Source: Hymenobacter canadensis
GTDB lineage: Bacteria > Bacteroidota > Bacteroidia > Cytophagales > Hymenobacteraceae
Reading direction: 5' to 3'
Length of the DNA stretch: 64,000 bases
NCBI RefSeq assembly: GCF_027359925.1
Contig: NZ_CP114767.1
Location: forward strand, 372,001 to 436,000
Positions 1 to 64,000 of the stretch are shown in pieces; within the stretch, counting starts at the first letter, position 1, and every line of letters begins with the position of its first letter. Made by a program: the position numbers and the translations under genes. Below the pieces are notes generated by a model that did no database searches, was not told the DNA's origin, and worked only from the letters and a program-made list of their open reading frames with translations.

Positions 1-403
1 CGCCCCGGCTGTGCCCGATGAGGGCCAGGCGGGACAGGTCCATTTCGGCCGCGGGCACGGGCGTTTGCTCTTGCAGCAGGCAGTCGAGCAGCGCGCCGAT
101 GTCGTCGAGCTCCAGGCTGAAATTATTTCGGCCGAAGGCTTCCAGGTCTTCCAGGTCGCCGGTGCCGCCCACCACGAGGCCATTGTGTGAGAGGTTGAGC
201 TTCACGAACACAAAGCCCTGTTCGGCAAACCAATCGGCCAGCACGTTGAAGTGCCCCCAGTCCTTGAATCCCTTGAAGCCGTGCACAAACACTACTACCG
301 GCTTGGGCTGCCCGTCGGGCATATAGCGGGCATCGGCCAGGAAAGGCCGGCTGTGGCGGGTGCAGGCGAGCGGAAAGTCGAGGCGAACAGGCGGCTGGGG
401 CAT
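1..403 (-). CDS. Alpha/beta hydrolase (partial, C-terminus outside window)
   Basis: The first 134 residues of a protein running off the left edge. The visible part has an alpha/beta-hydrolase pattern: an oxyanion-strand segment FVHGFKGFKDW near residue 38 and a nucleophile elbow GHSRG at the window edge, whose Ser is the expected catalytic residue. There is no signal peptide, so it is probably cytoplasmic. The ATG at 403 is the first in frame. A near-consensus promoter box TACCTTCG lies only four bases upstream (408-415 on this strand), so the mRNA may have almost no leader. It is divergent from the polyprenyl synthase. The substrate cannot be inferred. Confidence 0.8.
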   Translation of the reverse strand, partial: MPQPPVRLDFPLACTRHSRPFLADARYMPDGQPKPVVVFVHGFKGFKDWGHFNVLADWFAEQGFVFVKLNLSHNGLVVGGTGDLEDLEAFGRNNFSLELDDIGALLDCLLQEQTPVPAAEMDLSRLALIGHSRG

Positions 404-602
404 GCAGCGAAGGTAAGCGGATTGGGGGAGTGTTGAATGGGCGGCCGGGTGAATGGCCAGTGTCTCAGACCGCCTCCCACTTGCAGCAATCCGGCAGTTC
501 ACCTGTTTATTTGTTCAACACCACCCTAATCTGCCCATTCGGCCACCCATTCATCCAAAAATTGAACAATCCACTTACCTTCGCAGCGCCCAAAATACCC
601 GC

Positions 603-1583
603 ATGACCATAACGCTGGACCAGATACAGGCGCCTATTGCCGCCGAAATGACGGAATTCGAACAGAAATTCCGCGCGTCCATGCAGACCAAGCAACTGCT
701 GCTGGACAAGATTATGGGCTATATCGTGAAGCGCAAGGGCAAGCAGATCCGGCCCATGTTCGTGTTCTTCACGGCCAAAATCAGCGGCGGCGACCCACTG
801 CCGGAAGCCTCTTTCCGGGGCGCGGCCCTCATCGAGCTGCTGCACACGGCCACCCTCGTGCACGACGACGTGGTGGACGAAAGCAACTACCGGCGCGGTT
901 TTTTCAGCATCAATGCCCTCTGGAAAAACAAGATTGCCGTGCTCGTCGGCGACTACCTGCTGAGCAAGGGGTTGCTGCTGAGCCTGGAAAACGACGACTA
1001 CGAGCTGCTCAAAATCGTGAGCAACGCCGTGAAGGAGCTCAGCGAAGGCGAACTGCTGCAGATTGAGAAGGCCCGCCGCCTCGATATTACCGAGGACGTG
1101 TACTTCGACATCATCCGCCAGAAAACGGCCTCGCTGATTGCCTCCTGCTGCGCCGTGGGCGCGGCCTCAGCCGGCGCCGATAAGGAAACCATCGAGCGGG
1201 CCCGCCTTTTCGGGGAGAAAGTAGGCATGGCTTTTCAGATCAAAGACGACCTGTTTGACTTCGGGACGGCCGAAATCGGCAAGCCGGTGGGCATCGACAT
1301 CAAGGAGAAAAAGATGACGCTGCCGCTCATCTACGCCCTCAGCCAGGCCGACTGGCTCACCAAGCGCCGCGTTATCTACAACGTGAAAAACAACGATGGC
1401 CGCAAAGACCGGGTGCAGGCCGTCATCGAGTTTGTGCAGCAGTCCGGTGGGCTCGATTACGCCATTAAGGTGATGGAGCGCTACCGCGACGAGGCGCTGG
1501 CCGTGCTGCACACGTTTCCGGCCTCGGCCTCGCGCACGTCGCTGGAGCAACTCATCAACTACACCATCGAGCGGAATCACTAA
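603..1583 (+). CDS. Polyprenyl diphosphate synthase
   Basis: A 326-residue trans-isoprenyl diphosphate synthase that condenses isopentenyl diphosphate onto an allylic diphosphate to make the isoprenoid side chain of menaquinone (octaprenyl/heptaprenyl type). Both aspartate-rich motifs are visible: LVHDDVVDE (DDxxD, first) and QIKDDLFDF (second), along with the GKQIRP substrate-binding segment. The ATG at 603 is preferred over an upstream open extension, because the protein then begins MTITLDQIQAPI, as family members do. A TACCTTCG box lies at 576-583. The last codons (Asn-His-stop) lie in the left arm of an inverted repeat. Chain length cannot be read from sequence alone. Confidence 0.93.
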   Translation: MTITLDQIQAPIAAEMTEFEQKFRASMQTKQLLLDKIMGYIVKRKGKQIRPMFVFFTAKISGGDPLPEASFRGAALIELLHTATLVHDDVVDESNYRRGFFSINALWKNKIAVLVGDYLLSKGLLLSLENDDYELLKIVSNAVKELSEGELLQIEKARRLDITEDVYFDIIRQKTASLIASCCAVGAASAGADKETIERARLFGEKVGMAFQIKDDLFDFGTAEIGKPVGIDIKEKKMTLPLIYALSQADWLTKRRVIYNVKNNDGRKDRVQAVIEFVQQSGGLDYAIKVMERYRDEALAVLHTFPASASRTSLEQLINYTIERNH

Positions 1584-1787
1584 TTGACCACGAATTAGCA
1601 CGAATTTAAGCGGATTTCACGGATTTTGTGGACGATTGATGTTCGTGTAAAACAAAAGAGGCTTGCCAACTGGCAAGCCTCTTTTGTTTGTAGTGCAAGT
1701 GGAAGTCAGGCGCCAGGAATCAGCGCCGTCCACAAAATCCGTGAAATCCGCTTAAATCCGTGCTAATCCGTGGTCAATTAGTGATTC
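1574..1787. repeat. Long inverted repeat between convergent genes, copy 1
   Basis: The arms at 1574-1633 and 1728-1787 are about 60 bases each and match in reverse complement with about two mismatches. They begin inside the coding ends of both neighbours: each gene ends with the same GAATCACTAATTGACC, so Asn-His-stop is encoded by the arm in both. The loop contains a perfect GGCTTGCCAACTGGCAAGCC hairpin. A second copy lies at 4369-4551. There is no open reading frame inside. Confidence 0.9.
1649..1689. terminator. Bidirectional terminator in repeat copy 1
   Basis: A perfect stem (AAACAAAAGAGGCTTGCCA and its complement) around a single-base centre, with A-rich and T-rich flanks, so it should work from both sides. 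It lies between the convergent polyprenyl synthase and zinc-ribbon genes. Confidence 0.8.
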
Positions 1788-2080
1788 AGTTGGTAGGACA
1801 CGCTACCGGGGGCTACTTCCGAAACGTCGAATTTTACGCCCTCGAAGGTGCTTTTGACGGTGATTTCGTGGGTCATGTCGCAGCCGGGGCACTTCACTTC
1901 TTCTTTTTCGTACTGGCCGTCGTCTTCCATGGAATTGGCTAGATGGTCGGGGGCGGGCACGCCGAGCGAGTCGGTGAAGACTTCGGTGTGGCACATGTTG
2001 CACTCAAACTTGAGGCCTACGGTGTGGCCCTGCAGGTCGGCAAGGGGAGCAAGCGTGTCGGGGTTCTGTTGAATCCACAT
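1778..2080 (-). CDS. Small zinc-ribbon-like protein, hypothetical
   Basis: A 100-residue acidic protein with two CxxC knuckles, CNMCH near residue 28 and CPGCD near residue 65, spaced as in a zinc ribbon. It has no signal peptide or membrane segment. Its role is unknown; the zinc knuckles suggest binding to nucleic acid or protein. It is convergent with the polyprenyl synthase, and its final Asn-His-stop lies in the right arm of the inverted repeat. It is divergent from the P450 gene, whose likely promoter starts just upstream of this ATG. Confidence 0.75.
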   Translation of the reverse strand: MWIQQNPDTLAPLADLQGHTVGLKFECNMCHTEVFTDSLGVPAPDHLANSMEDDGQYEKEEVKCPGCDMTHEITVKSTFEGVKFDVSEVAPGSVSYQLNH

Positions 2081-2097
2081 AAGCGGGCGTAGGTTTG
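2069..2097 (+). promoter_or_regulatory. Predicted Bacteroidota-type promoter (P450)
   Basis: TTG at 2069-2071, then 18 bases, then TAGGTTTG at 2090-2097, an exact TAnnTTTG match. The P450 start is 226 bases downstream, which implies a long leader. The -33 element overlaps the start of the opposite-strand zinc-ribbon gene. Confidence 0.4.
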
Positions 2098-2322
2098 GTT
2101 GTGGGAGAAAGAGTGGGGCACCCGGCGGAGCCGGGCAATGGGTTGTACGGCGAGAAGGGCTGGCAGGGTTGTGTACCGGGCCCGCAACAATCGGGCGGGC
2201 ATGGCGCGCAACTCAGCTTGCCCGCACCCGGCGAAAAGCCACCCGCCGCCACGTGCCGGCTACCACCCAACCGCGCCGACGCTGTATATTCCGGGGCCCA
2301 ACCCCGGGCCTGCCTGCTTTCT

Positions 2323-3780
2323 ATGTCCGAAATTCCTGATCTGCCGCTGTCGGAGCTGGCCGGGCCGCTGCCGCGCGTACCCCGCTGGCGCACCCTGCTG
2401 GGCTCCCTGGCCATGGCCCGCCAGCCCATCCGCAACCTCGACCGGGCCCTGTCGCACCACGGCGACACGGTAGGCCTGCACCTGGGCGGCGTGCGGCCCT
2501 GCATCGTCACGCGCGACCCGGCACTGGCCCAGCATATCCTGCAGAAAAACCACCGTCGCTACCTCAAGTCCGACCTCACGCACGGCCTGATCCGGTACCT
2601 GGGCCGCGGCCTGCTCACCAACGAAGGCGCCGACTGGCTGCGGCAGCGCCGCCTGATTCAGCCCGGCTTCCACCGGCAGCGGCTGGCGGCCCTCACGCGC
2701 CTGATGCAGGCTGCCGCCGAGGAGTGGAGCCAGGACCTGCGCGCCCGCCTGGCCGCGGCCGGCGGCGGGCTCACTGTGGATATTCACGCCGAAATGACCC
2801 GGGTGGCGTTCCACATCATCGCGCAGGCCACCTTTGGCACCAGCATGACTGATGCTGAGCGAAACCGCCTGTCGGATATCCTGACCCGCATTCAGGCCTT
2901 TTACGTGCGCACCATCCGGCAGCCCTACCTGCGGCCTTGGTTTACGGCGCGCGGCACGTTCCGCCAGCACGATGCCCTCAGCCAGGAGCTGCGCGAGCTG
3001 GTACGCGGCTACATCCGCCGGCGCCAGGCCGCGCCGGGCACTCCGGCTTCACCTGAAACAGCAGCCCCTTTCACGAATAACTCGCCGCCTGTCACCCCAA
3101 CACTTCCCGACGACCTGCTGCAGATGCTGCTGGATGCCCGCTATGAGGACACCGGGGAAGGTATGAGCGAGGAGCAGTTGCTGGATGAGGCCAACATCCT
3201 GCTGTTGGCCGGCCACGAAACCAGCGCCAATGCCCTGAGCTGGATGCTGTATCTGCTGGCCCGGCACCCGGAGGCTGCCGCGCAGGTGCGGCAGGAGCGG
3301 GCCGCCGCCGGCCTCGCCCAGCGCCCACCCGAATTCGCGGAGCTAACCCAACTGCCATACTCAATGCAGGTGGTGCAGGAAACCATGCGCCTCTACCCGC
3401 CCGCCTGGATTCTGGACCGCGTGGCGCTGGAGGACGACGAGTTTCGGGGCCTGCCCATCCCGAAAGGCACGCTGTTTTCCATCTACATCCACGGTATCCA
3501 CCGCCACCCGGGGCTTTGGCCGGAGCCCGATGCATTCCGGCCCGAGCGGTTCGCGCCCGGCCAAGAGCCGCCCATTCCGGCCTATGCCTACCTGCCCTTC
3601 GGGGGTGGGCCGCGGCTGTGCGTGGGCAGCCACTTCGCCCTCACCGAAATTCAGCTGGTGCTGCTGGAAGCCCTGCGCCACTTCACGTTTGCGCCCATTT
3701 CCGAGGCGCCGGCCGGTACTGATCCGCTGATTACCTTGCGCCCCAAGGGGCCGCTGTGGCTGGCCGTCAGCAGCGCCTGA
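2323..3780 (+). CDS. Cytochrome P450
   Basis: A 485-residue heme-thiolate monooxygenase, soluble (no N-terminal anchor). The family signatures are present: I-helix LLLAGHETSAN, K-helix ETMRL (ExxR), and heme loop FGGGPRLCVG with Cys433 as the iron ligand. The ATG at 2323 (MSEIPDLPLS) is chosen because the open frame before it has no P450-like content. A proline/threonine-rich linker of about 25 residues (near 235-260, starting AAPGTPASPE) sits before the DDLLQMLLDAR helix and looks longer than usual. No ferredoxin or reductase gene is adjacent, so its redox partner must be elsewhere. The substrate is unknown; class resemblance suggests fatty acids or terpenoids. The GNAT gene follows 34 bases downstream. 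Confidence 0.93.
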   Translation: MSEIPDLPLSELAGPLPRVPRWRTLLGSLAMARQPIRNLDRALSHHGDTVGLHLGGVRPCIVTRDPALAQHILQKNHRRYLKSDLTHGLIRYLGRGLLTNEGADWLRQRRLIQPGFHRQRLAALTRLMQAAAEEWSQDLRARLAAAGGGLTVDIHAEMTRVAFHIIAQATFGTSMTDAERNRLSDILTRIQAFYVRTIRQPYLRPWFTARGTFRQHDALSQELRELVRGYIRRRQAAPGTPASPETAAPFTNNSPPVTPTLPDDLLQMLLDARYEDTGEGMSEEQLLDEANILLLAGHETSANALSWMLYLLARHPEAAAQVRQERAAAGLAQRPPEFAELTQLPYSMQVVQETMRLYPPAWILDRVALEDDEFRGLPIPKGTLFSIYIHGIHRHPGLWPEPDAFRPERFAPGQEPPIPAYAYLPFGGGPRLCVGSHFALTEIQLVLLEALRHFTFAPISEAPAGTDPLITLRPKGPLWLAVSSA

Positions 3781-3814
3781 GCCCCGTCCTGCCCATTTCC
3801 TGCCAACTGCTGCC

Positions 3815-4387
3815 ATGACGCCGCCTCTGCTTACTCTGCTCGACACGCCCGCCGTAGCGGTGCCCCGCCTCGAAACGCCCGACCTGCTGCTGCGCTGCCC
3901 TCTGCCCACCGACCTGCCGGAGTTTACGGCCCTGCTCAACGATCCGGCATTTTACCGCTTCCTGGGCAACAAGCCCCAGACCGAGGAGGAAGTGTGGCGG
4001 CGGATGCTGGGCCAACTGGGGCACTGGGCCATGTTTGGCTACGGCGCCTGGTCCATTGAGGAAAAAGCCACCGGCCGCTACTGCGGCTCCGTGGGCTTCT
4101 TTGATTTTCAGCGCGACCTGACGCCTTCGCTCAAGGGCACGCTGGAGGCCGGTTGGACCATTGCCCCGCGTCTGCACGGCCGCGGCTACGCCAGCCAGGC
4201 GCTGCAGGCGGCCCTGGCCTGGATTGAGCCCCGCTTCCCCCACGCCCGCCTCACCTGCCTCATCGACCCCGACAACGTGGCCTCCCTAGCCGTAGCCCGC
4301 AAGTTCCACTTCCACGAATTCGCCCGCGCCACCTACCACGGCGAGCCCATTGTGCTGCTGGAAAGGCTCACGGATTTTTCCGGATAG
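3815..4387 (+). CDS. GNAT-family N-acetyltransferase (RimJ/RimL-like)
   Basis: A 190-residue acetyl-CoA-dependent acetyltransferase. The acetyl-CoA loop is seen as IAPRLHGRGYASQAL (R/QxxGxG/A) near residue 112, followed by the LIDPDNVASLAVARKF segment typical of RimJ/RimL proteins. It may share a transcript with the P450. Its last codons (LTDFSG) are encoded within the outer left arm of the second inverted-repeat copy. The substrate (protein N-terminus or small amine) cannot be told. Confidence 0.88.
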   Translation: MTPPLLTLLDTPAVAVPRLETPDLLLRCPLPTDLPEFTALLNDPAFYRFLGNKPQTEEEVWRRMLGQLGHWAMFGYGAWSIEEKATGRYCGSVGFFDFQRDLTPSLKGTLEAGWTIAPRLHGRGYASQALQAALAWIEPRFPHARLTCLIDPDNVASLAVARKFHFHEFARATYHGEPIVLLERLTDFSG

Positions 4388-4551
4388 GGACGGATTTATC
4401 GGATTTCGTGGACGATTGATGTTCGTGTAAAACAGTAAAGGCTTGCCAACTGGCAAGCCTTTACTGTTTGTAGTGCAAGTGAAAGCCAGAAATCAGCGCC
4501 GTCCACAAAATCCGTGAAATCCGCTTAAATCCTTTCTAATCCGTGATCCTT
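4369..4551. repeat. Long inverted repeat between convergent genes, copy 2
   Basis: The second copy of the element at 1574-1787. The central ~100 bases (from GTGGACGATTGATG through the GGCTTGCC palindrome to CAGCGCCGTCCAC) are nearly the same in both copies; the outer arms have diverged and the left arm is partly degraded. The stop codon of the GNAT gene lies in the left arm, and the TlpA-like gene's stop codon abuts the right arm. Confidence 0.88.
4429..4469. terminator. Bidirectional terminator in repeat copy 2
   Basis: A stem AAACAGTAAAGGCTTGCCA with its complement. Where copy 1 has CAAAAGAGG this copy has CAGTAAAGG, and the opposite strand is changed to match. The compensatory change preserves the hairpin. 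Confidence 0.8.
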
Positions 4552-5842
4552 ATTCCGCCAGCAGCTGGTCGATGGTTTTGTTGAATTCGGCCACTTCCTG
4601 CGCGTAGTACTTGCCGGTGCCGGGGCCCGAGTAGCCGGTGTGGATCTTGCGCACCTCGCCTTTCTTATCCAGGAAAATGGTGGTCGGGAAGGCAATGACC
4701 TTCTGCAGCTGCGGCAGCGACTTGCTGGCCTCCGCCGACGATGCCTGCCCGGCCACGGCTAGGTCGTAGCCGATGTTCATGCGCTCTTTCATCTTCAGCA
4801 GCTTCTGCGAAGCTACTTTCTGGTCGGTGGTGCGCTCGTAGCCCAGCCCGATGATTTCCACGCCGCGCTGCTTGTTCTTCTCGTACCAGGGGGCCAGGAA
4901 GTTGGTTTCGTCCATGCAGTTGGGGCACCACGAGCCCAGCACCTGCAGCACTACCACTTTGCCTTTGTACTTGGGGTCGGAAGGGGAGATGCTGCCGCCT
5001 TCGTAGATGCTCGGAAACTTGAAATCCAGCTTTTTCTGGCCGGGCTTCATGCCGGTCAGGGCGTTGGCGTCAGGCAGTTTGGCGTTGGGGTCCAGCGTGG
5101 CGGTCCAGGTTTCGTGGCCCGACTTGCCGCTGTAAAAGTCGCCTTGCAGCGCATTTCCTTGTTTCTGCGCCGTGAACAGGAAACCGTGGCTGCCATCGAA
5201 AGTCGAGAGTTTCAGCGTATTCCCATCGGCCTGCCCCGCCAGGTAGCGGTAGTCGCCGGTAGATGTCAGGAACGTGCCGGCTACGTTCGGGCCTTCCTGC
5301 TTGAAAAGCCCAACGGCCGGATACGTTTTGCCGTCGCTGCCTTTGAACGTGACTTTCCAGGTGCCGTCGAATGATTCCACCTTCTGGTCGGCCATCACCG
5401 GAAACAGCGGCTCGGCGCCCTTAGTGGCCGCAAATGCTACCCGGTACGGCTCCTTGCCGTCGTATTTCACCCAGGTGCCTTTGAGCTTGTCGGCGCCATC
5501 GGCGCGCACCACCAGGGCGGCATCGAACACGCCCAGCCGAATGGTGGTAGAGTCACCAGCGGTGCTGATTTCGTCGAGTTTGAGGCGTTCTTCGCCGTTG
5601 CGCAGCGTCACGGTGGGCTTGCCGCCGTCGGTGGCTACGTCGAACAGAAACGGTATTTCCTGGCCCTGGGCCGACAGTACGCCGCGCCAGGTGCCGGCCG
5701 AAAGCGCCGTAGCGCCGGCCGTGCCGGCCGCTTCGGTAGCGGCCTGGTTTTCAGAAGTAGAGGAATTGGGCTGGCAGGCCACGGCGGCCAGCGCGAGTCC
5801 GGCCCCGAGTACTGCCTTGCGAATGTCAATGGCAACGGGCAT
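4550..5842 (-). CDS. TlpA-like thioredoxin-fold lipoprotein
   Basis: A 430-residue protein with a lipoprotein-type signal (probable lipid-modified Cys23 in LAAVAC). Two beta-rich segments (about 45-150 and 155-250) precede a C-terminal thioredoxin/AhpC-TSA-like domain (about 270-428). The redox motif is WCPNC, with Cys306 and Cys309, and a cis-Pro-type segment FPTTIFLD follows. It is probably a membrane-anchored thiol-disulfide reductase of the cell envelope, as in TlpA/ResA proteins. The stop lies at the edge of the inverted repeat. Its partner proteins are not identifiable here. Confidence 0.88.
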   Translation of the reverse strand: MPVAIDIRKAVLGAGLALAAVACQPNSSTSENQAATEAAGTAGATALSAGTWRGVLSAQGQEIPFLFDVATDGGKPTVTLRNGEERLKLDEISTAGDSTTIRLGVFDAALVVRADGADKLKGTWVKYDGKEPYRVAFAATKGAEPLFPVMADQKVESFDGTWKVTFKGSDGKTYPAVGLFKQEGPNVAGTFLTSTGDYRYLAGQADGNTLKLSTFDGSHGFLFTAQKQGNALQGDFYSGKSGHETWTATLDPNAKLPDANALTGMKPGQKKLDFKFPSIYEGGSISPSDPKYKGKVVVLQVLGSWCPNCMDETNFLAPWYEKNKQRGVEIIGLGYERTTDQKVASQKLLKMKERMNIGYDLAVAGQASSAEASKSLPQLQKVIAFPTTIFLDKKGEVRKIHTGYSGPGTGKYYAQEVAEFNKTIDQLLAE

Positions 5843-5992
5843 ACAAAAAAGGGTTAAGGTGATTCGGGGCTAAACTACAGTAGCGCCGAATTAGTTTACA
5901 GTGGAATGGCCGCGAATGTAGCCCAACTTTGGCCGGCGTCGGCTGGAATCATTCTAAATGCCAGTGGCTATTGGCTTCCGGCCACCGAAAAG

Positions 5993-6024
5993 TTGGGCTG
6001 CGCAACGACCGGTACCTATATTTG
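5993..6024 (+). promoter_or_regulatory. Predicted promoter of aconitase
   Basis: TTG at 5993-5995, a spacer of 21 bases, then TATATTTG at 6017-6024, exactly matching the Bacteroidota sigma consensus TAnnTTTG. It sits about 50 bases before the aconitase ATG. The same 21-base spacing occurs before the hybrid regulator gene at 53510. Confidence 0.7.
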
Positions 6025-6074
6025 CGTACCTGTCTTTGATAGGCACGTTCTCTCCACTTTTTCCCTTTTGAATT

Positions 6075-8369
6075 ATGGCGTTTGACTTAGAAATGATCAA
6101 GGCTGTGTACGCTGGCATGGGCTCCCGCATCGAGGCCGCCCGTACCGCCGTTGGCCGCCCGCTTACCCTCACCGAAAAAATCCTGTACGCTCACCTGTAC
6201 GGCGGCACGGTTTCGCAGGCGTTTGAGCGGGGCGTTTCCTACGTCGACTTCGCCCCCGACCGTGTGGCCATGCAGGACGCTACCGCCCAGATGGCGCTGC
6301 TCCAGTTCATGCAGGCCGGCAAGCCCCAGGCCGCCGTGCCCAGCACCGTACACTGCGACCACCTGATTCAGGCCAAAGAAGGCGCTACCGAAGATTTGGC
6401 CATCGCCAACTCCGAAAACAAAGAGGTCTACGACTTCCTAGCTTCGGTTTCCAATAAATACGGCATCGGCTTCTGGAAGCCCGGCGCTGGTATCATTCAC
6501 CAGGTAGTGCTCGAAAACTACGCCTTCCCCGGCGGTATGATGATCGGCACCGACTCGCACACGCCCAACGCGGGTGGCCTCGGCATGATTGCTATTGGCG
6601 TAGGCGGCGCCGATGCCGTGGACGTAATGGCCGGCATGGCCTGGGAGCTGAAGTTCCCGAAAGTAATCGGCGTGAAGCTGACCGGCAAAATGAACGGCTG
6701 GACTTCGGCCAAAGACGTTATCCTGAAAGTAGCGGGCATCCTGACCGTGAAAGGCGGCACTGGCGCTATCGTGGAGTACTTCGGCGAAGGCGCTAACAGC
6801 CTCTCGGCCACCGGCAAAGGCACCATCTGCAACATGGGCGCTGAAATCGGGGCTACCACCTCGGTGTTCAGCTACGACGAGAAGATGGGCGACTACCTGC
6901 GCTCCACTGAGCGGGCCGACATTGCCGACCTCGCCGCCGGCGTGGCCCAGCACCTGCGCGCCGACGACGAGGTGTACGCCAACCCCGAAGCTTTCTACGA
7001 CCGTCTCATCGAAATCGACCTGAACACGCTGGAGCCTTACGTGAACGGTCCGTTCACGCCGGACGCCGCCTGGCCGATTTCGGAGTTCGCCGCCGCCGTA
7101 AAGGAGCACGGCTGGCCCGAGAAATTGGAAGTGGGCCTGATTGGCTCGTGCACCAACTCCAGCTACGAGGACATCACGCGCGCCGCCAGCATTGCCGGCC
7201 AGGCCGTGAGCAAAGGCCTGACGGTTAACGCCGAATTCACCGTAACGCCTGGCTCGGAGCTGGTGCGCTACACCGTGGAGCGCGACGGTCTGCTCGACAC
7301 CTTCGCCCAGATGGGCGGCGTGGTGCTGGCCAACGCCTGCGGACCGTGCATCGGGCAGTGGGCCCGCCACACCGACGACCCCAAGCGCCGTAACTCCATC
7401 ATCACGAGCTTCAACCGCAACTTTGCCAAGCGCAACGACGGCAACCCGAACACCCACGCTTTCGTGGCTTCGCCTGAAATCGTGACGGCCTTCGCCATTG
7501 CCGGCGACCTGACGTTCAACCCGCTCACCGACACGCTGACCACCAAAGACGGCCAGCAGGTGAAGTTCGACGAGCCGCAGGGCATTGAGCTGCCGCCCGC
7601 TGGTTTCGCCGTGGAAGATGCCGGTTTCCAGGCGCCTGCCGCCGATGGCTCGGGCGTAGAGGTGCTGGTAGCAACTACCTCCGACCGTCTGCAGCTGCTC
7701 GACCCCTTCAAGCCGTGGGAAGGCACCGACCTGAAAGGGTTGCGCCTGCTCATCAAGGCCCAGGGCAAGTGCACCACCGACCATATTTCGATGGCCGGCC
7801 CGTGGCTGAAATACCGCGGCCACCTGGACAACATCTCCAATAACATGCTCATCGGGGCTACCAACGCTTTCAACGGTGAAACCAACGCCGTGAAAGATGG
7901 CTTGACGCAGGGTACGCCGTACTCGCCTGTGCCCGCTGTGGCCCGCAACTACAAGGCCCAGGGCATCGGGTCGATTGTGGTAGGCGATGAGAACTACGGC
8001 GAAGGCAGCTCGCGCGAGCACGCCGCCATGGAACCTCGCCACTTGGGCGTGCGTGCTATCCTGGTGAAGAGCTTCGCCCGGATTCATGAAACCAACCTGA
8101 AGAAGCAGGGCATGCTGGGCCTCACCTTCGCCAACAAGGCCGATTACGACCTGATTGAGGAGGACGACACGTTCGACATCCTCGGCCTGACGGAGTTTGC
8201 CCCCGGTAAGCCTCTGCAGATCCGTCTGCACCACGCCGACGGCGACACCGACCTCATCACGGTGAACCACACCTACAATGAAGGCCAGATCGAGTGGTTC
8301 AAAGCCGGCTCGGCCCTGAACCTGATCCGTCTGAAGGAGTCGGGCGAAGCCCAACTGTCGCAGAAGTAA
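6075..8369 (+). CDS. Aconitate hydratase
   Basis: A 764-residue iron-sulfur enzyme interconverting citrate and isocitrate in the TCA cycle; cytoplasmic. The [4Fe-4S] ligands are Cys359 ([10 protein letters not shown]) and Cys422/Cys425 (ACGPCIG). The swivel domain has the active-site segment [11 protein letters not shown]. The length and the compact opening [12 protein letters not shown] match the mitochondrial-type aconitase common in Bacteroidota, not the ~890-residue bacterial AcnA. It is monocistronic, with its own promoter and a strong terminator. Confidence 0.97.
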
Positions 8370-8390
8370 TTCCGGCCTCGGCCCGCAAGT

Positions 8391-8430
8391 GAAAACGGCC
8401 GCTTCACAATGGGGAGGCGGCCGTTTTTTT
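8391..8430 (+). terminator. Rho-independent terminator after aconitase
   Basis: An inverted repeat AAAACGGCCGCTTC / GAGGCGGCCGTTTT followed by a run of seven T, 22 bases after the aconitase stop. The rest of the gap up to 8674 contains no gene that I can recognise; a weak TATACTTG box sits at 8610-8617. Confidence 0.85.
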
Positions 8431-8674
8431 GTGCCTTATCAGGACGAAACGGCGCCGCAAACCGGCTGAATCTATGCTGAAATGTAGTACTTGTAAAGTC
8501 TGAATATCTGACTGAAAACAGCTGCAACGAGATTTTAAAGCAGATTTTCGAGTACGTTAGAAGTCCTGAAAACGCAATAATTCGGGTGCAGGAGAGGAGG
8601 GCGGTGCGCTATACTTGTCGCAGCATATCAGTCCGGAAGACTGGTAGCAATTCTCACCGACATACGCTCCTGCC

Positions 8675-9355
8675 GTGCTTCGCCCCGCCTCCCGTCTGCC
8701 ACTCGCCCTGAAAGTGCTCTTCACCGCCTTCCTGGCCGTGATGGTGCCGGTGTACTGGTACAACTATGGCCCCAGCAACTTCCTGTACTTCTGCGATATA
8801 TCGTTGCTGCTCTGCCTGATCAGCGTCTGGACTGAGAAGGCCCTGCCGGCGTCGATGGCGGCGGTGGGCATTCTGCTGCCACAGGTGCTCTGGTGCGCCG
8901 ATTTCGTGGGCGAGCTGCTGGGCGTCCGGCTGCTGGGCATGACCTCGTACATGTTCGATGAAAACCGCAGCCTGTTTCTGCGGGGCCTCTCGTTTTTCCA
9001 CGGCTGGCTGCCGTTCCTGCTGGTGTACCTGGTGCGCCGCCTCGGCTACGACCGGCGCGCCCTCTGGGCCTGGACGGGCGTGGCCTGGGGCCTGTGCCTG
9101 GTAGCGTACTTCCTGCTGCCGCCCGCCGGCGCCATCATGCCCGACCCGAAGATTCCGGTGAACATCAACTACGTGTTCGGCTTCGATGATGTGGCCCCGC
9201 AAACCTGGCTGCCGGCCCCGGTGTACCTGGTCTGCTGGATGCTGGCGCTGCTGGTGGTCGCCTATCTGCCCACGCACTTCGTGCTGCGTCGCTGGAGTGC
9301 CCGCCGCGCTTACAAGGGATTGACAAGCGAGCTGGCTATGATAAGAGTGAGCTAA
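8675..9355 (+). CDS. Polytopic membrane protein, hypothetical
   Basis: A 226-residue protein of unknown function with about six hydrophobic segments (roughly residues 10-28, 36-52, 58-82, 105-122, 132-150 and 183-203). It starts with GTG (MLRPASRLPLALK). The charged loop RRLGYDRRALW suggests an inward-facing loop. The stop overlaps the stop of the convergent membrane-protein gene by a few bases. The family is not recognised. Confidence 0.7.
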   Translation: MLRPASRLPLALKVLFTAFLAVMVPVYWYNYGPSNFLYFCDISLLLCLISVWTEKALPASMAAVGILLPQVLWCADFVGELLGVRLLGMTSYMFDENRSLFLRGLSFFHGWLPFLLVYLVRRLGYDRRALWAWTGVAWGLCLVAYFLLPPAGAIMPDPKIPVNINYVFGFDDVAPQTWLPAPVYLVCWMLALLVVAYLPTHFVLRRWSARRAYKGLTSELAMIRVS

Positions 9356-9762
9356 GATTCTACCGCCTGCTCCGCCTGCGCCTCCTGGGGCTTCTGCACC
9401 AGATAATAGTACAGCAGAATCACGAGGCCCGTCAGGAACGGCAGCAGCGCCAGATGCTTGCCAGTAACGTTGCCCCACACCCGCACGGTATCGAAGCCCA
9501 GAAACTCGCTGACCATCCAATAGGAGTTGGCCGAAATCCAGAACACGATGGCTAGGTTGTGGGCCAGCTCTGAGGTGACGTGCCGGGTGCGCCAGGTGAT
9601 AACCAGCGCAATTGTCAGGGTCGGGAAAATCATGCTGATGCCCAGCGGTTTCCAGAGCATGCACCAGCCGATATCCTTGAGTAGCCAGAACAGAATGTGC
9701 AGGTTTTCCATGCGGCGGTACGGGGCCGGAATGGTGTACGTCTGGTCGTCGGGCTGAGGCAT
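9352..9762 (-). CDS. Small conserved membrane protein, hypothetical
   Basis: A 136-residue protein with four predicted membrane helices (near 26-42, 46-62, 72-92 and 100-120) and the memorable segment YRRMENLHILFWLLKD. I recall similar proteins in other Bacteroidota, with no known function. The ATG at 9762 is chosen because an exact promoter box TATATTTG lies 18 bases upstream, which would leave any longer start untranscribed. Its end overlaps the convergent neighbour. Confidence 0.72.
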   Translation of the reverse strand: MPQPDDQTYTIPAPYRRMENLHILFWLLKDIGWCMLWKPLGISMIFPTLTIALVITWRTRHVTSELAHNLAIVFWISANSYWMVSEFLGFDTVRVWGNVTGKHLALLPFLTGLVILLYYYLVQKPQEAQAEQAVES

Positions 9763-9779
9763 GGCAGAAGGAAAGTTGC

Positions 9780-9787
9780 CAAATATA
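9780..9787 (-). promoter_or_regulatory. Predicted -7 promoter element
   Basis: TATATTTG on the minus strand, 18 bases before the ATG at 9762. No TTG was found at the expected -33 spacing, so only half of the promoter is supported. Confidence 0.45.
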
Positions 9788-9866
9788 GGCCGGCAACGGC
9801 TTTCTTTGCGCTCTTTCGTATGAGGGGTCATTTCCCTTCTTTGCTCACTCTGTCCCTCGTTGCCAC

Positions 9867-10580
9867 ATGCCCGTTACGCTGAAGAAAATAGCCAAAGGAG
9901 CCGCCTATGCCGGCGGCAGTATACTCGGCCTGCTGGCGCTGTATGGCGTGGCTGCGGTGGGGCTGTCGGCCGTGCCAGTGGGCGAGCGTGGCCGGCCCGC
10001 CCCCGATAGCGTGGAGGTGTATATCCTCTCCAACGGCGTGCACACCGACATTGTGGTGCCCGTGCGCAGCCCGCAGATCGACTGGACCCGGCAGATCCGC
10101 TACGCCGACACGCCCGCCGCCGACCCGAGCATGCAGTTCGTCGGCTTCGGCTGGGGCGACAAGGGCTTCTACCTCGACACGCCCACCTGGGCCGAGCTCA
10201 AGCCCAGCACGGCCTTCAAGGCCATGTTCTGGCTGGGCGAGTCGGCTATCCACGCCACGTTCCACCACCGCCCCACCGAGGGCAAAGACTGCGTCCGGCT
10301 CTACCTGTCGCGCGCGCAGTATGCCCGCCTGATCGACTTCATCCAGCAGAGCTTCGACTACGACGCACAGGGCCGCGTGGAGCACATTGCCGGCCACAGC
10401 TACGGCCAGTTCGACGCGTTTTACGAAGCCCGCCGCACCTACAACTTGTTCTACACCTGCAACAGCTGGACCAATGAGGCCCTGAAGGCTGCCGGCCAGC
10501 GCGCCGCCTTCTGGACACCCTTCGACGCCGGAATTTTCTGGCACTACCGGGAACGAGGTGTAACCGAAGGCGGAAGATAG
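9867..10580 (+). CDS. DUF2459 / TIGR02117 family protein
   Basis: A 237-residue protein with one N-terminal hydrophobic segment (about 15-35), so anchored or exported. Family hallmarks are SNGVHTDIVVPV near residue 54, the WGDKGFY segment near 92 and the Cys-containing FYTCNSWTNEAL near 192. His and Cys residues in these motifs suggest a hydrolase or transferase-like active site, but no activity is established to my knowledge. Neighbours give no functional clue. Confidence 0.82.
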   Translation: MPVTLKKIAKGAAYAGGSILGLLALYGVAAVGLSAVPVGERGRPAPDSVEVYILSNGVHTDIVVPVRSPQIDWTRQIRYADTPAADPSMQFVGFGWGDKGFYLDTPTWAELKPSTAFKAMFWLGESAIHATFHHRPTEGKDCVRLYLSRAQYARLIDFIQQSFDYDAQGRVEHIAGHSYGQFDAFYEARRTYNLFYTCNSWTNEALKAAGQRAAFWTPFDAGIFWHYRERGVTEGGR

Positions 10581-10669
10581 AAGTCTGTTTAACAGATAAT
10601 TATAAAGATAGGCGATGAAAATATCCCGCTCCGCCTATCCTTCAGGGCCGAAAAACGTATAATGCGACT

Positions 10670-11380
10670 ATGATAACCTACGACGAAATCTTCGAGAACA
10701 ACCGCCAGTGGGTGGAGTCCAGCACGGCTGGTAATGTGGACTTCCTTAAGCACCTGGCCTCCGACCAGAAACCGGACTACCTCTACATCGGCTGCTCCGA
10801 CTCGCGCGTGACGGCCGAAGAGCTGATGGGCGTGGCGCCTGGGGAGGTATTTGTGCATCGCAACATAGCCAACCTGGTCATTAACATCGACCTGAACGCT
10901 ACGTCGGTGATTGAGTACGCCGTGGCTCACCTAGGGGTAAAGCACATTGTGGTGTGTGGCCACTACGGCTGCGGCGGCGTAAAGGCCGCTATGCAGCCCC
11001 AGGACCTAGGCATCATGAACCCGTGGCTGCGCAACATCCGCGACGTGTACCGCCTGCATCACGCCGAACTAGATAAGATTGAAGACACCACGGCCCGCTA
11101 CGACCGACTGGTGGAGTTGAACGTGCAGGAGCAGTGCGTCAACGTCACGAAAATGGCTATCGTACAGCAGACCTATCTGGAAAAGGGCTACCCAACGGTC
11201 CACGGCTGGGTATTCGACCTGAAAACTGGCCTGCTGAAAGACTTGAACCTGGACTTCGAGCACATCCTGCACGATATTCAGGAAATCTACAACCTTGGCG
11301 ACCAGGTGATGTTCGGGGAAGGCAAAAAGACGCCAGCCATTGAAATTGGGCAGGAAGCCAAGACCGATGTGCAACGTTAA
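10670..11380 (+). CDS. can: Beta-class carbonic anhydrase
   Basis: A 236-residue cytoplasmic zinc enzyme interconverting CO2 and bicarbonate. Zinc ligands are Cys42, His98 and Cys101 (CSDSRV and HYGCGG), with Asp44 and Arg46 forming the gating dyad. Length and motifs are typical of the beta class. It is monocistronic, ending before a hairpin at 11428. Confidence 0.95.
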   Translation: MITYDEIFENNRQWVESSTAGNVDFLKHLASDQKPDYLYIGCSDSRVTAEELMGVAPGEVFVHRNIANLVINIDLNATSVIEYAVAHLGVKHIVVCGHYGCGGVKAAMQPQDLGIMNPWLRNIRDVYRLHHAELDKIEDTTARYDRLVELNVQEQCVNVTKMAIVQQTYLEKGYPTVHGWVFDLKTGLLKDLNLDFEHILHDIQEIYNLGDQVMFGEGKKTPAIEIGQEAKTDVQR

Positions 11381-11427
11381 TATCTGGCTTTAGGGCCGCC
11401 GACAGCTCATTACTAACCAACAAGATG

Positions 11428-11470
11428 AAGCCCGACTTCTCCACTATAAACAGCGGGGAGGTCGGGCTTT
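11428..11470. terminator. Hairpin between convergent genes
   Basis: AAGCCCGACTTCTCC pairs imperfectly with GGGGAGGTCGGGCTT across a 14-base loop. It lies between the carbonic anhydrase and the convergent small gene and could terminate both. Confidence 0.6.
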
Positions 11471-11490
11471 GTGGTGGAGAATGAGGACGG

Positions 11491-11739
11491 CTAGTTGAGC
11501 CACACCTGCGCCACTTTCTCGAAGCGGTGGCGGGCAAAGGCGCCATAGGGGCGCTCGGCATAAAAGCCCAGCACATGCACCTGCGGCTGGCCGGTACGCA
11601 CGTTGCGGCGCATCTGTACTGGATAAACGCGGCCAGCTTCGGGCCAGTCACCTACGTGGTCGGTGGGGCGGCGCGAGGCGTCTATGCAGCGGGCATACAG
11701 CTGCACGGGAGGCGAAACGGGGAGCTTTACTTTCGACAT
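11491..11739 (-). CDS. Small hypothetical protein
   Basis: An 82-residue protein starting MSKVKLPVSPPVQ. It has no signal, membrane segment or recognised motif; a short aromatic/basic pattern FYAERPYGAFARHRF is near the C-terminus. The ATG at 11739 is preferred over an upstream TTG. A consensus promoter box ends only three bases before the ATG, so the message may be leaderless. Function unknown. Confidence 0.6.
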   Translation of the reverse strand: MSKVKLPVSPPVQLYARCIDASRRPTDHVGDWPEAGRVYPVQMRRNVRTGQPQVHVLGFYAERPYGAFARHRFEKVAQVWLN

Positions 11740-11742
11740 ATC

Positions 11743-11771
11743 CAAAGATAAGCATATCTACTGCTTTCCAA
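11743..11771 (-). promoter_or_regulatory. Predicted promoter abutting a start codon
   Basis: Minus-strand TTG (11769-11771), 18-base spacer, TATCTTTG (11743-11750). Transcription would be expected to begin at or next to the ATG at 11739. Confidence 0.55.
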
Positions 11772-12112
11772 AAATATTAGTCTTGTATTATCAGGTGATT
11801 ATTGCCGTTTAATGCGGATTTAATTGAATTTTAAGGTTTGTTAAGACTCTTTAATCTGCTGCCGCATTTATCCTTTGGTATTGCGTTGAATCAGGGTTTT
11901 TGCTAAATAAATTAGTAAAAATGCATGTCCCGCAGATGCAGTTGATTGCCGCTCGCAGTTTCTGCCAAATGCTCCGGATAGCGGTACGCCAGAGCTGGCA
12001 GGGAACTATGGAACGGTGCGCTCAGGCTTCATAAATACCACGACACCTAAGCCACTGGCAACGCCTGTACTAGGCGCGTGGGTGCGGCTGCCGGCAACTG
12101 CCGAGCAGTATC
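11772..12112. other. AT-rich intergenic region without a recognised gene
   Basis: The first ~170 bases are clearly more AT-rich than the surroundings, and the rest returns to normal composition. No credible reading frame, hairpin terminator or RNA gene was seen. It holds the upstream region of the small gene at 11739 and the 3' end of the subtilase gene. Confidence 0.5.
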
Positions 12113-14968
12113 CTAAGGCTGCACCAGCAGCTGCCGCGTCAGCTGGCCGGCGGTGCCGTGCACCCGCACCAGATACAGGCCGGCGGGTAGGCCACTGGTA
12201 TCCAGAGTGGTAGTGGTGCTGCTGAAATTGGTCTGCTGCACTGCCTGGCCTAGGGTGTTGAGCAGAAGTACCTGATGGCCGCCAAAGCTGGCCGGCACTT
12301 CCAGCCGTACCCGCCCGGTAGCTGGGTTGGGGTAGAGTTGCCAGGCGCTGGCCGCCAGCGCCGGCCGGGTGGGCAGCAGCAGGTTGTAGCGGGTCTGGGC
12401 CGCGTCGGCGTCGGCTTGCAGCTGCGCCAGGCTGGGCGCGGCCAGCACCGCAAACGCCACGATGGCCGAGTCGGTGGGGGCGAGGCGGGGCAGGGCGGCG
12501 CCCAGCACATGCGCAATGTCGGTGCCGGCGGGCAGGCCGGTGGTGGGCCGGCGGGTGCCATTGCTCAGGGTCAGGTATTTCTCGGCCTTGCTGAAGCCGT
12601 TGGACAGCTGCACCGGGCTGCCGGCCGGCGCATTTACATCGATGGCGTAGGCGGTAGCCTTGCCGCCGCTCAGCCACTTCAGGCCCACGAATACTTCCGG
12701 GCTGCTGGCATCGTAGGTGTAGCTCAGGCGGCGCACCGAGTCCCAGGCCACCACGTTGCGGGCATAGTCCGGCACCACGTCCCAGTCCATGAACAGGCCC
12801 GCGTAGAGCGGCTTGAGGGTGTCAGGCGTCATGTTCCGCAGCTGATACTCCAGCACCACGTAGTCGCGGTGCGGGGCCTGGGCCCAGGCGTAGCCGCGCT
12901 GGCGCACCTGCACGCCCACGGTGCGGTTGCGGGTGGCAGAGGGCAGCGAGTCCTGCAGCAGGTTGCTGGCTTCCTGGTCGGCGCGCAGTGGCTGGCGGCG
13001 CAGGGTGGCCTGGGTGAGGCGGAAGAAATCGGCGTCGGGCACGTTCCGCTCATTGCGGAGGCGGCTGGAGACGCGGTTGGGGCCGGTGGCCAGCAGCAGC
13101 CCACCCTCGTAGAGCAGCGGCGCGCCGCCCCGGTACGTCACACCCTCGCCCAGATCAGACCCAATACCATCGTAGCCGAGGCTGCCCCGGCTGGTGAGCG
13201 TCAGGGCCAGGTCGCCGGCATTGAGCACCACGTAATCGGGGTTGAGCAGCAGCGTGCCATACTGGTCTTCCTGGTAGCCGGTGGCGGCATCCTCGAAATG
13301 ATAGCGCAGCACGGCGCGGGTGTTCAGCGGCACCGCCGCCGCTACGGCCAGCCGGAACGGCGCCGCCGTGTTGGTGGCGCGGGCCAGCGTAGCCAGCGCG
13401 CCTGCCCCAAACGTGCCCTGCCGCACCGTAAGAAACGGCGAAAGCGACGTCACGGTGAGGGTCAAATTCTGCACCGGCAGCAGCAGGTTCTGCACTTCCA
13501 CCGCCAGCCGGATAGTGTCGGTAGGCTGGTAGGCCCCTTTGGCGGGGCTGAACAAACGCTGTGTGAGACGGGTCGCCCGCTGATCGTTGGCGCGCACGGC
13601 CCGCAGCATGTTGAGGCGGCCGGTGCCCAGCTTGCCGGCGTAGGCGGCGTTGCCAGGCAGCGCGTCGATGTTGTCGGTGGTGCGGCGTAGCTGGGCGCGC
13701 ACCTGAGCGGCTGAGAGCTGCGGAAACCGCGCCCGCACCAGCCCCGCCGCGCCCGCCACCAGCGGCGCCGAAAACGAGGAGCCCGTGGCTGGAATGTAGT
13801 CGGAGTCGGTGTCGCCCCACACGGTCAGCACGTCGTCGCCGGGCGCTACCAAGTCGAGGCGGCGGCTGTGGGTAGCGTAGCCCGACTTGACATCGGTGCG
13901 CCCCGAAGCGCCCACCGACAGCACGTGCTCATAGGAGGCCGGGTAGAAATCCAGCTCGGCGTTGGTGTTGCCGGCCGAGGCCACTACCACGGCGTCGCGG
14001 TTGACGGCGGCGTAGGTGATGGCATCCTGCTCGAACTGCGAGCGGCCCCCGGCGGCGCCCCAGCTCATATTGATGACCTTGCAGCCGTGGTCGGCGGCGT
14101 ACACAATGGCCTCGAAGCCCGCAAAGCTGCCGCCGGGCGTGCTGGGGTAGATTTTCAGGGGCAGGAAGCGGCAGTTGAAGCCGGAGCCGGCCACGCCGCG
14201 GCCATTGTCGGGGCGGGCGGCGGCGGCGCCGGCCGAGTGCACGCCGTGGCGGGGCTGCACGTAGGAGTCGGAGGAAGGGTTGTTGTCGTCGTCGGCCAGG
14301 TCCCAGCCGCGGTAGTTGTCGATGTAGCCGTCGTTGTCGTTGTCGAGGCCGTCGGGCGGGTCCTGGTAGTTGCGCTGCCACTGGCCATTGAGGTCTTCGT
14401 GGGAGAGGCGGAAGCCGGTGTCGGTGATGCCGATGAGCACGCTGGAGTCGCCCTTGGTCACGTCCCAGGCCTGGTAGGCGCGGATGTTGCGCAGGTGGTA
14501 CTGGCCGCGGGCGTTGGTGGAGTCGGCCAGCGGATCGTTGGGCTGATAGAGCGGGGCGCGGTAATAAAGCGGCTCCACGTAGGTGAGCACGCCGGTTTGC
14601 CGAAGCGCCAACTGGGCCTTGGCCAGCACCGTGGTGGCCGGCAGCCACACCTGATAAATCAGGCGCAGATCCACGGCTTCCGGGTTTTTGGGGTCGGGCG
14701 GCAGCGCATTGGGAAACTTCTGCACCAGGCGCAATGCCCCGAAACGGCGCAGAGCGGCTTCCAGCTGCGGCACGGCCACGCGGCCGGCCTGCGCCTGCGC
14801 CCGGTATTCGGGCTTCAGCTTGAACACCAGCAAGCCGGGCTGGGCCACTGCCTCCGGCACAGCGGCCGTGCGGCTGGGGCCGGCCATCTGGGCCTGGGCT
14901 GCTGGAGCGCCCGACAGCAGCAGCGCCAACAGGGATAACACAGGATAAGAGCGTAGGAATGAAAGCAT
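12113..14968 (-). CDS. S8 family serine peptidase with T9SS C-terminal domain
   Basis: A 951-residue secreted subtilase. A signal peptide spans residues 1-26 (cleavage after AQA). The catalytic triad is readable as Asp183 (GITDTGF), His241 (RHGVHSAG) and Ser398 (GSSFSAP), with oxyanion Asn334 (SAGNTN). An Asp/Asn-rich stretch near 205-217 may bind calcium. After the protease domain come beta-rich segments, and the last ~75 residues (LYPNPATGRV to TRQLLVQP) are a type A T9SS sorting domain. The protein should be exported through the outer membrane by PorSS. The ATG at 14968 is used because the signal peptide follows it directly. Monocistronic. Confidence 0.92.
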   Translation of the reverse strand: MLSFLRSYPVLSLLALLLSGAPAAQAQMAGPSRTAAVPEAVAQPGLLVFKLKPEYRAQAQAGRVAVPQLEAALRRFGALRLVQKFPNALPPDPKNPEAVDLRLIYQVWLPATTVLAKAQLALRQTGVLTYVEPLYYRAPLYQPNDPLADSTNARGQYHLRNIRAYQAWDVTKGDSSVLIGITDTGFRLSHEDLNGQWQRNYQDPPDGLDNDNDGYIDNYRGWDLADDDNNPSSDSYVQPRHGVHSAGAAAARPDNGRGVAGSGFNCRFLPLKIYPSTPGGSFAGFEAIVYAADHGCKVINMSWGAAGGRSQFEQDAITYAAVNRDAVVVASAGNTNAELDFYPASYEHVLSVGASGRTDVKSGYATHSRRLDLVAPGDDVLTVWGDTDSDYIPATGSSFSAPLVAGAAGLVRARFPQLSAAQVRAQLRRTTDNIDALPGNAAYAGKLGTGRLNMLRAVRANDQRATRLTQRLFSPAKGAYQPTDTIRLAVEVQNLLLPVQNLTLTVTSLSPFLTVRQGTFGAGALATLARATNTAAPFRLAVAAAVPLNTRAVLRYHFEDAATGYQEDQYGTLLLNPDYVVLNAGDLALTLTSRGSLGYDGIGSDLGEGVTYRGGAPLLYEGGLLLATGPNRVSSRLRNERNVPDADFFRLTQATLRRQPLRADQEASNLLQDSLPSATRNRTVGVQVRQRGYAWAQAPHRDYVVLEYQLRNMTPDTLKPLYAGLFMDWDVVPDYARNVVAWDSVRRLSYTYDASSPEVFVGLKWLSGGKATAYAIDVNAPAGSPVQLSNGFSKAEKYLTLSNGTRRPTTGLPAGTDIAHVLGAALPRLAPTDSAIVAFAVLAAPSLAQLQADADAAQTRYNLLLPTRPALAASAWQLYPNPATGRVRLEVPASFGGHQVLLLNTLGQAVQQTNFSSTTTTLDTSGLPAGLYLVRVHGTAGQLTRQLLVQP

Positions 14969-15282
14969 AAGCGAGAGTGAAATCAGGGTAAGAGGGGCAA
15001 GGTAATTAACGAAGCTGCCCGGCAATCGGATGTTTGGCAGCCGCCAACAGAGACGCTGCAGGGTAAGGTAAATTTAGGCTTTTCGAAGGGCGCTACAGCG
15101 CTACATTATCCGATTTTCGATCAACAGCCGGAAATCCCCTACCAATACTGGCTGGGAGAAGTTTTCTCCAGCTTTTCCTGCTTTAGTGCAAATTGCTTTT
15201 GAGGTGCCGCAGGTCGCTCGCAGGCGGTTTGTCAGCGGATTCTGCAGGTGCATTTGCCGCCTTTTCAGCGCTGGATAAGCAC
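14969..15282. other. Intergenic region upstream of the subtilase
   Basis: No gene is recognised here. It contains the subtilase upstream region, with a weak minus-strand TACCTTGC box near 15000, and ends at the terminator of the small lipoprotein gene. Confidence 0.4.
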
Positions 15283-15315
15283 AAAGGCCCTGCCGTATTA
15301 CGCGGCAGGGCCTTT
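15283..15315 (-). terminator. Terminator after small lipoprotein gene
   Basis: AAAGGCCCTGCCG / CGGCAGGGCCTTT, a perfect 13-base-pair stem with a six-base loop, 25 bases beyond the stop of the 87-residue lipoprotein gene. Confidence 0.75.
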
Positions 15316-15339
15316 ATGGCTGGCTATCGGCGCCGGAGC

Positions 15340-15603
15340 TTACCAGCCCACTTTGCTGTACTTATATTTCTTGGGGGCCTTCACGGTTTCGTACTGAGTG
15401 GCCTTCCGGGGCGAGAGGTCGATGCCCAGATCAATGGGGTTGCGCTCTTTGCGGAAGCGGGCCTTGTTGTTGCCGCGCTGCTCGGATTTTACTTTTACGG
15501 TGCCATAGCCGCGTGGATTGGCACTTTGGGCCGTCCGGTCCTGCGCGCAGGAGCCAAGGCCGATCAGAGTAGCAAGGGCAAGTATGGGAAGAAGTGATTT
15601 CAT
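15340..15603 (-). CDS. Small lipoprotein, hypothetical
   Basis: An 87-residue protein. The signal peptide ends in a clear lipobox GLGSC (Cys19), so it is likely lipid-anchored. The mature part is basic and hydrophilic, with many Lys and Arg and no known domain (ends KKYKYSKVGW). Its role is unknown. Confidence 0.7.
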   Translation of the reverse strand: MKSLLPILALATLIGLGSCAQDRTAQSANPRGYGTVKVKSEQRGNNKARFRKERNPIDLGIDLSPRKATQYETVKAPKKYKYSKVGW

Positions 15604-15679
15604 GACGGTAGGAAGTACAAAGGGTACTTCCGCGTGTACTACAACCGCCTAAAAAAAGATACAGCTTCCCTGCATTATA

Positions 15680-16432
15680 CTACAGGCTAAGCAGTTCGCG
15701 GAACCGCACCGACTGCTGCCGCGATACTTCCACCTCGGGGCCGCCCCGCAGCCGGATCTTGAGGGTGCTGCTGAACCAGGGCTCAATGCCCTCAATCCAT
15801 TTCAGGTTGATGATCTGCTGGCGGTTAGCCCGGAAGAATACGCGCGGGTCGAAGCGTTGCTCCAGGTGCTGCAGAGTCCGCGGAATCAGGGGGCGGTGCT
15901 GCTCGAAGTAGATCTGGGTGTAGCTGCCGTTGATTTCAAACAGCCGGATATCGGCCAGCCGCACAAACCAGCACCGCTCGCCGTCCTTCACAAACACCTG
16001 GTCGTGCTCGGTGAGCAGGGTGGCGGCCGGCTCGCTGGCCGGGGGCGGGGCCGGTAGGGCCGGGGCTGCTTCGGCCGGGGCCAGCAGCTTGGCGCGGGCC
16101 TTTTCCAGGGCGGCGGCCAGCCGGGATTCCTGCACGGGCTTCAGCAGATAGTCCAGGGCATTCACCTCGAAAGCCCGCAGCGCATACTCGTCGTAGGCGG
16201 TGGTGAACACGACGTGCGGGGCCACTTCCAATGAGGCCAGCAACTCGAAGCCGGTTTCGCCGGGCATATGGATGTCGAGCAGCAGCAGATCGGGACGCAG
16301 CTCCTGCAGGCGGGTGCGGGCCTCGGCGGCGTGACGGGCTTCGCCTATCACCGTCACGTCAGGGAAGGCCTGCAGCAGGTGGCGCAGTTCGGTGCGGGCC
16401 AGCCGCGAGTCGTCAACGAGCAGAACGTTCAC
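15680..16432 (-). CDS. LytTR-family response regulator
   Basis: A 250-residue regulator. An N-terminal receiver domain (1-~120) has acidic pocket Asp7-Asp8 and phospho-acceptor Asp53 (LLLLDIHMPG), and Lys in YLLKPV. A Pro/Ala linker leads to a LytTR DNA-binding domain (about 150-250), ending FRANRQQIINLKWIE. The GTG at 16432 (Val-Asn-Val-Leu-Leu-Val-Asp-Asp) fits the family N-terminus. A longer ATG start at 16471 would place the start codon inside a hairpin repeat, so it is rejected. It is the partner of the LytS-like kinase just upstream, although a hairpin repeat separates them. Confidence 0.9.
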   Translation of the reverse strand: MNVLLVDDSRLARTELRHLLQAFPDVTVIGEARHAAEARTRLQELRPDLLLLDIHMPGETGFELLASLEVAPHVVFTTAYDEYALRAFEVNALDYLLKPVQESRLAAALEKARAKLLAPAEAAPALPAPPPASEPAATLLTEHDQVFVKDGERCWFVRLADIRLFEINGSYTQIYFEQHRPLIPRTLQHLEQRFDPRVFFRANRQQIINLKWIEGIEPWFSSTLKIRLRGGPEVEVSRQQSVRFRELLSL

Positions 16433-16464
16433 AGTGATGGGGTAATGAGGTGATGGGGAATATT

Positions 16465-16566
16465 CTGTCATCCTGAGCTTGCGAAGGATCTTATGTCATC
16501 AGAACGATAATCGTAATAACGACCCGTTCTAGCCTGATAAGGTCCTTCGCAAGCTCAGGATGACAG
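16465..16566. repeat. Long hairpin repeat (TGTCATCCTGAGCTTGCGAAGG type)
   Basis: Inverted arms CTGTCATCCTGAGCTTGCGA and its complement flank about 55 bases. It lies between the kinase and regulator genes of a two-component pair. Sequences of this type (TGTCATCCTGAGC, GCGAAGGA) recur in many bacterial genomes as short non-coding mobile repeats. Confidence 0.85.
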
Positions 16567-16571
16567 CACGC

Positions 16572-17654
16572 TCACGCCGGCAGCGCCTCGGCTCGCACTG
16601 GCAGGCTGAGGTGCGCTACCACGGTGTCGGGTTCGGCGGGGTCGTTGTGGATGGTGAGGTGGGCGGCGGGGCCGAAGAGCAGGGCCAGCCGCTCGCGGGC
16701 GTTGCGCACGCCCACGCCGTCGTGGCCGGGCTGGGGCTGGTAGCGGCCCGTGTTGCGGACGCTTACGCGCAGCTGCCCGGCGCCGTCGAGCTGGGCCGTG
16801 AGCTGAATCCGGCCGCCTTCGGGCCGTGGGGCCAGCCCGTGCTTGATGGCATTTTCGACGAGTAGCTGCAGCGTCATGGGCGGGATGAGCACTGCTTCGG
16901 CTGCCGGATCCACGTCGAGGGTGTAGGTGAGGCGTTCTTCCAGCTGCAGGGCTTCCAGCTGCAGGTAGTGCTCCACAATCTCCAGCTCGCGGCCCAGCGG
17001 CACCTGCTCGGCCGCGCTGAGCTGGATGGAGTAGCGCAGCAGGTCGGATAGGTGGGTCATCATGGTGCGGGCGCGGGTGGGGTCCTCCATCACCAGAGCC
17101 CGGATGTTGTTGAGGCCGTTGAAGAGGAAGTGCGGGTTGATCTGGGCCTTGAGGGTGCGCATTTCCGCTTCCCGCACGGCCGCCGTCAGCCGCCACTTAT
17201 CCACTTCGGCCTGCTTGTAGCGGTGGAAAAAGTGCCAGCCGAAATAGAAGCCCGCCCACAGCCACAGCATAAAGTTGACGTTGAGCGAGTAGCCCAGAAA
17301 CTGCGCCCAGCCGTGCGGCCGCCCATCGGGGCTGGGCCGCACCACCCAGATCAGCAGCGCCCAAATGATAACCTGGCTCAGCACCGACAGCAGCGCATTG
17401 GTTACGAGCAGGCGCCCCAACAGCGGCAGGGGCGGCAGCAGCTCCCAGCCATTGGCCCGGATGTGGTAGCGCAACACGTGCGACAAACCCATTACGGGTA
17501 GCACAATGGCTGTGGTAATCAGCACCAACTCGCCGGAAAACCGCCCGAAGACGGAAAACAGCAGCACGTTGAACACAAAGTACAGGCTCCAGCCCAGCAA
17601 CTGCAGGCGCCAGTACAGTCGGCTGGGGGGAGGGGCGGAGGCGTAGGAGAACAT
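16572..17654 (-). CDS. LytS/YesM-type sensor histidine kinase
   Basis: A 360-residue membrane kinase. Four hydrophobic segments lie in 15-35, 43-62, 82-104 and 120-140; then comes the His_kinase domain with phospho-acceptor His175 (QINPHFLFNGLNNIR) and an ATPase domain with N-box VENAIKHGL. It probably signals to the LytTR regulator downstream. The ATG at 17654 (MFSYASAPPP) is chosen over a much longer open frame that overlaps the preceding gene in a different frame. The sensed stimulus is unknown. Confidence 0.9.
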   Translation of the reverse strand: MFSYASAPPPSRLYWRLQLLGWSLYFVFNVLLFSVFGRFSGELVLITTAIVLPVMGLSHVLRYHIRANGWELLPPLPLLGRLLVTNALLSVLSQVIIWALLIWVVRPSPDGRPHGWAQFLGYSLNVNFMLWLWAGFYFGWHFFHRYKQAEVDKWRLTAAVREAEMRTLKAQINPHFLFNGLNNIRALVMEDPTRARTMMTHLSDLLRYSIQLSAAEQVPLGRELEIVEHYLQLEALQLEERLTYTLDVDPAAEAVLIPPMTLQLLVENAIKHGLAPRPEGGRIQLTAQLDGAGQLRVSVRNTGRYQPQPGHDGVGVRNARERLALLFGPAAHLTIHNDPAEPDTVVAHLSLPVRAEALPA

Positions 17655-17674
17655 GGGCAGAAACGAAGCCGCCG

Positions 17675-18259
17675 CTACTGGCCGGCCGGCAAGGTGAGAA
17701 GATAGGCCTGCCGGTTGCGCCGGTACGAGAGCACCAGTAGCCCGCCCAGCACCAGCAGCGCCCCGGCCACAAATGTTGGTATCAGGTACAGGTCGGGTGC
17801 GGCCACGCGCAGCCCCAGCACCAGGCAGCCCACTGGAATCAGACCGGCCATAAAGGCGTAGGGCCAAGCTTGGTAAAACCACGCGTATGGGAAGAAATGC
17901 GCCCCCGTGATGATGCCGTAGGTCATGATGAAGTGCTGCGGATAGCGGCTGAACACAAACAGTAGGAACGGGAAGTAAAAGAGCTGGGCGAAGTTCAGCC
18001 ACAAGCCCAGCGGCTGCAGCGGATTGTGCGGCAGCTTCCAAGTGGTGCCAAATGCCCTAGACAGCAGCCCGGCCAGCGGCAGCACGGCGGCACCCACCAT
18101 AAAGGTGATGAAGCTGTTTTGCGTGGCGGAGTTGGGTTGCGCCCAAACGAAGGCAATAGCCACCCAGACCACCGTAGCCGCCACAATGAAATCCAGCCCG
18201 TTTTTCGCCTTCACCGACAGCTCCAGCCTCAGCGCCTCGAAATCCTGTTTGCGTATCAT
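17675..18259 (-). CDS. Membrane protein, DUF7010-like
   Basis: A 194-residue protein with a charged N-terminus (MIRKQDFEALRLELSVKAKN) and about six hydrophobic segments. It resembles proteins I recall as DUF7010, of unknown function. It lies 20 bases before the histidine kinase and probably shares its transcript, so it may belong to the signalling unit. The ATG at 18259 is chosen as the conserved-looking start. Confidence 0.72.
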   Translation of the reverse strand: MIRKQDFEALRLELSVKAKNGLDFIVAATVVWVAIAFVWAQPNSATQNSFITFMVGAAVLPLAGLLSRAFGTTWKLPHNPLQPLGLWLNFAQLFYFPFLLFVFSRYPQHFIMTYGIITGAHFFPYAWFYQAWPYAFMAGLIPVGCLVLGLRVAAPDLYLIPTFVAGALLVLGGLLVLSYRRNRQAYLLTLPAGQ

Positions 18260-18345
18260 GAGAAAGTAGGGTGAACGAAGGTGTAGACATCTGCCCAGCA
18301 GTAGACCGGCGGGCAGACGCTCACGCCATAGTGGCAAGATAGTTC

Positions 18346-19296
18346 TTACTTTTTCGCCACGTAATGCTGCTGTAGGAACGCGTCGGTTTGCTGGAAAAAC
18401 CACTGCGTGTCGTCGTACATCAGGAAGTGGCGGCCGGCCTCCGACATTTCGATGCGGTGCTGGGGCAGGCGGGCGTACTGCTGCTCAAATATGGCACGGG
18501 TGCTTTCCTTGGTGGAGCCGTAGGCCTTATAGGCGGCCCAGGCGCCCAGCACCAGCACCGGCTGCTGCACCCGGGCAATATCCTGGCGTAGGTCGGTCGT
18601 GAAGAGGTCATACATGGCCTGGGCCACGGTGGCCGGGTCGGAGGCCGCGCTCCAGCGGGCGGTTTGCGTGATGCGGGCGGTGTCCTGCATCATGGTGGCG
18701 CTCATCTGGCGGGCGGCGGCCATCGTCATCTGGCCGGCGGTCATTTGCTTGCGCATGCCTTCGGCCATGGGCCGGGCGCCTTCCACAGTCTGGACGGGGT
18801 TCTGCACGGCCGCCAGAAACGGCAGCGAATCCACAATCACCAGCGGGCCTACGGCCTCGGGCTGGGTGGCGCTCAGCCACAGGCCCATAAAGCCGCCCAG
18901 GCTGTGGCCTACTACCACAGGCTTACTCAGTTTCTGGGTTTTGATGTAGGCCAGCAGCTGGTCGCGCACGTTCTGCAGCAGCTTGTCGGTGGAGGCCGGG
19001 GCCGCGTTGCCGCCGAAGCCGGCCAAACTGATGATGTGGCACTGATACTGGCGCTGGTAGCGGGCCACGGTTTCGTCCCAGACGGCGCCGGGGCAGGTGA
19101 GGCCCGGAATCAGCAGCATGGGGCGGCCCTTGCCCACCACCCGCACCGTGAAGCTGGGGTGAGTGGCGGGGTTGTCGGTGGCGGCGCTGGCGGCAGCGGC
19201 TACTGCCGGCGTTGCGGCAACGGCCGTTTCTGCGGTGGTGGAAGCGGCCAGCAGCAGGGCGAGGCAGATAGGGCGGAGGCAGGCGGTCAGGTTCAT
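18346..19296 (-). CDS. Exported alpha/beta hydrolase
   Basis: A 316-residue protein with a signal peptide (about 1-27) and an alpha/beta-hydrolase fold. The oxyanion segment is LLIPGLTCPG, the nucleophile elbow GHSLGG (Ser) near residue 131, and the likely catalytic His is in the RHFLMYDD segment near 290. It is probably a periplasmic or lipid-facing esterase. It is first in a minus-strand run followed by the DUF7010-like protein, kinase and regulator. An exact -7 promoter box lies 41 bases upstream. Confidence 0.86.
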   Translation of the reverse strand: MNLTACLRPICLALLLAASTTAETAVAATPAVAAAASAATDNPATHPSFTVRVVGKGRPMLLIPGLTCPGAVWDETVARYQRQYQCHIISLAGFGGNAAPASTDKLLQNVRDQLLAYIKTQKLSKPVVVGHSLGGFMGLWLSATQPEAVGPLVIVDSLPFLAAVQNPVQTVEGARPMAEGMRKQMTAGQMTMAAARQMSATMMQDTARITQTARWSAASDPATVAQAMYDLFTTDLRQDIARVQQPVLVLGAWAAYKAYGSTKESTRAIFEQQYARLPQHRIEMSEAGRHFLMYDDTQWFFQQTDAFLQQHYVAKK

Positions 19297-19336
19297 AGCG
19301 AAGCAGGAAAGAAGGGTTGGAGGTTGATTTCTGCTT

Positions 19337-19344
19337 CAAACCTA
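19337..19344 (-). promoter_or_regulatory. Predicted -7 element upstream of the hydrolase operon
   Basis: Minus-strand TAGGTTTG, an exact TAnnTTTG match, 41 bases before the ATG. The expected -33 site has TTT rather than TTG. Confidence 0.45.
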
Positions 19345-19472
19345 GCCGCGCTTTCTGCCTTCTGAAACCACTTTTCAGCGAACGGTAAATCCGGCGCCTG
19401 AGCTGCAGATTTTCCCGCCGAACGGATTCGCGAATCCAACCCGGCCGGCGCCGGCAGCCCTGGCCTGCGCGC

Positions 19473-19507
19473 AAAAAAAGAAGACCTGCTGACGGCAGGT
19501 CTTCTTC
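19473..19507 (-). terminator. Terminator after the coiled-coil gene
   Basis: AAGAAGACCTGC / GCAGGTCTTCTT stem with a five-base loop. The long A run at its left end gives a T run on the minus strand. Confidence 0.85.
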
Positions 19508-19548
19508 AGGCTTTGGTAGGCAGGAACTGCGTATTCCGAGCTCTGTGC

Positions 19549-19863
19549 TCAGATGATGTTGCGCAAATCCTGCCGCAGGTTCTCAATTCCCTGCCATATT
19601 TCATCCCAGGCGCTCCGGTCGGAGTGAACGTTGGTTTCGGGCGTGGCGGGGGCGGTGCCGAGGCGCTCCTGCAGCTTCTGGCGCTTGGCTTCGAGGCTGG
19701 CAATGTGCTCGTGGTAGGTGTGGGGCGCGCCGGCCGTGGTAGCGTGGGCGCGGTTGCGCAGGGTCTGGATTTTGCTTTCCAGCTCCGTCAGGGCCAGCCG
19801 GAGCGAGGCATCGGACAGGTTTTGCGGGGGGCGCACGTGTTCGGGGGAGGGCAGCGTCGACAT
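19549..19863 (-). CDS. Small coiled-coil protein (sll1863-like pattern)
   Basis: A 104-residue protein rich in charged residues with a heptad-like region at 18-70 (ALTELESKIQTLRNR, LEAKRQKLQERL), then SAWDEIWQGIENLRQDL. The coiled-coil-plus-tryptophan tail resembles the sll1863 stress-response family. This is a pattern resemblance, not a firm assignment. The ATG at 19863 (MSTLPSPEHV) is used; the open extension upstream has no family-like content. Confidence 0.65.
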   Translation of the reverse strand: MSTLPSPEHVRPPQNLSDASLRLALTELESKIQTLRNRAHATTAGAPHTYHEHIASLEAKRQKLQERLGTAPATPETNVHSDRSAWDEIWQGIENLRQDLRNII

Positions 19864-19999
19864 GGCAGTAGCGGTGAAGTGAGCAGGAGGGTACCCCTTA
19901 AGATACAGCTTTCGGCCCTGAAAGGATACAGCCAATGTTACCAACATAAGCGCAACGCAAGCATAATATTGGCGTTACCGAGGCGCCTGGGCCGAGCCC

Positions 20000-20007
20000 T
20001 AGCTTTG
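20000..20007 (+). promoter_or_regulatory. Predicted -7 element of the TonB-type gene
   Basis: TAGCTTTG, an exact TAnnTTTG match, 23 bases before the ATG at 20031. The nearest TTG (19969) is too far for a standard spacer. Confidence 0.4.
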
Positions 20008-20030
20008 CGCACGTCTCACTATATGCTCAG

Positions 20031-20522
20031 ATGCTTATGCTTCGTCTCGCTACGCTTGTACTTCTGCTCCTGATGCCCCGCCTGCTGGCCGCCCAAACAG
20101 CTAACAGCACTGCCCTAACCGATTCCGACTCCAGCCTCGCCGGCCCGGCCACCTCCGCGGCCGCGCCAGCCAGCCCCGTAGTGCCAGTAGCGCCAGTAGC
20201 GCCCGTGCTCTACCATGCCGCCGACGAAATGCCAGCGTTTCCCGGCGGCGCGTCGGCGTTTCAGCAGTTTCTGCGCCAGAAGCTCCGCTACCCCGACGAA
20301 GCCCTGCGGCGCAATCTGTCGGGCAAGGTGCACATCAGCTTTGTGGTGGATGAGCAGGGCCACATCATCGACCCCAAAGTGGTGCGGGGCCTGGGCGGTG
20401 GCCTCGACGAGGAAGCCCTGCGCCTGGTGCGCATCATGCCCTGGTGGACGCCCGGCCGCGTAGCCGGCCAGCCCGTGCGCGTGGCCTACACCCTGCCCAT
20501 CGTGTTCCGGGCGCTGGAGTAG
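20031..20522 (+). CDS. Energy transducer TonB-type protein (secreted form)
   Basis: A 163-residue protein. A signal peptide (about 1-21) precedes an Ala/Pro/Val-rich linker (about 22-62), including the repeat VAPVAPV, then a TonB C-terminal domain (about 66-160; PAFPGGASAFQQFLRQKL, then YPDEALRRNLSGKVHISFVV). Unlike classical TonB there is no long periplasm-spanning proline region and the N-terminus looks cleavable, so it may be a periplasmic TonB-domain protein that does not itself couple to ExbBD. Confidence 0.85.
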   Translation: MLMLRLATLVLLLLMPRLLAAQTANSTALTDSDSSLAGPATSAAAPASPVVPVAPVAPVLYHAADEMPAFPGGASAFQQFLRQKLRYPDEALRRNLSGKVHISFVVDEQGHIIDPKVVRGLGGGLDEEALRLVRIMPWWTPGRVAGQPVRVAYTLPIVFRALE

Positions 20523-20590
20523 AGGGGCAGTAAAAGAACGTCATGACGTTCGTGCGTTTTCAGACTCCAGCTAGTCTAACGACACAGTCC

Positions 20591-21154
20591 TCAATTCCCA
20601 ATTGACGCCGGTATTCCCAGCTCCCGTGCTAGGGGCGCGGCGGCGGAAGCATAGAGCAGCGCCAGCACCTCGTTGAGGGCCGGCTCCAGCTCGGTGAGGT
20701 AGTCGGGGTGGAGCTTAGAGGTTTGGCGCAGCACCTCATGGGTGCGGCGGGCCAGGTGCTGTAGCAGCGGCTGGGTGGGGCCATGCAGGCGCGCCACGGC
20801 CTCGTGCTGGTGGCGCAGGACGTTGCCCAATAGCCGCAGCGTCAGCTCAATTTCCCCAAAGGCATCTCCCGTGATTTTGGCGTGATACGCCAAGCGAGCC
20901 TGCAGCTGCCGCACAATGTGGAGCAGGTCGTTGGGGGTTTGGTGGTAGCCGCGCACGGGGTCGTCGAGTTGGGTGCGCAGGCGCTGGCGACGGGTTTCCA
21001 GGGCGTCGGTGTCGTCGTCGAGCTCCAGTAGGCGGTAGGTCAGCTGCTCTACCAGCACGGCATCCTGGGCCACAAGGCGCGTCAGGAGCTGGTCTTTCTC
21101 TTTCTGGGGCAGGGCCAACAGGGCTTTGCGGAGGTCGGGCGTGAGGGCAGGCAT
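20591..21154 (-). CDS. Helical hypothetical protein
   Basis: A 187-residue Leu-, Gln- and Arg-rich protein starting MPALTPDLRKALLALPQKEK. It is predicted to be all-helical, without a signal peptide or membrane span. The ATG at 21154 is preferred because a longer frame would run into the hairpin repeat at 21169. The function is unrecognised. Confidence 0.65.
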   Translation of the reverse strand: MPALTPDLRKALLALPQKEKDQLLTRLVAQDAVLVEQLTYRLLELDDDTDALETRRQRLRTQLDDPVRGYHQTPNDLLHIVRQLQARLAYHAKITGDAFGEIELTLRLLGNVLRHQHEAVARLHGPTQPLLQHLARRTHEVLRQTSKLHPDYLTELEPALNEVLALLYASAAAPLARELGIPASIGN

Positions 21155-21168
21155 AGGCGTAAAAATAG

Positions 21169-21217
21169 CTGTCATCCGGAGCATTCCGCTTGATGCGCGG
21201 AATGCTCCGGATGACAG
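21169..21217. repeat. Hairpin repeat (TGTCATCCGGAGCATTCCGC)
   Basis: A near-perfect palindrome: CTGTCATCCGGAGCATTCCG, a nine-base centre, and the complement ending ATGACAG. It shares the CTGTCATCC...GGATGACAG ends with the element at 16465 but not its middle. It lies between two same-strand genes. Confidence 0.85.
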
Positions 21218-21245
21218 GGAAACGGCTAGCTAACGCAGAGAAAGC

Positions 21246-22466
21246 TTAACCGCGTTTTTTGTTCTTGTTGGCGGGGTTGCCCGCGTAGGCAATGCGGTAA
21301 ATCACGCCGTTGTCGTCGTCGGATACCAGCAGCGCCCCGTCAGCGGCCTGTACGATGGCGCAGGGACGGCCGAACTCCGACTTATCGTTTTCCACCAGCC
21401 AGCCCGTGGCGAAATCCTCGAACTGCTGGGGCTGGCCCTGCTCGTTGAAGCGCACCCGCACGATTTTGTAGCCCGAGGGCTGGGCGCGGTTCCAGGAGCC
21501 ATGCATGGTCACGAAAGCACTGTTCTTATAGTCGGCGGGCAACTGCGTGCTGCGGTTGAATACCAGCCCCAGCGGCGCCGAGTGGGCTTTGTAAAGCAGC
21601 AGCGGGCGCACGGCCTTGGCATCAAACTGCTCATACGACTCGCCGCTTTTGGGCTTGTTGGCGGGGTAGGGCTTGCCGTCGGCAATGATGGACGGCCAGC
21701 CGTAGTTGGCGCCCTGCTTGAGCTGGTTGAACTCTTCCTGCTGGGTTTCGTCGCCGAGCCAGTCGATGCCGTGGTCCATGCCGAACAAGGCTTTCGTAGT
21801 CGGGTGCCAGTCGAAGCCGATGGTGTTGCGCAGGCCCGTAGCGAAGATGCGGCGGCCCGAGCCGTCGGTGTTCACCTGCAGCAGGGTGGCGCTTTCGGGG
21901 TTGTCTTCGTCGCAGGCGTTGCAGGTGCTGCCCACCGAGAGGTAGAGCTGGCCGTCGGGCCCGAACTGCAGGGTGCGGTTGGCGTGCTGGCCGGCGTCGG
22001 GCAGGTCGGAGTAGAGGGTTTTTAGCTCGCCCAGCGTGCCGTCGGGCTTCACGTCGGCCACGTACAGCTCGCGCACGGCGGCCATGTAGAGCTTGCCATC
22101 CTTGAGGGCGAGGCCGTGCAGATGCGGCTTCTGGGCCACCTGCTGCGTCAGCTCCACTTTGCCGTCTTTGTTGGCGTCGCGCAGCAGTGTCACGGTGCCT
22201 TTCACGCGGTTGCTTACATACAGGTCGCCGTTCGGGGCCTGGGCCAGCATGCGCGGCGCGTCGAGGCCCTCGGCGTACTTACTGATGGTGAAGCCGGCTG
22301 GCACTTTCAGGCTGGCCACCCGCTCGGGCGTGGCGGGCAGCTTCTTGGGCAGATAGATGTTGCCCTGCATCTGAAACGGCGTGGCCTCGGGTGGCACGTT
22401 TTGGGCAGTAGCGGAGCTGAGGCCGGCAAACAGGGCCGTAGCAAGTAGGAGTGGGGCTTTGGTCAT
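21246..22466 (-). CDS. PQQ-dependent sugar dehydrogenase family protein (glucose/sorbosone dehydrogenase fold)
   Basis: A 406-residue exported protein with a signal peptide 1-22 (ATA-Q). The beta-propeller family motifs are visible: GFTISKYAEGLDAPRML, HANRTLQFGPDGQLYL, GLRNTIGFDWHP and EFGRPCAIV near the C-terminus. The family oxidises aldoses or sorbosone in the periplasm using PQQ. Whether this member binds PQQ cannot be read here, and no PQQ synthesis gene is present in the window. CNACDED (about 180) is an extra Cys pair. Confidence 0.88.
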   Translation of the reverse strand: MTKAPLLLATALFAGLSSATAQNVPPEATPFQMQGNIYLPKKLPATPERVASLKVPAGFTISKYAEGLDAPRMLAQAPNGDLYVSNRVKGTVTLLRDANKDGKVELTQQVAQKPHLHGLALKDGKLYMAAVRELYVADVKPDGTLGELKTLYSDLPDAGQHANRTLQFGPDGQLYLSVGSTCNACDEDNPESATLLQVNTDGSGRRIFATGLRNTIGFDWHPTTKALFGMDHGIDWLGDETQQEEFNQLKQGANYGWPSIIADGKPYPANKPKSGESYEQFDAKAVRPLLLYKAHSAPLGLVFNRSTQLPADYKNSAFVTMHGSWNRAQPSGYKIVRVRFNEQGQPQQFEDFATGWLVENDKSEFGRPCAIVQAADGALLVSDDDNGVIYRIAYAGNPANKNKKRG

Positions 22467-22534
22467 GAAAAGTCGAAAAGGAAGGATAATCCTTATTCAA
22501 CTCCCATTCCCGGGCCGGGGTTCCAGCCCGGCTG

Positions 22535-23254
22535 TCATCCGGCCCGCCACCGCTGCCCCAGCCGCACGGCGGACAGCAGCGCCATCAGCAGCAACAGCAG
22601 CGTGGAGTTGCGCCAGTCGGGCTGGAGAAATTCTGCCAACGGAACGGTAAGCACAGGCTCCGGTAGCTGCGTGAGGATGAGGTCACTATCGCCCCCAAAT
22701 CGACTGGGATTAGGCTTCGTTGTAAACGCGTAAAGGGTCGTAGGTAGCTGCTGTGTATCAAGCCACCACTGAATAATGTGGTTTTCGTTGAGCAGATTTA
22801 TCGAGTAGATCAGACTGCTGTATGAAGCATAAGCACTGAATTGAATTCGTAATCCTTTGTCGTAAACAGGGCTTAATCCGACGAATTTTGCGGCTTTAAA
22901 CGCCTGCTGATAACTGAAGTAATCAGCAAAAATATTTCCGGTGAACAGCACAGTCTGCCAAGAGCGAAATTTTTCTATTCTTCCCGATGACCAGCAGTGC
23001 GGCGAATTATAAGGATTGATTTGGGACGAAGTACCATCATAATTGCTGAGTGTCATGCCGTACATATGGGAGTTTAAACAGGCGTTAAGCGGCGGCATTG
23101 TAAGCTGCATAATTACCTGCGGCCGTTCCATACCCCGCATCTGCGGCAGCGCCACGCAGCCGAGCCACAGCAGCCACGCCAGCGCCAGTAGTCCCGGCGG
23201 AAACAGCAGCGGCCGGCGGTGGCGGCGGGGCAGGTGAAGTTGGGTGGAAATCAT
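22535..23254 (-). CDS. LPRRHRRPLLFP-family membrane protein, member A
   Basis: A 239-residue protein of unknown function. It opens with a basic motif (LHLPRRHRRPLLFPPG), a hydrophobic helix (about 20-38), a ~165-residue polar domain and a C-terminal helix (DWRNSTLLLLLMALLSAVRLG). The topology suggests a periplasmic domain between two membrane anchors. It is a close paralogue of the next gene upstream (23265-23975), similar at both ends and divergent in the middle. I recall similar openings in other Hymenobacter hypotheticals. Confidence 0.68.
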   Translation of the reverse strand: MISTQLHLPRRHRRPLLFPPGLLALAWLLWLGCVALPQMRGMERPQVIMQLTMPPLNACLNSHMYGMTLSNYDGTSSQINPYNSPHCWSSGRIEKFRSWQTVLFTGNIFADYFSYQQAFKAAKFVGLSPVYDKGLRIQFSAYASYSSLIYSINLLNENHIIQWWLDTQQLPTTLYAFTTKPNPSRFGGDSDLILTQLPEPVLTVPLAEFLQPDWRNSTLLLLLMALLSAVRLGQRWRAG

Positions 23255-23264
23255 AAGATGAGAG

Positions 23265-23975
23265 CTAGCGGATAAGAAACTGCCGCCCCAGCCGCACGGC
23301 AGACAACAGCGCCATCAAGAGAAGTAGAAGTAAAGAGTTGCGCCAGTCGGGAGTTATAAATTCCATGAAATCGACAGGCATAGGTGGCTGGCGCAAAGTG
23401 ACTACGTCGTCACCATAACCGCACCCCATCATTGGAATCTTTGATTTGGTCGTATTAGCTGCAATTGGTAAGTCGGTGAAGGCGTATAGAGTAGTCGGTA
23501 AACGGTAGATGTCGAGCCAGTAGCGCTTTATATCTCGTCTTTGCAGTTGGTCAAGTGCGAAGATCAAGCTTTTGTAAGCCGCTGACTGTTCAAAAACAAG
23601 CTTCATTCCCATCCGGTACGTGGTATCTTGTCCCAAATAATTGGCCGCTACTCGGGTTTGCTGATAGCTGAAATAGTCCTGCCACAGATTGCCAGTGAAA
23701 CGGATGTTTTGCCAAGGGCGAAAGGCGGCTAATTCAAGGGAAGAAAAATATGGTGGCCATAGTGGACGTGGGGGACTGAAGGAGTCGAATGCGCCAGGAA
23801 GCTTGGGCCCGAGCATTGTAAGCTGAGTAACATAACCTTGAGGCTTGTTTATGCCCCGCATCTGCGGCAGCGCCACACAGCCCAGCCACAGCAGCCATAC
23901 CAGGGCCAGTAGGCCCGGCGGGAACAGCAGCGGCCGGCGGTGGCGGCGCGGCAAGTGGAGATTAAGGGGTAGCAT
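23265..23975 (-). CDS. LPRRHRRPLLFP-family membrane protein, member B
   Basis: A 236-residue paralogue of the protein at 22535-23254, 10 bases away on the same strand. The N-terminal module (LHLPRRHRRPLLFPPGLLAL) and the C-terminal helix are nearly the same. The middle keeps only scattered blocks (FTGNLWQDYFSYQQ, LPTTLYAFT). Likely arose by tandem duplication with a fast-evolving central domain. Function unknown. Confidence 0.68.
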   Translation of the reverse strand: MLPLNLHLPRRHRRPLLFPPGLLALVWLLWLGCVALPQMRGINKPQGYVTQLTMLGPKLPGAFDSFSPPRPLWPPYFSSLELAAFRPWQNIRFTGNLWQDYFSYQQTRVAANYLGQDTTYRMGMKLVFEQSAAYKSLIFALDQLQRRDIKRYWLDIYRLPTTLYAFTDLPIAANTTKSKIPMMGCGYGDDVVTLRQPPMPVDFMEFITPDWRNSLLLLLLMALLSAVRLGRQFLIR

Positions 23976-23997
23976 AACAGTAAGTAGAATGGGCGAA

Positions 23998-24645
23998 TTA
24001 CTTCTTCAAGCGTATGCCCACTGTGAAACTTGCCCGTAGCCACAGAAAAGCTGATTTTTGGCTGAACGGATAGTTGGCGTTCCGGGTCGTTTCCCAGCGG
24101 TAGGCGGGCCCGGCGAAAGCATCCAATGTAAGCCGCGAGAATAGTTGCTGGTAGCCAAGCAGCACGCCGGCCTCCTGCTCCGTGCGCTTGCCTCGTACGG
24201 CACCAGAAGGTGGCACGTCGCCCAAACCCAGCTTCAACCGACCCACGCCCACAAAAGGGCCCGCGAAAAAACCGGTCTGGGGCTGGGCAGGGGTGAAGTA
24301 GTACCGATAGTCGAGATACACCTTAGGACCGTTGTCCGGCTCTTGGTCTTGTGCCCGGAAGTGGCGGTAGCTGCCCGTCAGCTGCAGGGCTGAGTGCGGC
24401 GTCAGGCCCAGTTCCATTCCCAAACTGGCCGACAACGGAATCCGGTCTTCTATTGAAAGCAAGGGGTTGGCGCTGGCTTTCACAGTTATGGTCTGAGCCG
24501 AAACTGGCTGTGTAAACGCAAGCAACAGCACAGCCATCAGGGCGGCACTGGTAGCAAGTTGAAGCCGTAAACTAAGCGGGAACAGTAACGGCCGATGGTG
24601 GCGGCGCGGTAGGTAAAGTTGGGTGGTTGGCATAGCGGGAAGCAT
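23998..24645 (-). CDS. Outer-membrane beta-barrel-like protein with LPRRHHRPLLFP opening
   Basis: A 215-residue protein. The first ~20 residues (LYLPRRHHRPLLFPLSL) match the opening of the two downstream genes. Then comes a signal-peptide-like segment ending QPVSAQ (about 51) and a beta-strand-rich mature part (GLTPHSALQLTGSYRHFR, YLDYRYYFTP, GFFAGPFVGVGRLKLGLGD) ending in alternating hydrophobics, as in small porin-like barrels. The mature domain is unrelated to its neighbours. The start could also be the second Met (MPTTQ, 24633). Confidence 0.68.
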   Translation of the reverse strand: MLPAMPTTQLYLPRRHHRPLLFPLSLRLQLATSAALMAVLLLAFTQPVSAQTITVKASANPLLSIEDRIPLSASLGMELGLTPHSALQLTGSYRHFRAQDQEPDNGPKVYLDYRYYFTPAQPQTGFFAGPFVGVGRLKLGLGDVPPSGAVRGKRTEQEAGVLLGYQQLFSRLTLDAFAGPAYRWETTRNANYPFSQKSAFLWLRASFTVGIRLKK

Positions 24646-24688
24646 AACGATGCGGAATATACACGGAAGCCGTCACCCACAAACCAAA

Positions 24689-24725
24689 ACGCCCGGCTTC
24701 TCCCACGATAGGAAAAGCCGGGCGT
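24689..24725 (-). terminator. Terminator after the 1319-residue gene
   Basis: ACGCCCGGCTT / AAGCCGGGCGT stem with a 15-base loop, 20 bases beyond the stop of the large T9SS gene. Confidence 0.65.
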
Positions 24726-24744
24726 CCGGATGGCGCGAGGGAGG

Positions 24745-27700
24745 TTATTCTTTCACCAGACGCTTGGCATACTGCTTGCCGTCGGTGCCGCGCACCAGCA
24801 CGATGTAGGTGCCTTTGGCGGCGTTATGCAGCTCCAGCGGCTTGATGTCGCCGCCAGTCATCGTCAGGGTCAGTACTGCGCGGCCTACGTTATCCAGCAC
24901 CCGTACCTCGTAGGTGCCGGCGGGCAGCAAGCTCAGGTCGAGCTGCGTGGCCTGGGTAGGCGTGGCAGGGTTCGGGTACAGCGAGATACCTGCGGGCTCT
25001 GCTTTGCCCTCGAAGCGCACGGTTTGTACCGGCGAGTAGGCTTCGGTGCCGTCGCGGTCAACCTGGCGCAGGCGGTAATACAGCAGCTTGGTACCCTGCT
25101 TGCCGGCTCCGGCATCAGTGTAGGAGTAGGAAGAAGCGCTGGCCGTGGTGCCCTGGCCATTCACGCGGGCAACCTGCTCAAACACCCGGCTATCGGTGCT
25201 GCGCTGCACCTCGAAGTGGCTGTTGTTCAGCTCGGAAGCCGTGCGCCAGTTCAGCTGCACGTCCACGGCGCGCACCACCTTCGCCTGGAAGCTCACCAGC
25301 GTTACGGGCAGCGGGCGGTTGTCGATTGGCATGGAGTAGGTAGCGGTGTTATTGCTACCTGCGCCGCTGTCGTCGGTGGCGGTATAGGTGAAGGCCGCCG
25401 TGCCCACGAAGCCGGCAACCGGATCGAAGAACAACTGGCCAGCCTGCGACGCCAGAATTACCTGGCCCGGAATGACGGGCGTACTGTTCAGGTACAGAAT
25501 GCCGGCCGCGGCGGAGGGCAGCGTCTGGACAATAAACGATTCCAGTGGCGGACCCGCCGTCACGGTGGCGCTCAGGGCCGGAATGCTGATGGAAGGCGCT
25601 GTGTTGCTGATGCCTGGCGTGGTCACGTCGTTGGCCACGAGGCCCACGGCGCAAGTGCCCAGGTACAGGTCGTCGAGGCCGAAGTCGTTGCCGCCAGTGG
25701 CCTTGTTCACGTCGCGAATCTCGAATACGGCCGTCGTGCTGCTACCCGAAAACCACAGGTCGGAGATGCGCGTGTAGCCGGTCGTACCATCCAGCGTGGT
25801 GACCGTGGAGGTAGATTTGCCGTTGATAACGAAGCCCAGCTGCGCCGGACTCTGCGGGTTGACACTGTTGGCGAAGGCCGAGAAGCTGTAGTAGGTGTTG
25901 GGCCGCACCGTCACGGTTTGCTGATACACGATGGACAGGTTCTGCGAGCCATTCACAACCATAAAGTTGTCGCCGGTACCGGTACGGCCATTGCCCGCGA
26001 AGCTCGGGTGCAGCAGCGCCGCATCGGGGCCCACCGAATACAGGGCTTCCGGAACCAGCTCGTTGTTGACGCTGGGGTTGTCGGCTACATAGCCGTAGCC
26101 CGACGTGAAGCCGGTGTTGCCGTTCGTGAAGCTGGGATTGGCCAGCAGGTTGGTACCCGTGCCGATGGTGCACACTTGGCCGGCGTCGTACACGTTCAGG
26201 CGCACCGTCGAGACGTTGGACAGATCAGGCGTGGTACCCGGCACCCGCACCTGATACGTAAACGTGTCAGGGCCGAGGTAGCCGCTGACGGGCGTGTAGC
26301 TGTAGCTACCGTCGGGGTTCAGCACCAGCGTGCCGTGCGCCACATTGCTCACCAGCTGCACCTCAAAGCTGCTGTTGGCCAAGTTGGCGGGGTTGGCGTC
26401 GTTGAGGATGATGTTGCCGGACTTGGTGGTGTTACCGGGCACTTCGTTGGTGTCGTCGTTGGTCACGAAGATGTTGCCGGCCACTACGGTCACGTTCAGC
26501 GTGGCCTGGTCAGCCGCAGCGTTAGCGCCCTGGCTGGTGCTCGTACTCACGGTGCTCAGGAGGGAGTTGGCGCCCTGGGTGGTAGGAGCATTAAAGCTGA
26601 ACGTATACGTGTTCGTGATGGTGCTGTTGAGTACCGGCACGGTCTGGAAGCTGATGGTGTTGGTGGCGGTGCTGTAGGCAGCTCCTGCCGGCAGTGCCGC
26701 CTGCTGCGCGCCCGTCATGCTGGCGCCGGTGGGCAGGCGCACGGTCTGCGTAACCTGCGTGGCAGCCTGCGGGCCGTTGTTGGTGAATGTCACGGTGTAC
26801 GTCCCCGACGACAAGCCTGCGCCCAGCGTGCCGGGGCCGCTCAGTGCCGTCGTCACGTCGGCCACTGGCCCTACTACTGAAATGGTATAGGTGGCGGACT
26901 GGTTGGAGGCAATACCCGCGTTGTTCACTGCAAAAAACGTGAACGTGGCGTTGCCGGCGAAAGCCGGCTCCGGGTCGAAGAGCAGGTTGGCAGCTTCAGC
27001 GGCTGTCAGCAGCTGGCCCGCCGACACAGGCGTGGTGCCCACGTACAGAATGCCGCTGGCTGGTGTCGGGAGCGTGCTCACAACATAACCCGTGACGGAC
27101 CCACCAGCGTTCGGGTCGGTGCCGGCCAGCGCCTGAATGGCGGTGGAGGCGTTGGTGCTCGGCATGGCCGGCGAGTTGGTAACGGCAGTAGCCACGGGTG
27201 GCAAAGCACTTGGCCCGGCGCACAGGGCGCTGTTGGGTACTATCTGGCGGCTGATACCGGCCCCGGCCGCGCTGCTGTATTCCAGCGTGAGCGTGTTGCC
27301 ACCGGTCTGCTCCCCGAAGTACACCAGCACGTTGTGCAGCCCGGCTGAGAGGGTCACGGTGGCCTGCACTGTCACAGGGCCGTGCGCACCACCATTGTTG
27401 ATGGTCACGTTGCCAATAGTCGGGGCAAACACGCCCCCGTCCACCCAGAAGTACGAGGCGTCGTCGGAAGTCAGGTAGAACGTGTACGCGCCGGCCGTCG
27501 GGATGAAGATGCTGCCTCGGTGGCGGCTGGAAAACTGGTTGGGGTCGGTGCCGGTGCCCGAGGCGGGCGGAATGATGTTGCCCCAGCCATCGACTGCCGT
27601 GGTGGTGCTGTTAGTGTAGCTAAGCTGCGGGTCGATGCGGGTGAGGCCGGGCGTAGTGCTGCCGAAAAAGGCCAGGTTGTCGGCAAAGTAGCCGGCGTAG

Positions 27701-28704
27701 TAGTCCGACGAAAGGCCGCTAGCCGCGGCCCCGCCCCCGTAGGCCGGGCCGCAGCCCGTTGGTGCCGCCGGGGCTACAAGCGGAATGGTATAGGTGGCCG
27801 TGCTGGCGCTGAAGTTGCCGTTGCTGTCGGTGACGGTGTAAGCAAACGTGAGGTTTTCCGTGGTGCGGCTGGCTGGCAGGTAGTAGAGCTGGCTTGCCTG
27901 CGTGATAGTCAGGACCTGCCCGGCGGTGGCCAGAAGGCCGGTAGGGCTGCCTATGCGCAGCGTGCCGGTGGTGGGCACACTGGTGAGGGTATACGATGCC
28001 AGCGTGGCGCCGGCCGGGCCCGTGATGGTGGCGCTGAGTGGGCTGATCAGTGTGGCGTTGATGGTAGCGCTGGTACTGATGCTGGCCGTGGTAACATTGT
28101 TGGCTGTGAGCTGCGGGTTCGCTACCGGAGCCAGCAGCGCCATGTCGTCAAGGCCGAAGTCGTTGCCGTTAGCGTTCAGGTTCAGGCCGCGCAGCCGGAT
28201 GGTCAGCTGGGTGCTGGCCCCCGGGTTCACCGTCACCGTGTTCAGTTGCCACACGCCGCCGTCGTTGGGGTTGGTGAACACCGGCCCCACATCCACGCCA
28301 TTGGAAGACACTTGGATCTGGGCTTTGTTGCTGCCGATGGCATTCAGCAGCCAGAAGGAAAACTGATAGGGCTGGTTAGCCACTAGGCCAGCTACTGTCT
28401 GCTCCCATATCGTTCGGTTTGCCGTCGTGGCACCGTCCACAATCAGGTAGTTGCCGCTGCCCGTGGTATGGTCGCCGAAACTGGTGGGAAAAGCGGTGTT
28501 GAACGCCCGGTTGTCGGGTCCGACGGTGTAAGTGCCCTGGCCTGAGCTGCCCGTAGGTGTTACAAAGGTGTATCCTGACGTGAAGCCCGTATTTCCGGCG
28601 CTGAAGCTCGGGTTGGTCAGCAGGTTTTGTGCTGTTGCCGGGGCTCCCGCAAAGAGCAGAGCTGTCAGCAGGAGCCAGACTAGGTGACGTAGGGGTTGAA
28701 ACAT
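24745..28704 (-). CDS. Very large T9SS-secreted multidomain protein (PA14-like, DUF11-like, cadherin-like)
   Basis: A 1319-residue secreted protein. A signal peptide (1-25) is followed by a carbohydrate-binding-like module starting LLTNPSFSAGNTGFTSGY (27-190), Ig-like stretches (190-310), a PA14-like module (about 320-500; SGLSSDYYAGYFADNLAFF, then GAYTFYLTSDDASYFWVDG), a DUF11-like region (about 615-735), a cadherin-like segment with NPDGSYSYTP (about 820), a second copy of the N-terminal module (LLANPSFTNGNTGFTSGY, about 880-1060), another Ig-like stretch, and a T9SS sorting domain (last ~75 residues, SLYPNPATPTQATQ). The architecture suggests a surface adhesin or glycan-binding protein. 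It has no catalytic domain that I can see. Confidence 0.85.
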   Translation of the reverse strand: MFQPLRHLVWLLLTALLFAGAPATAQNLLTNPSFSAGNTGFTSGYTFVTPTGSSGQGTYTVGPDNRAFNTAFPTSFGDHTTGSGNYLIVDGATTANRTIWEQTVAGLVANQPYQFSFWLLNAIGSNKAQIQVSSNGVDVGPVFTNPNDGGVWQLNTVTVNPGASTQLTIRLRGLNLNANGNDFGLDDMALLAPVANPQLTANNVTTASISTSATINATLISPLSATITGPAGATLASYTLTSVPTTGTLRIGSPTGLLATAGQVLTITQASQLYYLPASRTTENLTFAYTVTDSNGNFSASTATYTIPLVAPAAPTGCGPAYGGGAAASGLSSDYYAGYFADNLAFFGSTTPGLTRIDPQLSYTNSTTTAVDGWGNIIPPASGTGTDPNQFSSRHRGSIFIPTAGAYTFYLTSDDASYFWVDGGVFAPTIGNVTINNGGAHGPVTVQATVTLSAGLHNVLVYFGEQTGGNTLTLEYSSAAGAGISRQIVPNSALCAGPSALPPVATAVTNSPAMPSTNASTAIQALAGTDPNAGGSVTGYVVSTLPTPASGILYVGTTPVSAGQLLTAAEAANLLFDPEPAFAGNATFTFFAVNNAGIASNQSATYTISVVGPVADVTTALSGPGTLGAGLSSGTYTVTFTNNGPQAATQVTQTVRLPTGASMTGAQQAALPAGAAYSTATNTISFQTVPVLNSTITNTYTFSFNAPTTQGANSLLSTVSTSTSQGANAAADQATLNVTVVAGNIFVTNDDTNEVPGNTTKSGNIILNDANPANLANSSFEVQLVSNVAHGTLVLNPDGSYSYTPVSGYLGPDTFTYQVRVPGTTPDLSNVSTVRLNVYDAGQVCTIGTGTNLLANPSFTNGNTGFTSGYGYVADNPSVNNELVPEALYSVGPDAALLHPSFAGNGRTGTGDNFMVVNGSQNLSIVYQQTVTVRPNTYYSFSAFANSVNPQSPAQLGFVINGKSTSTVTTLDGTTGYTRISDLWFSGSSTTAVFEIRDVNKATGGNDFGLDDLYLGTCAVGLVANDVTTPGISNTAPSISIPALSATVTAGPPLESFIVQTLPSAAAGILYLNSTPVIPGQVILASQAGQLFFDPVAGFVGTAAFTYTATDDSGAGSNNTATYSMPIDNRPLPVTLVSFQAKVVRAVDVQLNWRTASELNNSHFEVQRSTDSRVFEQVARVNGQGTTASASSYSYTDAGAGKQGTKLLYYRLRQVDRDGTEAYSPVQTVRFEGKAEPAGISLYPNPATPTQATQLDLSLLPAGTYEVRVLDNVGRAVLTLTMTGGDIKPLELHNAAKGTYIVLVRGTDGKQYAKRLVKE

Positions 28705-29166
28705 AGGAAAGGAGTGAAGTGGAAAGGTCTGCGGTTAGAATTTTTATAAATTCTGCAATGAATCAGTGCTCTGGCTTATACAAATGGGGGTAGCCTTTGC
28801 GGTTTTTTTAGCCGTCATGGCCGCGCCCGGGGGCTACTGGCAGCCAGTAAATAGATGATTCCATAGGAGCAAAGAAAGAAGGAAATTGTCAGAACCACGC
28901 GAATATCAAATCATTAAGTGAATATTTGAAGGGGCTTGGTACTGTGTTGGGAAAGTGTTGCCGTGTGCTGGGAGTATAACAATGCATGAGAAAGGAATAA
29001 TCATATAACGATAATTCCGGCGAGCCGCCCGCCCGGCTGGTTCTGCCCGGGATGGCGCCGCAAGATGAGCGCATGGCCCACTTGCGGTACGCCGTAGCTT
29101 TGGGGCGGCGCCCCCAACCTTGCGGCTGGCTCCGTCGTTCGGCCTAGCAACCTGTTCCAGATTCTA
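28705..29166. other. Divergent intergenic region
   Basis: It lies between the start of the large T9SS gene (minus) and the TonB-dependent receptor (plus). A TAGCTTTG box for the receptor sits at 29095-29102. No gene is supported; a 61-codon open frame on the minus strand has no family-like content. Confidence 0.5.
29095..29102 (+). promoter_or_regulatory. Predicted -7 element of the TonB-dependent receptor
   Basis: TAGCTTTG, an exact TAnnTTTG match, 64 bases before the ATG. No well-spaced TTG was found. Confidence 0.4.
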
Positions 29167-31281
29167 ATGTCCTACCGCTACGCCGCGCCGCTGCTGCTGC
29201 TGCCCGTTTCCGCCTTTGCCCAAACCGCTGCGCCCGATACCACCCGGGCTGTGGCCCTGCCCGAAGCCACCGTCACGGGCTACGGCCAGCAGCTACCGCT
29301 GCGCCGCACCGCCGCCGCCGTGGGCGTGCTTAGCGCTGCCGACTTTGACCGGTTCGGGCAGCAGGCCCTCACCCAGGCCGTGAACACGCTGCCCGGCGTG
29401 CGGCTGGAGGAGCGCGCCACCGCCAGCTACCGCCTCAGCGTGCGGGGCAGCACGCTCCGCTCGCCGTTTGGGGTGCGCAACGTCAAGCTCTACTACGAAG
29501 GCCTGCCGTTCACCGACGCCAGCGGCAGCACCCCGCTCAACCTCCTCGATCCTGCCCAGATAGGTAGCCTGGAGGCCCTGAAAGGCCCCGCCGCCAGTGT
29601 GTATGGGGCCGGGACCGGCGGGGCCATCTTGCTGCGCAACCGCCGCCCCGAAGCCGGCCAGGCCCGCGCTCAGGTGGGTTTCACGGCCGGCAGCTTTGGG
29701 CTGCGGCGCTACACCGCCACCGCCGAAAGCGGCACCGCCACTGGCTACGTGCGCGCCCAATATGCCCGCCAGACCCTCGACGGCTACCGCCAGCAAAGCG
29801 CCCTGCGCCGCGACGTGCTGGCCCTCGACGGCGAGTTTCAGCCCACCGCCCGCCAGACTGTGGCCCTGCACGGCCTCTACTCCGACATCAACTACCAGCT
29901 GCCCGGCGGCCTCACCCGCGCCCAGTTTCAGGCCGACCCCCGGCAGGCGCGGCCAAGTACTGCCACCGCGCCCGGCACCGTGGCCCAGCGCGCCTACTAC
30001 GCCTCGCGCACCCTGCTGCTGGGGGGCACCCATGAGTTCCGGTTCACGCCGCGCCTGAGTTCGGTGGCCACGCTCTACGGCACCGGCAGCGCCATCCGGA
30101 CGCCTTTTCTGGTGGATTTTGAGCGCAACACGCGCCTGGAAACCGGCGCCCGGGTGGCGCTGCGCTACCAAAGTAGCCTGGCCGGCCGCGTGCTGCGCCT
30201 GCAGGGTGGGGCCGAAGCCCAGGCCGGTTTCCTGAGCGGCCGCAGCTACCAGAACCGCGCCGGCGAAACGGGCCCGTTGCGCTACGACGATGAAATCAAG
30301 TCCGGCACCGGCTTCCTGTTTGCCCAAGCCGACTATGAGCTGCCGGCCAACTTCCTGCTGACGGCCGGCGCCAGCTACAGCCGCCTGCGCTACGACGTCA
30401 ACCGCCTGCTCGATGCCACCCGCCCCGGCGCGCCCACCAGCTACGCCGTGCAGCGCGACTTCCGGCCGGTGGTGTCGCCGCGGGTGGCGCTGCTCAAGGA
30501 GCTGACGCCGCAGATTTCTGTGTACGGCAGCGTGAGCCGCGGCTTCTCGCCGCCCACTACCGAGGAAATTCGCCCCTCCGATGGCAGCCTCAACACCGAC
30601 CTGCAGGCCGAGCGCGGCACCAGCTACGAAGTAGGCACCCGCGGCACGCTGCTGAACCAGCGCCTGAAATTCGACTTAGCCGCCTACGATTTCCGCCTGC
30701 GCCAGACCATCACCACCTTCACCACCGACCAGGGCACCAGCCTGTTCCGCAACGCCGGTACCACCCGCCAGCGCGGCCTGGAGGTAGCCCTGAGCGGCTG
30801 GTTGTGGGAGCAGAAAGCTTCAAGCCGTAAGCGGCAAGCTGCAAGTGCCCAAGGGCAAACCGGCCTGCGCGCCTTCGCCACCTACGCCTACAACCACTAC
30901 CGCTTTGGCAGCTACGAGAGCGGAGGCCAGGATTTCAGCGGCAACCGCCTCACCGGCACCGCCCCGCACACGCTCACAGCCGGCCTCGATTTCAGTGAGC
31001 AGTTCGGTTTCTACCTCAGCCCCACCGTCAGCCATCAGGCCCGCATCTTCCTCAACGATGCCAACACCGAAGCCGCGCCCGGCTACTGGGTGTTCGGGGC
31101 GCGGGGCGGCTGGCGGCGCACCCTCGGCCGCCTGGAGCTGGACGTGTTCGGTGGCCTCGACAACGCCACCAACCGCCGCTACAGCCTCGGCAACGACCTC
31201 AACGCCTTTGGGGCCCGCTACTTTCAGCCCGCCCCCACCCGCAACGGCTACGGCGGGGTGCTGCTGGGTTGGAAGCTGTAA
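29167..31281 (+). CDS. TonB-dependent outer-membrane receptor
   Basis: A 704-residue receptor. The signal peptide (1-19, AFA-Q) is followed by a plug domain (about 30-150; PEATVTGYGQQ, LPGVRLEE, VRGSTLRSPFG, EALKGPAASVYGAGTGGAIL) and a 22-strand-type barrel ending GGVLLGWKL. It has no carboxypeptidase-like leader, so it is the siderophore/cofactor-type receptor rather than SusC. The substrate is unknown. Near residue 550 the barrel carries a short basic stretch (KASSRKRQAAS) encoded by an AAGCNGCAAGCT-type repeat also seen intergenically at 57917; it probably lies in an extracellular loop or periplasmic turn. Confidence 0.92.
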   Translation: MSYRYAAPLLLLPVSAFAQTAAPDTTRAVALPEATVTGYGQQLPLRRTAAAVGVLSAADFDRFGQQALTQAVNTLPGVRLEERATASYRLSVRGSTLRSPFGVRNVKLYYEGLPFTDASGSTPLNLLDPAQIGSLEALKGPAASVYGAGTGGAILLRNRRPEAGQARAQVGFTAGSFGLRRYTATAESGTATGYVRAQYARQTLDGYRQQSALRRDVLALDGEFQPTARQTVALHGLYSDINYQLPGGLTRAQFQADPRQARPSTATAPGTVAQRAYYASRTLLLGGTHEFRFTPRLSSVATLYGTGSAIRTPFLVDFERNTRLETGARVALRYQSSLAGRVLRLQGGAEAQAGFLSGRSYQNRAGETGPLRYDDEIKSGTGFLFAQADYELPANFLLTAGASYSRLRYDVNRLLDATRPGAPTSYAVQRDFRPVVSPRVALLKELTPQISVYGSVSRGFSPPTTEEIRPSDGSLNTDLQAERGTSYEVGTRGTLLNQRLKFDLAAYDFRLRQTITTFTTDQGTSLFRNAGTTRQRGLEVALSGWLWEQKASSRKRQAASAQGQTGLRAFATYAYNHYRFGSYESGGQDFSGNRLTGTAPHTLTAGLDFSEQFGFYLSPTVSHQARIFLNDANTEAAPGYWVFGARGGWRRTLGRLELDVFGGLDNATNRRYSLGNDLNAFGARYFQPAPTRNGYGGVLLGWKL
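30813..30852. repeat. AAGC-type repeat inserted in frame in the receptor gene
   Basis: AAAGCTTCAAGCCGTAAGCG then GCAAGCTGCAAGTG, built from AAGCNNNAAGC units. It shares TAAGCGGCAAGCTG exactly with the intergenic element at 57917-57995 and keeps the receptor reading frame. Confidence 0.65.
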
Positions 31282-31290
31282 GCTGAACGC

Positions 31291-31458
31291 TGTCATTGCG
31301 AGGTCGAAGGACGAAGCAATCCTTCCTCTCCTTGCTCTGAACTACCCTAAGCAGAAAGCCCTCCGGCAGTAGTGTAGTACACTAACGCCAGAGGGCTTTG
31401 TGATAAGGAGAGTGTCTGCCACGAGATGAAGGATTGCTTCGCTCTGCTCGCAATGACA
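31291..31458. repeat. Hairpin repeat with nested terminator (TGTCATTGCGAGG type)
   Basis: The outer arms TGTCATTGCGAG...AAGCAATCC and GGATTGCTTC...CGCAATGACA enclose a second hairpin at 31353-31401 (AAAGCCCTC / GAGGGCTTT) able to act as a terminator. It lies between the convergent receptor and oxidoreductase genes. Confidence 0.8.
31353..31401. terminator. Bidirectional terminator nested in the repeat
   Basis: The stem AGAAAGCCCTCCGGC pairs with GCCAGAGGGCTTTG, and the centre GTGTAGTACACT is itself palindromic. Confidence 0.7.
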
Positions 31459-31483
31459 CTATGCGCGCAATGACAGTGGCCGC

Positions 31484-32635
31484 TTACACCTTCACCCGCT
31501 TACCGGTGCGGGCGGCTTCGTAGATGGCCATCACGAGACGAATATCCTTCAGGCCTTCTTCGCCGGGCGTTTTGGGGGTTTTGTTTTGCAGCACGCACTC
31601 GGCCATGTGGTCGAGTTCGGCGGCAAACTGGTTGCCTTCCTTGATCTTGGGCTGACGCTTTCCGTCCTTGTCGCCGATGGTCATGTGGTGCTCGTAGTAG
31701 TCGGTGGCGGGGTCGAGGTCCAGCCAGGCTTTGTCGCCGAAGGCCCGGAACCGCTTCACCTCCTGGATGCTGTAGGAGCTGGTGCAGGAGGCCAGCACGC
31801 CGCTCGGGAAGCGTAGCGTGAAATGGATGGTGTCTTCCACTTCCTTGAAGCGCGGGTCCGATTTATCGCTGAATTCCTGGGCCGTAACTTCCACGGGCTC
31901 TTCGCCGGTGAGGTAGCGGGTGGCGTTTAGGGAGTAGATGCCGATGTCCATGAGCGAACCGCCGCCGGCCAGCTTTTTCTGCACGCGCCAGGCTTCGGCG
32001 GGTTCCTCGGTGGGCTTCACGCTGCGGCCGTGGTCGGCCGTAATCTGGCGCAGCTTGCCCAGCTCGCCCTTTTTGATGCGGGCAATGGCGTCGAGGTTGA
32101 AGGGCTCGAACTGGGCCCGGTAGGCAATCATCAGCTTTTTGCCGGCCTTCTCGCAGGCCTCAATCATCTTCTGGCAATCGGCTACGGAGTTGGCCATGGG
32201 CTTCTCACACAGCACGTGCTTGCCTGCCTTGGCCGCCCGAATCGTGTATTCGGCATGCAGGCCGGGCGGCAGCACGATGTACACCACATCCACGGCCGGA
32301 TTGTCCTTGATGGAATCGAAGTTGTCGTAGCTGTAGATGTTCTTTTCCTCGACGCCGTACTCGCGAGCCAGCTTGCGGGCCTTGTCGGGTGAGCCGCTCA
32401 CGAGAGCCGTGATGCGGGCGTGCTTACATTCCTTGAAGGCAGGCATCATCTGCTGCTGGGCAAACTTGCCGAGGCCCACAATGGCGAAGCCGAGCTTCTT
32501 CTGATCGTCGTATTGCATAGTGGAAGGGGAAGTGGCCAGGGCTACCGTGGGGCCGGCCACGGCAGTAGCCGCGGCGGTAAGGCCAAACTGGCGCAGAAAC
32601 TGCCGGCGCGAGTCGGCGGAGCTGGAAGAAGACAT
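31484..32635 (-). CDS. Tat-exported Gfo/Idh/MocA oxidoreductase
   Basis: A 383-residue NAD(P)-dependent sugar-type dehydrogenase. The N-terminus carries a twin-arginine signal (SRRQFLRQFG) with a hydrophobic stretch ending VALA, so it is exported folded with its cofactor, like glucose-fructose oxidoreductase. The Rossmann motif is IVGLGKFAQQQ, the catalytic region CEKPMANS (Lys of EKP), and the C-terminal domain extends from about 170. The substrate is unknown. It is convergent with the TonB-dependent receptor. Confidence 0.9.
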   Translation of the reverse strand: MSSSSSADSRRQFLRQFGLTAAATAVAGPTVALATSPSTMQYDDQKKLGFAIVGLGKFAQQQMMPAFKECKHARITALVSGSPDKARKLAREYGVEEKNIYSYDNFDSIKDNPAVDVVYIVLPPGLHAEYTIRAAKAGKHVLCEKPMANSVADCQKMIEACEKAGKKLMIAYRAQFEPFNLDAIARIKKGELGKLRQITADHGRSVKPTEEPAEAWRVQKKLAGGGSLMDIGIYSLNATRYLTGEEPVEVTAQEFSDKSDPRFKEVEDTIHFTLRFPSGVLASCTSSYSIQEVKRFRAFGDKAWLDLDPATDYYEHHMTIGDKDGKRQPKIKEGNQFAAELDHMAECVLQNKTPKTPGEEGLKDIRLVMAIYEAARTGKRVKV

Positions 32636-32736
32636 AAAGCGGAGAGCTGGGATGAACCTACAGGAATACCCAACGGCCCGCGGCCGTTGGGCGTTACGTT
32701 CAGCTTGCCTTTGGCTGGCCCGGCCGGTGCTGCCGA

Positions 32737-33555
32737 CTACTCGGTGGCGGGCAGCAGCAGCACCGGCACGGTGCTGTGCAACACCACCTGCGCCGACACG
32801 CTGCGGTTGAACAACTGGCCTAGGAAACTGCGCCGCCGGGCTACTACCACCAGCAAATCGGCGCGGGTTTCGGCGGCGGCCTGCAGAATGCCGGCGGCGG
32901 GCCGTATGTGGCGCACCCCGTGGGTATCGATATGAGGCAAGTCGGTGCCGAGGCCGCTGTGCAGCACACTGGCCAGGGCCAGGCGGCAGTCGTCGCTATC
33001 TTCGGGCTCGGCCACGTGGGCTACCGTGAGGGCCGGCTGCACCCGTTGCAGCAGCTTCTGAGTGGAGGCAATGATGGCCGGCGCCAACCGGAAGGGCAGG
33101 CCATCGGCGGCCAGCGTGAGGCGGGCCGGTGGCACGGCGGCCTTAGCCTGGCCGGGCACTACCAGCAGCGGTACCTGCGTGGCGCGCAGCAGCGTGAGCG
33201 AGGTGCTGGCCACCAGCTCGTCGGGAGTAGCATCGGTATCGGGCTTGCCCAAGATAACCAGCACGGCCCGGTGCCGGCTCACGGCTTCCTCCACGCCATT
33301 GGCTACGCTTTCCACGGCGGTTTCCACCACTATAGGCACCTGCACGGTGGCGGCCCGCTCGGCCAGGGCCGCGGCCACTTCTCCCTCACTCATGTGCCGG
33401 ATTTTGCCGGTGAAGGCATCAGGGTCAAGCAGCGACTCGCGGCGGATGTGCAGCAGCACCAGCGAGGCTCCCAACGGGGCGGCTAGGGCGGCGGCATAGG
33501 CCAGGGCGTGGTCGGCATCGGGCGTGAAATCGGTGAGGACAAGCAGGGCGGACAT
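32737..33555 (-). CDS. Universal stress protein, two-domain
   Basis: A 272-residue cytoplasmic protein with two UspA-like domains: N-terminal VLTDFTPDADHALAYAAALA (about 5-145) and C-terminal (about 148-270), ending QVVLHSTVPVLLLPATE. The nucleotide-binding loop G-x2-G-x9-G-S/T is not clear, so ATP binding is doubtful. It lies in a stress-themed stretch with the hydrophilic proteins and a second Usp at 35121. Confidence 0.85.
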   Translation of the reverse strand: MSALLVLTDFTPDADHALAYAAALAAPLGASLVLLHIRRESLLDPDAFTGKIRHMSEGEVAAALAERAATVQVPIVVETAVESVANGVEEAVSRHRAVLVILGKPDTDATPDELVASTSLTLLRATQVPLLVVPGQAKAAVPPARLTLAADGLPFRLAPAIIASTQKLLQRVQPALTVAHVAEPEDSDDCRLALASVLHSGLGTDLPHIDTHGVRHIRPAAGILQAAAETRADLLVVVARRRSFLGQLFNRSVSAQVVLHSTVPVLLLPATE

Positions 33556-33687
33556 AGGCGAGGCGGTGAGGAATGGGTGGGTGGGTATACTGCTTATGCG
33601 TAGCGGCCCGGCAGAAGGTTGCGCCGGCCGGCCCGCCCGCCGGGGGCAGCCACCGGGCAGCGCTGCTCCGTGGTTCTGAGTTCAACG

Positions 33688-33720
33688 AAAAAGGCCTTCC
33701 ACAAAACGCGGAAGGCCTTT
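33688..33720 (-). terminator. Terminator after the acidic small protein gene
   Basis: AAAAGGCCTTCC / GGAAGGCCTTT stem with a nine-base loop and an A run on the left, giving T on the minus strand; it lies 24 bases past the stop of the gene at 33745. Confidence 0.8.
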
Positions 33721-33744
33721 CTGCAACGCCGGGAAGATGGAATC

Positions 33745-34017
33745 CTAGCGGTTATTATCGTCGATGGGGTTGTTGAAGCCCGGGTTCATCAGCTCGTCCG
33801 TCATGCTGGAGTTGTCGGGGTCGGGGCCGGTGGTGGGGCTGTCGGTGGGCTCGCCGGCGGTGGCGTCGTCGAGCATGGCCGAGGTATCGAGGGTGCCTTC
33901 CTCGTCGCGCTTATAGCTATACAGCTCCTCGCGGTGCTTGCGCTGCTCGTCGGTGAGGTTGGCGCCGGATTTCGGGTCGAGGGCGTCGGCGGGGTTCTGG
34001 TTATCAGGAGTGGCCAT
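33745..34017 (-). CDS. Acidic hydrophilic protein, hypothetical
   Basis: A 90-residue protein starting MATPDNQNPADALDPKSG, rich in Asp, Asn, Pro and Thr, with no hydrophobic core. It is predicted to be intrinsically disordered. It lies 37 bases after the related-looking hydrophilic protein, and the two probably form an operon. Stress- or desiccation-type hydrophilin function is a guess from composition and the neighbouring universal stress genes. Confidence 0.6.
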   Translation of the reverse strand: MATPDNQNPADALDPKSGANLTDEQRKHREELYSYKRDEEGTLDTSAMLDDATAGEPTDSPTTGPDPDNSSMTDELMNPGFNNPIDDNNR

Positions 34018-34054
34018 GGGGGCTGGAAAAAGTAGAGAGAGGTGCGTCGGAAGC

Positions 34055-34525
34055 TTACTTGCCCGGTACGCCTTTGCCGCCGTCGTGGCGCAGGGCGCTG
34101 AATTCGTCGGGGTTGTCGTTGCTGCCGTCGTTGGGCGCTTTATGGCCGTCGTTGCCTTCCTGCTCGGCCGGAGCTTCGGTTTTGTTGGCCGGCTCGGCCG
34201 TGGCCCAGTTGCGGGTGCCGCCGCCGTAGCGCGGGTCGTCTTTGGCCCAACCTTCGCGCTGGTCTTCATATTCGGCTTCTTTCACGTCGCGTACGCCCTC
34301 GGGGTCGAGGTTCTGCGGCACGCTGCCGCGCTGCTCAGGCTCCACGTAGGACGGGGCGGCTACGCCGCCGGGGTTGGTGCCGGCCGGGCGCGAGGCCAGC
34401 TGCTCGGGCGTAGGAGCGGCATTTTCAGCGTGCCCAAATTCGCCATACTGGGGCGTGTTGCTGGCCGTGTTGCCCGTGGTGTTGGGAGTGGTGTTTTCGT
34501 CTTGGTCGGAAGGGTGGGTTTGCAT
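34055..34525 (-). CDS. Disordered hydrophilic protein, hypothetical
   Basis: A 156-residue protein, Asn/Thr/Glu/Gly/Pro-rich, starting MQTHPSDQDENTTPNTTG and ending LRHDGGKGVPGK. No signal peptide, membrane span or known domain. The composition suggests full disorder, as in hydrophilins. The ATG at 34525 starts exactly where the low-complexity sequence begins. It is paired with the acidic protein at 33745. Confidence 0.62.
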   Translation of the reverse strand: MQTHPSDQDENTTPNTTGNTASNTPQYGEFGHAENAAPTPEQLASRPAGTNPGGVAAPSYVEPEQRGSVPQNLDPEGVRDVKEAEYEDQREGWAKDDPRYGGGTRNWATAEPANKTEAPAEQEGNDGHKAPNDGSNDNPDEFSALRHDGGKGVPGK

Positions 34526-34713
34526 AGGGGTAGCAGAACTAAGATGAAGGGAGAGGTAGCCGTAAGGCTTCCGGAGTTGCATACGCAGGCATGCCCGGTT
34601 GTGGTTAGGCTGGTCGCTAAAAAATCCTGGCGGGCCTGCTTCACGTAGTACAATAGCCGGCCGCTACTTCATCTGGCACCGGCTTTTTTCTGTCGTTCCC
34701 TTACTTCTCTCTC

Positions 34714-34995
34714 ATGTCCGTCAACATCGAACACCACACGCAAGACCAGGAATTTATTGCCACCATCGGCGGCCACACTGGCGAGCTGGCCTACAGCACG
34801 CCCGCCGAGGACGTTGTGGACTTCACCCACACCTTCGTAGATGAAGAGCTGCGCGGCCAGGGCGTAGGTGAGGCGCTGGCCCACGCCGGCCTGCAGTATG
34901 CCCGCCAGCACCAGCTACGGGTGCGCACCAGTTGCAAGTTCATGGCCGCTTTCGTGCGTCAGCACTCCGAATACCAGGATTTGCTGGAGGCATAG
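34714..34995 (+). CDS. Small GNAT-type acetyltransferase (YjdJ-like)
   Basis: A 93-residue single-domain protein of the short GNAT branch. The acetyl-CoA loop is RGQGVGEALAHAGLQYAR near residue 48, with the SCKFMAAFVRQHSEYQDLL tail typical of this family. The substrate is unknown. It starts MSVNIEHHTQDQEFIA. Confidence 0.85.
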   Translation: MSVNIEHHTQDQEFIATIGGHTGELAYSTPAEDVVDFTHTFVDEELRGQGVGEALAHAGLQYARQHQLRVRTSCKFMAAFVRQHSEYQDLLEA

Positions 34996-35120
34996 TAAAT
35001 CAGCTGCTGAATACTTAAATCATATTTAATATAGTTTTAATATACTAAAAAACTATTGGCAGTATCTTTAATTACAGGCTGCTTTCGCTAAGGATAGTGC
35101 CTTTCGTAACTACTGCGCAC

Positions 35121-36005
35121 ATGCTGACCTTCTTTGTTTTCACTGACTTTTCAGCCGCTGCTACCAATGCCCTGCACTATGCCATTGTGCTGGCACGGCC
35201 GATTATGGCACACATTCAACTGCTGCATGTAAGGCCGCCTGTTACCGCTGCTGCCGCAGACTGCTTCAATAGCCTTTGTTTGGAGCAGGCCAAACAGGTG
35301 CAGGAGAATCTTAATCACTTAGTGGCCGGCGTACAGCAGTTTGTGTCGTGTGCTGGTGGAGTGCTTGCTGGTATTCCCGATCAGGAAATCCCGGCCTTGT
35401 TGCAATCTGTTCCCAATGGCATCGTGGTGTTGGGCAACAGCAACCCTGCTAAGGCCATGCGTACCGCCTGGACCAGCACCGGGCTTTACCTTATCCGAAC
35501 CGTAACGCTGCCACTGCTGGTGGTGCCGGTTACATACCGCGCCTGTCATCTGCCGCAGCGTATAGTATTTGATATGGACCGTAAGCCGGTGGAATTACCT
35601 GCTTCCGCTGCCATCGTGCCGGAGTTACTGTCCTCGTTCAGTGCCTCACAATTGCCCCTCCGACTGGACGGGAATCTGGGTGCCGTCGATGATCTGCTCC
35701 AACGCACCATCCCGCAGGTAGTAGGTATTCACGTGTACACATCAGAAACGGCGCCGGAGGCCGGAGATATCGCCAGCCGTATTCAGCAAACGGGCTTATT
35801 GGCTGGCATGGCGCACACAGTTGCCACTTCGCGGTATCCTGCTATTGAAGAAGGTATTCGGCATAGCGCAGCGCGTCATCGTGCTGATTTGCTAGGTTTT
35901 ATAGCGAGGCAGCGGATGTATCCGGGCCGGCAGTTTCTGCAGAGCGTCACAGCGGGCTTGATTGCGCACAGCCGCATCCCAGTATTGGCGGTACCTGAGC
36001 GGTAG
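35121..36005 (+). CDS. Universal stress protein, two-domain
   Basis: A 294-residue protein with two UspA-like halves (MLTFFVFTDFSAAATNALHY about 1-135; second half about 145-294, ending SRIPVLAVPER). The ATG at 35121 is preferred over a GTG 24 bases upstream. It is distantly similar to the Usp at 32737. The upstream 110 bases are AT-rich, with a TATCTTTA near-promoter box close to 35064. No obvious ATP-binding loop. Confidence 0.82.
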   Translation: MLTFFVFTDFSAAATNALHYAIVLARPIMAHIQLLHVRPPVTAAAADCFNSLCLEQAKQVQENLNHLVAGVQQFVSCAGGVLAGIPDQEIPALLQSVPNGIVVLGNSNPAKAMRTAWTSTGLYLIRTVTLPLLVVPVTYRACHLPQRIVFDMDRKPVELPASAAIVPELLSSFSASQLPLRLDGNLGAVDDLLQRTIPQVVGIHVYTSETAPEAGDIASRIQQTGLLAGMAHTVATSRYPAIEEGIRHSAARHRADLLGFIARQRMYPGRQFLQSVTAGLIAHSRIPVLAVPER

Positions 36006-36100
36006 CGTTTTCCGGCCTGATGATCTGAATTGGCCCCCACTAGTGCATGAGCAAATACTGTGGCCCATAGCGCGTAAGCGACTTTTGCCGTTGCTACAAC

Positions 36101-36140
36101 CAAAAAAGCCCCGGCTTCCGTCAGGAAACCGGGGCTTTTT
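36101..36140. terminator. Bidirectional terminator
   Basis: AAAAAAGCCCCGGCTTCC / GGAAACCGGGGCTTTTT stem with flanking A and T runs, between the convergent universal stress gene and endonuclease gene. Confidence 0.85.
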
Positions 36141-36160
36141 GGGCTGAGGCTGGTAGCAGT

Positions 36161-38479
36161 TTAGTGCTTCACGGCTACGCGGCTGGTGTAGCGCACGCCG
36201 TCTACCACTACCCGCACCGAGTAGAGGCCGGCGGGCAGGTTCTGTACATCAAGCAGCGTAGCATCGGCGCCGCTGATGGTGCGCTCCTGCAGCAGCACCT
36301 GCTGGCCCAGGGCGTTGTACAAGCGAATGTCGGCGGCGTGGCGGCCGCGCAACCCGGCAATCTGCACCTGCACGGCCGTAGCGGCCGGGTTGGGGTACAC
36401 GGCCAGGCCGGTGTTCAGCGGCGCGTTTTTCACCGTCGAATTGACGATGCAGGCGGTGCTGGTGTGGCGGCCGACGTTGGTGTACACGTCGGTGCCGAGG
36501 GCCTGCCAGGTGCCGGCGCCCACGCTCCAGCGGGTTTCGCCGCGGCCCACGGTGGGCTTGCGCACCAGCGTGTTGTCGGTGGTGGAGCCGCCGCCCGGAA
36601 TGGTCCAGGTGGTGCCCGGGTCGGTGCCAATCACGCCGATAACGTCCAGCGTATCGGTGCCGTCAAACAGGGCCAGGGCATCGTCGCCGTTGAAGAAGCA
36701 CACGGCCGACTGCAGGTCTGTCTGGCCCAGTACCACCGTGGAAGCCACGCCGGTGTTAGCCACCACGTACACGTCGCCGGGGGCAATGGTGCCTGTCAGG
36801 GCTTGGGTGGCCGTGGGCGTGCTCGAGCCGTTGGCAAACAGCTCCAGGCGGATGCCGGTCAGGCTGATGGGCGCGCTGGTGGGGTTGTAGATTTCCACCG
36901 CTTTGCTGTTGCTGGCGGCGCCTTCCACGTACTCCGAGAAGTACAGATCGGTGCAGGGCGAGCCGGCCGGCGCCTGGTCGTCGTTGAGGATGGTGAGCGT
37001 GTGCGTGGCGGGCGCAATTACCAGTACGGCGGCGTTGCTGGGCGTGCCCAGGCGCAAGCGCACCGTTTCGTTGGGCTCCGGTGCCACGTCGCCGTTCACG
37101 GTAAGGGTCACGGCCTGGGTGCTCTGGCCGGCGGCGAAGGTGAGGGTACTGGTGGTGAGGGTGAAGTCAGCGGCATCGGCCGTAGTGCCAGCCGCTTCTA
37201 CCGATACAGGGATTGTGAAGCCGCCGGCCGGAATGCTGGCCGCCGTTACGTTCACTGAGTAGGTAGTGGTGCCGCTGTTGCCCTCCGTGAGGCTAGCCGT
37301 CGCCGAAGCAAAGCGTACCGAAGGCGGGGTGCCGTCGTCGTTGGTGATGGTGAGCTCCTGCGAAGCCGGGCCGCCGATGGCCGCGCCGGTAGCGGCGTCG
37401 CGCAGCGCCAGCACCACGGTTTCGTCAGCCTCAGCCTGAGTGTCGCCGTTCACCGTTACCGTCACGGTCTGGCTGGTCTGGCCGGCCGCGAAGGTCAGCG
37501 TCTGGGGCGAGGTGAAGGTGAAATCCTGGCCGCTGGTAGCGGTGGAAGTGGCCGCGTCAAACGCTACCTGCACCGTGAGGGTGGCGGTTGGCGCGGGCGT
37601 TACGTTCACGGTAGCCGTGAAGGTGCTCGTGCCGCTGTTGCCTTCCACAATGCTGCCGGTAGCCGACGCAAACGAGAAAGTCGGCAGCACTTGGAAGCCC
37701 CAGGCGCGGGCCACGAGGTCGGGGAAAGCAATGTAGGGGTTGAAGTTGCCCTGGCTTTTGGCGGCGCGGCGGTTCCGTTCCCGCTCGCGGGCGTCTACCG
37801 GGTCGGCGAGGTGCCACTGGTAGAGCGTGTTCAGGTTGGCCAGCGCCGTAATGACGTCCTTGCCGGCGTCAAAATTCTGCCCTTGGTGCATGGTGTAGAA
37901 GTAGAACGCCGCCCGGGCCAGGTTGCCCTTGTGGTCTTCGCGGGGCTCAAACTGCGAGTTAGTGTCTTCGCTGTACTCGTCGATGTTGGTGGCCGGGACG
38001 GTGGCCTGGCTGGTGGCGCCGCGCATCCACTTGATCGTCTGGTTGTCCGGAATTTCGGCAAACGGGTCGGAGCCGCGGTCGGAGTTCCACTGGATGAATG
38101 TCGGGAACAGGTGGTGGATGTCGGTGCGCATGCGCACTACCTCGTTGAACCACGACTGCGGGATGCTGTGCTCACAGTTGATGCCGCTCACCACGCCCGG
38201 GTTGGTGTTGGCCGAGTCGAGGCGCACGGTTTCCTGGTAGCCCGAGTACACGCACGTCACGCGGCCCTGGAAGTTGTCCACGTAGTTGTACATCCGGCCG
38301 CGGGCCTCCGAGTAGTTGAGCTCCGTGCGCTTGCCATCGTACCAGTTCTGGCGCAGCCAGTCTTTCAGGTCCTGGCCCTGCAGGGAGGTAGGCGGAGCAG
38401 GCGGTAAAGTTTGCGCTGAAGCCACGACGCTGACCAAGGTCAGCGCCGCGCCCAGCAAACGGGCGAAAAAGTGTTTCAT
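36161..38479 (-). CDS. Secreted endonuclease I with Calx-beta, lamin-tail and T9SS domains
   Basis: A 772-residue secreted protein. Signal peptide 1-22 (ASA-Q). An endonuclease I domain (about 40-270) carries the His-metal motif NCEHSIPQSWF and HHLFPTF. Two Calx-beta repeats follow (about 273-380 and 387-500, each with an FTSPQTLTFAAGQ / LTFAAGQ-type strand and a TITNDD-like end). A lamin-tail domain (about 503-690, LYFSEYVEGAASNSKAVEIYN) and a T9SS sorting domain (last ~75 residues, VYPNPAATAVQVQ) complete it. It probably degrades extracellular DNA for phosphate or biofilm remodelling. Confidence 0.93.
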   Translation of the reverse strand: MKHFFARLLGAALTLVSVVASAQTLPPAPPTSLQGQDLKDWLRQNWYDGKRTELNYSEARGRMYNYVDNFQGRVTCVYSGYQETVRLDSANTNPGVVSGINCEHSIPQSWFNEVVRMRTDIHHLFPTFIQWNSDRGSDPFAEIPDNQTIKWMRGATSQATVPATNIDEYSEDTNSQFEPREDHKGNLARAAFYFYTMHQGQNFDAGKDVITALANLNTLYQWHLADPVDARERERNRRAAKSQGNFNPYIAFPDLVARAWGFQVLPTFSFASATGSIVEGNSGTSTFTATVNVTPAPTATLTVQVAFDAATSTATSGQDFTFTSPQTLTFAAGQTSQTVTVTVNGDTQAEADETVVLALRDAATGAAIGGPASQELTITNDDGTPPSVRFASATASLTEGNSGTTTYSVNVTAASIPAGGFTIPVSVEAAGTTADAADFTLTTSTLTFAAGQSTQAVTLTVNGDVAPEPNETVRLRLGTPSNAAVLVIAPATHTLTILNDDQAPAGSPCTDLYFSEYVEGAASNSKAVEIYNPTSAPISLTGIRLELFANGSSTPTATQALTGTIAPGDVYVVANTGVASTVVLGQTDLQSAVCFFNGDDALALFDGTDTLDVIGVIGTDPGTTWTIPGGGSTTDNTLVRKPTVGRGETRWSVGAGTWQALGTDVYTNVGRHTSTACIVNSTVKNAPLNTGLAVYPNPAATAVQVQIAGLRGRHAADIRLYNALGQQVLLQERTISGADATLLDVQNLPAGLYSVRVVVDGVRYTSRVAVKH

Positions 38480-38593
38480 GCTGGCAAAAAGAGGTAAGGA
38501 AAACGTCGGCTAAGGTCGGGAATTTATAGCAATGCCTGCGTGGCTAAATTGTTATCGGAGTAGTAGTTGCCGCTGCCCGAAGCCAGGGCGGCA

Positions 38594-38630
38594 CAAAAAA
38601 AGACCTGCTCCGTCAGAAGCAGGTCTTTTT
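38594..38630 (-). terminator. Terminator after the fasciclin gene
   Basis: AAAAAAAGACCTGCT / AGCAGGTCTTTTT stem with a nine-base loop, about 40 bases beyond the fasciclin stop. Confidence 0.85.
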
Positions 38631-38670
38631 GAAGAACAAACGGGCCGCCAGCAGTGTGGCGGCAGCAGCC

Positions 38671-39438
38671 TTACTTAGTGGGCATCAGCACCGTATCGAT
38701 TACGTGCGTGATGCCGTTGCTCGATACCACGTTCGGGATGGTTACGTTGGCCATGCCGCCTTTGGCGTCATGAATCATCACCGTGTTGCCGCTGCGGTGC
38801 ACGGTCAGGTTTTCGCCTTCCACGGTGGTCAGCGTCTGGCCGTCCTTCAGGTCGGCAGCCATCAGGCGGCCGGGCACTACGTGGTAGGTGAGGATGGTGG
38901 TGAGCTTGGTTTTGTTTTCGGGCATCACCAGCGTGTTCACGGTGCCGGCGGGCAGCTTATCGAAAGCAGCGTTGGTAGGGGCGAATACCGTGAACGGGCC
39001 GGCGCCTTTCAGCGTCTCCACGAGGCCGCCAGCCTTCACGGCAGCTACCAGCGTGGTGTGGTCGGCCGAGCCGACGGCGTTGTCGACGATGTCCTTATCA
39101 GGCGTCATCATGGCGCCGCCCACCATTACACCGCCCGTTGTGGCGGTGCCCATCGTGCCAGAGCTCATCGAAGCGTCGCCGCTCATCTTCATTTCCTTCA
39201 TGTCCTTGCCTTTGCGGGGCTTGGTGGTGGCTTTCATTTTCGAGCCGTCGGCGGCTTCGCCTTTCACCTTCATCTTGCCATCGTCAGCCGCCTTGGTTTT
39301 GGTGGTCATCTCGGCGTCTTTGGTTTTGGTTTTCTCGTCGTCCGACTTGGTTTTGGCAGTCTGGGCGGCGGCGGTAGACGAAAGGCCAACGTTTACGGCC
39401 AGGGCCAGCGTGGCGACGGAGAGGAATTTCTTAAACAT
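38671..39438 (-). CDS. Fasciclin-domain secreted protein
   Basis: A 255-residue exported protein. A signal peptide (1-25, AAA-Q) is followed by a Lys/Asp/Met-rich low-complexity region (about 27-105: KTKSDDEKTKTKDAEMTTKT and similar) and a fasciclin domain (about 112-253; FTVFAPTNAAFDKLPAGTV, then LTYHVVPGRLMAADLKDG, ending GITHVIDTVLMP). It may mediate adhesion. The ATG at 39438 directly precedes the signal peptide. A SRAP fragment upstream is in the same frame with no stop between, so a read-through fusion is possible but unlikely to be the functional form. Confidence 0.9.
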   Translation of the reverse strand: MFKKFLSVATLALAVNVGLSSTAAAQTAKTKSDDEKTKTKDAEMTTKTKAADDGKMKVKGEAADGSKMKATTKPRKGKDMKEMKMSGDASMSSGTMGTATTGGVMVGGAMMTPDKDIVDNAVGSADHTTLVAAVKAGGLVETLKGAGPFTVFAPTNAAFDKLPAGTVNTLVMPENKTKLTTILTYHVVPGRLMAADLKDGQTLTTVEGENLTVHRSGNTVMIHDAKGGMANVTIPNVVSSNGITHVIDTVLMPTK

Positions 39439-39480
39439 GGGGTGTGAGAATATAGTGAGTGAGGAGAATTCAGTTTGGGG

Positions 39481-39738
39481 CCTTATACGGGCAGTTGCCG
39501 GGAATAGATATGGCGGGGATGCTATAAAGGGCTGCGGGCCGGTGGTGCGGTCTTTTACCCAGGCCGGCACCAGCCTCCACTGAAACAGCTGCACCCGCCC
39601 CGGCTCGGTGTTCGTGACGACGGGCAGGTGCGGCGAAGGTGCAGCGTTGTAGTTGGGCACAAGGTCGGCCGGCACGGCCACTCCGAAGCGCTCCACAATG
39701 GTTGGAGCCGGAGTAATGAAGGTATAGCGGCCGCACAC
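39481..39738 (-). pseudogene. Truncated SRAP (YedK/HMCES-like) gene remnant
   Basis: A GTG start followed by CGRYTFITPAPTIVERFG, the conserved N-terminus of SOS-response-associated peptidases, with catalytic Cys2 retained. It continues through VPNYNAAPSPHLPVV and FQWRLVPAWVKDRTTG (normally WGLVP.W.KD), then loses similarity near 39540. The later SRAP motifs and catalytic residues are missing, so it cannot form a complete enzyme. The frame runs without a stop into the fasciclin gene. Confidence 0.75.
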
Positions 39739-39827
39739 AATCAGGGGAGGAAAGACAGAAAACGGTTTCCTCTGCAAACGGCCCGCCCGCCGCGGGGTTG
39801 ATAATGCGGCGGCTTCACGCACAAAAA

Positions 39828-39919
39828 AGAACGTCCTGCTGAGCTTGCCGAAGCATCTCTACCGCACTAGTAATTACTGTGGCGGGAGAGATGCTTCGGC
39901 AAGCTCAGCAGGACGTTCT
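39828..39919. repeat. Hairpin repeat (AACGTCCTGCTGAGCTTGCC type)
   Basis: Arms of about 32 bases (AGAACGTCCTGCTGAGCTTG and its complement) around ~28 bases. It contains GAGCTTGCCGAAGCATCTC, resembling the GAGCTTGCGAAGG part of the element at 16465. It lies downstream of the first GH30 gene and may terminate the PUL transcript. Confidence 0.85.
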
Positions 39920-39942
39920 ACGACGTTCTTGCTATCGGCAGC

Positions 39943-41418
39943 CTAGTTCACCACCATCGTCATGATGGAGTGAGCGGGGCTATTGGCCGTGGCGCCTTGG
40001 CCCTGCATCCAGAGCTGGAAATCCTGGGCTTTGTCGCTGTTGTTCATCACCACCACGGCCACCTTGCCGTCGGGGTTCAGGAAGGCCGTGGTGCTCAGAT
40101 GGTCGCGGTTGGAGGAGGTGGCAATGCGCCGCGCGCCGGGCTTGATGAACTTGGAGAAGTGGCCGATGTAGTAGTAGGCGTTGGTGTAAATCAGCTTGCC
40201 GGTGCGCGTATCCCCGATGATGGGCGAAAAGCAGAAGTTCTGCACGTGGTTGGGGCCGCCGGTCTGGTCGAGCAGCACGTTCCAATCGGTCCAGCCCACG
40301 GTGCCGCTGTTGAAGTCGTTGATCATGGAGTGGCCGTACCGCTCGCCCAGGGCCCAGTCGTTCACCTTATCGAAGTTGAATTTCTCTACGCACCCTTCCG
40401 TGAATATGAGGTTGGTGTTGGGGTAGGCCTCGTGCACGCGCCGCAGGTTGTCGAAGAGCATGCTGCTGCCGGTCCAGGTTTCGTACCAGTGGTAGCCGAT
40501 GCCCCACACGTATTGCGCGGCTTTGGGGTCGTCGAGGATGGTGCTGGCGCGCTGGTAGATCTGGTCGCGGTTGTGGTCCCAGGCAATGAGCTTCCGGTCG
40601 CCGAGGCCACCTTTCTTCAGCGTCGGGCCGAGGTAGTCGCGGATAAAGTCGCGCTCCTCAGTGGCCGTAAACACGCACGATTCCCACCGCTGTTTGGCCA
40701 TGGGCTCGTTCTGCACGCTCAGCCCCCAGATCGGAATACCCTGGCGCTCATACTCCTTGATGAACTTCACGTAGTAGTCGGCCCAGGTTTGGCGGTACTG
40801 GGGCAGCAGCTTGCCACCGCGCAGCATGTCGTTGTTGTCCTTCATCCAGGCGGGTGGGCTCCAGGGGCTCACGTACATCGTGAGCTTGCCGCCGGCCGCC
40901 GCTTGGGCCTGCTTGATGAAGGGAATGCGGAACTGCTCGTCGTGCTTCACGCTGAACGTCTTCAGCTGCTCGTCCTTGTCGGCCACGTAGGTGTAGGGGC
41001 CACTGGAAAAGTCGGAGCTGTGGATGCTGGTGCGGGCCAGCGTGTAGCCGATGCCGGCCGTGGGGCTGTAGTAGGCCTGCATGAACTCCTGCTGAGTGGC
41101 CCTGGGCAGCTTGGCGTAGGTTTCGGCGGCGGCATCCGTCAGGGCCCCACCAATGCCCAGCATGGTCTGAAACGTCTTGCCGGGGTCCACGAAGATGCAA
41201 ACCTGCGTTTCCAGCGGCTGGCCCACCGGCTGCAGCGTCAGGCTGGTGCCGGCCGACAGTCGCAGCTCAGAGTTGGCGGCAGTGGTGAACACCTGCGCCT
41301 TTTTGCCGACGGCCGAATACGATTGAGAGTTGCCAGCGTTTTTGGCGGCTTTCTGGGCCACGGCACTGCCAGTGCACAAAGCAGCCAGCAGCAGGGAAGG
41401 AAGGAGGGATTTGCGCAT
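39943..41418 (-). CDS. GH30 glycoside hydrolase, paralogue 1
   Basis: A 491-residue secreted glycosidase, signal peptide 1-22 (AVA-Q, no lipobox). The TIM-barrel carries the retaining pair: acid/base Glu238 (SVQNEPM) and nucleophile Glu341 (LIFTEGC). GIGYTLARTSIHSSDFSS is the family start, and a C-terminal beta-sandwich (about 430-491) carries VAVVVMNNSDKAQDF. GH30 members cleave beta-1,6-glucan, beta-glucosides or xylan; the exact subfamily is uncertain. It is the most divergent of the three here and lies last in the locus. Confidence 0.9.
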   Translation of the reverse strand: MRKSLLPSLLLAALCTGSAVAQKAAKNAGNSQSYSAVGKKAQVFTTAANSELRLSAGTSLTLQPVGQPLETQVCIFVDPGKTFQTMLGIGGALTDAAAETYAKLPRATQQEFMQAYYSPTAGIGYTLARTSIHSSDFSSGPYTYVADKDEQLKTFSVKHDEQFRIPFIKQAQAAAGGKLTMYVSPWSPPAWMKDNNDMLRGGKLLPQYRQTWADYYVKFIKEYERQGIPIWGLSVQNEPMAKQRWESCVFTATEERDFIRDYLGPTLKKGGLGDRKLIAWDHNRDQIYQRASTILDDPKAAQYVWGIGYHWYETWTGSSMLFDNLRRVHEAYPNTNLIFTEGCVEKFNFDKVNDWALGERYGHSMINDFNSGTVGWTDWNVLLDQTGGPNHVQNFCFSPIIGDTRTGKLIYTNAYYYIGHFSKFIKPGARRIATSSNRDHLSTTAFLNPDGKVAVVVMNNSDKAQDFQLWMQGQGATANSPAHSIMTMVVN

Positions 41419-41500
41419 AATAAGGAAGGCGGCGGGAGGCCCCGCCAATACCGCCGGTGGGAGGCGGCGGGCATGAAAAATCAGAGAGTGGCGGCGGGGC

Positions 41501-42961
41501 CTACCACACGTAGGTGCCCACGGCGCCGGCCGGCAGCGCCGTGCTGGCCGCCTTGCCGCGGTACTGGATGTCGAAGGACTGGTTGGTGTTGCCGGTGTTC
41601 TGCACAATCAGCACTTTCTGGCCATTCGGAGCCTTGAAGGCCACGTTGGTGAGGCCGCCGGGCGTGGTGGACCCAATGCGCACCGAGCCGGGCCGCACAA
41701 ACTTGGCCGCGTGTGCCACTGTGTAGTAGGCCGTGTTGCGCGAAACTGTGTTGCCGTTGATGGTGAGGGCGCCCAGGCAGGTGCTGCAGCCGCCGTTGGT
41801 ATGCGGACCGTAGTTCTGGTCGGCGGCTAGGTTCCATTCCAGCACGTTGCGGCTCCAGTTGCGCGTGCCCCCGATAATCAGGTTGTTGATGTGCCAGGTG
41901 AAGTCGGCGGCGAAGTTGCCGGGGCCGCCCACCCACTGCTCCGTGAAGTACACGCTCTTGGCCGGAAAGGCGTTGTGCACCTGGCTCATGGCGTTGATGT
42001 TGCCGGCGTACAGATGGAACGCCGAGCCATCGACGTAGCGGCTCACCTGCGGGTCGGCCAGAATGGCGAGCGGGTAATCGGTGCGGTCGGTGTTGTGGTC
42101 GTAGAGGATGATTTTGGTGGTCAGCCCAGCCGCCTGCAGTGCCGGCCCCAGGTTGTTTTTGATGAAGTTGCCCTGCTCCGGCGCCGTCATCAGCATGCTG
42201 GGGTTATTATAGGGGTTCAGCGGCTCGTTCTGAATGGTAATGGCATCCAGGCGCACACCTTCGGCCTGCATCTGCTGCAGGTATTTCACGAAGTAGCGGG
42301 CGTACACATCGTAATACTCAGGCTTCAAAGAGCCGCCCACGAAGCTGCCGTTGGTTTTCATCCAGGTGGGTGCCGTCCAGGGTGAGCCCAGGATTTTCAG
42401 GTCGGGGTTGATCTGCAGAATCTCGCGCAGCACCGGCAGCAGGTCGGCGCGCTCGGGCTCCAGGCTGAAGCGGGCCAGCGTGGGGTCGGTCTGGCCGCCG
42501 GGCAGGTCGTTGTACGTGAATTCGCGGCTGCTCAAATCGGAGGCCCCAATGCTGATGCGCAGGTAACTGACGCCAATGCTGCCGGCATCAGTGCCGAACA
42601 GTTCGCGCAGCAGCGTGGTGCGGGCCGCGGCCGGCAGCTGGTTGAGCAGCTGGGCGCTGCCTCCCGTGAGCGTGTACCCAAAGCCGTCGATGCCCTGAAA
42701 CGTCTGGGTGGTGTCCACTACAATGGCCGGATTCTGCCCCACCGGCGCCAGGAAATTCAAGGCCAGCGTGCTTTTCTGAAACAGCGCTGTCTGGTCGGTG
42801 GTGGTCAGCCACAGCGCCACCTGCGACGGGCCGGCGGTGGGCGGCGGCAGCACGGGCGGCGTCGGGGGCGTGGCCGGGTCCGGCGAGTCGGTGCCGCAGT
42901 TGCTCAGGCTCAGCAGCAACGCGCCGGCCAGAGTGCAGATAAGGCTATGTTTCGGCTTCAT
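41501..42961 (-). CDS. GH30 glycoside hydrolase, paralogue 2 (lipoprotein)
   Basis: A 486-residue surface lipoprotein (Cys22 in LSLSNC) with a Pro/Thr-rich linker 24-45. The barrel has acid/base Glu246 (TIQNEPL) and nucleophile Glu341 (YFTEQWVG), and GASDLSSREFTYNDLPGG resembles the beta-glucanase/glucosylceramidase branch. It ends AGAVGTYVW, as does the third copy. Very similar to paralogue 3; a tandem duplicate. Likely faces outward to attack the polysaccharide. Confidence 0.92.
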   Translation of the reverse strand: MKPKHSLICTLAGALLLSLSNCGTDSPDPATPPTPPVLPPPTAGPSQVALWLTTTDQTALFQKSTLALNFLAPVGQNPAIVVDTTQTFQGIDGFGYTLTGGSAQLLNQLPAAARTTLLRELFGTDAGSIGVSYLRISIGASDLSSREFTYNDLPGGQTDPTLARFSLEPERADLLPVLREILQINPDLKILGSPWTAPTWMKTNGSFVGGSLKPEYYDVYARYFVKYLQQMQAEGVRLDAITIQNEPLNPYNNPSMLMTAPEQGNFIKNNLGPALQAAGLTTKIILYDHNTDRTDYPLAILADPQVSRYVDGSAFHLYAGNINAMSQVHNAFPAKSVYFTEQWVGGPGNFAADFTWHINNLIIGGTRNWSRNVLEWNLAADQNYGPHTNGGCSTCLGALTINGNTVSRNTAYYTVAHAAKFVRPGSVRIGSTTPGGLTNVAFKAPNGQKVLIVQNTGNTNQSFDIQYRGKAASTALPAGAVGTYVW

Positions 42962-43073
42962 AAGAGGAGAATTATTAAGTAGCAGATAGATAAGCCGTGC
43001 TACGTTTCAAGGCTATTTCCAAGATTTTCCAGGCAAAGAATCTGCGTTAGTTCTATTGGACGCTCACCGCAGG

Positions 43074-44510
43074 CTACCACACATAAGTGCCCACGGCGCC
43101 GGGGGCCAGGGTGGAGGCAAATGTGCGGCCGGCGTGGCGTACGCTGAAGGTTTGAGCGGTCGGGTTGTCGTTCTGCACAATCAGCACCCGGTCGCCGTTG
43201 GGCGCTTTGAAGGCCACATTGGCCAGCTTGCCCGTGACGGTGGAGCCGATACGCACCGAGCCGGGCCGCACAAACTTGCTGGCGTGCGCAATGATGTAGT
43301 AAGCATCCTCGCGGCTGACGGTGTTGCCGTCCAGGGTGAGGGCGCCGCGGCACTCGGTGCAGCCGCCGGGTGTGTGCGGGTTCTGCTGCGGATCGGCGGC
43401 CAGGTTCCATTCCAGCACCGTGCGGGCCCAGTTGCGCGTACCCCCGATAATGAGCGTACGTACGTGCCAGGGCAGGTTCTCGGAGAAGCTGCTCTTCGAG
43501 CCCACCCACTGCTCAGTGAAGTACAGGTTCTTGTCGGGGTGGGCGTCGTGCACCTGGCTCAGGGCCTCAATGGGGCCGGCGTAGAGGTGAAACGCCGAGC
43601 CGTCCACGTATTGTTTGGCTTCCGGGTCGTTGAGGATGGTAATCGGGTAGTCGGGTCGGTCGGCGTTGTGGTCGTAGACGATGATTTTGGTGTCCAGCTT
43701 CGCCGCCTTGAACGTGGGCCCGAGGTGCTTCTTGATGAACTCGGCCTGCTGCTCGGCCAGCATCAGCAAGCTGGGGTTGTTGCCGGGGTGCAGGGGCTCG
43801 TTCTGAATGGTAATAGCGTCAATCCGCACGCCCTCGGCCTGCATCTGCTGCACATACTTCACGAAGTAGCGGGCGTAGGCATCGTAGAACTCGGGCTTGA
43901 GTGAGCCGCCTTTCGAGTTGTTGTTGGTTTTCATCCAGGTCGGCGGCGACCAGGGCGAGCCGAGCAGCTTGATGGCTGGGTTAATAGCCAGAATCTCCTT
44001 CAGGATGGGCAGCAGGTGCGGCTTGTCGGGGGCGAGGCTGAACTTGGCGAGGGTGGGGTCGGTCTGGCCGGCGGGCAGGTCGTCGTAGCTGAAAACCTGG
44101 GCATCGAGGTCGGAAGCCCCGATACTCAGGCGTAAGTAGCTGACGCCAATAGCGTTGCCGGTAGTCCCAAACAGCTCCTGCAGCAAGGCGGCGCGCTTGG
44201 GCGCATCCATGCGGTGCAGCAGCTCGGCGCTGCCGCCCGTCAGGCAGTAGCCGAAGCCGTCAATCAGCTGGAAGGTCTGGCTTTCGTCGACTTCAATTAC
44301 CGCACCGGTAGCTGGGCTGGCGCTCCAGGTGGGCGCCGGCTGCAACTGAAATAAGGCCGATTTATCGGGATTGGTGAGCCAAAAAGCAGCCGAACGGCTG
44401 GTGCTGGCCGGGGCTGTGGCAGTGCCGGCCTTGGGTGGTCGCTGGCAGCCCGCGCCAAGGCCCAGGAGCAGCAGCAGCGAAAAGCCGGTAGATCGGAAAG
44501 TGGAAATCAT
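43074..44510 (-). CDS. GH30 glycoside hydrolase, paralogue 3 (lipoprotein)
   Basis: A 478-residue lipoprotein (Cys22 in GAGC) with acid/base Glu238 (TIQNEPL) and nucleophile Glu333 (YFTEQWVG). It matches paralogue 2 over nearly its whole length, including SLKPEFYDAYARYFVKY and the AGAVGTYVW end. The ATG at 44510 (MISTFRSTGF) precedes the lipoprotein signal. It is the first GH30 gene after SusD in the locus. Confidence 0.92.
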   Translation of the reverse strand: MISTFRSTGFSLLLLLGLGAGCQRPPKAGTATAPASTSRSAAFWLTNPDKSALFQLQPAPTWSASPATGAVIEVDESQTFQLIDGFGYCLTGGSAELLHRMDAPKRAALLQELFGTTGNAIGVSYLRLSIGASDLDAQVFSYDDLPAGQTDPTLAKFSLAPDKPHLLPILKEILAINPAIKLLGSPWSPPTWMKTNNNSKGGSLKPEFYDAYARYFVKYVQQMQAEGVRIDAITIQNEPLHPGNNPSLLMLAEQQAEFIKKHLGPTFKAAKLDTKIIVYDHNADRPDYPITILNDPEAKQYVDGSAFHLYAGPIEALSQVHDAHPDKNLYFTEQWVGSKSSFSENLPWHVRTLIIGGTRNWARTVLEWNLAADPQQNPHTPGGCTECRGALTLDGNTVSREDAYYIIAHASKFVRPGSVRIGSTVTGKLANVAFKAPNGDRVLIVQNDNPTAQTFSVRHAGRTFASTLAPGAVGTYVW

Positions 44511-44708
44511 GGCAAATGGAAAGAGCAAAAAAGAGCAGGAGTAGCACCTAAGTCCGGCAGTGGTTGCTGCCAGCCCAGGCCCCAAGGGCCGATTCCGAGG
44601 ATTCCCCCCACGAAACCGGCCCTGGTTCCTGTTGGCCGGAAATGCGCCGGACCGCGCAGCTTGCCCCAAGGCGTTGCAGCGCCTCAGGTACAGGAAGCTA
44701 CATCTGCT

Positions 44709-44779
44709 ATTCCGACGAAAATGGAAGCTGTACTAGGGTCGTTCAGCAGATTCAACCAAGCTTCTCTTTTCGTCGGAAT
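44709..44779. repeat. Hairpin repeat (ATTCCGACGAAAA type)
   Basis: The arms ATTCCGACGAAAA and TTTTCGTCGGAAT, with GGAAGCTG/CAAGCTTC partial pairing inside, form a long hairpin between SusD and the GH30 genes. The outer ATTCCGACGAAA / GGAATGACA type is a further variant of the TGTCATTCC repeats. It could attenuate transcription between SusD and the enzymes. Confidence 0.7.
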
Positions 44780-44798
44780 GACAGGCGCAGCACCGCTT

Positions 44799-46301
44799 TT
44801 AGTACCCCGGATTCTGGGTTACGTTGGGGTTGGTGTTGGTTTCCTGCTGCGGAATGGGCAGCAGCAGGTAGTTCACGTCGCGGCGGGTCAGCTTCTCCTG
44901 GATGGCGTCGAGGGCATCCTTGGGGTGGTTGACGCCGGACTGCGCGGCTTCGTGGCGGGTGTAGCGCAATAGGTCAAACCACCGTTCCCCCTCGAAGGCC
45001 AGCTCCAGGCGGCGCTGCCGGTCGATTTCGTTGCGCAGCGTGGCTTGGCTGGCGGCTTCTGGCGAGGCGGCCGTGAGGGCGGCTAGGCCGGCGCGGGTCC
45101 GCACCTGGTTGAGCGGCGGCAACGCGGCGGCCGTCTGGCCCTGCTCGTTGGACGCCTCGGCCTGCATCAGCAGCACATCGGCGTAGCGGATGACGTAGGT
45201 GTTGTCGGGCGAGTTGAAGTTGTTGGGGTTGCCGGGCCACTTATACACGAAGGCGCCGTCGTCGTTGCCGGTGCCGGGGCCGCCATCCACGTAGCTCACA
45301 TGGTCGCGCCCGCCGGGGGCGTTGCCGAGGTAGGCCCAGCGCAAATCGGTGCGGCGCTGCTGCGGGTTATTGGGGGCGTAGACGGTAGTATCGGCGCCGT
45401 TCGGGCCGCCACCCAGCAGTTCCGGAGTTGGGATGTTGAACTTCGGAAACGAGAAGGTAGCGGGCGGGGCGGGCAGCGCTACGTCGGGGAAGATATTGCC
45501 GCCGTCATCGGCACCCGCAAACTGCACCTCAAACACCGACTCGCGGCGGTTGTTGGCCGGATACAGGGCTTTGGGCGTGCTTTCGAGGGTGTAGAAGCCA
45601 CTGGCTACCACCTGCGCGGCGGCAGTACCGGCCGCAGCCCAGTTGCGCTGCGTAAGCTGCACGCGGGCCAACAAACCGTTCACCGAGCCGCGGGTGGCGC
45701 GGGTGCGGCCCGTGGCGTCGCCGACCGGAGCCAACTGGGCGGCCTGCGTGAGGTCGTCCACGATTTGGGCGTAAACCTGGTCGGCGCTGGCACGGCTCAG
45801 GTTCAGCACGGCTGGGTCGCCGGTTTCGGTGGGCTCCAGGCGCAGCGGCACGCCGCCGTAGAGGCGCACCAGGTTGAAGTAGTGCAGGGCGCGCAGGAAG
45901 CGGGCCTCGCCCAGAATCTGGCTGCGGCGGGCTTCCGGCATCGTGATGGTCGGCACGTACTTCAGCACGGCGTTGGCCCGGTTGATACCGATGAAGGCGG
46001 CCGTGTAGATGGTGCGTACCTGCTTGGTGGTGGGGCGCCAGGTGAAGCGGTCCAAGTCCGTCACGTCGCCGTTGGTGCTGGAGGCGTTGTCGGTGGGCAT
46101 TTCGCCCATGGCAATCAAATCCAGGCCGTAGTTGCCTTCCTGCTGCAGGGCGTCGTAGGCGGCCACGATGCCGGCTTCGGCGTCGTCGGCGTTCTGGAAA
46201 AAGTTGACGGGCGTGATGCTGGGCAGCGGCTCCTTATCGAGAATGTCGCAGCCGGTAGTGAGCAGCAGCGCCGCCAGAATGGGATAAAGTATCTTTTTCA
46301 T
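44799..46301 (-). CDS. RagB/SusD-family outer-membrane lipoprotein
   Basis: A 500-residue lipoprotein (Cys18 in LLLTTGC) with SusD-type N-terminal TPR helices (DAEAGIVAAYDALQ), a central SusD domain and the C-terminal GERWFDLLRYTRHEA segment typical of the family. It forms the lid of the SusC transporter and binds glycan fragments at the cell surface. It starts 13 bases after the SusC stop, so the two are an operon. Confidence 0.95.
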   Translation of the reverse strand: MKKILYPILAALLLTTGCDILDKEPLPSITPVNFFQNADDAEAGIVAAYDALQQEGNYGLDLIAMGEMPTDNASSTNGDVTDLDRFTWRPTTKQVRTIYTAAFIGINRANAVLKYVPTITMPEARRSQILGEARFLRALHYFNLVRLYGGVPLRLEPTETGDPAVLNLSRASADQVYAQIVDDLTQAAQLAPVGDATGRTRATRGSVNGLLARVQLTQRNWAAAGTAAAQVVASGFYTLESTPKALYPANNRRESVFEVQFAGADDGGNIFPDVALPAPPATFSFPKFNIPTPELLGGGPNGADTTVYAPNNPQQRRTDLRWAYLGNAPGGRDHVSYVDGGPGTGNDDGAFVYKWPGNPNNFNSPDNTYVIRYADVLLMQAEASNEQGQTAAALPPLNQVRTRAGLAALTAASPEAASQATLRNEIDRQRRLELAFEGERWFDLLRYTRHEAAQSGVNHPKDALDAIQEKLTRRDVNYLLLPIPQQETNTNPNVTQNPGY

Positions 46302-46314
46302 GAGTGGGAGTCGG

Positions 46315-49300
46315 TTAGAAAGTGGCGTTCAGACCTACCGTGTAGGTGCGCGCCTGCGGATACACGCCCAGGTCGCGGCCGAAGCCCGTGCTGGAGAAGG
46401 GGTCGGCGCTTACTTCGGGGTCGTAGCCGGAGTAGTCGGTCCAGGTGAGCAGGTTTTGGCCCGTCACGTAGACGCGCACGCCGCTGATGCCGGATTTCTG
46501 CAGCACGCTCATGGGCAGGCCGTAGGCCAACGTCAGGTTTTTGAGGCGCACATACGAACCGTCCTCGATGAAGCGGCTAGACACCTGGTTGTTGCCGGCC
46601 GGGTCGCCGAACACGGCGCGGGGCACGTCGGTGTTGGTGTTGGTCGGAGTCCAGCGGTCCAGCACGCGGGTGTTCTGGTTGAGGGCCTGGCTCATGCCCT
46701 CGGTGGTGCGGCGGTTCTCATTGTAGAGGTCGTTGCCAAACGAGCCCTGGAAGAACACGCTCAGCTCCAGGCCTTTGAACGAGAAGGTGTTCGTGACGCC
46801 CGCAATGGAGTTAGGGTTGGCGTTACCGATAATCGTGCGGTCCTGGTCGTTGATGCGGCCGTCGCCGTTCAAGTCCAAAAACCGCTGGTCGCCGGCGCGG
46901 GCGTTGGGGTTCTGGGCCTGCGCTTCCGCATCGGTCTGGAAGATGCCGTCGGCCTGCAGGCCGTAGAAAGTGCCCAGCGGCGAGCCATTGCGCACAATAT
47001 TGTAGTCGTTGATGATCTGCCGGCCGGTTTCCTGGCCCTGCTCGTTGCGGACGCTCCCGATGTTGAGAACTTTGCCGCGGTTGAGGGTAAAATTCAGGTT
47101 GGTGCTCCAGGCGAAGCCGTTGTCTTCAGCGCGCACGTTCACCGTGTTCAAGCCCAGCTCCAAACCCTTGTTTTCCACTTCGCCCAGGTTCTGGATGATG
47201 TTGGACGTTTGGGCGCCGGTGCTTAGCGGCAGCGGTACCTCAAACAGCAGGTCGGTGCTGCGCTTGCGGTACACATCGGCGTTGAAGGTCAGGCGGTCTT
47301 CCAGCAAGCTCAGGTCGAGGCCCAGGTTGGTTTGCTTGGTAACCTCCCAGCTCACGTCGGCGTTGCCGATACGCTCCGGCGCGATACCGCCCGAAATGCT
47401 GCCGTTGCCCTGATAGCCGAAGCCCGAGCCGTAGGTGGAGAAGCGGGCGTAGTCGCCGATTTCCTGGTTGCCGTTTTCGCCGTAAGAAGCGCGCAGCTTC
47501 ATGCTGGTAATGGCGTCGGTTTGCGGGAAGAAGCTTTCCTTGCTGATGTTCCAGCCCGCGCTAACGGCCGGAAAGTAGCCGAAGCGCTTGTCTTTGGCGA
47601 AACGGCTGGAGCCGTCGGCGCGCAGGCTGACGGTGGCCAGGTATCGGTCGTCGTAGTTGTAGATGGCGCGCCCGAACACGCTCAGCAGCGCCCACTCCGA
47701 CTCGAAGCTGCTCACCGAGCGGTTGGCGGTGCCGGCATACAGATACGGCACCGAGTTCGACGGGAAGCCCGTGGCGCGGGCATTGGACGTGAAGCGGTTA
47801 GACGCCTGCACCGACTGACCGGCCAGCAGCGTCAGGCGGCTTTTCTCGCCCAGCGTGAGGTTGTAGGTCAGCGTATTTTCGTTCAGCCAAATCACCTGCT
47901 GGTCGGTGCCGGTGCGGGCCTGGCCGAGCGTGGCCGGGTCGGGCGTGCTGGTCTGGCGGTTGCCGGGGTACTCGCGCGTCACGTACTCATTCTCCACCTG
48001 CGTGCGGAAGTCAATGCCCAGCGACGACCGGAACTGCAGGTTGTCGAGGATGTCCAGCTCGCCGTAGATATTGCCGATGGCCTGGTAGATCAGGGCCTTG
48101 TTGCGGGTTTCCAGCAGGTTGCCAACGGGGTTGTCGAAGCTGCTGTTGAAGGGGTTGGTAGCGTACGTGCCGTCGGCGTTGCGCACGGGCAGCGTCGGAA
48201 TCTGGGTGATGGTGCCCAGCACCGTCCCACCACTGTTGGAGCCGCGCTCTGAGCGTACCGAGCCGTTGTTGTTAGTGCGGCTCAGGTTCAGGTTGGTGCC
48301 GATGCGGAACCGCTGGCTCACTTCTTGGTCGAGGTTGATGCGGAAGCTAAACCGGTCGAAGCCGGAGTTGCGGAAGATACCGTCCTGCTTGAAGTAGCCG
48401 CCGCTCACGTAGTAGCGGGTTTTATCGGAGCCGCCGCTCACATTGAGCTGGTAGTTCTGGATGGCGGCCGTGCGGTACACTTCGTCCTGCCAGTCGGTTT
48501 CGGCGGGCAGGTTGTTGAGGTCGGGGTAGGCGGCGGTGCGGCCACCGTTGATCAGGGCTTCGTTGTAGTATTCGGCAAACTGGCGGGCGTTGAGCACGTC
48601 CAGCTTTTTGCGCAGCTGCTGCTGGCCGTAGTACATACTTAGGCCGACTTGAGCCTTGCCAGCTTTACCGCGCTTGGTCGTAATCACCACCACGCCGTTG
48701 GAAGCGCGCACGCCGTAAATAGCGGCTGCCGCGCCGTCCTTCAGTACATCGATGCTTTCGATGTCGCTGGGGTTGAGGGCGTTCAGCGGGTTCGGCGACT
48801 GGTTGCTCAGGCCGCCCAGCTCCCGGTTGTAGGAAGGCAAAACCGGCACGCCGTCAATCACATACAGCGGGCTGTTCGACAAGCTCACCGACGAGTTGCC
48901 GCGAATCCGGACGTTGATGCCCGCGCCGGGTGCGCCGCTCGGCGAGGTCACCTGCACGCCGGGCGTCTGGCCCTGCAGCGCCTGGTCGAAGCCAGCCACC
49001 GTCTGCCGCTCAATCTGCCGCGCCCCCACCGACGAAACGGCCGTGGTCAGCTCCTGGCGGGTCTGGGTGCCGTAGCCCACCACCACCACTTCGTTCAGCG
49101 CCTGGGTGTTTTCGGCGAGGGTAGTGGCGGCCACCTGCGTGGTCTGGCCATCTACCACCGTAATCTGCTGGCGCGCCGTGGTGAAGCCAATCGAGGAAAT
49201 AACCAGCGTCTGCGGGCCAGCCGGCACGTTCGGGATGGTGAAGTTGCCGTTGGCATCGGTGGCGCTACCCAGGGTAGTACCTTCCACCACCACCGTCACG

Positions 49301-49533
49301 CCGGGCAGGGCCTCGCCCTTGGCATCCACCACCCGCCCCGAAACGGGACCGTTGAAGACGGCAGTGAAGAGGGTTTTGCCGGTTTCATCGGCGGGCAGGG
49401 CAGGGGCGTAGGCCAGCACCGCACCAGGCTGGGCGGCCGCCAGGCCCGTGAGCAGCAGGCTGCCCACGGCCGGCGTCAGCAGCAGGCGCCGGAAGGGCCG
49501 GTTGCCCTGCGGAGATTGTAAAGGGAACGACAT
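46315..49533 (-). CDS. SusC/RagA-family TonB-linked outer-membrane protein
   Basis: A 1072-residue glycan importer. An N-terminal signal region (about 15-36) precedes a carboxypeptidase-D-like regulatory domain (about 62-140; VSGRVVDAKGEALPGVTVVV). A TonB box-like stretch and plug (about 140-260; NEVVVVGYGTQ) follow, with a SusC barrel to the end. It pairs with the SusD lid to import oligosaccharides with TonB energy. The gene is preceded by PfkB and followed closely by SusD. Confidence 0.95.
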   Translation of the reverse strand: MSFPLQSPQGNRPFRRLLLTPAVGSLLLTGLAAAQPGAVLAYAPALPADETGKTLFTAVFNGPVSGRVVDAKGEALPGVTVVVEGTTLGSATDANGNFTIPNVPAGPQTLVISSIGFTTARQQITVVDGQTTQVAATTLAENTQALNEVVVVGYGTQTRQELTTAVSSVGARQIERQTVAGFDQALQGQTPGVQVTSPSGAPGAGINVRIRGNSSVSLSNSPLYVIDGVPVLPSYNRELGGLSNQSPNPLNALNPSDIESIDVLKDGAAAAIYGVRASNGVVVITTKRGKAGKAQVGLSMYYGQQQLRKKLDVLNARQFAEYYNEALINGGRTAAYPDLNNLPAETDWQDEVYRTAAIQNYQLNVSGGSDKTRYYVSGGYFKQDGIFRNSGFDRFSFRINLDQEVSQRFRIGTNLNLSRTNNNGSVRSERGSNSGGTVLGTITQIPTLPVRNADGTYATNPFNSSFDNPVGNLLETRNKALIYQAIGNIYGELDILDNLQFRSSLGIDFRTQVENEYVTREYPGNRQTSTPDPATLGQARTGTDQQVIWLNENTLTYNLTLGEKSRLTLLAGQSVQASNRFTSNARATGFPSNSVPYLYAGTANRSVSSFESEWALLSVFGRAIYNYDDRYLATVSLRADGSSRFAKDKRFGYFPAVSAGWNISKESFFPQTDAITSMKLRASYGENGNQEIGDYARFSTYGSGFGYQGNGSISGGIAPERIGNADVSWEVTKQTNLGLDLSLLEDRLTFNADVYRKRSTDLLFEVPLPLSTGAQTSNIIQNLGEVENKGLELGLNTVNVRAEDNGFAWSTNLNFTLNRGKVLNIGSVRNEQGQETGRQIINDYNIVRNGSPLGTFYGLQADGIFQTDAEAQAQNPNARAGDQRFLDLNGDGRINDQDRTIIGNANPNSIAGVTNTFSFKGLELSVFFQGSFGNDLYNENRRTTEGMSQALNQNTRVLDRWTPTNTNTDVPRAVFGDPAGNNQVSSRFIEDGSYVRLKNLTLAYGLPMSVLQKSGISGVRVYVTGQNLLTWTDYSGYDPEVSADPFSSTGFGRDLGVYPQARTYTVGLNATF

Positions 49534-49619
49534 GGGAAAGTAGGTTAGGTGAGACGAAGTGAGGGTAGGGCAGAAACTGGAAAAGCACTGGCCCGCAAGC
49601 GGGTAGAAACTCGAAGAAG

Positions 49620-50498
49620 TCAGCCGGAAAGGGCCGTAACAGCTGCCTCCGAGAGCAGAGGAGCCGCCCCGGGATGCGTAGCCACCAGCGCCGCCGCCGC
49701 GCAGGCCCGCCGCAAACTGATGGCCGGGTTGGCGGTGGGCCAGTCAGCTAGTAGCGCGGCCAGAAAGGCGTCGCTGCTGCCTAGTGTGCCGGGCGTGGCC
49801 ACTGCAAAGCCGGCTTGTTCCAGCAGGTGGCCGTCGTGCCAGAGCGTGGCGCCGGCGGTGCCTTGTGTGAGACACACGGCCTGCAGCCCGAAGTGCGCCG
49901 CCAGCCATGGCAGCGCCGTAGCCGGGGTAGCGGGCTGGCCTAGCCAGCCCATTATTTCGGTAAGTTCAGATTCGTTGAGCTTCACCAGATCGGCCTGGCG
50001 GAGCAGGTACTGCACCACCGAGCGGGTGTAGTGCGGGGCGCGCAGGTTCACGTCGAACACCTTGTAAGGTACCACCTGCAGCAAGCGGTACAGCGTTTCG
50101 CGGGTGGTCAGGCCGCGGGCCGCCAACGAGCCGTACACCAGCATCCGGGCGGCGGCCACGGTGTCGCGCAACTCGTCGGTGTGCTGGAGGTAGTCCCAGG
50201 CCACTGGCTCCACCACTTTGTAGGTGGCGTGGCCGTGGCGCAGCGTCACCTTCACCACGCCCGTCAGGTGAGTCTGGCTGCGCTGGATCAACTCCTGACC
50301 CAAGCCCTGCGCGGCCAGCTGCTGCAGCAGATCCGTGCCCAGCTCGTCGTCGCCGACGCGGCTGATGAGCTGCACCGGTTGCCCTAGCTGCCGCAGGTGC
50401 CGCGCCACGTTGAACGGCGCGCCGCCGGGCTGGCGGCCATCGGGCAGCATATCCCAGAGGAACTCACCGAGGCAGACAATGGGGGCAACTGGGTTCAT
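49620..50498 (-). CDS. PfkB-family sugar kinase (fructokinase-like) with altered GAGD motif
   Basis: A 292-residue cytoplasmic kinase. The N-terminal ribokinase signature GGAPFNVARHLRQLG and DDELG are present. The second signature, normally DTxGAGDxF, reads ATPGTLGSSDAFLAALLAD: the catalytic Asp is kept but the GAGD anion-hole glycines are replaced by GSSD and the preceding Asp is lost. Activity may be reduced or changed. It is adjacent to the regulator and SusC and would phosphorylate the sugar released by the locus. Confidence 0.87.
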   Translation of the reverse strand: MNPVAPIVCLGEFLWDMLPDGRQPGGAPFNVARHLRQLGQPVQLISRVGDDELGTDLLQQLAAQGLGQELIQRSQTHLTGVVKVTLRHGHATYKVVEPVAWDYLQHTDELRDTVAAARMLVYGSLAARGLTTRETLYRLLQVVPYKVFDVNLRAPHYTRSVVQYLLRQADLVKLNESELTEIMGWLGQPATPATALPWLAAHFGLQAVCLTQGTAGATLWHDGHLLEQAGFAVATPGTLGSSDAFLAALLADWPTANPAISLRRACAAAALVATHPGAAPLLSEAAVTALSG

Positions 50499-50621
50499 GC
50501 AGGTAGGACGATTTAAACAAAAGTCGCCTGATGCTTCTCGGAAGGCTTGCTGATTTATTTCAAAATCCGAACAGTATCAAAATAGCTTTTAATAAATTGA
50601 TTATCAATATTTTATAAATAA

Positions 50622-50652
50622 AAAAAACCGCGCCTGTAACAGGCGCGGTTTC
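50622..50652 (-). terminator. Terminator after the hybrid regulator gene
   Basis: AAAACCGCGCCTGT / ACAGGCGCGGTTT stem with a seven-base A run on its left, giving T on the minus strand, 30 bases after the regulator stop. It separates the regulator from PfkB. Confidence 0.85.
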
Positions 50653-50681
50653 GGTTTTATTACGGGGCTTTCAGGATTGTA

Positions 50682-53510
50682 TCAGTGGTGCGGGGTGATG
50701 TGCATGGCCCGGAACTCGGAAGGCGAAATCTGGTAGCGGCCCTTGAAGCTGGTGGAGAAGTAGGAGGGTGAGGAGAAGCCCAGCTCGTAGGCCACATCGG
50801 CAATGCTGAGGGCGTCGTCGAGCAGCAGCTCGCGGGCTTTGGTGAGGCGCAGGTTCTGGATGAAGTCCGTAACGCCGGTGCCCAGCACGGCCTTCACCTT
50901 GCGGTAGAGCTGCATGCGCGAAATGCCCAGGCTACGGGCAATGTCCTCCACGCTCAGGTCGGTGCGGGTGAGGTGGGCCTCCACGATGGCCGTGAGGTCG
51001 GCCAGGAATTTCTGGTCGGGATTGGTGAGCACCGTGGCCGTATCCACGGACAGCTCGCGCCGGAAATGCTCGCGCTGGCGGGCGCGGTTGGCCAGCAGCG
51101 TCCGCACGCTTTCCAGCAGAAAGGTAGGGTTGAAGGGCTTGGTCAGGTAGAGGTCGGCGCCGGCCTGCACGCCTTCCACCTGCTGCTCGGGGGCGCTGCG
51201 GGCCGTGAGCAGCACCACCGGAATGTGGCTGGTGCGCCAGTCGGCCCGCAGCTGTGTCACCACTTCCAGGCCGCTCAGGCCGGGCATCATCACGTCGCAC
51301 ACTATCAGGTCCGGAATCATGTCGGTGGCCATGCGGAAGCCGGTGTGGCCGTCGGTGGCGCTCTGCACCCGGAAGTCAGTGCGCAGCCGCCGCGCCAGAA
51401 AGTCGTTGACTTCAGCATTGTCTTCAATCACCAGCACCAGTGTCTCGCTGCCGCCGTCGGTTGGGGCGGCCGTGGTGGCTTCCAGCTCGGGGCTGAAGGT
51501 GGCGGCAATGGCTTCGGGCTCATCGAGCAGGAAGCTGGCCGTGGGCATGTCGGAGGTGGCGCGCAAGGCTTCCGGCAACTCACGCGGCAAAGCCACCACA
51601 AAGGTGCTGCCCTGGCCCGGCTGGCTGCTGAACGTGAGCTGGCCCTGGTGCAGGCGCACCAGCCCTTGCGCCAGCGCCAGCCCCATGCCCGAGCCTTTGG
51701 CCACGGCACCCTGGTCGCCTTGGTAAAACCACTCAAATACGTGCGCCTGGTCCTGGTCGCTGATGCCGCGGCCCGTGTCGGCGATGCTCACGCGCAGGCT
51801 CTGGCCGTCGGGGCTGGCCTGCAGGCTGATGGTGATGCGGCCCTGCTCGGGCGTGAACTTCAGCGCGTTGGAGAGCAGGTTGAAGAATACCTTGTCGAGG
51901 ATGTTGCCATCGAACCAAGCCGGCAGCTCGGGCTCGGCGGCCAGAAACCGCAGCTGCACGCCGCGCAGCCGGGCTGGCTTCTCGAAGGCATCCACAATTT
52001 CGCGCACAAAGGCTACCAGGTTGCCGTAGGTGGCGCGCACGGCCATCTTACCCACCTCGATTTTGCGGAAATCCAGCAGCTGGTTCACGAGCTGCAGCAG
52101 CCGCTGGGTGTTGCGGCGCACCAGAGCCAGATCCTGGTGCTGGGCGGCGGTGAGGTCGGGCGTGTTGGTGAGCAGCTCTTCCACGGGCCCCAGAATCAGG
52201 GTGAGCGGGGTGCGCAGCTCGTGCGAGAAGTTGGTGAAGAAGCGCAGCTTGGCCTCGGTGTCGGCGCGCGACTGCTCGGCCAGGGCTTCCAGCTGGTTGC
52301 GCTGCAGCCGGATTTCCTCGTTCTGCTGCTGCAGCTGCTGGTTGATCTTGTCGTTTTCGGCGTTGCGCAGCGCCAGCTGCCGGTTGATCTGCCGGTTGCG
52401 GCGGGCCGAGTGCCAGGCCAGCGCGCCCAGCACCAGCGCGCCCAGCAGCGTCGCCAGCAGGCCGTAGAGGATAGTTTGCTGGCTGGCGTAGGTGGCGCGC
52501 AGGCGTTGCAGCAGGCCCTGTTGCCGCTCGATGTCGTGCTGCTGGCTGGCCATCTTGTCGGTCTGCTGCTGCAGGGTCAGCACGTTGGTCGAGTCGATGA
52601 CGATGGTGCCGAGCGTGTTTTCTTTGTCGTAAGGCTGCTTGTTCAGGATTTTCAGGGCCGTGCGCATGGCGTCCTCGCCGCCCGGCGCATACAGAATGCT
52701 CGCGTCGAGCACGCCGCGCTGCACCAGATCAATGCCTTCCCCCTTGCCCACCAGCCCATCCACGCCAATGATGCGCACCCGGCCGGCCAGCCCGAGCTGC
52801 TGGCATACTTCGTAGGCGCCGCGGCCCATGGCGTCGTTGTGGGCGAAAATCAGCGCCACGTTGGGGTGGGCGCGCAACGCCGCCAGAAGGGCCGGTTTCA
52901 GGGTTTTTTCCTGCCAGTTGCCGTTCACCTGGGCCACCACCCGCAGCCCGGGAAACGCTTTCAGGCCCTCAGCAAAGCCCTGGTGGCGCTCCGAAGTGGC
53001 CGAGGAGCCGGGCGTGCCCAGAATCTCAATGACTTCGCCCTGCGGGCGGCCCAGCAGGCGGGCACCGTAGCGGGCAGCCGTCTGGCCCACTTCCAGGTTG
53101 TCGCCGCCCACGTAGGCCGTGTAGCGCTGCGAGGCCGTGCGCCGGTCGATCAGCAGCACCGGAATGCCCTGAGCGTAGGCTTCCTCCACGGCCGGCGTTA
53201 CGGGCCCGGCTTCGTACGGCGACACAATCAGCAGGTCGAGGCCGCCTTGTACCAGCTTGCGGATCTGCTGCTGCTGCAGGTCGCTGTTGTCGTGGGCGTC
53301 GGTGGTGCGCAGCTGCACTTCGGGGTGGAAGCTCAGCTCGCGGTTGATGCCGTTGAGCATAGCCTCGCGCCACGGCCCCGAGGTGCTGCACTGCGAAAAT
53401 CCGATGCGGTAGGCGGGCGTTTTGGCGGGCTCCGCACAACTCGCCAGCAGCGCCCCGGCCAGCAGGAATAACAGCAACCGAAGCTCCCGAAAGAGTTCTG
53501 CTTTTCTCAA
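50682..53510 (-). CDS. Hybrid two-component regulator with periplasmic sugar-binding sensor (HTCS)
   Basis: A 942-residue one-protein signalling system. A signal region with a possible lipobox (Cys25) is followed by a periplasmic LacI-type binding domain (about 33-320; VSPYEAGPVTPAVEEAY, then IGVDGLVGKGEG). One membrane helix (about 346-366), a coiled linker, a histidine kinase with His430 (NFSHELRTPL) and ATPase, a receiver with Asp739 (VCDVMMPGLSG), and an AraC DNA-binding domain (about 840-942, ending ISPSEFRAMH) complete it. The sensor type matches the Bacteroides fructose sensor BT1754 rather than the beta-propeller class. It probably binds a free sugar or short oligosaccharide and switches on the SusCD/GH30 operon. 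Confidence 0.96.
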   Translation of the reverse strand: MRKAELFRELRLLLFLLAGALLASCAEPAKTPAYRIGFSQCSTSGPWREAMLNGINRELSFHPEVQLRTTDAHDNSDLQQQQIRKLVQGGLDLLIVSPYEAGPVTPAVEEAYAQGIPVLLIDRRTASQRYTAYVGGDNLEVGQTAARYGARLLGRPQGEVIEILGTPGSSATSERHQGFAEGLKAFPGLRVVAQVNGNWQEKTLKPALLAALRAHPNVALIFAHNDAMGRGAYEVCQQLGLAGRVRIIGVDGLVGKGEGIDLVQRGVLDASILYAPGGEDAMRTALKILNKQPYDKENTLGTIVIDSTNVLTLQQQTDKMASQQHDIERQQGLLQRLRATYASQQTILYGLLATLLGALVLGALAWHSARRNRQINRQLALRNAENDKINQQLQQQNEEIRLQRNQLEALAEQSRADTEAKLRFFTNFSHELRTPLTLILGPVEELLTNTPDLTAAQHQDLALVRRNTQRLLQLVNQLLDFRKIEVGKMAVRATYGNLVAFVREIVDAFEKPARLRGVQLRFLAAEPELPAWFDGNILDKVFFNLLSNALKFTPEQGRITISLQASPDGQSLRVSIADTGRGISDQDQAHVFEWFYQGDQGAVAKGSGMGLALAQGLVRLHQGQLTFSSQPGQGSTFVVALPRELPEALRATSDMPTASFLLDEPEAIAATFSPELEATTAAPTDGGSETLVLVIEDNAEVNDFLARRLRTDFRVQSATDGHTGFRMATDMIPDLIVCDVMMPGLSGLEVVTQLRADWRTSHIPVVLLTARSAPEQQVEGVQAGADLYLTKPFNPTFLLESVRTLLANRARQREHFRRELSVDTATVLTNPDQKFLADLTAIVEAHLTRTDLSVEDIARSLGISRMQLYRKVKAVLGTGVTDFIQNLRLTKARELLLDDALSIADVAYELGFSSPSYFSTSFKGRYQISPSEFRAMHITPHH

Positions 53511-53553
53511 GTACCAACGGACCTGCCAGGGGTGGGAACTGGCGCAGCCTAAT

Positions 53554-53585
53554 CAAATATACCGGATTCTTCTGCACCCTGCCAA
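53554..53585 (-). promoter_or_regulatory. Predicted promoter of the hybrid regulator
   Basis: Minus-strand TTG (53583-53585), 21-base spacer, TATATTTG (53554-53561); the same elements and spacer as the aconitase promoter. The regulator ATG is 43 bases downstream. Confidence 0.72.
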
Positions 53586-53656
53586 GAATATAGGAGCACC
53601 GCCATACCCCCGGCCTGGCTGTCACGCGTCCGGTTGGAAGTTCGGTTCGGGCGGTT

Positions 53657-54448
53657 TTAGGGGCGCGGGGCAGGCAGCTGGTTGCGGGAAATGATGCGCT
53701 GCAGATCCTGCAGGTTGCCGTAATCGGGCCGGATGAAGCCCAGCTCCGGGTTGTCCAGGTCGCGGATGGCCTGAATGGTCAGCACGGAAATCACCACGAA
53801 CAGAATAGGCACGAAATAGTGGCGGGTTTCCTGGGCGCTGTTGGTGAAGCCCACCAGAACGCCAATCGCCCAGGACGAAATAAACAGCAGTGACAGAATG
53901 GAATAGGGCGTGCCTTCCCGGTAGGAATAGTGCAGTCTAAAGGTGTTGGCATCGAGCCGGTTGAAGGCCGGCAACAGCCGCCGCACCACCTCGGTGCGGG
54001 CCGGGGAGGTGCGCCCCGAGGCACTGAGCTGCTGCCAGAACTGCTGGTCGAGGTGCTCTAGGCGGCGGATGTGGGCGGGGTCGTGGGGGCGGCGGGGGCG
54101 GTGCTCGTTGAGCTCCAATTGCAGCAGCTGCAGCAGAAACCGCTGCACGGCGGCGCGCTCCGGGGCGGGCAGCAGCTGGCTTTCGCGGTAGAGCTCGGCA
54201 ATGGCATCCGAGGTCTGATGAATGAGGCCGGTGCGCTCTTTAAGCGAGTTGTTGGACGAAAGTAGCGTGAAGGACAGCAGCAAACCGAAGATGGTAATCA
54301 GGGCGCTTTCGATGCCCGACGGCTTCCAGATGCGCTGGCGGCGGCGGTAGTAAACCTCGGCAAACAGGTAGCCCACCGCCACGGCCAGCAGCAACGACGC
54401 CGGGTAAGCCAGCACAAACCACAGAACCTCAAACGTACTGTACCGCAT
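53657..54448 (-). CDS. Bestrophin-like (DUF4239-type) membrane protein
   Basis: A 263-residue membrane protein. Four hydrophobic segments lie near 7-28, 45-64, 186-204 and 212-230, with the conserved-looking KPSGIESALITIFGLLLSFTLL. A charged central region (80-170) contains arginine- and histidine-rich HRPRRPHDPAHIRRLEHLD. The resemblance to DUF4239 proteins is by topology and motif only. Role unknown. It lies between the PUL and the metal-efflux cluster and is not clearly part of either. Confidence 0.7.
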   Translation of the reverse strand: MRYSTFEVLWFVLAYPASLLLAVAVGYLFAEVYYRRRQRIWKPSGIESALITIFGLLLSFTLLSSNNSLKERTGLIHQTSDAIAELYRESQLLPAPERAAVQRFLLQLLQLELNEHRPRRPHDPAHIRRLEHLDQQFWQQLSASGRTSPARTEVVRRLLPAFNRLDANTFRLHYSYREGTPYSILSLLFISSWAIGVLVGFTNSAQETRHYFVPILFVVISVLTIQAIRDLDNPELGFIRPDYGNLQDLQRIISRNQLPAPRP

Positions 54449-54527
54449 GCCGCTGCCAGGTTAACCCGTTTCCTAATCAGCCGACCTCTTATCGAAAGGC
54501 TCCGGCCGCTGTTCAGTCCCAAGAAAC

Positions 54528-54566
54528 GAAAAAGCCCCTGATTCCATCAGAGAATCAGGGGGCTTT
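54528..54566 (-). terminator. Terminator after the RND efflux gene
   Basis: AAAAAGCCCCTGATTC / GAATCAGGGGGCTTT stem with an eight-base loop; it ends the minus-strand metal-efflux cluster. Confidence 0.85.
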
Positions 54567-54596
54567 GGCGTTTGCGGGGCCTATATCGGGCCTGGG

Positions 54597-57500
54597 CTAC
54601 TGCGTGGGAAGTACCGGATTACGGTCGGAAGGCGGCGTGAGGGGCGCCGCGTCCAGCTCCCGCGGGTGTTCGTCGAGGCCGGTTTCGCGGTGCGCCGCGA
54701 AATACTGCGCCAGCGCCTTTTCGCCCACCAGCCAGAACACTACCGGTGTCACGATGATGTCGAGGAAGGTAGACGAAAGCAGACCGCCGAGGATGACCGT
54801 GGCCACCGGGTAGAGGATTTCCTTGCCCGGCGCGTCCTTGGCCAACGTGAGCGGCACCAGGGCCAACGCGGCCACCAGGGCCGTCATCAGCACCGGCACC
54901 AGCCGCTCCAGGGAGCCGCGGATAATCATCGGGATACCAAACTTCTCGCCCTCGTGCTCCACGAGGTGGATGTAGTGCGAAATCATCATGATGCCGTTGC
55001 GCGAGGCAATGCCGGTGAGCGTGATGAAGCCCACCAGCGAGGCAATGCTGAAGGTGCCGCCCGTGAGCAGCACCGCCACCACCGAGCCAATCAGGGCCAG
55101 CGGAATGTTGAGCATGATCTGGCCCACCATGTAGCTGGACTTGAAGTGCGAGAACAGCACCAGGAAAATGCCGGCCAGCGAAAACAAACTCAGCCACAGA
55201 ATTTTCTGCGACGCCGACTGCTGGCTCTCAAACTGCCCGCCGTAGGTGAGGTAGTAGCCCGGCGGCAGCTTCACCTGCTGCCCGACCCGGGCCTGAATTT
55301 CCTTGACCGTGGAGCCCAGGTCGCGCTCCGCCACGTTCAGCGAGATGGTGATGCGGCGTTGGGTGTTTTCGTGGTTGATGGTGTTCGGGCCGGGCTCGTA
55401 GCTGATGTCGGCCACCTCACTCACCGGAATCAGGGCGCCGCCGGGCGTTTCGATGCGGGTCTGGCCCAGGGCGGCGAGGTGGTTGCGCTGGGCTTCGGGC
55501 AGCTTCACAATCAGGTCGAAGCGCTTCTGGCCGTCGAGCATCTGCGACACCACGGCGCCCTGAAACAGAGTTTCCAGGTCGCGCACCACTTCGCCGCGGG
55601 CCATGCCGTAGGCGCGCAGGGCCTCGTCGCGGGGCCGGATGAGCACCTGTGGAATCTGCACCTGCTTCTCTACCTGCAGATCCACTACGCCCGGCACCGC
55701 GGCGGCGGCGGCGCGGATTTCGTTGGCGTAGCGGCGCAGCTCCAGCAAATCGTTGCCGAACACTTTGATGGCCACCTGCGCCCGCACGCCCGAAAGCAGG
55801 TGGTCGAGGCGGTGCGAAATGGGCTGGCCAATGTTCACGTTCACGCCGGTAATCAAACTGAGCTTCTGGCGCATGTCGGCCAGAATTTCGTCGCGGCTGC
55901 GCATGGTTTTGCCTTCTTTTTCGAGTTCGGCTTCAGTCTTGAAGGCCACCTCAATCTCCGAGTTGTTCACCGACTCGGCGTGCTCATCCAGCTCGGCGCG
56001 GCCGGTGCGGCGGGCGGTGTAGGCCACCTCCGGAATCTTCAGCATCTGCTGCTCGCCCAGCGTGCCCAGCTTGTTGCTCTCGGTGAGGGAGGTGCCGGCG
56101 GGGGCTGAGAAGTTGACGGTCAGGGAGCCTTCGTTGAAGGGCGGCAGAAACTCGGTGCCGAAGAAAGGCACCAGGGCCGCGGCCAGCCCGAACAGCAGCG
56201 CCACGGTGGTGAGAATGGCTTTGGGGTGCGCCAGGCCCCAGTGCAGCAGGTGCGTGTCCTTCTTCTTCAGCCAGCGCACCAGCCCGCCGTCGGTTTCGGG
56301 GTGGTCCATCTGCTTCATGCGGGGCAGCAGGTAATAGCACAGCACCGGCGTCACGGTCAGCGACACGAATAGCGAGGCCACGATGCTGGTGATGTAGGCA
56401 ATGCCCAGCGGCGCGAAAATGCGGCCTTCCATGCCTTCCAGCGCAAACAGCGGCAAAAACACCAGCACCACGATGACGGTGGCGTACACGATGGAGTTGC
56501 GCACCTCCGAACTGGCCGCGTAAATCACCTGCAGCACCGGCCGGGGCTGGGGGAGCTGGCGGTTTTCGCGCAGGCGCCGGTACACGTTTTCCACGTCCAC
56601 GATGGCGTCGTCCACCAGCTCGCCGATGGCAATGGCCAGCCCGCCCAGCGTCATGGTGTTGATGCTGATGCCCGCCACGCGGAACACCAGCGCCGTCACG
56701 ATCAGCGACAACGGAATGGCTACCAGCGAGATAAACGTGGTGCGCACGTTCAGCAGAAACGCAAACAGCACGATGACTACCAGAATAGCGCCGTCGCGCA
56801 AGGCCTCTTCCACGTTGCTGATCGACGACTCAATAAACTCCGACTGCTTGAACAGCCGCGTGTTCACCTGCACGTCCTTGGGCAGGGAAGGCCGGAGCTC
56901 CACTAAAGCCTTTTCCACGGCTTCGGTGAGGCCCACGGTGGCCGCGCCCGGCTGCTTCTCGATGCTCAGAATCACGGCGGGCCGGCCGTTCACGCTGCCG
57001 TCGCCGCGCTTGAAGCGGGCCCCGAACTCCACCCGCGCCACATCCGCCACCCGCACCGCCGACTGCGCACGGTACCCCACGATGATGTTCTCAATGTCCT
57101 GCATCGAGCGCAGCCGGCCCAGGTTGCGAATCAGCACCTCGGAGCCCTGGCGGTCGAAAAAGTTGCCGGTGGTGTTGAGGTTGGAGCTGCGCAAGGCCTC
57201 TTCCACTTGGCTCACGGTGATGCTGGTAGCATTCAGCCGGGGCATATCCAGCAGCACCTGGTACTGCAGGTTGTCGCCGCCGATGGGAATGACCTGGGCC
57301 ACGCCGGGGATGCTCAGTAGGCGCTGGCGCACGGTGTAGTTGGCCAGCGTGCGCAGGTCGGCGGCATTGGTGACCTCACCCCCCGGCCCCCTCTCCCGTG
57401 GAGAGGGGGAGCCAGCCGAATCCACTTTGGCGGACTGCTTATTCTTAATTGCTAATTGTTCATTACTAATTGAAGTCGAAAGCCCCACCAGCATAATCTG

Positions 57501-57911
57501 GCCCATCACGGAGGAAATGGGGCCCAGCACCGGCGTGATGCCCTGCGGCAACTGCTCGACGGTGGTTTGCAGCTTCTCGCTCACAATCTGGCGGGCCGTG
57601 AAGATGTCAGTGCCGTAGTCGAACTCCACGAACACCATGCCCAGGCCGATGGCCGAGTTGGATCGCACCGCCGACACGCCGGTGGCGCCGTTCAGGGCCG
57701 TTTCCACAGGTAGGGTCACGAGGGCCTCCACCTCTTCGGGGGCCATGCCAGGCGCTTCCAGAAACACCGTCACGCGGGGGCGGTCCAGGTCGGGCAGCAC
57801 GTCTACGGGCAGCTGGCGGGCCGTGTAGGTGCCGGCAATCAGCAGCCCCACGGCAAAAGCCAGCATCAGCAGGCGGTTCTGCAGGGCAAAGCGAATTATT
57901 TTATCGAGCAT
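54597..57911 (-). CDS. Heavy-metal RND efflux transporter (CusA/CzcA family)
   Basis: A 1104-residue inner-membrane proton/metal antiporter. Twelve membrane segments are inferred from the family pattern. Hallmarks are the N-terminal FALQNRLLMLAFAVGL, the pore segment LPEAQRNHLA, and the TM4 proton-relay region GELVDDAIVDVENVYR. It is slightly longer than usual because about 37 residues (147-183, ISNEQLAIKNKQ...GSPSPRERGPGG) are inserted between LVGLSTS and ADLRTLANYTVR, in a segment of the periplasmic porter domain. The insert is encoded by repeat-type DNA yet keeps the frame. Metal specificity (Cu/Ag versus Co/Zn/Cd) is uncertain. Confidence 0.95.
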   Translation of the reverse strand: MLDKIIRFALQNRLLMLAFAVGLLIAGTYTARQLPVDVLPDLDRPRVTVFLEAPGMAPEEVEALVTLPVETALNGATGVSAVRSNSAIGLGMVFVEFDYGTDIFTARQIVSEKLQTTVEQLPQGITPVLGPISSVMGQIMLVGLSTSISNEQLAIKNKQSAKVDSAGSPSPRERGPGGEVTNAADLRTLANYTVRQRLLSIPGVAQVIPIGGDNLQYQVLLDMPRLNATSITVSQVEEALRSSNLNTTGNFFDRQGSEVLIRNLGRLRSMQDIENIIVGYRAQSAVRVADVARVEFGARFKRGDGSVNGRPAVILSIEKQPGAATVGLTEAVEKALVELRPSLPKDVQVNTRLFKQSEFIESSISNVEEALRDGAILVVIVLFAFLLNVRTTFISLVAIPLSLIVTALVFRVAGISINTMTLGGLAIAIGELVDDAIVDVENVYRRLRENRQLPQPRPVLQVIYAASSEVRNSIVYATVIVVLVFLPLFALEGMEGRIFAPLGIAYITSIVASLFVSLTVTPVLCYYLLPRMKQMDHPETDGGLVRWLKKKDTHLLHWGLAHPKAILTTVALLFGLAAALVPFFGTEFLPPFNEGSLTVNFSAPAGTSLTESNKLGTLGEQQMLKIPEVAYTARRTGRAELDEHAESVNNSEIEVAFKTEAELEKEGKTMRSRDEILADMRQKLSLITGVNVNIGQPISHRLDHLLSGVRAQVAIKVFGNDLLELRRYANEIRAAAAAVPGVVDLQVEKQVQIPQVLIRPRDEALRAYGMARGEVVRDLETLFQGAVVSQMLDGQKRFDLIVKLPEAQRNHLAALGQTRIETPGGALIPVSEVADISYEPGPNTINHENTQRRITISLNVAERDLGSTVKEIQARVGQQVKLPPGYYLTYGGQFESQQSASQKILWLSLFSLAGIFLVLFSHFKSSYMVGQIMLNIPLALIGSVVAVLLTGGTFSIASLVGFITLTGIASRNGIMMISHYIHLVEHEGEKFGIPMIIRGSLERLVPVLMTALVAALALVPLTLAKDAPGKEILYPVATVILGGLLSSTFLDIIVTPVVFWLVGEKALAQYFAAHRETGLDEHPRELDAAPLTPPSDRNPVLPTQ
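57363..57475. repeat. In-frame composite repeat within the RND gene
   Basis: It contains a 34-base AT-rich AATTAGTAATGAACAATTAG-type stretch and a 32-base CCCCTCTCCCGTGGAGAGGG-type palindrome, both resembling intergenic repeats common in Bacteroidota. Local base composition is unlike the GC-rich gene on either side. It encodes about 37 extra residues and contains no stop. Confidence 0.7.
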
Positions 57912-57916
57912 GTTTT

Positions 57917-57995
57917 AAGCGGCAAGCTGTAAGCTTTAAGCGGCAAGCTTGTTCCAACCCAATAGGCTGGGCGCTTGCAGCTTAAAGCTTGCGGC
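57917..57995. repeat. AAGC-unit repeat between RND and adaptor genes
   Basis: AAGCGGCAAGCTGTAAGCTT and an inverted partner GCTTGCAGCTTAAAGCTTGC surround TTCCAACCCAATAGGCTGG. It fills the 84-base gap between adaptor and pump genes. It shares TAAGCGGCAAGCTG with the in-frame copy in the receptor gene. Confidence 0.75.
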
Positions 57996-59141
57996 TCATT
58001 GGTTGAGGTAGATGGATTTTAGCTGGTAGGTGCCCTGCGTCACTACCCGGTCGTTTTCGTTGACCTGGCCCTGGGTCAGCACGGTTTGCTGGCCGTTCAC
58101 GGCGCCGGGCTGCACGTAGCGGATTTTGAACCGCTCGGGCTCGGTGTGCACGAACACCACGGGCTTGCCGTTGAGGTCCGTCACGGCCGAGGTGGGTACC
58201 ACCAGCTGCTTCTGGCCGCCGTCGGGCTGGCCTAGCACCTGCACGTTCACGGCCTGGCCGGCGCGGTAGGTGCTGCCGGTAGCGGCGTCAAGCTCCAGAA
58301 TGAGCTGGCGGGCCTGGTTCACGGGGTTCACCACGTTGCTGAACACCACCAGCCGGGCCGGCGCGCCGGCCTGGCCCTGCAAACCTTCCACCCGAAACTG
58401 TGCGCCGGGCGTGATTTTGGCCAGATCCTGGGCAAACACCTGGGCTTCGACGCGCAGCTTGCCGGGGTTGATGACGCGCAGCAGCTCGTCGCCCTGGTTT
58501 ACCTGCTGGCCCACGGCCAGACTGAATACGTCCACGGTGCCGCTGATGGGGGAGGTGATGGTGGTGCGGCGCTGCTGGGCTTGGCCGTTGTAGATACCGG
58601 CGTTCTGGCGGGCCTGGCGCAGGCGCAGCTCGGCCGCCACCACGTCTTTGCGGGCGGCAATGTCGGCAATGGTCTGCAGGCGGGCGTAATCCTGCTGGGC
58701 GGCGCGCAACTCGGCCTGGGCGTTGGCCCGCTCGGTGCTGAGCCCGATCTGCTGGGTGGCGTCCAGCGTCTGCTCGATGACGGCCAGCGTCTGGCCGGCG
58801 CGCACCAGCTGGCCTACCTGCGCCGTCAGGCTTACAATGCGCCCGGCCTGGGGCACCACCACCCGGCCCTCGCCGCCCGCCGCCGCCGACACCGTGCCGT
58901 AGAGCGTGGCGCGGCTGTAGGTGCCGGAGTAGACGGCCAGCGTGGTGCGCACCTCAAACAGGTACTGGCTTTCCTTCGGCAGCAGGACTTCATCGGTGAG
59001 GGCCACGCCGGTGCTGGCTTTGGCTTCACCGCCGTGGTCTTCGCCGCCGTGGCCCAGCACGGCGGCCGGGGGCGGCAGCAGCACTGCCAGCACCAGGCCG
59101 GCGGCGGCCGTAGCGGCCAGGAATCTATGCGTGGTTTTCAT
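57996..59141 (-). CDS. Efflux RND periplasmic adaptor subunit (CusB/CzcB family)
   Basis: A 381-residue membrane-fusion protein. A signal sequence (about 1-28) is followed by a His-rich start HGGEDHGGEA (31-40), then biotinyl-lipoyl-like (AQVGQLVRAGQTLAVIEQ), alpha-hairpin (TERANAQAELRAAQQDYARL) and beta-barrel domains. It bridges the RND pump to TolC. The ATG at 59141 overlaps the end of the upstream membrane-protein gene by 17 bases, suggesting translational coupling. The His cluster may load metal. Confidence 0.92.
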   Translation of the reverse strand: MKTTHRFLAATAAAGLVLAVLLPPPAAVLGHGGEDHGGEAKASTGVALTDEVLLPKESQYLFEVRTTLAVYSGTYSRATLYGTVSAAAGGEGRVVVPQAGRIVSLTAQVGQLVRAGQTLAVIEQTLDATQQIGLSTERANAQAELRAAQQDYARLQTIADIAARKDVVAAELRLRQARQNAGIYNGQAQQRRTTITSPISGTVDVFSLAVGQQVNQGDELLRVINPGKLRVEAQVFAQDLAKITPGAQFRVEGLQGQAGAPARLVVFSNVVNPVNQARQLILELDAATGSTYRAGQAVNVQVLGQPDGGQKQLVVPTSAVTDLNGKPVVFVHTEPERFKIRYVQPGAVNGQQTVLTQGQVNENDRVVTQGTYQLKSIYLNQ

Positions 59142-59736
59142 AAGCGGCAGGAGTTGAAGCAGAAACAGAAGATGCAGCGCGGCGCCGGCGCATGAGCAGC
59201 GCCGTGAGGCCAATGCCGAGCCCGAAGGCGCCCACCAGTGCCAGCACGGTTTTCCAGGACGAAAACAGCCCCGTCGTGGCTACCGATGCCGCGGCCGCCA
59301 CCGGCAGCTTTTCGCCCACCTTGATGCCTTCCAGCAGCAGCAGGTCGGCTTGGTCGGCGGCCACCACGTTCAGGGCGAAGCTGTAGGGCTGGTTTTTGGG
59401 AAACTGGCCTTCCACCAGATAGATACCGGCTTCCTGCTCGGTTACGGTCCACTTCAGCGCGGCATCCTCGGGGTTGGTCAGCGTGAGCTTGGCACCTTTG
59501 ATGGGGGCGTTGGTGGCGTAGTCGGAGAGGAACAGGCGGAGGTCGGCGGGCTGGCCGCCTTCCAGCGGCTCGTAGCGCAGCAGCACCTCAAACTTTTCGG
59601 AGAGCGCCGCCACCGAAAACGAGGTGGCCCCGGCCGGCGCAGCAGCCTGGGCTCCTTCGCCGTGGTCTTCGCCGCCGTGGGCCTGGGCCGCGCCGGCCAG
59701 CAGCAGGCCCAGCAGCAATAGCAGGAGTTGTTTCAT
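59125..59736 (-). CDS. His-tagged periplasmic membrane protein of metal-efflux cluster
   Basis: A 203-residue protein of unknown function. Signal peptide 1-19 (AQA-H), then HGGEDHGEG (20-28), a beta-rich domain (about 38-145; VLLRYEPLEGGQPADLRLFL), a membrane helix (about 162-183) and a basic tail MRRRRAASS. The HGGEDHG motif is shared with the adaptor encoded next. Position between TolC and adaptor suggests a metal chaperone or accessory factor. It lies 12 bases after the TolC-like stop. Confidence 0.78.
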   Translation of the reverse strand: MKQLLLLLLGLLLAGAAQAHGGEDHGEGAQAAAPAGATSFSVAALSEKFEVLLRYEPLEGGQPADLRLFLSDYATNAPIKGAKLTLTNPEDAALKWTVTEQEAGIYLVEGQFPKNQPYSFALNVVAADQADLLLLEGIKVGEKLPVAAAASVATTGLFSSWKTVLALVGAFGLGIGLTALLMRRRRAASSVSASTPAAYENHA

Positions 59737-59748
59737 GGGAAATGGCGG

Positions 59749-60981
59749 TTATTCGCCCCGCAGGTAGGTGAGTTCGATGAGCGCCTGCCGGTAGTCGCGG
59801 ATGGTGGTCAGGTAGGTGTTCTGGATGGTAAAGGCCTGGTTCAGGCTCTGAATCAGCACCAGATAGCTGATTTCGCCGGCCCTAAATAGGCGCTGCGACT
59901 GGCTGATGATGGCCCGCGACTGCGGCACACCGGTTTGCTCGTAGTAGCCCAGCGAAGCCGAGAATTTGCGCGTGTCGGCCAGGGCCTGCTGGTATTGGGT
60001 GCTGAGGTCCAGCCGCTGGGTTTGCAGCTGGTAGCCGGCTGCCGCGCTACGGGCCGTGGCCGCCTGCAGCTGCGAGCGGTAGGTCCAGAACCACACCGGC
60101 ACCGACACCCCAAACTGAAACCGGTACCGAATGGCCGAATTCTCAAACGCCTGGTTCTGGTAGCCCACCGTGAGGGCCGGCGTGCGGCGCGCCCGCACCA
60201 GACTGATGCCCGACTGGCTCAGGGCCACGCTCTGGGTGGCAGCGGCCAGCGTGGGGCTGCGCACCAAAGCGGCACTGTCTTCGGTGGGCAGGCCGCCGAG
60301 CAGCGCCGTGCCGGCCTGGGCAAGCTCGGGGCCGCTGCGGCGTAGGTCGGTGCTGGTAGTCAGGGCGGTGGGCTCACCCAGCAGCAAGCCCAGGCGGCGC
60401 TGGTTGGCGCGCAGGTCGGCCTGGCTTTGCTCCAGCTGCACGGTCACCTGCCGGGCCTCGGCGTCGGTGCTGATGCGCTGCAACGACGTGACTTCGCCGG
60501 CCGCAAACAGCCGCTCGGTAGCCACCCGCAGGGCCCGGAACAGGCTGTCCTGGTAGGTGAGCTGGCGCACCTGGGCCTCGGCAAACTGCAGGCTCAGGTA
60601 GGCCAGGCGGGTGTCGCGCAGCACGGTGGCACGGCTTACCTCGCGGTTGCGCTCGGCCAGCGTAATGCCGGCTTCGGCCACCTGCCGCTGCCGCCGGTAC
60701 ACGTTGGGCAGGTCGATGGTCTGCACCACGCCTGGCGCCCACATTTCGCCCGTGGGCGCCGAAAACAGCAGGTCGGGGTTGGCCGGCGCGAAGCTGCCGC
60801 GCTTGAGGGCACGCTGCTCGGCAATTTCCTGCTCCGACTGCCGCAGGCGCGGGTGGCGGCGCAGCGTCCGGGCCTCGGCGCTGTCGAGGCTGATGGGCGT
60901 TTGGGCCCACGTCGGCCCCGCCCCGGCCACCAGCGCCAGCAGCAGCCCGCCTGCAAAGGCATTCCTTCCAAAGTGCTTCAT
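59749..60981 (-). CDS. TolC-family outer-membrane channel (CusC-like)
   Basis: A 410-residue outer-membrane efflux protein. Signal peptide 1-26 (TWA-Q), then repeated long helices with the paired OEP architecture (EARTLRRHPRLRQSEQEIAE near 36; AQVRQLTYQDSLFRALRVAT near 135; YRQALIELTYLRG at the end). It supplies the outer-membrane duct for the pump complex and is in the same transcriptional unit as the His-tagged protein. Confidence 0.92.
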   Translation of the reverse strand: MKHFGRNAFAGGLLLALVAGAGPTWAQTPISLDSAEARTLRRHPRLRQSEQEIAEQRALKRGSFAPANPDLLFSAPTGEMWAPGVVQTIDLPNVYRRQRQVAEAGITLAERNREVSRATVLRDTRLAYLSLQFAEAQVRQLTYQDSLFRALRVATERLFAAGEVTSLQRISTDAEARQVTVQLEQSQADLRANQRRLGLLLGEPTALTTSTDLRRSGPELAQAGTALLGGLPTEDSAALVRSPTLAAATQSVALSQSGISLVRARRTPALTVGYQNQAFENSAIRYRFQFGVSVPVWFWTYRSQLQAATARSAAAGYQLQTQRLDLSTQYQQALADTRKFSASLGYYEQTGVPQSRAIISQSQRLFRAGEISYLVLIQSLNQAFTIQNTYLTTIRDYRQALIELTYLRGE

Positions 60982-61049
60982 ATTATCAGGTTGAACTCCG
61001 TCCGGTGGCCCCCGCAGGAGCCGCCGGGCCGCAGACTGGCGCTACCGGC

Positions 61050-61088
61050 GCACCATGCGGGGCCGCTCTGTCTGGCTCCGCATGGTGG
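61050..61088. repeat. Hairpin between TolC and DUF305 genes
   Basis: CACCATGCGG and its exact complement CCGCATGGTG enclose 17 bases. No T run follows, so it may be an RNA-processing site rather than a terminator. Confidence 0.6.
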
Positions 61089-61107
61089 CCGGTTGGCAGC
61101 AGGCGTG

Positions 61108-61833
61108 CTACATCTTGTCGGCGTTGTTGTTGTGCCAGTCTTTGAAGGCCGCTATTTCCTTTTGCTGGGCATCTATCATCATCTGGGCCATTTCCTTGAG
61201 CTTGGTGTCCCGGCCGTGGGCCATCTCGGCTTTGGCCATGTCCACGGCGCTCTGGTGATGCACGGTCATCAGCATGTTGAAATTCATGTCGGGGTCGGCC
61301 ACCGTTTTGGGCATGTTGGCCATCATCCCGTCCATGGAAGCCTTCATCTTGCTCGTGAACGGGTCGGCGGGGTCCTGGGGCTTATAGTTGGTGGGGGCGC
61401 TGTCGAGGCGGGTGGCGGCGGCTTCCAGCGCGGTTATTTCCTGCTGCTGATCGGCCTTGATTTTCTCAGCCATCTGGCGCATGGTGGCGTCTTTGCCGTC
61501 GCGCAGCTCGATGTCGGCCATGGCCACGGCGCCCTGGTGGTGGGCCAGCATCATGTGCGCGAAGTCGTGGTCGGTGTTGCCCTTGGGCTTTTCGGCCATC
61601 ATCTGCTGCATCATCCCGTTCATAGAGGCCACCAGCGGCGAGGCGCCGGCCGCGTCGTGGCCCATAGCCGAGTAGTCCATGGTGGAGTGGTCCATGCCGG
61701 CCATGTCGCCGGCGGCCGGAGCCGTGCCGGTTTCAGTGGCGGCGGCAGAATCAGCCGTTTTATCGGAGTTGCAGCTGCCCAGCAGCAGGGTGCCCGAGCA
61801 CAGGGCGGCGAGGAAAAAAGCAGATTTTTTCAT
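61108..61833 (-). CDS. DUF305 double-domain lipoprotein
   Basis: A 241-residue lipoprotein (Cys21 in LLLGSC). Two DUF305 halves are seen: DFAHMMLAHHQGAVAMADIE (about 83-102) and FNMLMTVHHQSAVDMAKAEM (about 180-199). The paired HHQ motifs with flanking Met and Asp are typical of copper-associated DUF305 proteins and may bind metal. The ATG at 61833 (MKKSAFFLAALCSG) is chosen because the lipoprotein signal starts there. It lies within the efflux cluster. Confidence 0.88.
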   Translation of the reverse strand: MKKSAFFLAALCSGTLLLGSCNSDKTADSAAATETGTAPAAGDMAGMDHSTMDYSAMGHDAAGASPLVASMNGMMQQMMAEKPKGNTDHDFAHMMLAHHQGAVAMADIELRDGKDATMRQMAEKIKADQQQEITALEAAATRLDSAPTNYKPQDPADPFTSKMKASMDGMMANMPKTVADPDMNFNMLMTVHHQSAVDMAKAEMAHGRDTKLKEMAQMMIDAQQKEIAAFKDWHNNNADKM

Positions 61834-61883
61834 GACAATAAAGGGCAAGAGTGAGGGAAAAGAAAACCGGAAAAGCCGGCTGC

Positions 61884-62843
61884 CTAACTGGCCGCCGGGC
61901 TTTTCACGTTGATGGTAAAGTCGCCGGTGTGAATCTGGCCGCCGTGGTTGAACTGCAGAAACACGCGGTAGAGGCCAGGCTTCTCGAAGTTGGTGTTGAA
62001 CCCAATGCTGGGGCCCTTGTCGGCTTGGTCGTTGGGGTGTACGTGCAGGTAGCTCTCGGTGTCTTCGCTGATAACCACCACGTGGCCCAGCGCGCCGAGG
62101 TAGTTGTCGAGGTTGGTAACGGGCTGGCCGTCTTTGCTGATGGTGATTTTCATGCCCAGCAGTTGGCCCGTGGTCAGGGCTTTGTCAAACGAAAGCGTGG
62201 CCTGGTAGCCGTCCTGGCTCCACTGCATGTCGTCGTTTTTGAACTTCATTGGGGCGTAGGCCGCGCCTTTCACCGTGATGGGCTGGCGGCCCAGCTGGTG
62301 GCCGGCGCCGGTGGGCGTGTAGTCCTGAAACAGCACGTACTCGCCGCCTTTCGGGAAGGTGTACTGCACTTTGTAGTCGCCGTCGGCCGTGTACTCGGGG
62401 TGCTCGTGGTAGAACTGGCCCAGGTCTTTGCTGACGATGATGAGGTGGATTTTCTTCTCGTGCACCACCGCCAGCGGCACGGGCGCCGCCTCGTTGCCCG
62501 TTTCGCGGGGCGTGAAGGCGAGGGTGGCAGGCTGGCCGGCCGTGAGCTGCATGGGCGTGGGCACCAGCTTCATGTCGTAGGTTTTGCCATTGCTCACCTG
62601 GTCATTGTGCTCCAGCTTCATGCCGCACTTGGGGCACTTCTCGCCCTCTTTGGTGCTCGTGACTTCGGGGTGCATGGGGCAGGCGTAGATGTGCCCGCCG
62701 GCGTGGTCGGCGGTGCCGGCGGCCGGGCCGTTGGTGGGCGTCGTGACGGTGTCGGTAGCGCTGCTGGAAGTCGAATCAGACGAGCAGCCGGTGGTGGCGA
62801 GCAGGCCGGCCAGGGCCAGCAGGGAAAGTGGTAAGCGGGACAT
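61884..62843 (-). CDS. Heavy-metal-binding-domain lipoprotein
   Basis: A 319-residue lipoprotein (Cys20 in ATTGC). A heavy-metal-binding motif YACPMHPEV...CPKCGMKL spans about 53-77 (HMBD, as in copper/zinc efflux adaptors). A long beta-rich domain follows (about 85-315; YHEHPEYTADGDY, YLHVHPNDQAD, HGGQIHTGDF) with repeated His residues. It is likely a periplasmic metal-capture protein. The ATG at 62843 directly precedes the signal. First in the sub-cluster with the DUF305 gene. Confidence 0.88.
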   Translation of the reverse strand: MSRLPLSLLALAGLLATTGCSSDSTSSSATDTVTTPTNGPAAGTADHAGGHIYACPMHPEVTSTKEGEKCPKCGMKLEHNDQVSNGKTYDMKLVPTPMQLTAGQPATLAFTPRETGNEAAPVPLAVVHEKKIHLIIVSKDLGQFYHEHPEYTADGDYKVQYTFPKGGEYVLFQDYTPTGAGHQLGRQPITVKGAAYAPMKFKNDDMQWSQDGYQATLSFDKALTTGQLLGMKITISKDGQPVTNLDNYLGALGHVVVISEDTESYLHVHPNDQADKGPSIGFNTNFEKPGLYRVFLQFNHGGQIHTGDFTINVKSPAAS

Positions 62844-63070
62844 AAATGGGGGAGGTAAGCGGTGAAAAAACAAGGGCCAGTGGCGGCGGCGGCCGCCGGC
62901 AAGTCTGCCGCCGGAGCAACCAAAGCTGCCAGCATCCGACGGCCCAGCCTGGCTGCCGCGTAGTGTTGCGGCCAGCCGGAGTGCCAGCCGCAAAGCCCGT
63001 GAGCTGGCAGGGCGTATTGGGGGAGGAAGAAAAGGAGGGAGGAGCGCACGCAGGCACCGGGCCCACAGGC

Positions 63071-63127
63071 AAAAACGCCCAGGCCCGCCCCGGACATAGC
63101 ACAGCTATGCCAGGGCGAGCCTGGGGC
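63071..63127 (-). terminator. Long terminator after the Cys/His small protein gene
   Basis: CGCCCAGGCCCGCCCCGGAC and a partner TGCCAGGGCGAGCCTGGGGC fold around ATAGCACAGCTAT, with an A run at the left end (T on the minus strand). It separates the small protein gene from the HMBD lipoprotein gene, so the cluster has at least two transcripts. Confidence 0.75.
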
Positions 63128-63139
63128 ACGTCAACGGAA

Positions 63140-63610
63140 TCAGACCGTCAGGGACTGAATGAAAATCCGGATGTCGGGGATTTTGGGCGGCAGATGCTCG
63201 CGCAGTACCAGCACCACAGGCTGGGTACGGTCCCAGGAGCCAAGGGCCGCCCGGAAACAGAAGTCCGTGGCGGGCGGCAACAGGGCCGGCGCCGGTACCA
63301 GCAGCTGCTTTTCGGCCGGTGCTGTCAGCGACTTGAGCACGGCGGCCGAATTGTCTTTGCAGCAGCCGGACTCGCCGGTAGACTTCCCGGACGTATGCGT
63401 ATGCTGGGTTGCTTTTTTTGACTGCGTAGCCGCCTGGCCGTGGCCGTGGCAGCCGGGGTGTGCTGGAGCCGTTGCCTCGGCGGCCGGCGCGGGCGCCGCC
63501 TCCACGGGGCTCACCGTCGCGCACCAGCACTGGCCCACAAACACGTTGACGAAGACGAGCAGAAAGCTCGTCGCCATCAGGCGTCGGAAAGGGAACAGGC
63601 TACGGAACAT
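63140..63610 (-). CDS. Cys/His-rich membrane-anchored small protein, metal-cluster associated
   Basis: A 156-residue protein. A hydrophobic segment (about 12-29) ends GQCWC, then comes an Ala/Pro linker, HPGCHGHGQ (51-59), HTHTSG and GCCKD (82-86), and a C-terminal HLPPKIPDIRIFIQSLTV. The pattern of Cys and His suggests metal sensing or binding. I recall similar small proteins beside copper-efflux genes in Bacteroidota, without known function. The ATG at 63610 is supported by an exact promoter box 23 bases upstream. Confidence 0.78.
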   Translation of the reverse strand: MFRSLFPFRRLMATSFLLVFVNVFVGQCWCATVSPVEAAPAPAAEATAPAHPGCHGHGQAATQSKKATQHTHTSGKSTGESGCCKDNSAAVLKSLTAPAEKQLLVPAPALLPPATDFCFRAALGSWDRTQPVVLVLREHLPPKIPDIRIFIQSLTV

Positions 63611-63633
63611 ATCGGGCAGGCAGAAAGCAGCTG

Positions 63634-63662
63634 CAAAAGTACGGTTCTTACGCAGATGCCAA
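63634..63662 (-). promoter_or_regulatory. Predicted promoter of the Cys/His small protein
   Basis: Minus-strand TTG (63660-63662), 18-base spacer, TACTTTTG (63634-63641), an exact TAnnTTTG match. It lies upstream of the whole metal-efflux cluster and is 23 bases before the ATG. Confidence 0.65.
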
Positions 63663-63835
63663 CAGCTGGGGTGTCTACTGGAATTGCCGGCAAAGAGTTC
63701 CGGCGGCCGGGCGGCATCTGCCAGGGCGGGGCGGAAACCCTGTTCCAGAGTGCCACGCCGGTATCTGCCAGCCGGTAGGCGGCAACTCACGAAGCAGCTC
63801 AATCACCAAATCACGCAAGTCCGGGGCACGATTAT

Positions 63836-64000
63836 GTGTCCGGCTCGTCCATAGCTGCGTTGGAGGAGGATGAATTATACAAGATTCAGGACGGATTCCG
63901 TACCAGCGCCGGCCCGGGAAAGCTGTTGCTTTGCACCAGTTACGAGCAGCCTTCGGCCCTTCCGAAAGCACGCTTACTCCCCGCCCTGTGTTACCCCGTA
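63836..64000 (+). CDS. Possible partial CDS at right edge, hypothetical
   Basis: A GTG-started open frame of 55 codons running off the window (VSGSSIAALEEDELYKIQDG, then FRTSAGPGKLLLCTSYEQ). It has plausible codon use but no recognisable motif. No promoter box is close by. It could equally be non-coding; confidence is low. Confidence 0.25.
   Translation, partial: MSGSSIAALEEDELYKIQDGFRTSAGPGKLLLCTSYEQPSALPKARLLPALCYPV

Follow-up and report, generated by a model that had tools for sequence, protein, structure and literature searches.

Here, we found that a conserved heavy-metal efflux pump of Hymenobacter canadensis carries, in one of its loops, a translated patchwork of two different kinds of repeat DNA, and that this loop is a genus-wide hotspot which, depending on the species, is empty or filled with different repeat families. 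On balance, we favour with some confidence the explanation that both kinds of repeat landed in frame in a tolerant loop that serves as a recurrent landing site, with entry through the action of a DUF559 nuclease as the presumed route and an added peptide that is most likely neutral for the pump. The window, by which we mean the whole stretch of 64,000 nucleotides that was analysed, contains the insert described here.

The pump gene (54,597–57,911, minus strand) is an unbroken open reading frame of 1104 aa with a GC content of 63.7%. It belongs to the CusA/CzcA family of heavy-metal RND pumps, as indicated by a Pfam ACR_tran match on both sides of the insert and a match to NCBIfam TIGR00914 that exceeds the cut-off of the model. 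Alignment with relatives that have a short loop, and whose residues there (e.g. GGKETN) are replaced or absorbed, delimits an insert of 36 residues (148–183; 57,363–57,470, minus strand) flanked by LVGLSTS and ADLRT. In gene orientation, the insert starts with an AT-rich heptamer repeat of 33 bp and 21% GC (57,438–57,470, minus strand; codons 148–158, ISNEQLAIKNK), continues through an 18-bp linker translated as QSAKVD (57,420–57,437, minus strand) into a complete palindromic REP unit of 46 bp and 78% GC (57,374–57,419, minus strand; translated as SAGSPSPRERGPGGE), and closes with a short tail of a few residues beside ADLRT. The REP unit has perfect inverted arms of 10 nt each (57,387–57,396 and 57,400–57,409) around a 3-nt loop. 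Measured from MLVGLS to NYTVR, the segment comprises 56 aa in this pump versus 24–27 aa (mostly 25) in the 73 genes with a short loop. The first-pass annotation had described repeat DNA of about 37 residues, an AT-rich stretch beside a palindrome, read in a continuously open frame within a GC-rich metal-pump gene; its place, its two components, the contrast of the AT-rich part with the GC-rich gene and the open frame are all borne out, and the length is corrected to 36 residues.

When the pump is aligned with E. coli CusA, similarity is interrupted between chain residues 148 and 160 of 3k07, where the insert lies; this would suit a loop of the periplasmic part. Two of the six frames are open in the AT part (one per strand) and five in the REP. 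We propose that a heptamer-period AT repeat, of the kind that stands between genes as hairpin arms, and a REP unit would have landed in frame in the loop, with the reading frame acting as a filter through which frame-keeping copies would survive. Upstream of the pump gene, the spacer to the neighbouring gene (57,912–57,995) shows, by eye, runs of AAGCNNN heptamers in inverted arrangement and looks like a neighbouring intergenic repeat of the heptamer type.

A search of the 5.09-Mb genome of the strain (4 contigs; stretches fetched and overlapping matches merged) returned 56 separate REP copies, of which a few are partial. On contig C1, a further copy begins no more than 300 bp away from 34 of the 55 copies, and the two are often oppositely oriented. 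The element thus has the general features of a REP, namely a short palindromic unit, many copies and frequent facing pairs. One locus (L246:3808–4074) contains three tandem REPs about 51 bp apart and one facing copy. Within the window, the REP core CCCCCGGCCCCCTCTCC occurs once where 0.09 occurrences would be expected. As 8 of 100 shuffled sequences contained one or more matches at 2 mismatches, the count in the window says little by itself. The AT unit was found once in the window versus 0 in the shuffles; with up to 3 mismatches allowed, it has three places in the genome, the copy in the window included. It shows by eye a seven-base period (AATTAGT AATGAAC AATTAGC AATTAAG), and related AT arrays in stretches fetched from other genomes appear, likewise by eye, as inverted pairs around a GC-richer spacer, i.e. 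as hairpins. Both parts are genomic repeats, of which the palindrome is abundant and the AT repeat rare; the concern that neither might have another copy in the genome is removed by these counts.

Is the loop filled in the same way in other species? We sought the pump in 120 Hymenobacter genomes, of which 74 gave a match at E 1e-40 or better, and read 93 listed pump places, window included, 91 of them with a readable loop. The loop was long in 18 and short in 73 of these genes; at loci from named records, 13 of 78 readable loops were long (80 loci fetched, two without a readable loop). The long loops contain ATTAAAAATGAAG arrays, GTTAACAATGAG arrays, GCTAACAGC arrays, GGAGTTGG and CAACCAAC arrays or REP; those of L126 and L127 contain no recognised repeat, and pump homologues in the protein collection show further kinds of content. 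The DUF559 domain considered below was absent from every pump loop read, be it in genus genes, named-record loci or protein homologues. Compared with a short-loop reference, insertions of at least 5 aa in 86 full-length pumps are confined to reference positions 145–148, the N-terminus and the last 31 residues. The loop would thus be a place where the pump tolerates extra residues.

The near relative Hymenobacter piscis NST-14 (L031/L111) has an insert of recognisable homology, in which the REP unit is identical and the AT part differs at several residues, so the copy in the window was probably inherited from before the split of the two. The left part of the insert is common to the window, L111 and L118, and hence separate gains must be fewer than carriers. 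The first-pass annotation had allowed that close homologues across the genus might share the same insert; this applies in part to H. piscis NST-14, whereas other species are empty or carry other repeats. Its proposal of a Bacteroidota analogue of the Rickettsia elements made from two different repeats keeps the two repeats, but the insert is no isolated case, as the site is filled time and again, with repeats that vary from species to species.

We compared the family in the loop with the repertoire of the host genome in the 18 long-loop genomes. Genomes with a REP in the loop contain 26–110 other REPs versus 0–40 (p 0.0016), and those with a NEELKIK array in the loop contain 27–54 of these arrays versus 0–45 (p 0.0027). 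No significant association with abundance was found across the same 18 genomes for the GCTAACAGC family (p 0.12) or for SNEQLAI, the AT family of the window (p 0.44). The loop family tracks host-genome abundance, then, for two of the four families tested. Two further arrays are narrowly distributed: GTTAACAATGAG occurs in 3 of 24 genomes, with 71 of its 74 places in the genome whose loop bears it, mostly in one tandem array, and GGAGTTGG occurs in 2 of 24 genomes, where the one that has it in the loop accounts for 3 of 4 places. Against a link with the repertoire, G117 and G074 have 10 AT-family places each and none in the loop, G040 (28 REPs) and G063 (40) are without a REP in the loop, and the loops of G074 (65 REPs) are short. 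A tandem array of over 60 copies of the 14-bp unit GTTAACAGTGAGCA, of the family found in the pump loop of G115, is located at G115:C217:62677–63583.

To follow gains and losses, we built a tree with the loop left out of the alignment. The 91 genes, minus one protein under 700 aa and plus 27 proteins chosen by hand from 120 listed, gave 117 rows, which were reduced to 110 upon removal of identical cores and to 108 after two far rows were dropped. With a loop segment of at least 35 aa as definition, 33 of the 108 rows are carriers. Their distribution requires 17 state changes on the maximum-likelihood tree and 15–17 over the 300 bootstrap trees scored out of 1000, in a bootstrap that had not settled. 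The nine genes with an AT-plus-REP composite require nine changes on all 300 scored trees.

These results bear on the alternative that a single ancestral insertion was inherited and exchanged between species together with the pump gene, then diverged and was repeatedly lost, the different repeats arising by gene conversion with the repeats of each genome. The order of AT part then REP, the orientation and the frame are identical in at least nine genes, which would be surprising if all nine were independent and for which shared descent plus exchange offers an alternative; the left part shared by three carriers points the same way, as does L111, which upstream of the insert comes closer to the window than any other row. 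Recombination may also have blurred the whole-gene pump trees. However, carriers are scattered among short-loop genes, unrelated families (REP, GGAGTTGG, CAACCAAC and GCTAACAGC) occupy the same spot, and the flanks of the composite carriers (n = 7 with DNA) resemble one another no more than they resemble short-loop genes, with mean identities of 0.878 among themselves versus 0.873 with short-loop genes upstream and 0.875 versus 0.874 downstream. We therefore regard a single insertion as improbable, if worth keeping in mind.

Repeated filling of one site would also be expected if the loop were a selected functional insert, whose peptide or mRNA hairpin tunes the pump or its expression, such that species refill it. 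Indeed, the RNA of the insert region (57,363–57,475) has a better fold than most of its shuffled versions (z = −2.1), with 3 of 200 doing as well. This explanation is nevertheless quite unlikely: the content is unrelated between species, the loop is short in 73 of 91 genes, and the AT part differs at several residues even between the window and its near relative L111. Least of all do we expect an assembly or annotation artefact or a pseudogene. Two of the 93 pump genes, L175 and L199, are frameshifted at the loop, which could be real or a sequencing error, but the 1104-aa frame in the window is uninterrupted and its Pfam match extends across both sides of the loop, and long loops recur in separate assemblies of named Hymenobacter strains. 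We thus retain repeated landing of repeat DNA in a tolerant loop as the preferred reading, with a peptide that is most likely of no consequence for the pump.

The pump is one of several genes affected. In H. canadensis, 13 of the 56 REP copies lie in open frame in seven Pfam-supported genes: this pump, an AcrB-type pump continuous with a TolC-type domain, a UvrD/RecB-like helicase, a PD-(D/E)XK nuclease gene, PNKP, PBP1C and IspG. The AcrB-type gene (L233:2814–7367) is one open reading frame in which ACR_tran (41–1063) is joined to OEP (1343–1514) by a translated REP pair. The RecB-like helicase gene (L234:4445–8017) holds a REP pair, and near it the PD-(D/E)XK nuclease gene (L234:9887–13,504) reads REP–DUF559–REP in frame.

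We read two of these sites in other species, with rows classed by word pattern and length. Among the best 120 of 183 homologues, the helicase site held DUF559 in 6, REP-like sequence in 35, another long insert in 9 and a short segment in 70; by eye, some of the short rows carry heptamer-hairpin peptides, and P0207, classed as REP, is a heptamer case. The PBP1C site, which falls within the Pfam transpeptidase match, was short in 39, REP-like in 67 and otherwise long in 14 of the best 120 of 4324 homologues, and P0330, P0337 and P0350 among the last look by eye like heptamer hairpins. At both sites, some of the short and other long rows carry, by eye, heptamer or REP-like peptides. Both sites vary as the pump site does, being empty, of REP type or of heptamer type, so that the occupants are interchangeable at three sites. 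The helicase site also holds REP–DUF559–REP, i.e. an in-frame DUF559 at a variable site.

Which enzyme could move the REP? In the PD-(D/E)XK nuclease gene of H. canadensis, two REPs flank the DUF559 domain. This small nuclease-like domain matched one solved structure, the endonuclease-like protein 3hrl, and a DUF559 protein has been placed in the PD-(D/E)XK superfamily together with Vsr (PMC12907096); PADLOC returned no match for the domain. DUF559 matches, a few of them weak, were found in 22 of 24 Hymenobacter genomes. Strong inverted repeats, mostly REP-like by eye, lie within 450 bp on both sides at 24 of 30 DUF559 loci (one truncated), compared with 0 of 29 for outer flanks and 2 of 300 for intervals placed at random in stretches that bear REPs. 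With flanks swapped between loci, left against right, 32% of 300 combinations reached the score, as would be expected if the DUF559 loci share one repeat type; the arms are therefore not locus-specific. Over 24 loci, nuclease distance tracks repeat-arm distance (Mantel r 0.68, reached in 0 of 5000 permutations), a correlation to which shared descent may contribute. In a phylum-wide sample, from which five truncated loci were left out, 6 of 24 DUF559 loci had inverted flanks versus 0 of 24 controls. At four loci from four genomes (L259, L261, L263 and L264), DUF559 is found in frame at the C-terminal end of a long open reading frame. A simple correlation of DUF559 count with REP count fails: G060 (13 REPs) and G085 (21) have no DUF559 match, and DUF559 is present in genomes poor in REP.

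We also considered RAYT as the enzyme. H. canadensis has four RAYT matches. Of five full-length RAYT loci in other Hymenobacter genomes (L253–L256 and L258), four have inverted flanks of another sequence and one has none; the sixth, L257, is truncated and its score uncertain. G024, in turn, contains 33 REPs and no RAYT match. RAYT is thus not our first choice for this REP.

Since the REP bounds DUF559 genes, and since one coding site holds REP–DUF559–REP in some species and bare REP pairs in others, REP units are probably cut or transferred by the nuclease, which would thereby help to mobilise them; the bare REPs would be non-autonomous derivatives of the nuclease unit. We speculate further, and more tentatively, that the REP family does without the service of a RAYT and has DUF559 as its mobilising enzyme, that REP–DUF559–REP enters fixed permissive coding sites in frame in the manner of homing elements and leaves bare REP pairs behind, and that unrelated heptamer hairpins share these landing sites. 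In this complete form, the scheme is a possibility to which we would give somewhat less than even chances.

Homing endonucleases and inteins are nuclease reading frames that lie in frame inside a conserved gene and are present or absent at one site. The in-frame DUF559 at the variable helicase site is similar to them, by layout alone, but differs in that the nuclease is bounded by REPs. A RAYT with its REPs (REPtron) shares with our loci a nuclease gene between inverted copies of a repeat; there, the enzyme is a Y1 tyrosine transposase instead of DUF559, and the RAYT loci examined in the genus have other flanking repeats.

Palindromic repeats of several families translated in frame in unrelated conserved genes are known as Rickettsia palindromic elements, RPEs (PMC10969869, PMC3733652). 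The first-pass annotation named these as a precedent, and aptly so, because the genome of H. canadensis has its REP in frame in six Pfam-supported genes besides the pump. Likened by description, the two systems agree in that a palindromic repeat is read in frame within conserved genes whose functions differ. Here, in contrast, one and the same site holds unrelated families from species to species, a heptamer repeat is involved and copies of the palindrome lie on either side of a DUF559 nuclease gene. REPs of the GTAG and CGTC superfamilies, often as dimers, have been reported in coding regions, including recBCD and UvrD-type repair genes (PMC3733652). Our REP likewise lies in coding regions, with repair genes among its targets. 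As to the CGTC tag, about half of a small sample carries it: in 13 copies fitting a strict pattern, the tetranucleotide at the REP end is CGTC in 6, CGGC in 5, CGCC in 1 and another in 1. The REPs described there have an 8–9 bp stem, a short CCA tail and a RAYT, whereas the copies found here have arms of 10 nt, a long GC-rich tail of the form CCGGGGGGTGAGG and an association with DUF559. Heptamer direct repeats such as TAACTGA are intergenic and patchily distributed in Bacteroidetes and Cyanobacteria, with some long arrays (PMC4679880); the AT repeats agree with these in period and intergenic location, and differ in being other heptamers, in forming inverted pairs between genes and in being translated within genes.

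REPs and RPEs in coding genes and heptamers in Bacteroidetes are therefore already in print, and the new features are the interchangeable occupants and the candidate nuclease. In a literature search that covers few of the subscription journals, we found no paper that deals with repeat families replacing one another at a single coding site, with DUF559 between REPs, or with REPs or intergenic repeats in Hymenobacter.

Translated palindromic repeats have been known from Rickettsia and from REP surveys, and the present sites bear on what moves and places them. Our observations suggest that repeat DNA lands again and again in certain protein loops. As three proteins each have one site that is empty or differently filled in relatives, insertion, replacement and loss can be compared directly, and a nuclease family with matching flanking repeats provides a testable enzyme. 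SPSPRERGPGGE or NEELKIKN stretches in annotated Hymenobacter proteins may be translated repeat DNA instead of conserved domains. If DUF559 indeed mobilises the REP, a set of proteins in one genus would have loops that are turned over by repeat DNA.
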